NCBI GenBank assembly: GCA_024401535.1 | Contig: JAKSKX010000022.1 | Coordinates: 1-34,713, forward strand | Source of the DNA: Paludibacteraceae bacterium | GTDB lineage: Bacteria; Bacteroidota; Bacteroidia; Bacteroidales; Paludibacteraceae | Length of the DNA: 34,713 nt | Direction: 5' to 3' | In this document: one piece after another, positions 1 through 34,713 of the stretch | How the letters are laid out: each line of letters opens with the position of its first letter | How positions within the stretch are numbered: the first letter of the stretch is position 1 | Position numbers and translations under genes: made by a program | The notes under the pieces: generated by a model | Databases searched by the model: none | Seen by the model: only the letters and a program-made list of their open reading frames with translations | Told to the model about the DNA's origin: nothing

Positions 1-40
1 ACTCGTTGGTTCTAATCAACATTGTTCAGATAGTGATAAG

Positions 41-70
41 GGAGGTTGGATTAGTCCAGCCTCCTTTTTT
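41..70 (+). terminator. Rho-independent terminator of the gene left of the window
   Basis: Ten-base arms (41-50 and 55-64, one G-U pair) around a TTAG loop are followed directly by a T run. It ends a transcript coming from outside the window; no coding region is visible in 1-206. Confidence 0.85.
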
Positions 71-148
71 TGTGTATGTTAAACTTGCTAGAAATCTATT
101 CGTGTTGAACCTCAACAACCTTGCTGCGGACGATACTATGATTTAATG

Positions 149-179
149 TTGATTGGATGAAAAATTATCATTATCTTTG
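149..179 (+). promoter_or_regulatory. Bacteroidota-type promoter for tgt
   Basis: TTG at 149-151, a 20-base spacer and TATCTTTG at 172-179 match the Bacteroidota -33/-7 consensus. Transcription should begin near 185, leaving a leader of about 20 bases before tgt. Confidence 0.8.
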
Positions 180-206
180 CACCGCATAATTATATTCCAA
201 TAAAAG

Positions 207-1352
207 ATGAAGTTTACTGTAGAGAAAATATCAGAGGAAAATACTTGGGCAAGAGCTGGAGTGGTAGAAACTGATCACGGAAAGATTCAGACTCCCATCT
301 TTATGCCTGTCGGAACTCTTGGTTCGGTCAAAGGTGTTCACCAGAGGGAACTTAGAGATGACATTAAGGCCCAGATAATCCTTGGCAACACATATCACCT
401 TTACCTTCGTCCGGGCCTGGATGTTTTGGAGAAGGCCGGTGGACTTCATCGTTTCAATGGATGGGAGAAGCCTATACTTACTGACAGCGGTGGGTTCCAG
501 GTATTCTCTTTGAGCGACAACAGAAAGCTAACAGAGGAGGGCTGTATATTCCGTTCCCATATTGACGGCTCCAAACACATCTTTACGCCAGAAAACAACG
601 TGGATACTCAGCGTTCTATCGGTGCTGATATTATTATGGCTCTTGATGAGTGTACTCCCGGCACAGCAGACAAAACCTATGCGCTGAAGTCTCTAGAGAG
701 AACAGAGCGCTGGCTTGACCGCGGACTAAAGAGGTTCGACGAGACCAAGGATGTGACAAAAGAGAGATACGGATATAATCAGACTTTCTTCCCTATTGTT
801 CAGGGTTGTACTTATCCTGACTTGCGCCGAAGAGCTGCAGAAAATGTGGCAAGCAAGGAGCGTGAGGGGTATGCTATCGGAGGACTTGCCGTTGGTGAAC
901 CGGAGGATGTTATGTACGACATGATTGAGGTTGTGAACGATGTTCTGCCCAAGGACAAGCCCAGATATTTGATGGGTGTCGGTACTCCCTGGAATATCCT
1001 CGAGGCCATTGACAGAGGGGTAGATATGTTTGACTGCGTTATGCCTACCAGGAACGGAAGAAACGGACTCATATTTACTGCAGAGGGTACGATGAATATG
1101 CGAAACAGTAAGTGGAAGGAGGATTTTAGGCCTCTTGACGAGACTTCCGACTGTTATGTTGACCAAGTCTATACCCGTGCGTACGTTCGTCATTTGTTCA
1201 CTGCTGACGAACTTTTGGCTATGCAGATAGCAAGTATTCACAATCTTCATTTCTACCTATGGCTTGTCGGTGAGGCTCGAAGAAGAATCATCGAAGGTAC
1301 ATTCAAGAGTTGGAAGGAAGATATGTGCCAAAGAATGAGAAGAAGACTATAA
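207..1352 (+). CDS. tgt: Queuine tRNA-ribosyltransferase (tRNA-guanine transglycosylase)
   Basis: Exchanges the guanine at position 34 of GUN-anticodon tRNAs for the queuosine precursor preQ1 in the cytoplasm. The 381-residue length and the motifs fit the bacterial TGT family: TDSGGFQVFSL with Asp93, and MFDCVMPTRNGRNG with the nucleophile Asp276. The C-terminal zinc site is unusual: the canonical CxCxxC stretch reads SDCYVDQVY here, so only one of the usual cysteines remains, although the HNLHFY histidine is kept. I recall similar loss in other Bacteroidota TGTs but cannot check it here. It has its own promoter and is followed after six bases by the permease gene, so the two are probably cotranscribed. 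queD and queE, which make the substrate precursor, lie 3 kb downstream. Confidence 0.97.
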   Translation: MKFTVEKISEENTWARAGVVETDHGKIQTPIFMPVGTLGSVKGVHQRELRDDIKAQIILGNTYHLYLRPGLDVLEKAGGLHRFNGWEKPILTDSGGFQVFSLSDNRKLTEEGCIFRSHIDGSKHIFTPENNVDTQRSIGADIIMALDECTPGTADKTYALKSLERTERWLDRGLKRFDETKDVTKERYGYNQTFFPIVQGCTYPDLRRRAAENVASKEREGYAIGGLAVGEPEDVMYDMIEVVNDVLPKDKPRYLMGVGTPWNILEAIDRGVDMFDCVMPTRNGRNGLIFTAEGTMNMRNSKWKEDFRPLDETSDCYVDQVYTRAYVRHLFTADELLAMQIASIHNLHFYLWLVGEARRRIIEGTFKSWKEDMCQRMRRRL

Positions 1353-1358
1353 TAGAAT

Positions 1359-2450
1359 ATGAACTTGGATTGGTTGAAACTAAAGATATTGGACATTTAC
1401 TTGATCAAGAAGGTGCTTGGTGCGTACTTCTTGTCTATTGTGCTGGTTATCAGCATAGCGGTAGTGTTCGATTTCAGCGAAAAGATTGATACATTTGCGA
1501 CAGCGTCTTTCAAGCGCATTGTAATGGACTATTATCTTAATTTTATCCCTTACTTTGCAAATCTGTTTTCTCCGCTATTCACTTTTATTGCGGTAATTTT
1601 CATCACATCAAAACTGGCAGACGATAGCGAGATTATCGCTATGTTTTCTGGGGGAATAAGTTTCCACAGGGTAGTGAAGCCGTACATGTATTCAGCGGCG
1701 GTGATTGCCATGCTCTCGTTCTTTCTGTCAAATTTTGTAATTCCCCCGGCTAATAAGGTAAGGCTGGAGTTCCTATCTGAATACAAGAACAGCTATAGAC
1801 GTTCGTCAAGTGTGAACAATGTTCAGCTTGAGATTGCCAAGGGCGAGGTGCTGTTCGTGGGCAACTATGACAGCAACTCAAGAAGAGCCTACAGGATGAG
1901 CCTTGAAAAGTTCGACGGAAAGACCTTGGTGTCCAGAACTACCGCACAGTTCGCCGACTATGACTCTCTTGGCGTCTGGCACTTGAGAAAGTATGTTCGC
2001 AGGGATTTCGTTGGAATGGAGGAGACTCTGTACCAGGGTGAGTGTATGGACACGACTATCAACTGTGATCCTTCGGACTTCTTTGTCTTTGACCACCAGC
2101 AGGAGCAGATGTCCAACAAACAGCTGAGACGTTTCATTGAACGGCAGAAGTCCCGAGGTGTCGGCAATGTCCAGGATTTCGAGATAGAGCTTGCCAAAAG
2201 ATACTCCTCGCCATTTGCCGCCTTTGTGCTTACCCTCATAGGCTTCGCTGTTTCCAGCAGAAAGGTTAAGGGTGGTATGGGTATTAACCTCGGAATAGGC
2301 CTTTTATTGAGTTTCGCCTACATTATGTTTGACACGGTGAGCGCTTCTTTTGCGGTCAGCGGAATGATGAGCCCGTGGCTAGCGGTGTGGATTCCAAACT
2401 TAGTTTTTGCCGTAATTGCTGCTTATATGTACAAAAGAGCTCCAAAATAG
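1359..2450 (+). CDS. LptF/LptG (YjgP/YjgQ) family LPS-export permease
   Basis: Inner-membrane permease of the LptB2FG machine that extracts lipopolysaccharide from the inner membrane. The protein has 363 residues with the family plan: paired N-terminal membrane segments (about 15-40 and 55-80), a third near 105-125, a periplasmic beta-jellyroll-like middle (about 130-265) and three C-terminal segments (about 285-360). Sequence alone does not tell me whether it is LptF or LptG; Bacteroidota often encode both as separate members of this family. It starts six bases after tgt and has no promoter of its own. lptD at 12.4-15.2 kb acts at the outer-membrane end of the same export path. Confidence 0.9.
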   Translation: MNLDWLKLKILDIYLIKKVLGAYFLSIVLVISIAVVFDFSEKIDTFATASFKRIVMDYYLNFIPYFANLFSPLFTFIAVIFITSKLADDSEIIAMFSGGISFHRVVKPYMYSAAVIAMLSFFLSNFVIPPANKVRLEFLSEYKNSYRRSSSVNNVQLEIAKGEVLFVGNYDSNSRRAYRMSLEKFDGKTLVSRTTAQFADYDSLGVWHLRKYVRRDFVGMEETLYQGECMDTTINCDPSDFFVFDHQQEQMSNKQLRRFIERQKSRGVGNVQDFEIELAKRYSSPFAAFVLTLIGFAVSSRKVKGGMGINLGIGLLLSFAYIMFDTVSASFAVSGMMSPWLAVWIPNLVFAVIAAYMYKRAPK

Positions 2451-2470
2451 TCTATATTTGGCTAATTTGT

Positions 2471-2501
2471 TTGGATGAATCAATATTTATGCCTATATTT
2501 G
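2471..2501 (+). promoter_or_regulatory. Bacteroidota-type promoter for the DksA-like gene
   Basis: TTG at 2471-2473, 20-base spacer, TATATTTG at 2494-2501. Because transcription should start around 2507, an in-frame ATG at 2475 lies upstream of the transcript start and is excluded. Confidence 0.8.
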
Positions 2502-2516
2502 CGCCGTTCTATAACT

Positions 2517-2909
2517 ATGAAAACACAAACGAGAATGGCAGAGGATATTAAGGAAAAAACACGCTACAGCGACGAGGAACTTGCTGAATTCAAGCAGATA
2601 ATTCTTGAGCGATTGGAAAAGTCAAAAAAGTTGTACGAGGACTTGACTCAGTCAATTCGCTCGGACGAGGAAAAGGGTGGTGATGAAGCTGGAATTTATG
2701 ACAACGGAGCAGGTGTGCTTGCTCTCGAAACAATGAGTATTCAGGCTCAGAAGGAGATCAAGTACATTCAGGCGCTCGAAGCTGCTTTGGTGAGAATTGA
2801 GAACAAGACTTACGGAATTAGCGTAAAGAGTGGTAAGTTGATTCCAAAGGAGCGACTTCGTCTTATGCCTCATACTACGCAGACAGTTGAGGATAAGGTT
2901 TCCAAGTAG
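2517..2909 (+). CDS. TraR/DksA-like protein without zinc-finger cysteines
   Basis: A 130-residue protein with an N-terminal helical hairpin (SDEELAEFKQIILERLEKSKK) and a C-terminal stretch NKTYGISVKSGKLIPKERL that matches the DksA/TraR family where its zinc finger normally lies. All four zinc cysteines are missing; the family signature YGxC is YGIS here. DksA proteins bind the RNA polymerase secondary channel and modulate initiation; this cysteine-free form may still do so, but that is inference. The start at 2517 follows the promoter; ATG 2535 (MAEDIKEK) is equally plausible and fits the usual family N-terminus better. A terminator follows the gene. Confidence 0.85.
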   Translation: MKTQTRMAEDIKEKTRYSDEELAEFKQIILERLEKSKKLYEDLTQSIRSDEEKGGDEAGIYDNGAGVLALETMSIQAQKEIKYIQALEAALVRIENKTYGISVKSGKLIPKERLRLMPHTTQTVEDKVSK

Positions 2910-2924
2910 TGATAAACAAACAAT

Positions 2925-2952
2925 AAAACGCCTTGAACGAGGCGTTTTTTTT
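2925..2952 (+). terminator. Rho-independent terminator after the DksA-like gene
   Basis: AAAACGCC (2925-2932) pairs with GGCGTTTT (2941-2948) across an eight-base loop, followed by more T. It lies just before lspA, which must then have a weak promoter of its own or depend on read-through. Confidence 0.88.
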
Positions 2953-2965
2953 AACTGATATTTTA

Positions 2966-3652
2966 ATGCAGACAGTAATCGACAAGTCGGAGATTAAGAG
3001 GATGTGGAGTTTGGTGTTGCCAATTTTCTTCGGAATCATAATCTTTGACCAATGGACAAAAATATATGTCAAGACCCATTTCAGGCTAGGACAGAGCCAT
3101 CATATAACTGACTGGTGGCAGATTGTTTTCCACGAGAACAACGGTATGGCGTTCTCCATTGAAATGGGAGACAAGATTTTCCTTACCCTGTTCAGGGTGA
3201 TTGCTGTCGGTATGCTTTCGTACTTCATATATGCAAGTATCAGGAAAGGGTATGGCAAGGGCTTCATCATTGGGTTCACAATGGTTGTTGCCGGTGCGGT
3301 TGGAAACATTATAGACTGTCTGTTCTATGGCGTGCTGTTTGGCCCTTCTGTCGGTCAGGTGGCGGAGTTTCTGCCGGAGTCGGGTGGCTACGGGTCTTTT
3401 ATGTACGGAAAGGTTGTTGACATGCTGTACTTTCCGTTGATTCAGTCCTACTATCCCGATTGGATGCCTTTCGTTGGCGGAGGCAAGTTTTCCTTTTTCT
3501 CTCCTGTGTTCAACGTGGCAGATTCGTTTGTTTGCATAGGGGTGTTCTATTTGGTCATCTTTCAGCACAAAGCTCTCAAAGAGGCATTCGGTGACGATGA
3601 CAGCAAGACGAAAGGTAGTACTGAACAAAAAGAGACAAGGGAGGAACAATAG
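2966..3652 (+). CDS. lspA: Lipoprotein signal peptidase (signal peptidase II)
   Basis: Integral membrane aspartyl protease that removes the signal peptide from diacylglyceryl-modified prolipoproteins. The catalytic aspartates are visible in GNIIDCLFYG (Asp117) and FNVADSF (Asp186). Four membrane segments lie roughly at 14-30, 72-92, 98-118 and 180-200, and an insertion of about 50 residues between the two Asp motifs makes the 228-residue protein longer than the E. coli enzyme (about 165), as is usual in Bacteroidota. An in-frame ATG at 2933 lies inside the upstream terminator, so 2966 is preferred; ATG 3002 is a further option. It abuts the DUF4296 lipoprotein gene with no gap. Confidence 0.95.
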   Translation: MQTVIDKSEIKRMWSLVLPIFFGIIIFDQWTKIYVKTHFRLGQSHHITDWWQIVFHENNGMAFSIEMGDKIFLTLFRVIAVGMLSYFIYASIRKGYGKGFIIGFTMVVAGAVGNIIDCLFYGVLFGPSVGQVAEFLPESGGYGSFMYGKVVDMLYFPLIQSYYPDWMPFVGGGKFSFFSPVFNVADSFVCIGVFYLVIFQHKALKEAFGDDDSKTKGSTEQKETREEQ

Positions 3653-3985
3653 ATGAAAAGATTTTTAATGTTCGCTTTGTTGGGAGCAGTTCTGTTGACT
3701 GGCTGTAGCGAAGAGGCTCCGATTTCATCGCAGAAGATGGAGGATTTTCTGGTTGACTATTACACTTTGGAGGGAGCACTCCGCTATGCGCAGAGAAGCA
3801 ACAAGAGTCTTGACAGGAATGCAGTCTATGCTGACTTCATAAAAGATCACGGCTATACAGTCGAACAGGTTGATTCGGCTTTCGCTTATTGGGGAGCCAG
3901 GCCAAGAGAATACAAGAAGATTTACGACAAGGTGGTTGAACGGTTGGAAAAGAAGCGCGACGAGGTGGCTAGCCAGTTGGAGTAA
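3653..3985 (+). CDS. DUF4296-like lipoprotein
   Basis: A 110-residue putative lipoprotein. Residues 1-18 form a type II signal peptide ending in the lipobox LLTGC with Cys18. The mature part has helices consistent with DUF4296 (MEDFLVDYYTLEGAL, then HGYTVEQVDSAFAYW and a charged C-terminal helix). Function is unknown. The ATG follows the lspA stop codon directly, and lspA-DUF4296 adjacency is common in Bacteroidales; the pair is cotranscribed and ends at the strong hairpin downstream. The link to lspA may be regulatory or merely historical. Confidence 0.82.
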   Translation: MKRFLMFALLGAVLLTGCSEEAPISSQKMEDFLVDYYTLEGALRYAQRSNKSLDRNAVYADFIKDHGYTVEQVDSAFAYWGARPREYKKIYDKVVERLEKKRDEVASQLE

Positions 3986-3998
3986 ATTTAAGATACAG

Positions 3999-4037
3999 AC
4001 ACAAGTTGAAGATTGTAGTTCAGCTTGTGTTTTTTTT
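3999..4037 (+). terminator. Rho-independent terminator after lspA-DUF4296
   Basis: Twelve-base arms (3999-4010 and 4019-4030, one G-U pair), an eight-base loop and a run of eight T. Confidence 0.9.
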
Positions 4038-4105
4038 ATGTCTTGTGGTTGTTGTCCCCTATATTTTATTTATTCTCCGGCCTCGTTGCTTTTTGTCTGC
4101 AAAAT

Positions 4106-4136
4106 TTGGATAGGTGGCACATTTTCACTATCTTTG
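4106..4136 (+). promoter_or_regulatory. Bacteroidota-type promoter for queD-queE
   Basis: TTG at 4106-4108, 20-base spacer, TATCTTTG at 4129-4136. The leader to queD is only about 25 bases, too short for a preQ1 riboswitch aptamer. Confidence 0.82.
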
Positions 4137-4166
4137 CAAAAATATAGAAATAAAAAAGAGATAAGT

Positions 4167-4499
4167 ATGTACACGATTACAAAAAGAATAGAAATTTCAG
4201 CAGCTCACCAGATAAAGACCAATTATCCTAGCCAGTGCAATGCCTTGCACGGACATAATTGGATTATTACTATCTCTTGCCGAAGCAAGGAACTGAACGA
4301 GAATGGTATGGTCGAGGATTTCACTGCAATAAAGAGCATGGTGCATAGGACTTTGGACCACCAGAACTTGAACGAGGTGCTGCCTTTCAATCCTACTGCA
4401 GAGAATATCGCGCGATGGATTTGCGACAAGATTCCTACAGCTTTCCGTGTAGAGGTCATAGAGAGCGAGAACAACGCTGCTGTCTATGAGAAAGATTAA
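4167..4499 (+). CDS. queD: 6-carboxytetrahydropterin synthase
   Basis: Converts dihydroneopterin triphosphate to 6-carboxytetrahydropterin, the second step toward preQ1 and queuosine. The zinc-binding histidines are His14 (ISAAHQ) and the HGH pair His28/His30, with the active-site Cys24 in SQCNALHGH; LDHQNLN and ENIARW are further family motifs. At 110 residues it is slightly shorter than the usual 115-120. The start follows the promoter by about 30 bases. The 3' end overlaps queE by 14 bases, which suggests translational coupling. Confidence 0.95.
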   Translation: MYTITKRIEISAAHQIKTNYPSQCNALHGHNWIITISCRSKELNENGMVEDFTAIKSMVHRTLDHQNLNEVLPFNPTAENIARWICDKIPTAFRVEVIESENNAAVYEKD

Positions 4500-5040
4500 C
4501 GAAATCTTCTATTCTCTTCAGGGCGAGGGGTATCATACAGGAACTGCATCGGTGTTCGTCAGATTTTCCGGATGCAACCTGAAATGTTCGTTCTGCGACA
4601 CACAGCACGAGGATGGTGTGATGATGAGCGATGACGACATTCTTGCCAGTATTAGTGAAAGGTCCGGAGGTCGCAAGGTTCATGTGGTGTTGACCGGAGG
4701 CGAACCTTCTCTCTGGATAGACGAGGAATTCGTTTCAAAGCTAAAGTCGGAAGGGTATTATGTCCAGATAGAGACTAACGGCACTCACGAGTTGCCAAAG
4801 TCGATTGATTGGGTTACGTGCAGTCCCAAATACTCCCCAGTGGTGCTGAAGAAAGTTGATGAGGTTAAGATTGTTTTTGAGAATGAGGCCTCTCCAAACA
4901 AGGCAGACGGATTATCAGCCGACAACTATTTCCTTCAACCTATGTCCGGTACAAACACGAACGAAGTGATTGACTACATCAAACGCAACCCTAAGTGGAG
5001 ACTTAGCCTTCAGACGCACAAACTTGTCGGCATAGAATAA
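4486..5040 (+). CDS. queE: 7-carboxy-7-deazaguanine synthase (radical SAM)
   Basis: Radical-SAM enzyme that contracts 6-carboxytetrahydropterin to 7-carboxy-7-deazaguanine, the step after QueD. The [4Fe-4S]-binding CxxxCxxC motif is SGCNLKCSFC with Cys30, Cys34 and Cys37; FYSLQGEG near the N-terminus and LTGGEPSL follow the family pattern. The 184-residue length is normal for the short QueE type. It overlaps queD, and with tgt gives three queuosine genes; queC and queF are not in this window. Confidence 0.95.
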   Translation: MRKINEIFYSLQGEGYHTGTASVFVRFSGCNLKCSFCDTQHEDGVMMSDDDILASISERSGGRKVHVVLTGGEPSLWIDEEFVSKLKSEGYYVQIETNGTHELPKSIDWVTCSPKYSPVVLKKVDEVKIVFENEASPNKADGLSADNYFLQPMSGTNTNEVIDYIKRNPKWRLSLQTHKLVGIE

Positions 5041-5066
5041 GTTTTGGCTTCTTTAATTTGAAAGAT

Positions 5067-5537
5067 ATGAACAGGTATTTCCTATTGAGCATGTTCTTTG
5101 GAGTGTTGTTCTTTATGACTACACTTGCTGGATGTTCTACACCTGCAGACTATTACGAGAGGGTCCAGTCCATTGTAAACGAGGCGACTCCTTCCATGAA
5201 GGTTGTCGATGGCTGTATTGAAAAGGGCGGAGATCCATCTGGCATTGATGCAACAAGCCAAATCCAAAAGACTAAAGAGAAATTGGAGAAGTTAGGGGCT
5301 TACAATAATGATTCGACTATACTTGTTTCCGCGGTTGCGCTAATGGACTTCTATATGTCTTCGTGGGCTTCCTATTCGGAGCTAATGTCTATTCCAGATT
5401 TGTCTGGCTCTGACAAGGATGTATTTGCAACCATGTTCAGGAAGGAAGGTCATAAGGCAATGCTGAGAGTGATGAAGTCGCACGACGAGTTCGCAAAAAA
5501 GTATGAGCTGATGCATGGAATGATGGTTGCTGAATAA
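5067..5537 (+). CDS. Putative lipoprotein of unknown function
   Basis: A 156-residue protein with a type II signal peptide: a hydrophobic stretch of about 20 residues ending in TTLAGC (Cys23 from this start). The mature part is mostly helical, with no motif I recognise. ATG 5067 is preferred over an upstream in-frame TTG at 5058. It follows queE by 26 bases and may be cotranscribed, but nothing links it to queuosine. Confidence 0.75.
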   Translation: MNRYFLLSMFFGVLFFMTTLAGCSTPADYYERVQSIVNEATPSMKVVDGCIEKGGDPSGIDATSQIQKTKEKLEKLGAYNNDSTILVSAVALMDFYMSSWASYSELMSIPDLSGSDKDVFATMFRKEGHKAMLRVMKSHDEFAKKYELMHGMMVAE

Positions 5538-5606
5538 GGCTTGCCTGTCATTGCCGGTTTTTACAATTCCGATAAATTATATACACAACTATAAACAATA
5601 GAAAAA

Positions 5607-6131
5607 ATGGCACTAATTGATACTATCAAGAGTCGTAGAAGTACTCGCAAATTTACAGAAGCACCTATCGAAGCAGAGAAGCTTGACCTTATCCTAAAGG
5701 CTGCGCTTATGGCTCCATCTTCGAAGCGCTGCACTCCTTGGCACTTTGTAGTTGTCGAGGATAAGAACGACCTTCAGGTCATCTCCGAGTCAAGAGAGAT
5801 GGGAAGCGCCTTCGTTAGCGGAGCTAAGGCTGCAATCATCGTTTGCGCTGAGGAGGAGAAGAGTAATGTGTGGGTAGAGGATGCCTCGATAGCAGCTACT
5901 TTCATTCAGCTTATGGCAGAGGAGCTTGGTCTAGGTTCTTGCTGGGTTCAGGTACGTAACCGTAACAAGAATGAGAACGAGACGACAGAGAATGTTATCA
6001 AGTCTCTTCTAAACATTCCTGAAGGCATAAGAGTAGAGTGTGTTGTCGCTCTTGGTTACAAGGGAGAAGAGAAGAAGCCTTTTGATGAGTCTAAGCTTCA
6101 GTTGGATAAAATTCACCGCGGTAAATTCTAA
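5607..6131 (+). CDS. Nitroreductase family flavoprotein
   Basis: A 174-residue FMN-dependent oxidoreductase of the nitroreductase fold. The N-terminal SRRSTRKFTEAPI is the classic FMN-phosphate-binding start, PSSKRCTPWHFVVVED is the next family block, and GLGSCWVQVRNR with the C-terminal ALGYKGEEKKP complete it. Such short members act on quinones, nitro compounds or unknown substrates; the physiological substrate cannot be inferred. No clear promoter consensus was found in the 70 bases before it. The small membrane-protein gene follows after six bases. Confidence 0.9.
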   Translation: MALIDTIKSRRSTRKFTEAPIEAEKLDLILKAALMAPSSKRCTPWHFVVVEDKNDLQVISESREMGSAFVSGAKAAIIVCAEEEKSNVWVEDASIAATFIQLMAEELGLGSCWVQVRNRNKNENETTENVIKSLLNIPEGIRVECVVALGYKGEEKKPFDESKLQLDKIHRGKF

Positions 6132-6137
6132 TTTGTC

Positions 6138-6491
6138 ATGATAGATTTTTCTCAGGGAAAAGGTAACAAGGAGTCTTGGGGCTATTTGTTTGTAATATTC
6201 GGTATTTTGTTCCTCATCAAAGAGAGCAATATACTTCAAGGCGAGCTTGGCCAGAAAATTCTTGACTGGCACAACTATCCAATTATTGCAGCTATCGTGT
6301 TCTTCTGCCAGAAAAATTATTACATGGGTGCCATCATGGCTGGCGTTGGTCTTCTTTTCCATTTGGGAGACATTGTTTCATTGACTCAGAAACTGCAGAA
6401 TGTATCCGCCCCGGTAGTTCTTATCGTTGTTGGCGCTGTAATAATCTTGTCACAGAGGAATAGCGGGGGAAAGGTAAATAGAAGTCGCTGA
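6138..6491 (+). CDS. Small membrane protein (LiaF/DUF5668-like transmembrane region)
   Basis: A 117-residue protein with four hydrophobic segments at about 14-27, 47-57, 62-78 and 92-106, and a basic tail. The arrangement resembles the transmembrane part of LiaF-type proteins, but the match is weak and I would not infer function. Its stop overlaps the next start by one base (TGATG), implying translational coupling with the DUF2520 gene. Confidence 0.7.
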   Translation: MIDFSQGKGNKESWGYLFVIFGILFLIKESNILQGELGQKILDWHNYPIIAAIVFFCQKNYYMGAIMAGVGLLFHLGDIVSLTQKLQNVSAPVVLIVVGAVIILSQRNSGGKVNRSR

Positions 6492-7285
6492 TGAATGTTA
6501 CTTTTTTGGGCAGTGGAAATCTGGCAACGCATGTTGCTCTCGCTCTAAAATCTGCGGGTGAGACTATTGTGCAGGTCTATTCGCCAAATTTTGAGCATGC
6601 CAGGGAGCTTGCCGACAAGGTTGGAGCTGAACCGGTCTCCGATTTGTCGTGTTTGAAGCAGACTGACGTTTATATATCTGCTGTAAAGGATAATGCCCAG
6701 GAAACAGTCTGGCAGAACCTCAGTTCTAATGGGTATATTCACGATTCCAGTTTGATGTTTCATACTTCCGGTTCCATCGGCTTGGATGAGGTTAGGAAGT
6801 ATTTCAAGCGTTCTGCTGTATTTTACCCTTTGCAGAGTTTCAGCAAGCATAGGGCAGTAGATTTGAGTGACGCTCCGTTCCTGATAGATGCAAGTTCCAA
6901 GGAGACAGAGGAAATTGCAGTCAGCCTAGCTCATAAAATATCCTCGAATGTCAGCATTATGGATTCAGAGAAGCGAAAAGTGGTTCATCTGGCGGCAGTA
7001 TTTGCAAGCAACTTTGCAAACAACATGTACAGCATAGCGGCAGACATTCTTGGACAGGATGACATCCCGTTCAGTATTCTTGCCCCGTTGATTCGCGAGA
7101 CTGCGGCTAAGATTGAGGGAATGCACCCCGTTGATGCGCAGACAGGTCCTGCTGTCAGGGGGGACATGAATATCATGAAAGCCCACCTTGGCAGGCTTAG
7201 CTCGAACTATGCCGAAATATATTCTATGGTCAGCGGTAACATCGAGCGAATGAGAGACGATACTAACATAAAGAAACAAAGATAG
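6491..7285 (+). CDS. DUF2520 / Rossmann-like oxidoreductase domain protein
   Basis: A 264-residue protein starting with a Rossmann nucleotide-binding fold: FLGSGNLATHVALAL (about 4-18) carries the glycine-rich loop. The later part has the DUF2520 pattern (SVFYPLQSFS-type segment near 110, HLAAVFASNFANNMY near 170, GPAVRGD near 220). It resembles ketopantoate reductase/pyrroline-carboxylate reductase-like dehydrogenases; the substrate is unknown. In Bacteroidales this gene often precedes a KdsC-like HAD phosphatase, as here (12-base gap). Confidence 0.88.
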   Translation: MNVTFLGSGNLATHVALALKSAGETIVQVYSPNFEHARELADKVGAEPVSDLSCLKQTDVYISAVKDNAQETVWQNLSSNGYIHDSSLMFHTSGSIGLDEVRKYFKRSAVFYPLQSFSKHRAVDLSDAPFLIDASSKETEEIAVSLAHKISSNVSIMDSEKRKVVHLAAVFASNFANNMYSIAADILGQDDIPFSILAPLIRETAAKIEGMHPVDAQTGPAVRGDMNIMKAHLGRLSSNYAEIYSMVSGNIERMRDDTNIKKQR

Positions 7286-7297
7286 ATTACGAAATAA

Positions 7298-7822
7298 ATG
7301 AGGTGTTTCAAGACAGATTTAGCAGATGTGAAAGCTTTGGCTTTCGATGTTGACGGTGTGCTTTCCGCAAACACTGTGCCTTTGCATCCTAATGGAGAGC
7401 CTATGAGAATGGTGAACATCAAGGATGGATATGCAATGCAGTATGCAGTCAAAAAAGGTCTGAAGCTTGCAATTATCACAGGCGGCAAGACTGAGGCTGT
7501 GCGCAAGCGTTTCTTGGGACTTGGAATTGAGGATGTTTATATGGCTTCGGCTGTAAAGATTAAAGACTACAAGGATTTTCTGGAGAGGAATAATTTGAAG
7601 CCGGAGGAGGTGCTTTATGTTGGTGACGATATACCTGACTTTGAGGTGCTTCAGGCCTGCGGATTCCCTTGCTGTCCTGCTGACGCTGCTCCGGAAATAA
7701 AGGAAATCTGCTGCTATATCTCTCCAAAAAACGGAGGCGAGGGAGTGGGCCGAGACGTCATAGAACAAGTTATGAAGGCTCAAGGAAAGTGGATGGATGA
7801 CAAGAAAGCTTTCGGTTGGTAG
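7298..7822 (+). CDS. KdsC-like HAD phosphatase (3-deoxy-D-manno-octulosonate 8-phosphate phosphatase family)
   Basis: A 174-residue HAD hydrolase without a large cap domain. Motif I is FDVDGVL (nucleophile Asp in DVD), motif II is [10 protein letters not shown], motif III includes the Lys of VKIKDYKDF, and motif IV is [11 protein letters not shown]. This matches KdsC, which dephosphorylates Kdo-8-phosphate for lipid A core synthesis. Kdo8P specificity is probable but not proven. A YrbG-like antiporter gene follows; the same two families are neighbours in the E. coli yrbG-kdsD-kdsC-lpt cluster. Confidence 0.88.
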
Positions 7823-7848
7823 AAATTTGATTTAGACAAATATTTATA

Positions 7849-8850
7849 ATGGGACTTTTTTTAGATATTGTACTGCTATTGGTAGGTTTTGCCCTACTTA
7901 TCTATGGCGCTAAATATTTCGTTCTGGGTTCTTCGGATTTGGCCATCAGGTTCCATATTCCTGAGTTTATTGTTGGTTTGACAATAGTTGCTCTCGGCAC
8001 AAGCGCTCCGGAACTTGCTGTTAGCATTACCGCTGCCACCTCGGGGTCTAACGAGATGGTTGTGAGCAATGTCCTTGGTTCAAATCTTTTCAATATCATG
8101 ATGGTACTTGGATTTGTTTCATTCTTCAAGGCTATCTCGGTTGACAAGAAGGTGCTTTTAATAGACTATCCAGTTACTATCATTGCTTCACTGCTTTTTG
8201 CAGCATTCCTGTACATGGATAAGGATATCAACCGTTGGGAGGCTTTGGTATTCGTGATTTGTACGTTTGCCTATATGGGATGGACAGTTGTTCTTGCTTT
8301 AAAGGAGCAGAAGAACGCTCCGAAAGTAGAGGAAAAGAAAGAAAGTGAAGAAGAAAAGGGCGAGAAAGACTTTAAGGCATGGAAATGTGCAGTGTTCATT
8401 ATAGGGGGAGCTATTGCAATCATTTACGGCGGTGACTTTGTTGTCAATCACGCAAAGAATATAGGTTTGAGATTCGGTATGAGCGAGGCGCTAGTAGGTC
8501 TGACTATCTGTGCTATAGGTACATCTTTGCCGGAGTTCACAACTTCCATTACAGCATCTAGGAGCGGACACAATGATATGGCATTAGGCAATGTCATTGG
8601 TTCGAATGTGTTCAACATATTCTGCATATTGGGTGTAAGCGGCTTGATTTCTCCGATTTCCCTTACAAGTAAAGGATCTGATTCTCTTGTTGTAAACACT
8701 GTGTATGATTTGTATATATATATCGGTGTTTGTTTGCTTACATACATATTCTGTTGGACAGGTCGAACATTGCAGAAGTGGGAAGGATTCACTCTCATTT
8801 CCCTTTACTTCATATATATGGCCTATGCTTTATTCAGGGAGTTCGCATAA
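7849..8850 (+). CDS. Calcium/sodium antiporter (CaCA family, YrbG-like)
   Basis: A 333-residue inner-membrane exchanger with the two inverted CaCA repeats: GTSAPELAVSITAATSGSNE with GSNLFNI in the first half (about 50-85) and GTSLPEFTTSITASRSGHND with GSNVFNIFC in the second half (about 225-260). The acidic residues in the two GTSxPE motifs form the ion site. A charged loop of about 35 residues (KEQKNAPKVEEKKESEEEKGE) separates the halves. About ten membrane segments are visible. Ion specificity is inferred from the family. Confidence 0.93.
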   Translation: MGLFLDIVLLLVGFALLIYGAKYFVLGSSDLAIRFHIPEFIVGLTIVALGTSAPELAVSITAATSGSNEMVVSNVLGSNLFNIMMVLGFVSFFKAISVDKKVLLIDYPVTIIASLLFAAFLYMDKDINRWEALVFVICTFAYMGWTVVLALKEQKNAPKVEEKKESEEEKGEKDFKAWKCAVFIIGGAIAIIYGGDFVVNHAKNIGLRFGMSEALVGLTICAIGTSLPEFTTSITASRSGHNDMALGNVIGSNVFNIFCILGVSGLISPISLTSKGSDSLVVNTVYDLYIYIGVCLLTYIFCWTGRTLQKWEGFTLISLYFIYMAYALFREFA

Positions 8851-8875
8851 ATAGAATGATAAAAATAATACAGCT

Positions 8876-9250
8876 ATGAGAATAAATACATCAAATGCCC
8901 CTGCTGCTCTTGGCCCATATAGTCAGGCAATCAAGAAGGGAAATATGATTTTCGTTTCAGGTCAGCTTGGACTTGTCCCAGAAACCGGTGTGTTGCCAGA
9001 GGGTATTGAGGCACAGACAAAGCAGTCTTTAACAAATATAAAGAACGTTCTTGCCGCTGCAGGAGCGTCGCTTGAGGATGTTGTAAAGACATCAATATTC
9101 ACCTCGGATTTGTCTTCTTTTGGCAAGATTAACGAGATATATGCTACATTCTTTAACAGCGAGGCAACACCAGCACGCTCATGCGTAGAGGTAAGCGCTT
9201 TGCCTAAGGGTGCTCTTGTTGAAATCGAGTGTATTGCTATAGTCGGATAA
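8876..9250 (+). CDS. RidA/YjgF/YER057c/UK114 family enamine/imine deaminase
   Basis: A 124-residue cytoplasmic protein of full family length. It has the N-terminal APAALGPYSQAI, FVSGQLG, and the C-terminal ATPARSCVEVSALPKGALVEIECIAIV, including the conserved Arg that binds substrate carboxylates in RidA. RidA hydrolyses reactive enamines and imines released by PLP enzymes and so protects against 2-aminoacrylate stress. It follows the antiporter gene after 25 bases; no functional link is visible. Confidence 0.95.
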   Translation: MRINTSNAPAALGPYSQAIKKGNMIFVSGQLGLVPETGVLPEGIEAQTKQSLTNIKNVLAAAGASLEDVVKTSIFTSDLSSFGKINEIYATFFNSEATPARSCVEVSALPKGALVEIECIAIVG

Positions 9251-9286
9251 ACAATCCAATAATCAATTTAGCTTTTAAGTTGTAGA

Positions 9287-9757
9287 ATGGGAGCTTCATA
9301 CTCTAATGATAGTGAGATTGTCAGCAGTCTTGAAGAATGGGACTGCGAGGAGGTAGTGGAGTATCCGGATACCTTGCCCGAACTGACCAAGCATTACTAC
9401 CGAATCAGCGAAGTTGCCGAAATGCTTCAAGTGGAGGAATCGACTCTCAGGTTCTGGGAGAAGGCTTTCGCTCCTCTTGGGGAAGGGTTCCTTTGTACTC
9501 GCAGAGGAGTTAAGGACCGTCTCTATACGAAAGGCCAAATAGAGAATATCCGTACTGTAAAGTTCCTTCTCAAGACTAAAAAGCTGCAGATAGCTGGTGC
9601 CATCACGTACATCCGAAAGACTAATATGCGCAATCCCAAGGAACGTGCGCTTAATGCCCTTATGGATGTTCGCAAAGAGCTGCAGGCTATGCTTGAAAGC
9701 TACGAGTTTATTATAGCAAGGGACAATTTCCAACACTGGGACAATGGTAGTAAGTGA
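9287..9757 (+). CDS. MerR family transcriptional regulator
   Basis: A 156-residue protein with a MerR helix-turn-helix: YYRISEVAEMLQVEESTLRFWEKAF (about 37-61) and the wing GVKDRLYTKGQIENI. The C-terminal part is a short helical stretch with no obvious ligand domain. The first 35 residues are acidic and variable. This type occurs widely as a single-copy gene in Bacteroidota, with unknown targets. The stop overlaps the start of the following channel gene by 14 bases. Confidence 0.88.
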   Translation: MGASYSNDSEIVSSLEEWDCEEVVEYPDTLPELTKHYYRISEVAEMLQVEESTLRFWEKAFAPLGEGFLCTRRGVKDRLYTKGQIENIRTVKFLLKTKKLQIAGAITYIRKTNMRNPKERALNALMDVRKELQAMLESYEFIIARDNFQHWDNGSK

Positions 9758-10364
9758 TGCAATGTTAAGGCTTATAGATGCTGCAGGAGTTTTGGCTTTC
9801 GCTATAAGCGGCATTCGTATGGCTGGCAAGAAGGATTACGATATCTTCGGGGCCTTTGTCATAGGTTTTGTTACCGCTATTGGTGGAGGAACTCTCAGGG
9901 ACCTGCTTCTGGGAAAGACTCCGGTCTGGATGCAGGATTCAATATATATACTGTTGACTTTCGTAGCAGTATTGTTCGTTATGATATTCCGAAAGAACTT
10001 AATAAAGTTAGAGGTTCCTTTCTTTATATTCGACACGCTTGGACTTGCGTTGTTCAATGTAGTGGGAATAGAGAAGACTTTGGTGTGCGGCTTCCCCTGG
10101 TGGGTGGCTATTACAATGGGAATGATTACGGGTGCCGCTGGTGGTATCATCCGTGACGTGTTGCTAAGCCAGGAGCCTCTTATATTCAAGAAGGAGATCT
10201 ATGCTACTGCGTGTATCTTTGGAGGACTTGTGTTCTTCGTTTCAGATTTTTTGTTCAACGATGTACTTGTTTCTTCATTGCTATGTGCTTCAAGTGTGGT
10301 TGTCCTTCGTGTACTTGCCCTGAAGTACGGATTGTCTATTCCTAAATTGTGGAACAATAAATAA
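9744..10364 (+). CDS. TRIC-type cation channel family protein (UPF0126)
   Basis: A 206-residue membrane protein with the duplicated UPF0126/TRIC layout: two three-helix repeats carrying GGGTLRDLLLGKTPVW (about 48-63) and GAAGGIIRDVLLSQEPL (about 130-146), plus a seventh helix. The glycine-rich kinked helices line the pore in prokaryotic TRIC channels, which conduct monovalent cations. Start 9744 overlaps the MerR gene; ATG 9762 (MLRLIDAAG) would also give a complete protein. Confidence 0.88.
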   Translation: MVVSDAMLRLIDAAGVLAFAISGIRMAGKKDYDIFGAFVIGFVTAIGGGTLRDLLLGKTPVWMQDSIYILLTFVAVLFVMIFRKNLIKLEVPFFIFDTLGLALFNVVGIEKTLVCGFPWWVAITMGMITGAAGGIIRDVLLSQEPLIFKKEIYATACIFGGLVFFVSDFLFNDVLVSSLLCASSVVVLRVLALKYGLSIPKLWNNK

Positions 10365-10374
10365 ACCATAAATA

Positions 10375-11502
10375 ATGTATTTGGACAGGTTGCAGATAAT
10401 GAACTATAAGAATTTGAGGGAGGTGGATTTGACTTTCTCAAAGTCTGTGAATTGTCTTATCGGCAACAATGGAGTGGGGAAGACTAATCTTCTCGATGCT
10501 ATATATTACCTTTCATTCACTAAAAGCCGAATGGTCACAAATGATGTGCAGAACATTACTTGGGACGAGGATATGATGTTCATCAAGGGACTTTATCACC
10601 CTTATGACCAGTCTGATGACATAGAGATACATTGCGGCATCAAAAAACGCCAAAGCAAGACGTTGAAGAAGAATGGAAAGGAATATGAGCGTATTACTGA
10701 CCATATCGGACTAATACCCCTTGTCATAGTTTCACCTGCGGATCATGAACTTATAGAAGGAAGTGGTGAAGAACGAAGGAAATTCATAAATGGCGTGATT
10801 TCGCAATATGACAGAGTTTTCTTTCAGCATTACATGAATTATGTAAAGGCTCTTGCTCAACGAAATACACTCCTTAAAAACGGTGTATATGACGTTCTGC
10901 AGTATGAGATGTGGGAGGAGCGTATTGCTGCTGCTTCCGACTATATATTCAAAGCAAGGGTTGACTTTCTTGAAAAGTTTGTTCCTCTGTTTCAAGAGTT
11001 CTATAATTTTATCTCTGAGAGTAATGAAACGGTTTCCTTAAGCTATAGAACAAGCTTTCATGAAGAAACTGATTTCTTTCAGCTTTTAGTTGATTCCAGA
11101 GAGAAGGATGTCCAGAGAGGGTTCACAACTGTCGGCGTTCACCGTGATGACTTGGATATGCTGCTTTCTAACTATCCTATACGCAGGGTTGGAAGTCAGG
11201 GACAGTGCAAAACGTACCTTATAGCCCTAAAGCTGGCGCAGTATGTCTTTTTGAGCATAATCGCAAAGAAACGTCCAATATTGCTTTTCGATGACATATT
11301 TGACAAGCTTGATTCCAATCGTGTGGCCAAAATCATAGATTTGATAAACAATGACGAGCGTTTTGGTCAGATATTTATTACAGACACCGACAGACAACAT
11401 ATATCCTCGATATTAAGACAACACGTGTCCGACTACAGGATATTTACTGTCGATAAAGGAGTAGTAATTGAACAAAACCAAGATGACTATGAAGAGGAGT
11501 AA
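10375..11502 (+). CDS. recF: DNA replication and repair protein RecF
   Basis: SMC-like ATPase that helps load RecA at gaps through RecFOR. The Walker A motif is GNNGVGKT (residues 30-37), the signature-like segment is VGSQGQCKTYLIALKLA, and Walker B is ILLFDDIFDKLD. The 375 residues are full length. It starts ten bases after the channel gene and overlaps the DUF721 gene by 14 bases, a recF-DUF721 order usual in Bacteroidales. Confidence 0.96.
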   Translation: MYLDRLQIMNYKNLREVDLTFSKSVNCLIGNNGVGKTNLLDAIYYLSFTKSRMVTNDVQNITWDEDMMFIKGLYHPYDQSDDIEIHCGIKKRQSKTLKKNGKEYERITDHIGLIPLVIVSPADHELIEGSGEERRKFINGVISQYDRVFFQHYMNYVKALAQRNTLLKNGVYDVLQYEMWEERIAAASDYIFKARVDFLEKFVPLFQEFYNFISESNETVSLSYRTSFHEETDFFQLLVDSREKDVQRGFTTVGVHRDDLDMLLSNYPIRRVGSQGQCKTYLIALKLAQYVFLSIIAKKRPILLFDDIFDKLDSNRVAKIIDLINNDERFGQIFITDTDRQHISSILRQHVSDYRIFTVDKGVVIEQNQDDYEEE

Positions 11503-11836
11503 TGCTGAAACAGTTGGCGAATTGTCGCAGAGGATTCTGAAACTGTTCCATATCGACGAGAACGTCATGGCATTGGACATCAAGGAAGACTGGCCTCAAA
11601 TTGTAGGTAGTTTCTGCAAGGTGTACAATGGAATGGGTACGATTTATCAACTTGATGCTGGCCTTATATGTCAATATACTCAGGGTATCAGGCTTAAAGA
11701 CAAAAAGTTGTATGTAACATTGACTTCTGCTCCTCTAATTCAGGAACTAAAGATGAACTCTCAGCTCATGTTGTCAAAGATATGGGAGCATTACGAGATA
11801 AATGCTGATATAATTAAGTCAATACATTTCAATTAG
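11489..11836 (+). CDS. DUF721 (DciA-like) protein
   Basis: A 115-residue protein with the DUF721 pattern: an N-terminal helix MKRSNAETVGELSQRIL, a central DIKEDWPQIVG, and the strand-helix LYVTLTSAPLIQELKMN. DciA proteins load the replicative helicase in bacteria lacking DnaC; short Bacteroidota DUF721 proteins are presumed relatives, which is inference. In-frame starts at 11468 (TTG) and 11483 exist; 11489 gives the usual family N-terminus. It overlaps recF, which supports a role in DNA metabolism. Confidence 0.85.
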   Translation: MKRSNAETVGELSQRILKLFHIDENVMALDIKEDWPQIVGSFCKVYNGMGTIYQLDAGLICQYTQGIRLKDKKLYVTLTSAPLIQELKMNSQLMLSKIWEHYEINADIIKSIHFN

Positions 11837-11860
11837 CAAGTATAAAAGTTACGTAGTAAT

Positions 11861-12307
11861 ATGATAGATTTAGAAGAACTTCAAAACATTAAGTTTAATT
11901 CCTCTACAAAAATTCAGATTCGTTTCAACGATGTGGACATAGTTGGTCATATCAATAATGCTGTTCAGGTTTCATATCTTGACTATGGCAAGATAAAGTA
12001 CTATGAGCATGTCAAGCAGAATGTCATAAACTGGCACGAGGCAGAGTTTGTAGTGGTGAATATCAATGTGAACTACATAGAGCCAATATTCATGCACGAA
12101 CAAATAGAGGTGCTTACAAAGATAATAGAGATTGGTAACAAGAGCGTAAAGATGCTTCAAATCATACGTGAGGCAGAAAATGGAAGAGTCAAGACCGTAG
12201 CACAGACTGTAATGTGCGGATTCGACCCCAAGACTTCCACTTCAGTTGTGGTGTCAGATACTTGGCGAGAATTGATAAGAAAGTTCGAGAAGATGGAGAC
12301 TTTTTAA
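11861..12307 (+). CDS. Hotdog-fold acyl-CoA/acyl-ACP thioesterase
   Basis: A 148-residue 4-hydroxybenzoyl-CoA thioesterase-type protein. IQIRFNDVDIVGHINNAVQVSYLDYGKIKYYE (about 20-51) contains the catalytic-type Asp and the HxNN motif, and the beta-sheet follows. It probably hydrolyses a fatty acyl or aryl thioester; the substrate is unknown. It is the last rightward gene before the bidirectional terminator. Confidence 0.9.
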   Translation: MIDLEELQNIKFNSSTKIQIRFNDVDIVGHINNAVQVSYLDYGKIKYYEHVKQNVINWHEAEFVVVNINVNYIEPIFMHEQIEVLTKIIEIGNKSVKMLQIIREAENGRVKTVAQTVMCGFDPKTSTSVVVSDTWRELIRKFEKMETF

Positions 12308-12344
12308 ATTTCGTACAAAACTAGAGGCTAGGCCTATAAACAAT

Positions 12345-12377
12345 AAAAGGACCGAATTATTTAATTCGGTCCTTTTT
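12345..12377. terminator. Bidirectional terminator between thioesterase and lptD genes
   Basis: AAAAGGACCGAATTA (12345-12359) and its perfect complement (12362-12376) form a long stem with A runs on one side and T runs on the other. It serves both converging genes; the lptD stop is 13 bases away. Confidence 0.93.
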
Positions 12378-12389
12378 TATATCTTATTC

Positions 12390-15227
12390 CTAATACCAAG
12401 CAGGATGGTCGTTTGGACTGCTTGACTTTTCATATTTCAAGTCTTGTAGCAATGAAGAATTAGCGTGGATAGAGAAGTTGAACGACTGGTTAACACCGAA
12501 CGGTACAAGGTTGAGGCTTGCTCCCCAACAGTGTAGGTTTCGTGTTATTCCGCAAGTAGTATAGCTTATCTCCCTATCTACGACATTATATCCTGAATTG
12601 AATGTGAAGTTCCAGTTGTTTGTCAGCGATATGCTGCCATAGAACGTAAGTATGCAGCTTAGCTCCTGGTCGTATGTGAGCTTCTGCTTGTTGAATTTCT
12701 TGTCTCCGTAAGATATGTTTGCAGATATGCCGCAAGACCAAGGGATGTTAATCTTCTGGTAACCGTCATTGCCTGTGTTGCTGTCAGTCTTCTTTTTGTC
12801 TCTAAGTCTTTGAGGAGAGCCCAATTCCTGGACATCTATGTCTGTGTCCACGAACTCGTCGCTTCTTAGACTCTCACCCTTAGGTGCATTAGGGTTTTCC
12901 TCGTTCTTCTTTTTCTTTTTGAATGTGTTGTTTGTGAACGTATAGCTAAGGCTAGTTCCTATAGTTGTCATACGAGCTAGGCGGTGGTTTTTCTCCATCT
13001 CTGTGACGTTCACCCTTGTCGGTGCTCCATAGTCATTAAGCTGGTATGTGTATGGAGTCCAGCGTGAGTTTACGTTGAATGTTGTATTGCCAGGGAGCTT
13101 GAAGCGGACATTTGCTCCGATATCGCTCCAGTTAAGAGAGTCGGCAAACATGTTGTAGCTCGTATTTAGAGTCAAGTTGTCGATTAGCGAAATTTTTCTG
13201 TAGCCTGTAGAGTCCTTGTCGCTTCTGACCTTCATCTCTATATTGTTGCTGACACTTAGGTTGATTGAACCTCTTCCTGTTCTTGCAGAAGGGCTACCGC
13301 CTCCGAAGTGGCTGTAGTCAACAGCTCTGAGCGAATCCTGATACCCCGGAACAGGTCGGTAGTATGAACCGAAATAATCGTTCCTAAGTCCCGGAATAGG
13401 GCTCATGAAGTGATCTGTATTTGGGGCGTAGGAAATACCTGCTGATGGCTGGAACATGTGTCGGATAGCTACGATTTTCTTTCCTCCCATCCATTTCAGA
13501 GGTTTGTAGAATCCGTAAAGCTGCGTGTTCAAGTTTACTCCGGCAGACAGTTCGTTACGGAAATACATTCCATACTTATATACTGTGTCAATCTTGGCAT
13601 TGTCATTGTCCCAGTTCATGTCCATGCTCTTGTGGTACCACTTCTCGCTGTAGTTGATGCTTGGAGTGATAAGCAGGTATTTGAACGCGTTGTACGAAGC
13701 TCCGAGATTCAGACGATGCGAAGCAGTAATGTCAGCGAAAAAGTCGTTGCCATCCTTTATCTCTGAACTCCATATAAGCTTGTCCTGCTTCATTGTCACT
13801 GTGTTGTCAACGTCGAAGTTCCAGTTGAAATAAATCTTCTCGTACCACTTTTTGTTTCCAACAACCTTCTTCCTCTGGAAAGGATAGATACGTGTCATGC
13901 TTAGATTTATGTCCGGGAAAGTGATTGCAAGCGTTGAGTCGCTCTGTCTCTGGTTGAGTGTCATGTTTGCCTGCAACGAGAACGGAGACTCAGGGAATTG
14001 GTATGCGTAGTTGATACTACTGCTCTTGTTGTTCTCTGAGTATGAAGCTGCGTTATAGTACGAACGGTTGTTGTTCTTGTTGTACGAAGAAGTGGAGTAG
14101 TTGACCGAGGCGGAGAACGTACGGAAAGGGTTGGCCTTGGCGTCCTGCTTGTGTGTCCACCTAATCTTCAAGTCCTTGAATTCCTGATAGTCAGGCATCT
14201 CCTTTTCTCCTGTAGCTGTCACTTGGTATGACAACAGCAAGTTACCGTTGTACTTGTATCTCTTCTTGTATCGGCTTGTACCGTTCAGCGCCCACGAACC
14301 TTTTGTGTAGATGTCTCCTCTGACAGCAAGGTCCACATAGTCGTTGATAGCGAAGTAGTAGCCTCCGTTCCTTAGGTAGAATCCTTGTCTTCTGTCCTCT
14401 CCGAACGTAGGCATCAGCAGTCCGCTGGAATATGACCCAGTGAATGGGAAGTATGCAAATGGAATTACAATAGGAATAGGCACGTCAAGAAGTACGAAAT
14501 AGGCAGGTCCCGTAACAACAAATTTCTTTGGCATAACCTTCGCCTTTGTAAGGTTAAGGTAGAAGTGCGGGTTGTCGAAATGGTCGCAAGTTGTGTATTT
14601 TCCGTCCTTCATCAAGAAAGTGTTGTCGGGATTCTTGCGTGCCATGTCACTTGTGATGTAACCGTCGTCCTGTTGAGTGATAACACCGCGAATCAAACCT
14701 TTCTTGCTCTTGAAGTTATAGTCCATGCTTTCGCTTTCGTACTGGTCTCCGCCGTCCTTGAAAACAGGCGTTTCTATCCATGCGCCGGTACTGTCCTGCT
14801 TACCTCTTGCTTTGACAGTGTTGTTGTCGAGGTCAAGACTGATGTTGTCACTCTGCAGTTCAAGTGATTCGTAGTTGATTTTCGCATGTCCGTAAAGGTA
14901 AGCCTCTCCGCTTCCACGGAAAATAATGGAGTCTGAGGCAGAGTATGTGATGATTGCGTCTATGGCATCGGAACTTGTCTCAAACTCGTATGTTGTGCGG
15001 TCGATTTTCTTCTTTTCGGAAATATGTGCAGTGTCCGTAACAGGCTTGAAACTGTCCAAAGTGTCCATTTGGGCATCATGTTTCAAAGTCAGGGACAACG
15101 TGTCAACTGTAAGTTTTGCGGAATCAATGCCATTCGACTGAGCATTCGCCATTGTAACGGCGAACGGACAAATAGCGACGGCTATTTGTTTGATAATCAG
15201 TGATGTGAATTTATGTTTCAATTTCAT
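12390..15227 (-). CDS. lptD: Outer-membrane LPS assembly protein LptD
   Basis: Beta-barrel translocon that inserts lipopolysaccharide into the outer leaflet. The 945-residue protein has a signal peptide (about 1-30, ending in NAQ), an OstA-like jellyroll region (about 85-240, with FRGSGEAYLYGHAKINYESLELQSD written across residues 103-127), and a long C-terminal barrel from about 265 rich in alternating hydrophobic strands. FAYFPFTGSYSSGLLMPTFG-type lumen-facing sequence near 265 is typical of Bacteroidota LptD. It lies alone on the minus strand with its own promoter. The charged KKKKKNEENPNAPKG loop near 775 is probably an extracellular or periplasmic loop. Confidence 0.9.
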   Translation of the reverse strand: MKLKHKFTSLIIKQIAVAICPFAVTMANAQSNGIDSAKLTVDTLSLTLKHDAQMDTLDSFKPVTDTAHISEKKKIDRTTYEFETSSDAIDAIITYSASDSIIFRGSGEAYLYGHAKINYESLELQSDNISLDLDNNTVKARGKQDSTGAWIETPVFKDGGDQYESESMDYNFKSKKGLIRGVITQQDDGYITSDMARKNPDNTFLMKDGKYTTCDHFDNPHFYLNLTKAKVMPKKFVVTGPAYFVLLDVPIPIVIPFAYFPFTGSYSSGLLMPTFGEDRRQGFYLRNGGYYFAINDYVDLAVRGDIYTKGSWALNGTSRYKKRYKYNGNLLLSYQVTATGEKEMPDYQEFKDLKIRWTHKQDAKANPFRTFSASVNYSTSSYNKNNNRSYYNAASYSENNKSSSINYAYQFPESPFSLQANMTLNQRQSDSTLAITFPDINLSMTRIYPFQRKKVVGNKKWYEKIYFNWNFDVDNTVTMKQDKLIWSSEIKDGNDFFADITASHRLNLGASYNAFKYLLITPSINYSEKWYHKSMDMNWDNDNAKIDTVYKYGMYFRNELSAGVNLNTQLYGFYKPLKWMGGKKIVAIRHMFQPSAGISYAPNTDHFMSPIPGLRNDYFGSYYRPVPGYQDSLRAVDYSHFGGGSPSARTGRGSINLSVSNNIEMKVRSDKDSTGYRKISLIDNLTLNTSYNMFADSLNWSDIGANVRFKLPGNTTFNVNSRWTPYTYQLNDYGAPTRVNVTEMEKNHRLARMTTIGTSLSYTFTNNTFKKKKKNEENPNAPKGESLRSDEFVDTDIDVQELGSPQRLRDKKKTDSNTGNDGYQKINIPWSCGISANISYGDKKFNKQKLTYDQELSCILTFYGSISLTNNWNFTFNSGYNVVDREISYTTCGITRNLHCWGASLNLVPFGVNQSFNFSIHANSSLLQDLKYEKSSSPNDHPAWY

Positions 15228-15243
15228 TTCCGCAAATTTTAGG

Positions 15244-15251
15244 CAAATATA
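15244..15251 (-). promoter_or_regulatory. -7 element of the lptD promoter
   Basis: TATATTTG on the minus strand, 16 bases before the lptD start. No exact TTG was found at the expected -33 distance, so only the -7 half is supported. Confidence 0.6.
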
Positions 15252-15436
15252 CTAATAAATAGTTAAACACAGGTTAGATTTTGTACTTTTTTGAATAGTG
15301 GCGTTCTGCATACATGTATGTGATTTTTAAAACTTCTAATTATATCCTCTTATGCTTTCGGCCATTTGTAAAGTTATGCTTGCCGCGATTTTGGTTGCGT
15401 TGTTATGAAGCGGATGAATTTTTACAAAAAAGACTG

Positions 15437-15466
15437 CTGTCTATTTCAAAAAAGTGTTTAACTTTG
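15437..15466 (+). promoter_or_regulatory. Promoter of the DUF1846 gene
   Basis: TAACTTTG at 15459-15466 matches the -7 consensus; a CTG at 15437-15439 lies 19 bases upstream as a weak -33. It is divergent from the lptD promoter, and the 270-base gap between the genes shows nothing else that I recognise. Confidence 0.65.
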
Positions 15467-15497
15467 TACCCCGTATTTTTTAATTCATAAAATAAGT

Positions 15498-16994
15498 ATG
15501 GACCAGAAGAGAGGGTTTGATGGCGACAAGTACATCAAAATGCAAAGTGAACATATTAGAGAGAGAATTAGCAAGTTTGGCGACAAGCTTTACTTGGAGT
15601 TTGGTGGCAAACTGTTCGATGATTTCCACGCCTCTCGAGTTCTGCCCGGATTTCAGCCTGATTCTAAGATTAGAATGCTTTGTGCAATGAAGGACGATGC
15701 AGAGATCGTCATCGTCATCAATGCGCAGGATATCGAGCGCAACAAGGTTCGTGGCGACCTTGGCATCACCTACGACCAGGATGTGTTGCGTTTGGTTGAC
15801 GCTTTCCGCGCCTACGGACTTTTTGTGTCAAGTGTCGTCCTTACGAGATTCAGCGGTCATCCAAACCAGATAGCTTATCAGGACAAGCTAGAGAAGTTGG
15901 GATTGAAGGTTTACAGACACTATCCAATTGCCGGATATCCGTCTGACGTGAATTATATTGCAAGTGAAGAAGGATTCGGCAAGTGTGAATATGTTAAGAC
16001 TGAGCGCAAGCTTGTTGTTGTAACAGCTCCTGGTCCCGGTTCTGGAAAGATGGCCACTTGCCTTTCTCAGCTTTACCATGAGAAGAAGCGTGGTGTTAAG
16101 GCAGGCTATGCGAAGTTCGAGACTTTCCCTATCTGGAACCTTCCTTTGAACCATCCTGTAAATATTGCATACGAGGCGGCAACTGCTGACCTTGCAGACG
16201 TTAACATGATTGACCCTTGGCACCTTGATGCTTACGGAGAAAAGACAGTTAACTATAATCGTGACATTGAGATTTTCCCAGTCCTTGATTCTATGCTAAA
16301 GGCTGTTCTTGGTAGTTCTCCTTACAAGAGCCCTACAGATATGGGTGTGAATATGGCAGGTTTCTGCATAGAGAATGACGAGAATACTCGAAAGGCATCG
16401 AACGATGAGATTGTAAGAAGATACTACAACGCATTGACAAGCCACAGAAAGACAGGTAACGAGGAGAAGACAATCGAGAAGCTGAAGCTTATAATGAAGC
16501 AGGCAGGTGTTACTCCTGACGATAGGGCTGTTGTTTTGGCTGCTCGTGAGAAGGAGAACCTTACTGGAGGTCCTGCTGCTGCAATAGAGCTTTTCAAGGA
16601 TGGTGAAATGAAGATTATTACTGGCAAGACTTCCGAACTTCTTGGTGCAAGTTCTGCTCTTTTGCTTAATGCCTTGAAGTATCTTGCAGGTATTCCTGAC
16701 TCGGTTCAGTTGATTTCCCCTTCAGTTATCGAGCCGGTTTGCAAGTTGAAGACTGGTGCTCTTGGACATCGTAATCCAAGACTTCATACTGACGAGGTTC
16801 TTCTTGCACTTTCAATTTGTGCTTTGACTGACTCTAATGCTCAGAAGGCAATCGACAAGCTTGGAGAGTTAAAGAATTGCGAGGTTCATACAAGTGTAAT
16901 TCTAAGCCAAACAGACGAGAGAGTGTTCCGCAGACTTGGTGTAAACTTGACTCAAGAGGCTAAATATCAGACATCTCAGCTTTATCACCAGTAA
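15498..16994 (+). CDS. DUF1846 (UPF0371) family protein
   Basis: A 498-residue cytoplasmic protein with full-length similarity to DUF1846: KRGFDGDKYIKMQSEHI at the N-terminus, the glycine-rich VVTAPGPGSGKMATCLSQLYHE (about 176-197) that looks like a nucleotide-phosphate loop, and FETFPIWNLPLNHPVNIAYEAATADL. The glycine-rich loop suggests nucleotide binding, but I know of no established reaction for the family. It is monocistronic, with its own promoter; the tRNA promoter begins just after it. Confidence 0.92.
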   Translation: MDQKRGFDGDKYIKMQSEHIRERISKFGDKLYLEFGGKLFDDFHASRVLPGFQPDSKIRMLCAMKDDAEIVIVINAQDIERNKVRGDLGITYDQDVLRLVDAFRAYGLFVSSVVLTRFSGHPNQIAYQDKLEKLGLKVYRHYPIAGYPSDVNYIASEEGFGKCEYVKTERKLVVVTAPGPGSGKMATCLSQLYHEKKRGVKAGYAKFETFPIWNLPLNHPVNIAYEAATADLADVNMIDPWHLDAYGEKTVNYNRDIEIFPVLDSMLKAVLGSSPYKSPTDMGVNMAGFCIENDENTRKASNDEIVRRYYNALTSHRKTGNEEKTIEKLKLIMKQAGVTPDDRAVVLAAREKENLTGGPAAAIELFKDGEMKIITGKTSELLGASSALLLNALKYLAGIPDSVQLISPSVIEPVCKLKTGALGHRNPRLHTDEVLLALSICALTDSNAQKAIDKLGELKNCEVHTSVILSQTDERVFRRLGVNLTQEAKYQTSQLYHQ

Positions 16995-17031
16995 AAAGAA
17001 AAATTTTTGTGAGAAAAATCTTGCAAAAAGT

Positions 17032-17062
17032 TTGGTGGGTAAAAAATAAAATACTAATTTTG
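17032..17062 (+). promoter_or_regulatory. Promoter of the tRNA-Arg pair
   Basis: TTG at 17032-17034, a 20-base spacer and TAATTTTG at 17055-17062. Transcription should begin near 17068, about 38 bases before the first tRNA. Confidence 0.85.
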
Positions 17063-17105
17063 CACTCGCAATCGAGAGATAGAGAGTCTTGAGGTTGAAA
17101 AGGAT

Positions 17106-17179
17106 GGCCCGTTAGCTCAACTGAATAGAGTATTTGACTACGGATCAAAAGGTTACAGGTTTGAATCCTGTACGGGTCA
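17106..17179 (+). tRNA. tRNA-Arg(ACG), copy 1
   Basis: A 74-base cloverleaf: acceptor GGCCCGT/ACGGGTC, D-stem GCTC/GAGT, anticodon stem TTTGA/TCAAA around the loop CTACGGA (anticodon ACG), T-stem ACAGG/CCTGT, discriminator A; CCA is not encoded. A34 should be deaminated to inosine by TadA to read CGU, CGC and CGA. The D-loop has A at position 19 and the T-loop has U at 56 in place of the usual G19 and C56. Confidence 0.95.
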
Positions 17180-17196
17180 CTTTTAAAATTAGTGAT

Positions 17197-17270
17197 GGCT
17201 CGTTAGCTCAACTGAATAGAGTATTTGACTACGGATCAAAAGGTTACAGGTTTGAATCCTGTACGAGTCA
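17197..17270 (+). tRNA. tRNA-Arg(ACG), copy 2
   Basis: Identical to copy 1 except that acceptor pair 4:69 is T-A instead of C-G, a compensatory double change that keeps the stem. It starts 17 bases after copy 1 and shares the promoter and the downstream terminator. Confidence 0.95.
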
Positions 17271-17315
17271 CAAATTCAAACGTGTGTTTGAGTACATTGT
17301 GTTAGTGTGAAACGG

Positions 17316-17346
17316 AAAGGAAGATTCTTTTGAGTCTTCCTTTTTT
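17316..17346 (+). terminator. Rho-independent terminator of the tRNA operon
   Basis: Twelve-base arms (17316-17327 and 17332-17343, one T-G pair) with a TTTT loop and a following T run. It lies 40 bases before rnz. Confidence 0.9.
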
Positions 17347-17385
17347 AATACTATTTAAACGCAATATAGTTCGAGATTATTGTTC

Positions 17386-18300
17386 ATGGAAAAATACTTA
17401 CTCAAAATACTTGGTTCGGGTGCTGCCTTGCCTTCAAACCTTTCCAATCAGTCTGCGCAGGTGTTGTCAATGTGCGGACGCAACTATATGATTGACTGCG
17501 GAGAGAATGCCCAGGCTATGCTCAGAAAGTATAATGTCAATCACTCCAAGCTGAACCATATCTTTATTTCGCACTTGCACGGAGACCATTGTTTCGGACT
17601 GCTTGGTTTGATTTCTACGCTTGACATGTTGGGTAGAATGTGCGACATTACAGTTTTCTCTCATCCCGGGTTGGAGGAGATGATGAAGCCGATGATGGCG
17701 CACTTCTTCAAAGGTCTGCATTTCAATGTCCACTTCGAGGAGTTCGCTCCAGGCAAGCATGAACTGATATACGACTGCAACGGGTTGGAGGTTTACACTG
17801 TTCCGTTGAAGCATACCATTCATTCTTCGGGTTTTGTGTTCAAGGAGAAGGAAAAGCAAAGACACATTATTCGCAGTAAGGTTGACTTCTATCAGGTTCC
17901 AGTGCGAATGCTCCAGCATATCAAGAACGGTGGAGATTTCGTAACAGAAGAGGGCAAGGTTATCCCTAATTCAGAACTTACTGCATCTGCCGACCCGATT
18001 CGTTCGTTTGCATACATCTCTGATACGGCAAAGAGCGAAAGGATAGTGGAATACATTAGCGGTGTGGATTTGCTTTTCCACGAATCTACATTCCTTGACA
18101 TTAACAAGGCCAGAGCCAAGCAGACGCTCCATTCTACGGCTCGTCAGGCCGCAGAGATTGCAAAGTTGGCTGATGCAAAGAAGTTGGTTCTCGGCCATTT
18201 CTCTGCTAGATACAAGTCAAGGGAAGAGTTCCTGTCCGAGGCAAGAGAGATTTTTGAAAACTGCAGTTTAGGCAATGACGGTGCAGAGTTCGAGTTTTAG
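17386..18300 (+). CDS. rnz: Ribonuclease Z
   Basis: Metallo-beta-lactamase-fold endonuclease that cuts tRNA precursors 3' of the discriminator base. The zinc motif is SHLHGDH (His63, His65, Asp67, His68), with further ligands in VPLKHTIHSSGF, ISDTAKS and LGHFSARY; HESTF is the late family motif. The 304-residue length is typical of short-form RNase Z. The ATG at 17386 is preferred to an in-frame TTG at 17380. It lies directly after two tRNA genes that do not encode CCA, which are plausible substrates. No clear promoter consensus is visible in the gap, so read-through past the tRNA terminator is possible. Confidence 0.95.
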   Translation: MEKYLLKILGSGAALPSNLSNQSAQVLSMCGRNYMIDCGENAQAMLRKYNVNHSKLNHIFISHLHGDHCFGLLGLISTLDMLGRMCDITVFSHPGLEEMMKPMMAHFFKGLHFNVHFEEFAPGKHELIYDCNGLEVYTVPLKHTIHSSGFVFKEKEKQRHIIRSKVDFYQVPVRMLQHIKNGGDFVTEEGKVIPNSELTASADPIRSFAYISDTAKSERIVEYISGVDLLFHESTFLDINKARAKQTLHSTARQAAEIAKLADAKKLVLGHFSARYKSREEFLSEAREIFENCSLGNDGAEFEF

Positions 18301-18322
18301 CGGACTCTGCACCTCCTTTTTC
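18280..18322 (+). terminator. Rho-independent terminator overlapping the rnz 3' end
   Basis: GGTGCAGAGT (18280-18289) is complementary to 18304-18313, and CCTTTTTCT follows. The left arm lies inside the last codons of rnz. Confidence 0.8.
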
Positions 18323-19557
18323 TATACCATATAGCCGATTTTGTTTTTCATGAAGTGGCCGGCAGTGTAAAGGCTGAACATCACTATTGCCATCACGTTT
18401 ATTATCGAGCCGAATATATAGACCTCTGACAAGAGGAACTGCTTAGTAATTGCTCCGGCCGAGAATATGCCTATGCCTACACCGATTTCCCATGAAGTGA
18501 GGTATGTGCTTGTTGCGCTACCTCTCTGGCTGTTTGTTCCAAGAGCCACGAACAGCGTGTTATATGCCGGGAATATGATTCCGTATCCTATGCCGATTGT
18601 CAGTGCCGAGAGCAGGAATACGCTCTCCTTGAACCCAACAGACACATCGAACATCGGCAGCAGTCCAAGGGACGCAAACGCCAGAGTCGCTATTGCCGAA
18701 CCGACTTGAATCACTTGTACGAGGTAGCCCTTGTCAACTAGCTTTCCCGAAAACACCCTTGAGCCTGCAATTCCTATAGCCATGAAGGAATAGAACATTC
18801 CTGTCGATACAGTCAGCTCAAGTTCCTTGGTGTATAGCGAAATGTAGTTCATTGTAATTCCGTAGGTTATCGAAAGAAGCACAAGATTTATGCCTGCCGG
18901 GATTCCGTTCCTCAGAAAGAAGCGGTCCATAGAAATCGCAGGTCTCTCTACCGGCGGACGATACTTTGTCACGATGAAATATGCAGTTATACAGGCGAGC
19001 AGACTCACGCCAAAGGCAACCCAGAATATGGACTGGAAGCGGTAGTCGGCCCCTATGTTGTCGTGCAGATACATTCCTACGCCCGGACCTATAGCCATTG
19101 CCAGGTTGTTTGACCATCCATAGTAGCCCAGACCTTCGCCTCTTCGCTTCGATGGGATTACGTCTATGACGATGGTGTTGCCGGCTATGGTTACCATTCC
19201 GAAGGCAAGTCCGTGTACTATTCTGCAGAGGGCAAAGACAATAAGGCTCGCCGCAACCTGGTAGGATAGGAACACCCCGCAGAACAATATCAGTGAAGCC
19301 ATGAAAAGCGTCTTGCGTGGGAAACTGTCGATCAGGTATGCCGAGAAAGGTCTGATTAGCAGTGCCGACACCACATAGACCGAAAGCACAAGTCCGAGCC
19401 TCGTTCCGCTTGCATCGAACCTTTCGGTAAGGTACAGTGCCAGTGTGGAGACTATCAGATAAAAGCTGAAGTACAGAAGAAAGTTTGATATACAACAGCA
19501 GATATAGTTCTTGTTGAGCAGCTTTGACTCTTCTTCAAGTTCGTTTTGTGTGTTCAT
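18322..19557 (-). CDS. MFS transporter
   Basis: A 411-residue protein with about twelve membrane segments. The loop 2-3 motif region reads SAYLIDSFPRKTLFM, a derivative of the MFS signature GxxxDRxGRR, and GEGLGYYGWSNNLAMAIGPGVGMYL lies near the fifth helix, as in drug- or sugar-efflux-type MFS proteins of Bacteroidota. The substrate cannot be told. ATG 19557 is preferred; a longer in-frame start at 19599 overlaps the upstream gene. It follows the DUF486 gene after one base, so the two form a leftward operon. Confidence 0.9.
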   Translation of the reverse strand: MNTQNELEEESKLLNKNYICCCISNFLLYFSFYLIVSTLALYLTERFDASGTRLGLVLSVYVVSALLIRPFSAYLIDSFPRKTLFMASLILFCGVFLSYQVAASLIVFALCRIVHGLAFGMVTIAGNTIVIDVIPSKRRGEGLGYYGWSNNLAMAIGPGVGMYLHDNIGADYRFQSIFWVAFGVSLLACITAYFIVTKYRPPVERPAISMDRFFLRNGIPAGINLVLLSITYGITMNYISLYTKELELTVSTGMFYSFMAIGIAGSRVFSGKLVDKGYLVQVIQVGSAIATLAFASLGLLPMFDVSVGFKESVFLLSALTIGIGYGIIFPAYNTLFVALGTNSQRGSATSTYLTSWEIGVGIGIFSAGAITKQFLLSEVYIFGSIINVMAIVMFSLYTAGHFMKNKIGYMV

Positions 19558-19558
19558 T

Positions 19559-19939
19559 CTATTTCTTTGTGTCCATGAATGCGAAGAATACAGCCGCAAG
19601 AATCAGCACGAAGGCAACGATGTGGTTCCATTTCAAGCTCTCGCCCTGAAATACTGTTGTGGCTATGATTGTGAAGACTATTAGCGAGACAGCCTCCTGG
19701 ATTACCTTCAACTGCATCAGCGAGAATGGTCCGCCGTTAATCTGCGAGCCGATTCTGTTTGCCGGAATCATGAAGCAGTACTCGAACAGCGCCAGTCCCC
19801 ACGACATGAGGATAATGAGTATTAGCGGCCAGTCCTGACCGATGTTCATCTCTTTGAGCTTCAAGTTTCCGTACCAGGCGAATGTCATCACCACATTAGA
19901 ACATATAAGAAGCAGAATTGTTTGAATTATCTTGTCCAT
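19559..19939 (-). CDS. DUF486 (DMT-like) small membrane protein
   Basis: A 126-residue protein with four membrane segments. MTFAWYGNLKL, SWGLALFEYCFMIPANRIG and SLMQLKVIQEAVSL are the DUF486 signatures. The family resembles small drug/metabolite transporters; its substrate is unknown. The open frame continues upstream to 20128, but the family N-terminus and a -7 element 24 bases before ATG 19939 support this start. Confidence 0.9.
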   Translation of the reverse strand: MDKIIQTILLLICSNVVMTFAWYGNLKLKEMNIGQDWPLILIILMSWGLALFEYCFMIPANRIGSQINGGPFSLMQLKVIQEAVSLIVFTIIATTVFQGESLKWNHIVAFVLILAAVFFAFMDTKK

Positions 19940-19962
19940 ACGATTTTGTTTTTTTGCGGGTG

Positions 19963-19970
19963 CAAAAATA
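19963..19970 (-). promoter_or_regulatory. -7 element of the DUF486-MFS operon
   Basis: TATTTTTG on the minus strand, 24 bases before the DUF486 start. No TTG was found at the right distance. Confidence 0.55.
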
Positions 19971-20363
19971 CTACAATTTGAGATTCTTTCGTGTAAAAGG
20001 TGCGACCATTTTTGCATCTTGCTCCGGTTTAAATTCCGAAGTCGCGTGCTATTCCAATCATAGGCAGGCGAAAGGCTGGCATACATTTGTCGGAGCTGTG
20101 TCCGTCGGCCTCTTGCTAGAAGCCTCAACTTTCATTTTTATGGGTGTAGCCTTAGGGTTCCGTTTCGCAAAGTCTCTTTTCCTCTATATGGCTGTCTATT
20201 GCGAGCCGAGAAACTGCAGGCTTGGTGTTGCCCTGCCTTTCTTCGCATTGTTGGTTGTCGGCTCAAGTTTTGTGTTCAAGGTGTGCCTTCCACAGTCTGT
20301 CTTTTCTTTCTTAAGGTCTATTTTTTTTGTTTTGTCTTTTTTGAACATAAATGGAAAAGTCGT
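19971..20363. other. 393-base stretch without a confident gene
   Basis: A plus-strand frame is open across it (19918-20406, hydrophobic in parts), and a minus-strand extension of the DUF486 frame covers its left part, but neither has a supported start, a promoter or a family match. The plus frame begins inside the DUF486 gene on the other strand and ends within the hairpin of the left 97-bp repeat. It may be part of a longer dispersed repeat. Confidence 0.5.
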
Positions 20364-20460
20364 AATATCGAACGAACCATATAAAACAAAAATTATCCAT
20401 TTTTAGATAGCATGAAAGCTAACTAAAAAAGGATAATCACACAAACTTAACACTAATACC
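20364..20460. repeat. 97-bp direct repeat, left copy, with 20-bp-arm hairpin
   Basis: Differs from the right copy by one base (G20374 versus T24723). It contains an imperfect inverted repeat (arms 20392-20411 and 20418-20437, two mismatches, ATGAAA loop) flanked by AAAACAAAAA on the left, so on the minus strand it looks like a Rho-independent terminator. Weaker similarity (GAAAAGT) extends about ten bases further left in both copies. Confidence 0.95.
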
Positions 20461-20567
20461 ATTTGTAAGTTTGTTACTGTCTATAAATAAATTAGTTATT
20501 CTTTCAAACTACCAAACATACACTTGATATAACCACGAATAAGGTCTTTATAGGAAAAAAACACTAA

Positions 20568-21126
20568 ATGAAAAATATAGAAACTTTGTTTATAACTGAG
20601 GAACTTTTGAAATTATATGGCACAACATCGAAAAATGTGAGTGTTGATAAATTGCTTCCTTATGCCTATATTGCACAATCATACTATATTGCCCCCCCTA
20701 CTAGGTAAAAGGCTTACTGAAGCCCTAAAAACAGCCATAGAGGAAGAAGAACTAACAGATGAATTAAAGGCCTTGATAATCAAAATTGCGCCACCATTGG
20801 CTAGCTATATTGAATATTTATCCATTCGCTCTCTCGCATACACCATAACAGAAAAAGGCATCACTAAAGGAAAAAGTGAAAATTCCGAATCTATAAATGA
20901 AAAGGAGCTTGCCGAGTATATGATTGACATAAAAAACAAAGCAGAAATGGGAATTGAATTACTTCAAAAATACCTATGTGAGTGCAGAGAAATGTATGAA
21001 TGGAATCCTGTGTATGAATGTGACTTCGAAAAATTCAATAAGACTGATGATGGAAAAAAGAATGATACTGCCAAGTTGATATACTTTCCGAAACGAAAGA
21101 AAGGATGTGGAAAATGCGAAGGCTAA
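20568..21126 (+). pseudogene. DUF6712-like phage structural protein, frameshifted at a C7 run
   Basis: The frame from ATG 20568 gives MKNIETLFITEELLKLYG and onward to YYIAPPTR, then stops. The frame one base later continues from 20692 as LLGKRLTEALKTAIEEEE to 21126 (KKGCGKCEG). Removing one C from the run of seven C at 20692-20698 joins them into one protein of about 185 residues ending in a cysteine- and lysine-rich tail. The joined sequence resembles, from memory, small proteins of the DUF6712 type encoded among the structural genes of Bacteroidota phages; I cannot confirm the family by search. The frameshift may be decay, a sequencing error or, less likely, slippage control. Confidence 0.6.
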
Positions 21127-21533
21127 TTCTATTTATTTGTGTTGTTTCAGGTATTTTTTTAGTTCTTGTAAGACCATATATAAGCCTATTGAAACAGTAA
21201 GATACGACACACTATACAAAAGTATATTCACTTTCGATACTCTAATTGAAAGGGACACACTAAGAGAAATACAAAAGGGTGATACTATAAGAGAGAGAAA
21301 AAACAAAGTATGTGTACAAGGTCAAAGTTAAGTATGACACGCTAATAGAAACAAAAATAGATACGATTTTAAAAATTGAAGAAATACCACAACAACCCAC
21401 AAAAAAAGAAATATTCTATCAATTCATAGGTCAGTGGATTTTTTGGATTTTATTGGTTCTTTTGTTTTGTTATTTTGCTTATAAAGTAATATGGAAAAAA
21501 TTAAAAATTCTTAGTTGTAAAAAAAAAAAATAG
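21114..21533 (+). pseudogene. Putative spanin-like phage lipoprotein, broken by two homopolymer indels
   Basis: ATG 21114 starts MRRLILFICVVSGIF. One extra T in the T7 run at 21154-21160 would continue it as FFSSCKTIYKPIETVRYDTLY, creating a lipobox (FSSC). One fewer A in the A6 run at 21298-21303 would then join it to the frame ending at 21533, which holds EIPQQPTKKEIFYQ and the membrane segment WIFWILLVLLFCYFAYKVIW. The repaired protein has about 139 residues: a lipoprotein signal, a strand-rich linker with DTL/DTI repeats, and a C-terminal transmembrane helix. That is the architecture of phage unimolecular spanins, and similar DTL/DSI-repeat proteins are common in Bacteroidota prophages. 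It overlaps the end of the preceding gene by 13 bases, as phage genes often do. Confidence 0.6.
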
Positions 21534-21544
21534 TTTCCCTTTAG

Positions 21545-21575
21545 TTGTAAAAATCTAAATTTCTTTTTAATTTTG
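21545..21575 (+). promoter_or_regulatory. Promoter of the small gene at 21.6 kb
   Basis: TTG at 21545-21547, 20-base spacer, TAATTTTG at 21568-21575. This is a complete Bacteroidota promoter inside the AT-rich block. Transcription should start near 21582, which excludes start codons before that point. Confidence 0.8.
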
Positions 21576-21596
21576 CTAATGAAAAAAATGCTGAAA

Positions 21597-21911
21597 ATGA
21601 GAAAGAAATGTAAAACAATGCAGGTTGAGGTGCAGAACCGTTGCTTCACCGCTGAATTTGTGCCAATGAGGGAGTATCAATCCTGGCTTATAGATGAGGT
21701 GACTGAGATAGTCCACAACTCTTATGTAGAAGGAAACGAGGAGTTCAATAATTGGGCAAAGAACTTTGAGAGAGAAGAGGCAGAGTTTGAAGTGAATATG
21801 GAGTTCTGTGTTGATTATATGGAAGATGATAGAACAGAAATACCAATGGAGGAAGCAAAAAATTATTTATATTCCCACGTAAAAACAATAATTAAGAATT
21901 GGTATATTTAA
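21597..21911 (+). CDS. Small acidic protein of unknown function
   Basis: A protein of about 104 residues: a basic start (MRKKCKTM), then VQNRCFTAEFVPMREYQSW and an acidic helical part rich in Glu. I recognise no family. The start is uncertain: ATG 21588, 21597 and 21618 all lie after the inferred transcript start. Its TAA at 21909-21911 is followed without a gap, in the same frame, by HsdR-like coding sequence, so this gene and promoter may have been joined to a broken hsdR by a rearrangement. It is AT-rich, unlike the HsdR part. Confidence 0.6.
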   Translation: MRKKCKTMQVEVQNRCFTAEFVPMREYQSWLIDEVTEIVHNSYVEGNEEFNNWAKNFEREEAEFEVNMEFCVDYMEDDRTEIPMEEAKNYLYSHVKTIIKNWYI

Positions 21912-21968
21912 GGGAAAAAGGGCCAAGTCCTGCCGCTGAAGGCGTGCATAGAGGTTGAGGTCGATGGA

Positions 21969-24611
21969 ATGCCGTCGGCAAGCAAAACGGGCTATGCCGA
22001 CTATGTGCTGTTCGGCAGCAACGGCAGACCGCTTGCCGTAGTCGAGGCCAAGCGCACATCCAAGTCAGCGGACGCAGGCAAGCACCAGGCGGAACTCTAT
22101 GCCGACAGCCTCGAGGCGAAGTACGGAGTCCGCCCTGTAATATACTATACAAACGGCTTTGAAACATATATAGTTGACGGGCTAGGCTATCCGCCAAGAA
22201 GGCTGTTCAGCTTCCATACTGCGGCCGACCTGGAACTGATGATTCAGAAGCGTGGCAGACACGACATAAACGACTTCAAGGTAAGGGAGAACATAACAGA
22301 CCGAGACTATCAGAAGATGGCAGTCAAGGCAGTCTGCGAGCATTTCAACAGGAAGCACAGAAAGGGTTTGCTCGTAATGGCTACTGGAACGGGAAAGACT
22401 CGCGTGGCAATATCTTTGGTTGACATTCTGACTCGCAACGAGTGGGTCAAGAATGTGCTGTTCCTTGCCGACCGAACTTCTTTGGTAACGCAGGCGCACA
22501 AGAACTTCGTAAAGCTTATGCCAAGCACAACCACCTGCGTGCTGAGTGACGACAGCGAGCATGACCTGAACGCCCGCCTGACATTCTCGACCTACCAGAC
22601 GATGATAAACCACATAGACGCGGAAACCAAGACTTTCAGTGTCGGCAGGTTTGACCTAATCATCATTGACGAGGCTCACCGCAGTATTTTCGGAAAGTAC
22701 GGAGCAATCTTCAACTACTTTGACAGTCTGCTGATTGGACTGACAGCCACACCTAGGGACGAAGTTGACCGAAGCACATACGAGATTTTCGAGATGGAGC
22801 AGGGCGAGCCGAACTTCGCATACGAACTTGAGGAAGCTGTTGCCGACAAATACCTTGTGAACTACAAGGGTTTGAAGCGCGGCTCGAAGATAATGACAGA
22901 CGGAATAAAGTACGCCGACCTTTCCGACGCCGAGCGAAAGCAACTGGAAAAGGTGTTCGATTACGAGAAGACGAAGAAGGCTCTTGACGGGGAATACACA
23001 AGAGACATCGAGTCAGAGGAAATCTTCAAATACATCTTTAACGAGGACACAATTTCGCAGGTTCTGCAGGACTTGATGAAAAACGGCATCAAGGTAAACA
23101 GCGGCGAGGAGATAGGCAAGACAGTAATCTTTGCCTACAACCACCGTCATGCAGAGATGATAGTGGAGAAATTCAACAAGCTGTTCCCTCAATACGGACC
23201 GGACTACTGCGCATTGATAGACAACTATGTAACATACGCAGACAGCCTAATCGAGAATTTTGAAATCAAAAACAAAGAGCCGCAGATAGCCGTTTCGGTT
23301 GATATGCTCGACACGGGAATTGATGTGCCTGAAGTTCTTAACTTGGTGTTCTTCAAGCGAATCCGAAGCAAAATCAAGTTTATGCAGATGGTTGGCCGAG
23401 GCACACGCCTGTGCAAAGACGTGTTCGGTCCAGGCAAAGACAAGGAATGTTTCTATATCTTTGACTGGTGCGGCAACCTTGACTATTTCGGTGAAGGTGG
23501 AGAAGGCGAGGAAGCCAAAGCGTCACTCTCTTTGACAGAAAGAATCTTCCAACTGCGCTCCGAAGTGGCGTATTACCTGCAGTCACAGGATTTTCAGGCT
23601 GACGCCTATGCCAGAAGCCTGCACGACAGCATAAAGATGCAGCTGCGCAGTGCTGTCGAAATTTTGTCAGATACGCATATCTCGGTCAGAACTAAGTGGA
23701 AGGAAGTCTGTCATTTCCGCGAGGACGAGACTTGGCTATGTCTGTCCATTGAGGATGTTGATTCACTGAAGCACGACATTTCCCCGCTTGTCCCCAAGAA
23801 CAAGGCTGACGAGAGTGCCAAGAAGTTCGACCTGCTGATGCTGACAATAGAGCTGGCGTTCATTGACGGAACGACCAAATGCGAAAGACAAAAGAACTCT
23901 GTGCAGACAATAGCGCAGACATTGATTACAAAGAAGGCAACTCTGCCAGCCGTACAGAAGAAGATGGAGATACTGAACGAGGTGCTGAACGAAGTAGCAT
24001 GGGACAACGCCAGCCTGAAATGGTACGAGAAAGTTCGTGAGGAGGTTCGCGAACTGTTGAAATTCCTGACTGACGAAGGTCGCTGGTTTGTGGTGAATAT
24101 CGACGATGTTGTGACTGAGGAGGGCGAATGCGAAGGTATAACGCCTGCAGTCTCGTACAAGCAGAAAGTGTTTGACTTCCTAGCAGAGAACAGGGACCTG
24201 CCCGTATTGCAGAAGATAACCAACATAGAGCAGCTGTCAAGCGAAGATGTAGTCGAGCTAGAACGAATAATGTGGAAGGAACTCGGAAGCAAGGAAGACT
24301 ATGACAAGTTCACCGAAGGCAAGATGTGCGGGCCAAACGTAGCCATATTCATTCGCAGCATTATTGGCGTTGACCGAGACAGGGCAGTCAGGAGATTCAG
24401 CGAACTGATTTCCGTAGCAGAACTGAACTATGAGCAGGAGGAATTCCTGAAATCAATAATCTCTTACGTCTGCGAAAACGGCGACATAACCAAGGAAATC
24501 GTAGTGAACGAAGACCCGTTCGCCTCGGGATTGGAAGACTTCGGCGCTGAATACATGATGCCTTTGGCCAAGTATGTTGACTCGATTCATAATGCAGTCT
24601 TGGCCGGATAA
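21969..24611 (+). CDS. Type I restriction enzyme R subunit (HsdR), 5'-truncated
   Basis: ATP-dependent translocase and nuclease subunit of a type I restriction system. Motifs: the nuclease segment YADYVLF...VVEAKRT (Asp11, Glu26-x-Lys28), Walker A MATGTGKT (137-144), DEAH box IIDEAHRS, motif III GLTATPRDE, VSVDMLDTGIDVP, and motif VI QMVGRGTRL, then a helical C-terminal domain. The family-like reading frame continues upstream of this ATG to 21912 (VLPLKACIEVEVDG), directly after a stop codon, so about 30-40 N-terminal residues of the usual 920-930 are missing and ATG 21969 is internal to the ancestral gene. No hsdM or hsdS is in the window. The nuclease and helicase motifs are intact, so a truncated protein could be made, but the gene is probably non-functional as a restriction system by itself. 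Confidence 0.88.
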   Translation: MPSASKTGYADYVLFGSNGRPLAVVEAKRTSKSADAGKHQAELYADSLEAKYGVRPVIYYTNGFETYIVDGLGYPPRRLFSFHTAADLELMIQKRGRHDINDFKVRENITDRDYQKMAVKAVCEHFNRKHRKGLLVMATGTGKTRVAISLVDILTRNEWVKNVLFLADRTSLVTQAHKNFVKLMPSTTTCVLSDDSEHDLNARLTFSTYQTMINHIDAETKTFSVGRFDLIIIDEAHRSIFGKYGAIFNYFDSLLIGLTATPRDEVDRSTYEIFEMEQGEPNFAYELEEAVADKYLVNYKGLKRGSKIMTDGIKYADLSDAERKQLEKVFDYEKTKKALDGEYTRDIESEEIFKYIFNEDTISQVLQDLMKNGIKVNSGEEIGKTVIFAYNHRHAEMIVEKFNKLFPQYGPDYCALIDNYVTYADSLIENFEIKNKEPQIAVSVDMLDTGIDVPEVLNLVFFKRIRSKIKFMQMVGRGTRLCKDVFGPGKDKECFYIFDWCGNLDYFGEGGEGEEAKASLSLTERIFQLRSEVAYYLQSQDFQADAYARSLHDSIKMQLRSAVEILSDTHISVRTKWKEVCHFREDETWLCLSIEDVDSLKHDISPLVPKNKADESAKKFDLLMLTIELAFIDGTTKCERQKNSVQTIAQTLITKKATLPAVQKKMEILNEVLNEVAWDNASLKWYEKVREEVRELLKFLTDEGRWFVVNIDDVVTEEGECEGITPAVSYKQKVFDFLAENRDLPVLQKITNIEQLSSEDVVELERIMWKELGSKEDYDKFTEGKMCGPNVAIFIRSIIGVDRDRAVRRFSELISVAELNYEQEEFLKSIISYVCENGDITKEIVVNEDPFASGLEDFGAEYMMPLAKYVDSIHNAVLAG

Positions 24612-24647
24612 TACGAGCAAAGAGAATTAAGTTTCTTTGAAACAGAA

Positions 24648-24677
24648 AGAGAGTGGGGTAGGCAAATCCCACTCTCT
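24648..24677 (+). terminator. Possible terminator hairpin after hsdR
   Basis: Ten-base perfect arms (24648-24657 and 24668-24677) with a ten-base loop, 37 bases after the hsdR stop. The downstream sequence lacks a strong T run, so termination is uncertain. Confidence 0.45.
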
Positions 24678-24712
24678 TGCATTTAGCAGTTCGCACATCC
24701 CGAAAAGTGCAG

Positions 24713-24809
24713 AATATCGAACTAACCATATAAAACAAAAATTATCCATTTTTAGATAGCATGAAAGCTAACTAAAAAAGGATAATCACACAAACTTAAC
24801 ACTAATACC
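24713..24809. repeat. 97-bp direct repeat, right copy, with terminator-like hairpin
   Basis: 96/97 identical to the left copy, offset 4349 bases. Hairpin arms lie at 24741-24760 and 24767-24786. Read on the minus strand it is followed by TTTTTGTTTTAT, so it can terminate the leftward transcript that starts near 24941. Confidence 0.95.
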
Positions 24810-24837
24810 TTAAATTTCTATTGCCCTAGGCTGTATA

Positions 24838-24891
24838 TTAGAAGCGAACCTTCTTGAACAACCAGTTGCAGATTAGATTGATGCAAACCAT
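24838..24891 (-). CDS. 17-codon ORF in a short leftward transcription unit
   Basis: The ORF encodes MVCINLICNWLFKKVRF, a short peptide with a hydrophobic centre and a basic end. A complete Bacteroidota promoter lies 57 bases upstream on the same strand, and a terminator-like hairpin lies 50-100 bases downstream inside the right 97-bp repeat. The predicted transcript is about 215 bases. It could be a small protein gene, a leader-peptide relic or a non-coding RNA with a chance ORF; I cannot choose between these from sequence. Confidence 0.4.
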   Translation of the reverse strand: MVCINLICNWLFKKVRF

Positions 24892-24947
24892 GACGATTAT
24901 TTATTTATTTTTTCTTTTGTTATATACCTCTTTGTCGTTTGACGCTG

Positions 24948-24978
24948 CAAAATTATGTCTTATAACATAAATATCCAA
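24948..24978 (-). promoter_or_regulatory. Leftward promoter of the short unit
   Basis: On the minus strand, TTG (24976-24978), a 20-base spacer and TAATTTTG (24948-24955). It is a full consensus match pointing away from the glycosyltransferase gene. The rest of 24892-25079 is AT-rich and shows no gene. Confidence 0.8.
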
Positions 24979-25079
24979 ATATTTTTGAAGAAAATTTTAT
25001 AAAAACTATGTTAAAAAACACTTCTTATAAAAAGTGTAAAATTCTTTAATCTTGTACTTATAGATTGTTATTTTATCAT

Positions 25080-25087
25080 TACTTTTG
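25080..25087 (+). promoter_or_regulatory. -7 element of the glycosyltransferase gene
   Basis: TACTTTTG, 27 bases before the start codon. The nearest upstream TTG is 25 bases away, longer than the usual spacer, so the -33 half is unsupported. Confidence 0.55.
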
Positions 25088-25114
25088 CTAACGAATTTTT
25101 TAAGCGAGTTTAGA

Positions 25115-26209
25115 ATGAGGATTCTGTTAGCTGTGTCAAACAATCTGGAGAATGACCAGCGAGTAAATAAAGTCGCCACATCTCTGTTTGAAATGGGGCA
25201 TGAGGTAAAGGTTCTTGGTGTCAAGAAACCTACATGGACTCACTATGAAAAGGAGTATGAAACTGCACGCTTCTCTGTTTGGTTCAAGAAAAGCATACTT
25301 TTCTATATAGAATACACAGTACGTCTGTTTTTCCATCTGCTGTTTGAAAAGTGCGATGTGATTTGGGCTAACGACACTGACACAATCATGCCATGTGTCC
25401 TTGTTGGAAGAATGAGAGGCAAGCAGGTCGTGTCAGATTCCCATGAGCTGTTCCCCGAGGTTCCCGAAGTTACTGACCGTAAGACAGTAAAGGCTGTGTG
25501 GACAAAGATTGAAGACTGGTTTCTTCCCAAGGCAGATGCGAACATTACAGTCTGTCAGTCCATAGCCGACTATTATAATAATAAGTATAAAGTGCCTTTT
25601 CATGTGGTTCGCAACATTCCTTTCTATAAGGAGTACGAAGGCAGGAGAGAGGCGAACGACCTTTATCCGCAAATTCCACGAGGAAAGAGGATAATCCTCT
25701 ATCAGGGAGCTGTGAATGTCGGCAGGGGAATAGAGTGGATTATAGATGCAATGCCCCTGGTGAACGAAGACGCAATCTTTGTCATTGCAGGAGAAGGTGA
25801 CCTATACGAGGAATTGAAGAAAAAGGCAAGCGACAGGATTATTTTCCTAGGCCATATTCCCTATCAAAAACTAAGAGACTTGACTCTTTGCGCCGATATG
25901 GGAGTCTGTTTGCTAGAGGCAAAAGGCTTGAGTTACTATTACGCTTTGCCAAACAGAGTCTTTGACCTTATTTCTGCACATGTTCCAATTCTAGCTACAG
26001 ACTTCCCCGAGATTCGCAGAGTTGTAGAGAAGTATGAGAGCGGAGAGCTTATTTCACAGCACGAACCGGAGTACCTTGCCGGAGTAATAAACGGAATGCT
26101 TTCCAAGGAAATAGACCATGAAAAGTTTGCGAAAGCGGCAGAAGAATTGTGCTGGAACAGGGAACAGAAAGTGCTTGAGGAAGTGATAATGGGGCTAAAG
26201 ATAAAGTAA
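25115..26209 (+). CDS. Glycosyltransferase (GT4-like, GT-B fold)
   Basis: A 364-residue cytoplasmic or membrane-associated sugar transferase. The N-terminal domain begins RILLAVSNNLENDQRVNKVATSL, with DSHELFPE near residue 110. The C-terminal GT1-type domain begins around 195 (RIILYQGAVNVGRGIEWIIDAM) and has FVIAGEGDLYEELKK, then the nucleotide-sugar region YYYALPNRVFDLISAHVPILATDFPE. It probably builds a surface glycan; donor and acceptor are unknown. ATG 25115 gives the standard start; an in-frame codon at 25085 overlaps the -7 element and is rejected. Confidence 0.9.
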   Translation: MRILLAVSNNLENDQRVNKVATSLFEMGHEVKVLGVKKPTWTHYEKEYETARFSVWFKKSILFYIEYTVRLFFHLLFEKCDVIWANDTDTIMPCVLVGRMRGKQVVSDSHELFPEVPEVTDRKTVKAVWTKIEDWFLPKADANITVCQSIADYYNNKYKVPFHVVRNIPFYKEYEGRREANDLYPQIPRGKRIILYQGAVNVGRGIEWIIDAMPLVNEDAIFVIAGEGDLYEELKKKASDRIIFLGHIPYQKLRDLTLCADMGVCLLEAKGLSYYYALPNRVFDLISAHVPILATDFPEIRRVVEKYESGELISQHEPEYLAGVINGMLSKEIDHEKFAKAAEELCWNREQKVLEEVIMGLKIK

Positions 26210-26224
26210 TATCCAAAAAATTGT

Positions 26225-26232
26225 TATCTTTG
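26225..26232 (+). promoter_or_regulatory. -7 element of hisB
   Basis: TATCTTTG, 22 bases before the hisB start. No TTG lies at the right upstream distance. Confidence 0.6.
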
Positions 26233-26254
26233 CCTGCAGAATAAATGATTATAG

Positions 26255-27382
26255 ATGAAAACAGCGTTATTTATAGATCGTGACGGCACGATAATCATAG
26301 AGCCACCTGTAACAGAGCAGGTCAATTCCCTTGCGGAGATGACTTTCCTTCCAGGTGTGATTCGCAACATGGCGTTCATTCGCGAGCGCCTTTCTTCCGA
26401 GTTTGTTATGGTGACAAATCAGGACGGACTTGGCACAGAGGCCTATCCAGAGTCTGTATTCAATGAGGTGCAGAACAAGATGCTCGAGGTGTTGAAGGGC
26501 GAGGGCGTAGAATTCGACGATATTTTGATAGATAAGTCTTTCCCCGAGGATGGACTTCCGACACGTAAGCCCGGAACAGGTATGCTTGGCGCATATATGA
26601 AGGGAGACTATGACATGTCTCACTCATATGTTATCGGAGACAGAGCAACTGACGTTCAGCTTGCAAAGAACCTTGGCTGCAAGGGAATCCTTATTTCCGA
26701 GGTTGAGGCTGGAAGAAAGCTTCTTGAGGAGAAGGGTTTGACAGAGCATTGCGCATTGATAGCTGAGAACTGGAACAAGATTGCCGAGTTCCTTTTCGCC
26801 GAGGAGCGTGTTGCAACTGTATGTCGTAAGACTAAGGAGACTGACATCAATATACGCGTGGATTTGGACGGAAACGGAAAGTGTGAAATAAGCACTGGTC
26901 TAGGTTTCTTTGACCACATGCTTGAGCAGATAGGCAAGCATTCGGGCATTGACTTGACAATAAAGGTCAACGGAGACTTGAATGTTGACGAGCACCATAC
27001 AATAGAAGATACAGGTATTGCACTCGGAGAAGCAATCTATAAAGCTCTTGGCTCAAAGAGAGGTGTTGAAAGATACGGCTATTCGTTGCCTATGGATGAC
27101 TGTTTGTGCAGTGTCTGCCTTGATTTCGGAGGAAGACCTTGGCTAGTGTGGGATGCAGAGTTCAAGAGAGAATATGTCGGAGACATGCCGACAGAGATGT
27201 TCCTTCATTTCTTCAAGAGCTTCAGCGACTCAGCAAAGATGAACTTGAATGTCAAGGCTGAGGGCGACAACGAGCACCACAAGATAGAGGGAATATTCAA
27301 GGCCCTTGCACGTGCAATAAAGATGGCAATCAAGCGAGACATTTACAAGTACGAGCTACCAAGCACAAAAGGTACTCTATAA
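26255..27382 (+). CDS. hisB: Bifunctional histidinol-phosphatase / imidazoleglycerol-phosphate dehydratase
   Basis: Catalyses steps 6 and 8 of histidine synthesis. Residues 1-190 form a HAD phosphatase (FIDRDGTI with Asp8/Asp10, [32 protein letters not shown]). Residues about 195-375 form the dehydratase, with the metal motifs [10 protein letters not shown] and DNEHHKIEG and [13 protein letters not shown]. The cysteine-rich zinc loop of the E. coli phosphatase (CxH...CxC) is absent: [12 protein letters not shown] occupies that place. The 375-residue length is normal for the fused form. No other his gene is in the window. Confidence 0.96.
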
Positions 27383-27421
27383 TTATAAACCAATTTGTTA
27401 ATTCTTAATTCAATATAAAAG

Positions 27422-28318
27422 ATGAAGGCATACGTTTTCCCTGGTCAGGGTTCGCAGTTCAGCGGTATGGGTAAGGATTTGTACGAGAATTCTCCAATCG
27501 CAAAGGAGCTTTTTGATAAAGCAGACGCAATTCTTGGTTTCAAGATTTCAGAGATTATGTTCAACGGTACAGACGAGGAGTTGAAGCAGACTAAGGTTAC
27601 TCAGCCTGCTGTGTTCCTTCACTCTGTAATTCTTGCAAAGGCTATGGAAGACAACTTTCAGCCAGAGATGGTTGCAGGTCACTCACTTGGTGAGCTTTCA
27701 GCACTAACTGCTGCCGGTGCAATCTCTTTCGAGGATGGATTGAAGATTGTTGCCAAGCGTGCTATGGCAATGCAGAAGGCATGCGAGATTCAGCCAAGCG
27801 TTATGGCTGCAATTCTTGGACTTGAGGATTCGGTGGTAGAGAAGCTTTGTGCTGAGACTACAAAGGGACAGGTTGTTCCTGCAAACTACAACTGCCCTGG
27901 TCAGCTTGTAGTCAGCGGTAGCATCGAGGGTATTGACGCTGTTTGTGCCAAGGCTACAGAGGCTGGTGCAAAGCGTGCCCTAAAGCTTGCTGTTTCGGGT
28001 GCATTCCACTCTCCGTTCATGAAGCCTGCAGAGAACGAACTTGCAGAGGCTATTCAGGCGACTACATTCTCAGCACCTAAGTGTCCGGTTTATCAGAATG
28101 TATCGACTAAGGCAGAGACAGACCCAGAGGTTATCAAGTCTAACCTTCTTCGTCAGCTTACTTCTCCGGTTAAGTGGACACAGAGCGTACAGAACATGAT
28201 TGCTGATGGAGCAACAAGCTTCACTGAGGTTGGTCCTGGTGCAGTGCTTCAGGGTATGATCAAGAAGATCAACAAGGAGTGGTGCAAGGAGCATGAGGTT
28301 AAAGGCGCAGCTCTATAA
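27422..28318 (+). CDS. fabD: Malonyl-CoA:ACP transacylase
   Basis: Transfers malonyl groups from CoA to acyl carrier protein to feed fatty-acid synthesis. The catalytic Ser88 lies in AGHSLGE and the partner His in AVSGAFHSPFM; FPGQGSQFSGMG at the N-terminus and the late QNVSTKAETDPEVIK segment complete the family pattern. The 298-residue length is normal. It is separated from hisB by 39 bases and ends at a strong terminator; no fab gene adjoins it, but a FabB-like enzyme and an ACP lie 5 kb downstream. Confidence 0.96.
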   Translation: MKAYVFPGQGSQFSGMGKDLYENSPIAKELFDKADAILGFKISEIMFNGTDEELKQTKVTQPAVFLHSVILAKAMEDNFQPEMVAGHSLGELSALTAAGAISFEDGLKIVAKRAMAMQKACEIQPSVMAAILGLEDSVVEKLCAETTKGQVVPANYNCPGQLVVSGSIEGIDAVCAKATEAGAKRALKLAVSGAFHSPFMKPAENELAEAIQATTFSAPKCPVYQNVSTKAETDPEVIKSNLLRQLTSPVKWTQSVQNMIADGATSFTEVGPGAVLQGMIKKINKEWCKEHEVKGAAL

Positions 28319-28335
28319 TGGAATATTGAATGAAT

Positions 28336-28374
28336 ATATAAGACTCTCTCGTTTTCGAGAGAGTCTTATATTTT
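28336..28374 (+). terminator. Rho-independent terminator after fabD
   Basis: Perfect 16-base arms (28336-28351 and 28356-28371) with a TTTT loop and trailing T residues. Confidence 0.92.
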
Positions 28375-28407
28375 AACAATTGACACTCATTTGTTTAGTG
28401 ATTAAGT

Positions 28408-28833
28408 ATGAAAGTTAAGTTTCTGTTATTATTTTTCGGATTAGTATCTTCATTTAACTATTCTTATTCGGCTTCTTTCATTGGCATTTCTGCGGATAGC
28501 AGTAATGACGTGTTCCAGATAGGTGAAGTACGAAGCATAAAGTTCGATCAACAGCCTAATGCAGATAAAGGGTATAGAACTATAGTTTTTAATTCTGAAT
28601 ATTCCAATGAGAGAACAAATTCTTCTGTTTCTTCTATTGTAGTATATCCCAACCCAGTGGCTGAGTATATTGTTGTCTTTGGGGTAGAAGAGATGGATGA
28701 AGTTGTAATTATGACAATCGATGGAGTTGTGGTTTCTCGTTCCCAGGGTAGTCGTATAGATGTCAGTAAATTGCAACAAGGCTCTTATATTCTGACTGTG
28801 AATGGTAAGTTAGTGAAGTTCATTAAAAAGTAA
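28408..28833 (+). CDS. Small secreted protein with a T9SS type A sorting domain
   Basis: A 141-residue protein: signal peptide about 1-21 (to YSYSA), a short region with GEVRSIKFD, and a C-terminal sorting domain from about 80 (VVYPNPVAEYIVV, then DGVVVSRSQG, IDVSKLQQGSYILTVNGKLVKFIKK). This C-terminal pattern directs export through the type 9 secretion system, with cleavage and surface attachment. There is almost no cargo domain between signal and sorting domain, which is odd. It starts a cluster with the three paralogues that follow (9-base gap to the next). Confidence 0.82.
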   Translation: MKVKFLLLFFGLVSSFNYSYSASFIGISADSSNDVFQIGEVRSIKFDQQPNADKGYRTIVFNSEYSNERTNSSVSSIVVYPNPVAEYIVVFGVEEMDEVVIMTIDGVVVSRSQGSRIDVSKLQQGSYILTVNGKLVKFIKK

Positions 28834-28842
28834 AGAATGTTT

Positions 28843-29676
28843 ATGAAAAGGTTTATATTTACCATAATGTCATTGACTTGTGCAATAATGGCATTCCCTG
28901 AGTTCTATGTGATTATGAAAGATGGTTCTGAAAATCAAACTGAGGGCAAAAATGACACAGAAAGTCCTGAAGCTGCTGACATAAAGGGATTCAATGATAT
29001 GGCTGAAAGACTTTCAAAGATAGAGAAAGAAATAGAAAGCTTTAAAGAGATTTACAATGATGAAGTAACTTTCCCTGTCTCTGGCGAAGTTGACGGGTAT
29101 GAATATGTTGATCTTGGATTGCCAAGCGGCTTGTTGTGGGCTACAAAAAACATAGGAGCGGAGTCTTGCAGTGAATATGGTGATTATTATGCTTGGGGAG
29201 AGACAACAACAGCTCCTTCAAATAATTATTCTGAAGAAAATTGTAAGACCTATAATGTTTCTTTGTCTCAATTAAAAGAGAGTAATATTTTGGATATGCA
29301 AAGTCATCTGACTGCCGACTATGATGCCGCTTCCCAAAATTGGAGTGAAAACTGGAGAATGCCTACCAGTCAAGAATATCAGGAACTGGTAAGATATTGT
29401 AATTGGCTATGGACTGTTGTTGATGGCAAGGTTGGATATAAAGTTATGAGCTATCAGTCTGGTAACGATAACTGGATATTCCTTCCTGCTACAGGTTACG
29501 TTAATGATAGGGGTGAAGTTTATAAAGACACACAAGGACGTTATTGGACTTCTGTCGCAGATGGAAGCAAGGATATATATAGCTATTACTTGTCTGTTAG
29601 TTCTGATGAAAATCGCGTCTATTATAATGGTACGCGTTATTTAGGTTGTAGTGTGCGTCCTGTAACAAACAAGTAA
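28843..29676 (+). CDS. Secreted Fibrobacter-major-paralogous-domain protein, paralogue 1
   Basis: A 277-residue protein with a signal peptide (MKRFIFTIMSLTCAIMAF), FYVIMKDGS, an acidic linker, a short coiled coil (FNDMAERLSKIEKEIESFK, about 50-68), and a C-terminal domain from about 85: YVDLGLPSGLLWATKNIGA, GDYYAWGET, NWRMPTSQEYQELVRYC, IFLPATGY, and the end LGCSVRPVT. This matches the FISUMP/Fib_succ_major type, often found in surface proteins of Bacteroidota and Fibrobacter. Unlike the next two paralogues it lacks the DSISFD segment. ATG 28843 aligns with the paralogues; 28837 is six bases upstream. Confidence 0.85.
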   Translation: MKRFIFTIMSLTCAIMAFPEFYVIMKDGSENQTEGKNDTESPEAADIKGFNDMAERLSKIEKEIESFKEIYNDEVTFPVSGEVDGYEYVDLGLPSGLLWATKNIGAESCSEYGDYYAWGETTTAPSNNYSEENCKTYNVSLSQLKESNILDMQSHLTADYDAASQNWSENWRMPTSQEYQELVRYCNWLWTVVDGKVGYKVMSYQSGNDNWIFLPATGYVNDRGEVYKDTQGRYWTSVADGSKDIYSYYLSVSSDENRVYYNGTRYLGCSVRPVTNK

Positions 29677-29705
29677 ATCATAGTATTTAATAATCGTTGA
29701 GGTAT

Positions 29706-30539
29706 ATGAAAAGATTTTTGTTCTTTTTGGTATTTGAGTTTTCTCTGCAGTCTGCATTCTCTGCGGACCAGTTCTATGTAATTATGAAAGACGGTTCCGT
29801 AGAAACATATTCGACAGATGATCTTGATAGCATTTCGTTCGATGCTCCGAAGGTAGAGAATATTATGAGTGTCAATGATTTGGCAGAAAGAATCGTTAGC
29901 CTTGAAAAGGAAATAGAGGAGTTCAAGGCAAATTGTGGTGTTGGGGAAGCTGATACAGGGAATATTGATGGCTATGATTTCGTTGACCTTGGTTTGCCAA
30001 GCGGCTTGAAATGGGCGACAAAAAATATAGGTGCTGATGAAGTTAGCGATTGGGGTAATTATTATTCATGGGGAGAAATTGCTCCATCAAATGATTATTC
30101 AGAAGAGAATTGCAAGACTTATGAAAAGAAATTCTCCGAACTCAGAAAAAACGGAGATATTGATGCTCTCGGTAATTTGACTGCGAAAAAAGATGTTGCT
30201 TCGAAAAATTGGAGCGAGAATTGGAGAATGCCGACTTTTGTTGAATATGAGGAATTGATCAATAATTGTACTTGGGAGTGGGTATCTTTGGAAGGAGTGA
30301 ATGGCTATAAAATTGGTAGCAAGAAAGAGGGAAACAACAATTCGATATTTATGCCTGCCGCTGGATGTGTCGGATATCTTTCTGGTATGGAGAATTCCCT
30401 TGGTATGTATTGGACATCCACTTTTCATGATTATAATAGCTATTCCGCTTATTGTTTGAGCTTCAATAGAGGCGGAACGAATTTGGAAAATTATCTTCGT
30501 TATTACGGGTGTACTGTCCGTCCTGTTTCTGACAAATAA
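29706..30539 (+). CDS. Secreted Fibrobacter-major-paralogous-domain protein, paralogue 2
   Basis: A 277-residue paralogue: signal peptide ending near SAFSA, then FYVIMKDGSVETYSTDDLDSISFD, a coiled coil (VNDLAERIVSLEKEIEEFK), and the domain YDFVDLGLPSGLKWATKNIGA, NYYSWGEIAPSNDYSEENC, NWRMPTFVEYEELINNC, IFMPAAGC, YGCTVRPVS. It shares SNDYSEENCKTY with paralogue 1 (NNYSEENCKTY), so these two are the closest pair. ATG 29706 is preferred to an in-frame TTG at 29697. Cotranscription with paralogue 1 is likely because no terminator lies between them. Confidence 0.85.
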   Translation: MKRFLFFLVFEFSLQSAFSADQFYVIMKDGSVETYSTDDLDSISFDAPKVENIMSVNDLAERIVSLEKEIEEFKANCGVGEADTGNIDGYDFVDLGLPSGLKWATKNIGADEVSDWGNYYSWGEIAPSNDYSEENCKTYEKKFSELRKNGDIDALGNLTAKKDVASKNWSENWRMPTFVEYEELINNCTWEWVSLEGVNGYKIGSKKEGNNNSIFMPAAGCVGYLSGMENSLGMYWTSTFHDYNSYSAYCLSFNRGGTNLENYLRYYGCTVRPVSDK

Positions 30540-30584
30540 TTTATTCGAAAACAAGTCTGTGAGCTTTATAAATAATAAAGATAT

Positions 30585-31427
30585 ATGAAGAGAATTTTGT
30601 TCTTGATAATGTCAGCCTTTTCCATGCTAAATGGATATTCTGCTGACAATTTATATGTGATTAAGAAGGATGGTTCAGTAGAGAGCTATCCAACAAATAA
30701 AGTGGATAGCATTTCGTTTGATGATCCGCATATAGAGAAAGTTGTTGGTTTCAGTGATGTTGCTGAAAAAGTCATAGCTTTAGAAAACGAGTTGGACAAG
30801 CTGAACGAAAAATGCGCAAGCAAGAATGCGTCTGTTTTAGGAAAGGTTGACGGATATGAGTTCGTGGATCTTGGACTTCCAAGCGGCTTGAAGTGGGCAA
30901 CAAGGAATATAGGTGCAGAAGCAGAAAGTGACTTTGGAACTTATTTCGCATTGGGCGAGGTTGCTCCTTCCAAAACAGAGGTCTATTCAGATAAAACCTA
31001 CAAATTTTCAGGAAAGTCATTGGATGATTTGAAGTCTATGGGAGTGATAGATGAAAATGGTAATCTGACAGCCAAATATGATGCTGCCACACAAAACTGG
31101 AGTGAAAATTGGAGAATGCCAACTAAAGATGATTTTAAAGAGCTGTTGGAATATTGTACTTGGACATGGACGACTCTGAACGAGGAGAGTGGCTTCATGG
31201 TCGTAAGCAAGAAACAAGGTAGTGCCGGTTGGATATTTTTCCCTACTACGGGTTACTTCAGTAATACTTTTGTGAAGGAACCAGGTGCAATCGGTGAATA
31301 TTGGAGTTCTTCATTTTCCGAAGATTCAAGTTATACAGCTTATGTTCTTGAGTTTACTTCAAGCGATAAAAGTGTTGATGATGATATTTCATGTTATGGA
31401 CTGACAATTCGTCCTGTAACAAAGTAG
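30585..31427 (+). CDS. Secreted Fibrobacter-major-paralogous-domain protein, paralogue 3
   Basis: A 280-residue paralogue: signal peptide to about GYSA, LYVIKKDGSVESYPTNKVDSISFD, a coiled coil (VAEKVIALENELDKLNEKC), and the domain YEFVDLGLPSGLKWATRNIGA, TYFALGEVAPSKTE, NWRMPTKDDFKELLEYC, IFFPTTGY, YWSSSFSEDSSYTAYVLEF, YGLTIRPVT. AWGE of the others is ALGE here. The gene ends at a good terminator, which closes the cluster 28408-31427. Confidence 0.85.
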   Translation: MKRILFLIMSAFSMLNGYSADNLYVIKKDGSVESYPTNKVDSISFDDPHIEKVVGFSDVAEKVIALENELDKLNEKCASKNASVLGKVDGYEFVDLGLPSGLKWATRNIGAEAESDFGTYFALGEVAPSKTEVYSDKTYKFSGKSLDDLKSMGVIDENGNLTAKYDAATQNWSENWRMPTKDDFKELLEYCTWTWTTLNEESGFMVVSKKQGSAGWIFFPTTGYFSNTFVKEPGAIGEYWSSSFSEDSSYTAYVLEFTSSDKSVDDDISCYGLTIRPVTK

Positions 31428-31447
31428 ATTGTAAATTTTAATCATAG

Positions 31448-31478
31448 AAAGGTGGCAGCGATGTCACCTTTTGTTTTT
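31448..31478 (+). terminator. Rho-independent terminator after paralogue 3
   Basis: AAAGGTGGCA (31448-31457) pairs with 31462-31471 (one G-U) across a GCGA tetraloop, then TTGTTTTTT. The remaining bases up to 31619 hold only the promoter of paralogue 4. Confidence 0.85.
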
Positions 31479-31590
31479 TAGGCTTCCAAACAAATGATTG
31501 CCAATCTGACTTTGTTGTTTTGGTTCTTAGATATTTGTTAAGCCTTATAGCATTTGTCTGAAACGTTAGTGTAAATCATTTTCTTTTTTA

Positions 31591-31598
31591 TACATTTG
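31591..31598 (+). promoter_or_regulatory. -7 element of paralogue 4
   Basis: TACATTTG lies 21 bases before ATG 31620; a TTA at 31566-31568 is the nearest -33 candidate. An in-frame start at 31596 would lie inside the promoter, so it is excluded. Confidence 0.6.
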
Positions 31599-31619
31599 CA
31601 GAAACTAACTAAAAGTCTT

Positions 31620-32270
31620 ATGGTAAAGAAATTCATTTTGTCATTGCTTGTCTTGTGTGGAATAGAGTGCTTTGCACAAAAGGTGAGCGGCAGTATAGAT
31701 GGTCATGATTACGTTGACCTTTGTTTGCCAAGCGGACTAAAGTGGGCTGCCTCCAATGTCGGTGCTGTAAGGTCTGAAGACTATGGCGACTATTTTGCTT
31801 GGGGAGAAGTTGCGCCCAAAGATGAATACACAAAAGATAATTCATTCACATCTGGTAAATCTTTAGAGGATTTGCTCTCAGAAGGTGTGATAGATGAAGC
31901 AGGAAATCTTACATCCCAGTATGATGCCGCAACTCAACTGTGGGGACAGAAATGGAGAATGCCTTCATATTCAGACTTTATTGAACTTCTTGAAAATTGT
32001 GTCTGGCAGTCAACGACACTTAATGGGGTGCAAGGCTACAAGGTGTCGAGCAGGGTTAATGACAAATGGATTTTTCTTCCTGCCGCTGGTGGCCGCAACG
32101 GGCTTTCGAGTTATGATATGATTACGAGAGGCTACTATTGGAGCTCTTCTGCTTATGAAATAGCCGGAGTTAGTGCTTATCTTCTTGATATCGGTGTGAC
32201 AAATAAGCATATGGGCTATAGAAACCGTTACTACGGGCGTAGTGTACGTGCAGTTACAACAGCAGAATAG
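31620..32270 (+). CDS. Secreted Fibrobacter-major-paralogous-domain protein, short paralogue 4
   Basis: A 216-residue paralogue with a signal peptide (MVKKFILSLLVLCGIECFAQ) fused almost directly to the domain: DYVDLCLPSGLKWAASNVGA, DYFAWGEVAPKDEYTKD, KWRMPSYSDFIELLENC, IFLPAAGG, GYYWSSSAYEIAGVSAY, YGRSVRAVT. It lacks the KDGSVE-DSISFD segment and the coiled coil of the others. It has its own promoter and terminator, so it is expressed separately from the cluster upstream. Confidence 0.87.
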   Translation: MVKKFILSLLVLCGIECFAQKVSGSIDGHDYVDLCLPSGLKWAASNVGAVRSEDYGDYFAWGEVAPKDEYTKDNSFTSGKSLEDLLSEGVIDEAGNLTSQYDAATQLWGQKWRMPSYSDFIELLENCVWQSTTLNGVQGYKVSSRVNDKWIFLPAAGGRNGLSSYDMITRGYYWSSSAYEIAGVSAYLLDIGVTNKHMGYRNRYYGRSVRAVTTAE

Positions 32271-32307
32271 CTCTTGGCAATATGTCATCTGACTTATGAA
32301 AATTTTA

Positions 32308-32333
32308 GGCGACATCAATGTCGTCTTTTTTGT
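32308..32333 (+). terminator. Rho-independent terminator after paralogue 4
   Basis: GGCGACAT (32308-32315) pairs with ATGTCGTC (32318-32325), one G-U, followed by six T. Confidence 0.8.
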
Positions 32334-32377
32334 TTATATACGATTTCCTATCGTAATTTGACGTCTTTGTTGAAAAA

Positions 32378-32418
32378 ACCGAACGTTCGTTCAATTTTTT
32401 ACCGAACATTCGTTCGAT
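32378..32418. promoter_or_regulatory. Tandem operator-like repeats before the TetR gene
   Basis: ACCGAACGTTCGTTCAAT (32378-32395) and ACCGAACATTCGTTCGAT (32401-32418) are near-identical, 23 bases apart, and each is centred on a palindromic or near-palindromic CGAACnTTCG core. The second overlaps the -33 region of the TetR promoter. This is the usual form of TetR-family self-repression sites. Confidence 0.75.
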
Positions 32419-32442
32419 ATTAAAAAATATGTTGTAATTTTG
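32413..32442 (+). promoter_or_regulatory. Promoter of the TetR gene
   Basis: TAATTTTG at 32435-32442 is a full -7 match; TTC at 32413-32415 is a one-off -33 with a 19-base spacer, lying within the right operator repeat. Confidence 0.65.
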
Positions 32443-32472
32443 CAGTGTAACAATAGAACTTCTTTAACAAAG

Positions 32473-33063
32473 ATGAGAGATACTATAGTAGATAAGGCAT
32501 TCGAGCAGTACCTGATTGACGGGTATGAAAAGGTGACTATTTCGACTCTGCAAAAGTCGTTGGGCATCGGCCGTGCCACTATGTACTATTATTTCAAAGA
32601 CAAGGAGGAACTGTTCGAAGAGGTGATGCGCAAGTATTTCCTTGAGGTGATTAATGACAGCCTTGACAAGGTAACCGAGGATACGGACGTAGTACAGCTC
32701 ATTGACATCAATGCCGCTGCCTTTGAGCGAATTTCAATATCGATTTCGAAATTCAACAATCCCGCAATTTCTTTTTCCAGCTATACAGGAATCCTGTTCT
32801 GTGCTTTTTCTCATGACTTGAAGCTCGCAAAGCAGATTCTGGAAGTAAGGGGCAGAATTCATGAGGCCTGGTGTGCTGCATTTCGCAAAAGTATTGAAAA
32901 GGGTGATGTTAAGGAAGATATTGACGTCAATACAATGGCGAATACTTTTGAAAGTTTGAAGGGTGTGTTTTCTGATTCGTTAAGTGACGAGGCAAATCTC
33001 AAGAAAGCGTTGGAATCTTATAAGAAATCCCACCTGGAACTTTACAAATTGTTGAAAAAATAA
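32473..33063 (+). CDS. TetR/AcrR family transcriptional regulator
   Basis: A 196-residue regulator. The N-terminal helix-turn-helix is AFEQYLIDGYEKVTISTLQKSLGIGRATMYYYFKDKEELFEEV, written across residues 9-51; the recognition helix is IGRATMYYYF. The rest is the helical ligand and dimer domain, which is variable and gives no ligand. The start at 32473 follows the promoter; an upstream in-frame TTG at 32440 lies in the -7 box. It probably represses itself and the ketosynthase-ACP genes that follow. Confidence 0.92.
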   Translation: MRDTIVDKAFEQYLIDGYEKVTISTLQKSLGIGRATMYYYFKDKEELFEEVMRKYFLEVINDSLDKVTEDTDVVQLIDINAAAFERISISISKFNNPAISFSSYTGILFCAFSHDLKLAKQILEVRGRIHEAWCAAFRKSIEKGDVKEDIDVNTMANTFESLKGVFSDSLSDEANLKKALESYKKSHLELYKLLKK

Positions 33064-33126
33064 TCAGATTGCTTTAAACTAAAGTTAATAATAAGCGGCA
33101 ATAGAGTTAATATTAAAATTTATTCC

Positions 33127-33134
33127 TAACTTTG
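33127..33134 (+). promoter_or_regulatory. -7 element of the FabB-like gene
   Basis: TAACTTTG, 45 bases before the start codon. No TTG at the right distance and no copy of the ACCGAACnTTCG operator are visible here, so direct control by the TetR protein at this promoter is not supported by sequence. Confidence 0.6.
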
Positions 33135-33179
33135 CGCCGTCTAATGTTTAATTAGAAATAGATTAAATATAGATAAGAG

Positions 33180-34406
33180 ATGAATAGAAGAGTCGTTATT
33201 ACAGGTATGGGTATTTACTCTTGCTTGGGTAAAACCCTTGATGAGGTAAGAGATTCCCTCTACAATGGCAAGAGCGGTATCATCTTTGATCAGGCAAGAA
33301 AGGACATGGGTTTCCGTTCTGCTCTAACTTCAAAGCTTGATATTCCAGACCTTAAGAAGGAACTTTCTCGTCAGCAGCGTGCGTTTATGCCTGAGCAGGC
33401 AAAGTATGCCTACTGTGCTACAGTTGATGCGTTCAAGCAGGCCGGTCTTGATCAGGATTTTCTAGATAAGCACGACGTTGGTCTTATTTATGGTAACGAT
33501 AGCTCGGCAGTTCCAGTTGTCGAGTCAGTAGAGAAGATCAAGGAGAAGCACGACACAACACTTTGCGGTAGTGGTGCGATCTTCCAGTCTATGAACTCTA
33601 CAGTAACAATGAATCTTGGCTGCTTGTTCCATTTGAAGGGTATCAACTTGACAATTTCTGCAGCTTGTGCAAGTTCTTCGCATTCTCTTGGCCTTGGAGC
33701 TTTGCTTATTCGCAATGGGCTTCAGGATATCGTAGTTTGTGGTGGAGCACAGGAGGTTAACCCTTACGCTGTAGGAAGTTTCGATGGTATCAGCGCATTC
33801 TCTACAAGAGAGTCTGAGCCAACTAAGGCTTCTCGTCCTTTCGATAGAGACAGAGACGGTCTAGTTCCTGGCGGTGGAGCAGCTACTGTAATTATAGAGT
33901 CTCTTGAGTCTGCCAAGAAGCGTGGAGCAAACATCCTTGGTGAGATTATTGGTTGGGGATTCTCTTCAAACGGTGATCATATTTCTTCACCAAATGTAGA
34001 AGGCCCTTCTAAGTCTTTAGAGATGGCTATCAAGGAGAGTGGCGTTGATTTGAAGAAGGTTTCTTACCTTAACGCTCACGCTACAAGTACTCATATCGGT
34101 GACGCACGCGAGGCTACAGCTATTGCTAACGTGCTAGGTGAATACAAGCCATACGTTGCTTCAACTAAGGGATTCACTGGTCATGAGATGTGGATGGCTG
34201 GAGCTTCTGAAATTATCTATTCAATGATAATGATGAAGAACGGTTTCATCGCAGAGAACCTTAACTTCCAGAATCCTGATGAGGATACTTGCAGATTGAA
34301 CATTCCTGCAACTCGTATCGAGACTGGCTTTGATACATTCATTTCAAACTCATTCGGATTCGGTGGAACAAACTCTACTCTTGTCGTAACAGACTTCAAG
34401 GAGTAA
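33180..34406 (+). CDS. FabB-like beta-ketoacyl-ACP synthase
   Basis: A 408-residue condensing enzyme with the KAS I/II active site: nucleophile Cys163 (SAACASSSH), His301 (NAHATSTHIGD), Lys331 and His336 (STKGFTGHEMWMAGA), and the glycine-rich end NSFGFGGTNSTLVV. Start MNRRVVITGMGIYSCLG and overall order resemble FabB more than FabF. GHEMWMAG replaces the usual GHxLGAAG, altering the residues next to the catalytic His. With the TetR gene before and the ACP after, it looks like the start of a specialised acyl or aryl-polyene/resorcinol-type pathway rather than core fatty-acid synthesis; that is inference. Confidence 0.88.
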   Translation: MNRRVVITGMGIYSCLGKTLDEVRDSLYNGKSGIIFDQARKDMGFRSALTSKLDIPDLKKELSRQQRAFMPEQAKYAYCATVDAFKQAGLDQDFLDKHDVGLIYGNDSSAVPVVESVEKIKEKHDTTLCGSGAIFQSMNSTVTMNLGCLFHLKGINLTISAACASSSHSLGLGALLIRNGLQDIVVCGGAQEVNPYAVGSFDGISAFSTRESEPTKASRPFDRDRDGLVPGGGAATVIIESLESAKKRGANILGEIIGWGFSSNGDHISSPNVEGPSKSLEMAIKESGVDLKKVSYLNAHATSTHIGDAREATAIANVLGEYKPYVASTKGFTGHEMWMAGASEIIYSMIMMKNGFIAENLNFQNPDEDTCRLNIPATRIETGFDTFISNSFGFGGTNSTLVVTDFKE

Positions 34407-34451
34407 TTTAATTAGCATTACAACAAAACAATAACATAATTTTTATAGAAA

Positions 34452-34694
34452 ATGGCAAATCAGGAACTAATCGAGAAGATTAACTCAGTGTTGTCTGAGG
34501 AGTTCGAGGTAGAAATCGAGGAGATCACTCCAGAGGCAAACATCAAGTCTACACTTCAGTTGGATTCTCTTAGCCTTGTAGATATGATTGCTTTGGTTGA
34601 GGAGGAGTTCGGTGTTAAGATTGCAACTTCTGAGGTAGGAACAATCCTTACTTTCGCTGACCTTTACGAGTTCATCTCATCAAGACAGGCTTAA
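34452..34694 (+). CDS. Acyl carrier protein
   Basis: An 80-residue acidic carrier with the phosphopantetheine site Ser39 in QLDSLSLVDMIALVEEEFGV. The family motif DSLxxVE appears here as DSLSLVD. It lies 45 bases after the ketosynthase with no terminator between, so it is probably its dedicated partner rather than the general AcpP. The last 19 bases of the window hold no further gene. Confidence 0.92.
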   Translation: MANQELIEKINSVLSEEFEVEIEEITPEANIKSTLQLDSLSLVDMIALVEEEFGVKIATSEVGTILTFADLYEFISSRQA

Positions 34695-34713
34695 GTTTTT
34701 GGACTCTGTTTTT

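Follow-up and report, generated by a model that had tools for sequence, protein, structure and literature searches.

A stretch of 34,713 nt from the draft genome of a gut-type member of the Bacteroidales, family Paludibacteraceae (hereafter the window), carries two direct copies of a 97 nt repeat, between which lie 4.2 kb of DNA containing damaged genes of mobile type. The best reading of this arrangement, which we hold with slightly better than even confidence, is that of a decayed integrated element with ends resembling att sites. We base it on the presence of only two copies, their direct orientation, the sharp right edge, the dyad core, the conserved small unit found on one side and the mobile-type scraps between them. 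What we observed directly are the repeats and the number of their copies, the conservation of the unit and the damage to the genes. Coordinates of the features are collected in Table 1.

Table 1. Features in and around the segment bounded by the 97 nt repeats (positions refer to the window).
Feature	Position	Strand	Basis or remark
Left 97 nt copy	20364..20460		att-like end adjoining chromosome; DMT (PF04342) and MFS genes further left
Left-copy hairpin, 18 pairs	20392..20437		sequence and fold
Phage-type gene with DUF6712 (PF20459) and an apparent frameshift in a C run near 20690	20568..21126	+	Pfam match in second frame, 20641-21126
Pieces, in two alternating frames, of what may be a single small gene for a membrane-anchored protein	21114..21533	+	translation; inference
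112-aa ORF of unknown family	21573..21911	+	no match
Type I restriction hsdR, 3′ portion	21915..24611	+	about the first 215-220 codons missing relative to the 1111-codon relative in G003
Right 97 nt copy	24713..24809		att-like end, also contains the hairpin after the small ORF
Right-copy hairpin, 18 pairs	24741..24786	-	interpreted as the small unit's terminator
17-codon ORF, conserved 17-19-aa type	24838..24891	-	translation and family comparison
Promoter-like block of the small unit, conserved	24938..24965	-	family search and pattern search

The two copies, whose starts are 4349 nt apart, agree at 96 of 97 positions, the sole mismatch being at repeat position 11 (20374 G versus 24723 T); both their location and the single differing base are as given in the initial annotation of this DNA. 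The repeat has a GC content of 27%. On the right the similarity stops abruptly (extension score 0), and beyond the left edge there is a weak outward resemblance of 10-11 nt with one gap, equalled in score by 100 of 3000 shuffles. Within the source genome, a search with the repeat (E ≤ 10) returned 10 rows, comprising the two full copies (E 3e-45 and 9.6e-44) and a third-best match of only 24 nt (E 0.006); this genome is a 69-contig draft of 2.96 Mb with a completeness of 91.5%, and further copies may lie in the missing sequence. The comparison sets were eight other genomes of the genus, 357 other genomes of the family, plasmids and viral contigs. None of the eight genus genomes carries the repeat (all candidates scored, E ≤ 0.001), and none was reported among the 357 family genomes at E ≤ 1e-4, where at most two candidates were scored per genome listed. 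Exact 30 nt and 22 nt pieces of the repeat matched no viral contig, a 220-base query matched no plasmid, and no second element ending in this repeat was found.

Each copy contains a hairpin, the inner part of which consists of 12 nt arms with one mismatch flanking 6 nt. A dyad of this kind is a common shape at recombinase sites. When the left copy with short flanks was folded as single-stranded DNA, a z score of -6.56 was obtained and none of 200 shuffles folded as well; for RNA comprising the right flank and right copy, the score was -3.38, with 2 of 200 shuffles as good. Read on the minus strand, the hairpin leads into a T-rich tract and is therefore taken to be a terminator. A consensus terminator scan reported three terminator-like sites (shuffle mean 4.8), and the hairpin of the repeat was not among these. 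That the right copy serves a real unit as its terminator is probable, because the 17-codon ORF preceding it is part of a small unit that is conserved. This unit comprises, in minus-strand order, the promoter-like block (24965-24938), the ORF (24891-24838) and then the right-copy hairpin, whereas the left copy is not accompanied by any such small ORF unit.

The promoter, small ORF and terminator hairpin that had been proposed at the right copy are thus present as elements, and together they make up a unit (promoter block, 17-19-aa ORF and usually a hairpin) that recurs in 10 other genomes of the family. When window positions 19946-25114 were searched against the family, the promoter block had short matches in 23 other genomes, in addition to the matches of hsdR. 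A pattern search for the block, allowing at most two mismatches in 358 genomes including the source genome, found it in 12, and the reversed-pattern control gave no match among the rows listed. In nine of the 12 the block precedes an ORF of 17-19 aa with the pattern M[VI]xxN...KK...F, with a hairpin seen by eye in most; the other three (G154, G256 and G285) have the promoter pattern without such an ORF. Seven of the 23 genomes with short block matches were already among the genomes of the pattern search. The loci of the remaining 16 were fetched, and block and ORF occur together in two of them (G301 and G307), the other 14 having no such combination. The unit is therefore carried by 11 genomes, namely seven of the nine in the genus (the source genome, G001-G005 and G007) together with G299, G301, G307 and G330.

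In G299 and G301 a second such ORF stands close behind the first. The unit lies just upstream of, and points at, an adjacent gene that by eye is hisB-like in G299, G301 and G307; in the window it points away from a hisB-like gene, with only GT in between. This neighbourhood, which the three genomes share with the window, suggests that the DNA to the right of the segment is older host DNA. Relatives of the GT protein with 45-54% identity occur at 12 loci, in bins that are named as Bacteroidales and include Paludibacteraceae. Further to the right, four paralogous ORFs in a row (28837-32270) have a 142 nt stretch in common, and the first of them has a FISUMP domain match below the curated cut-off. 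An Rfam scan of the window named nothing but two tRNA genes; two nearly identical tRNA-Arg (ACG) genes stand in tandem at 17106-17271.

The left part of the segment, from 20461 to 21914, has a GC content of 31.6%. It begins with a phage-type gene, whose ORF at 20641-21126 matches DUF6712 (E 2.1e-16) and which presumably starts at 20568 in a different frame. Two overlapping frames indicate that this gene is apparently frameshifted, or alternatively that the C run contains an assembly error. The DUF6712 protein has a relative on a 38.7 kb viral contig (L051), with 38% identity over 112 residues, and two proteins neighbouring that relative match head-protein families. This single viral contig gave the only such match; none was found among phage records or in the 357 other family genomes. 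The pieces that follow may represent one small membrane-anchored gene, for which neither family scan nor BLASTP gave a significant relative; the idea that it is the counterpart of the next gene on L051 was dropped, as the BLASTP comparison was not significant. The 112-aa ORF had no match in family scans and was found in no viral contig. The DUF6712 gene is thus the only phage or mobile-element gene between the repeats with a significant match, and among the scanned ORFs we recognised neither an integrase nor any other gene for mobility.

The right part is occupied by the hsdR piece, with a GC content of 49.4% that resembles much of the flanking coding sequence. It is related to hsdR of G003 and G001 with 77-78% DNA identity and with 86% and 85% protein identity, respectively. 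In both of these genomes the full-length relatives stand elsewhere, and that of G003 is preceded by genes that look, by eye, like hsdM and hsdS. When an 18 kb query around the G003 operon was searched against the source genome at the DNA level (40 of 50 candidates scored), no hsdM or hsdS was revealed; apart from the hsdR portion, the search returned three short stretches, and these lie outside both genes. The hsdR portion (21969-24611 in this comparison) is nearer to the genus relatives (protein identity 85-86%) than are the flanking DMT (75-78%) or GT (60-62%), a difference that may reflect later transfer or merely slower change. The broken phage-like genes and truncated restriction gene described in the initial annotation can be specified as an apparently frameshifted DUF6712 gene and a 5′-truncated hsdR. 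By GC content, its description of the whole segment as foreign suits the AT-rich left part better than the hsdR piece.

In the genus, GT was found in all nine genomes and DMT in seven. In each of the six relatives that have both, the two genes are on different contigs, so that none of these genomes is suited to showing the empty site proposed for comparison in the initial annotation, with the flanks joined by one repeat copy, and no such site was seen; two of the genomes, G004 and G008, are too fragmented, at DMT or overall, to carry much weight. The neighbours of DMT and GT that were fetched also differ from those in the window. The small unit and much of its upstream side are common to six relatives (G001-G005 and G007), in which similarity between groups is lost where the terminator ends, at roughly +180 to +190. 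Past this point there are three contexts: one in G001 and G002, another in G003, G004 and G007, and a different one in G005. By eye, the first is a locus of CRISPR-Cas type with a repeat array, starting just past the terminator, and the second a cluster of cobalamin type; the first ORF of the CRISPR-Cas type locus matches no NCBIfam family.

No integrase was seen by eye among the listed downstream ORFs of G001, G002, G003 and G005, and no second terminator copy was present in the 12 loci searched, which include the DNA fetched from the six genus relatives; in two of these relatives the contig ends soon past the terminator, leaving 3.4 kb of this DNA in G004 and 1.4 kb in G005. Upstream of the unit, about 340 nt (-472 to -135) fail to align between G001 and the G003 type. 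The region of the unit terminator is thus prone to change, yet no att site is needed for such changes, since in the six relatives the DNA past the terminator differs with neither an integrase seen by eye nor a second copy. A more general proposal, that the terminator of this conserved unit is a recurrent point of insertion or rearrangement in the family, would bring together the putative 97 bp att site of the window and the three contexts of the six relatives; we advance it only tentatively and consider it unlikely.

If the segment is a decayed integrated element, its history might be as follows. An integrating element, a prophage or genomic island with a probable tyrosine recombinase, would have inserted by site-specific recombination into the dyad-symmetric terminator of the small ORF unit. 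The attachment site of the element would have matched that of the host over about 97 bp, so that each end of the insert received a copy and the right one preserved an intact hairpin for the unit. Integrase and most other genes would then have been deleted, so that phage-type scraps remained on the left and the 3′ portion of hsdR on the right. We infer the integrase, the insertion, the deletions and the common origin of both scraps on one element. The proposal in the initial annotation that an element had integrated here agrees with the two direct copies, the conserved unit and the damaged genes, and lacks the integrase, the empty site and the second element that were looked for. Against integration also stand the mosaic of 32% and 49% GC inside the repeats and the fact that a structural-type phage gene, rather than an integrase, adjoins the left copy.

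The missing integrase, the GC mosaic, the absence of an empty site or second element among the genomes searched and the unstable place of the unit in the genus, keep a plain rearrangement under consideration. The terminator might have been duplicated by illegitimate or template-switch recombination, without a site-specific integrase, in an event that joined the DMT side, the phage scraps, hsdR and the small unit. Such an event would account for two inside pieces of unlike GC, for flanks that are both rearranged relative to the genus, with DMT and GT apart and beside other neighbours, and for the changing contexts just past the terminator. However, att sites typically show the pattern seen here, in which a transcription unit ends in a directly repeated 97 bp duplication with a sharp right edge and a dyad at its core, and the six relatives changed context without a second terminator copy in the fetched DNA. 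We regard rearrangement as a less probable alternative.

Two further explanations appear much less probable. The arrangement could be an artefact of assembly in a draft, probably metagenomic, genome of many contigs, particularly as the damage to the phage-type gene includes a C run and as a repeat of about 97 nt is close to the word sizes used by short-read assemblers. The one-base difference shows that the copies are not a single collapsed repeat, and the search of the source genome reported no third or partial copy at another contig end, leaving an artefact very unlikely. The competing view in the initial annotation, that a dispersed repeat family accounts for both copies, can be widened to a family of MITE-like kind and draws on the short, AT-rich and hairpin-forming character of the repeat. 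The copy search that it had proposed was run, and the finding of only two full copies in the source draft, with none reported in the genus or family genomes as scored, argues against a dispersed repeat and makes this view highly improbable.

Should the reading as a decayed integrated element be correct, the terminator of a microprotein unit would be added to the integration targets in Bacteroidales, and intact elements could be searched for the 97 nt sequence as a defined candidate att site. Genes as short as the conserved 17-19-aa ORF escape annotation, and this by-product may prove more useful.

Prophages and genomic islands bounded by attL and attR are known from the 3′ ends of genes for tRNA, tmRNA and small RNAs. 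The segment in the window resembles these in having direct repeats at both ends, one copy of which restores the 3′ end of a small unit, in its dyad-symmetric core, and in the phage-type and restriction genes inside. It differs in that no integrase was recognised and no empty site seen, and in that insertion here would have targeted a terminator, belonging to a unit with a 17-19-aa ORF. Because an integrase was looked for and none recognised, we compare the segment with islands of this kind and do not count it as a proven member. Microvirus-related proviruses of Bacteroidetes have no integrase gene and are bounded by a duplicated site of 13 bp within a dif-like sequence (PMC3091885). A provirus integrated through Xer would be expected to have a dif-like site of about 28 bp at its ends. 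The 97 bp repeat of the window is much longer than the published 13 bp repeat, and family scans named no microvirus genes between the repeats. With these proviruses the segment nevertheless has in common a Bacteroidetes host, a small remnant without a recognised integrase and direct repeats at the ends.
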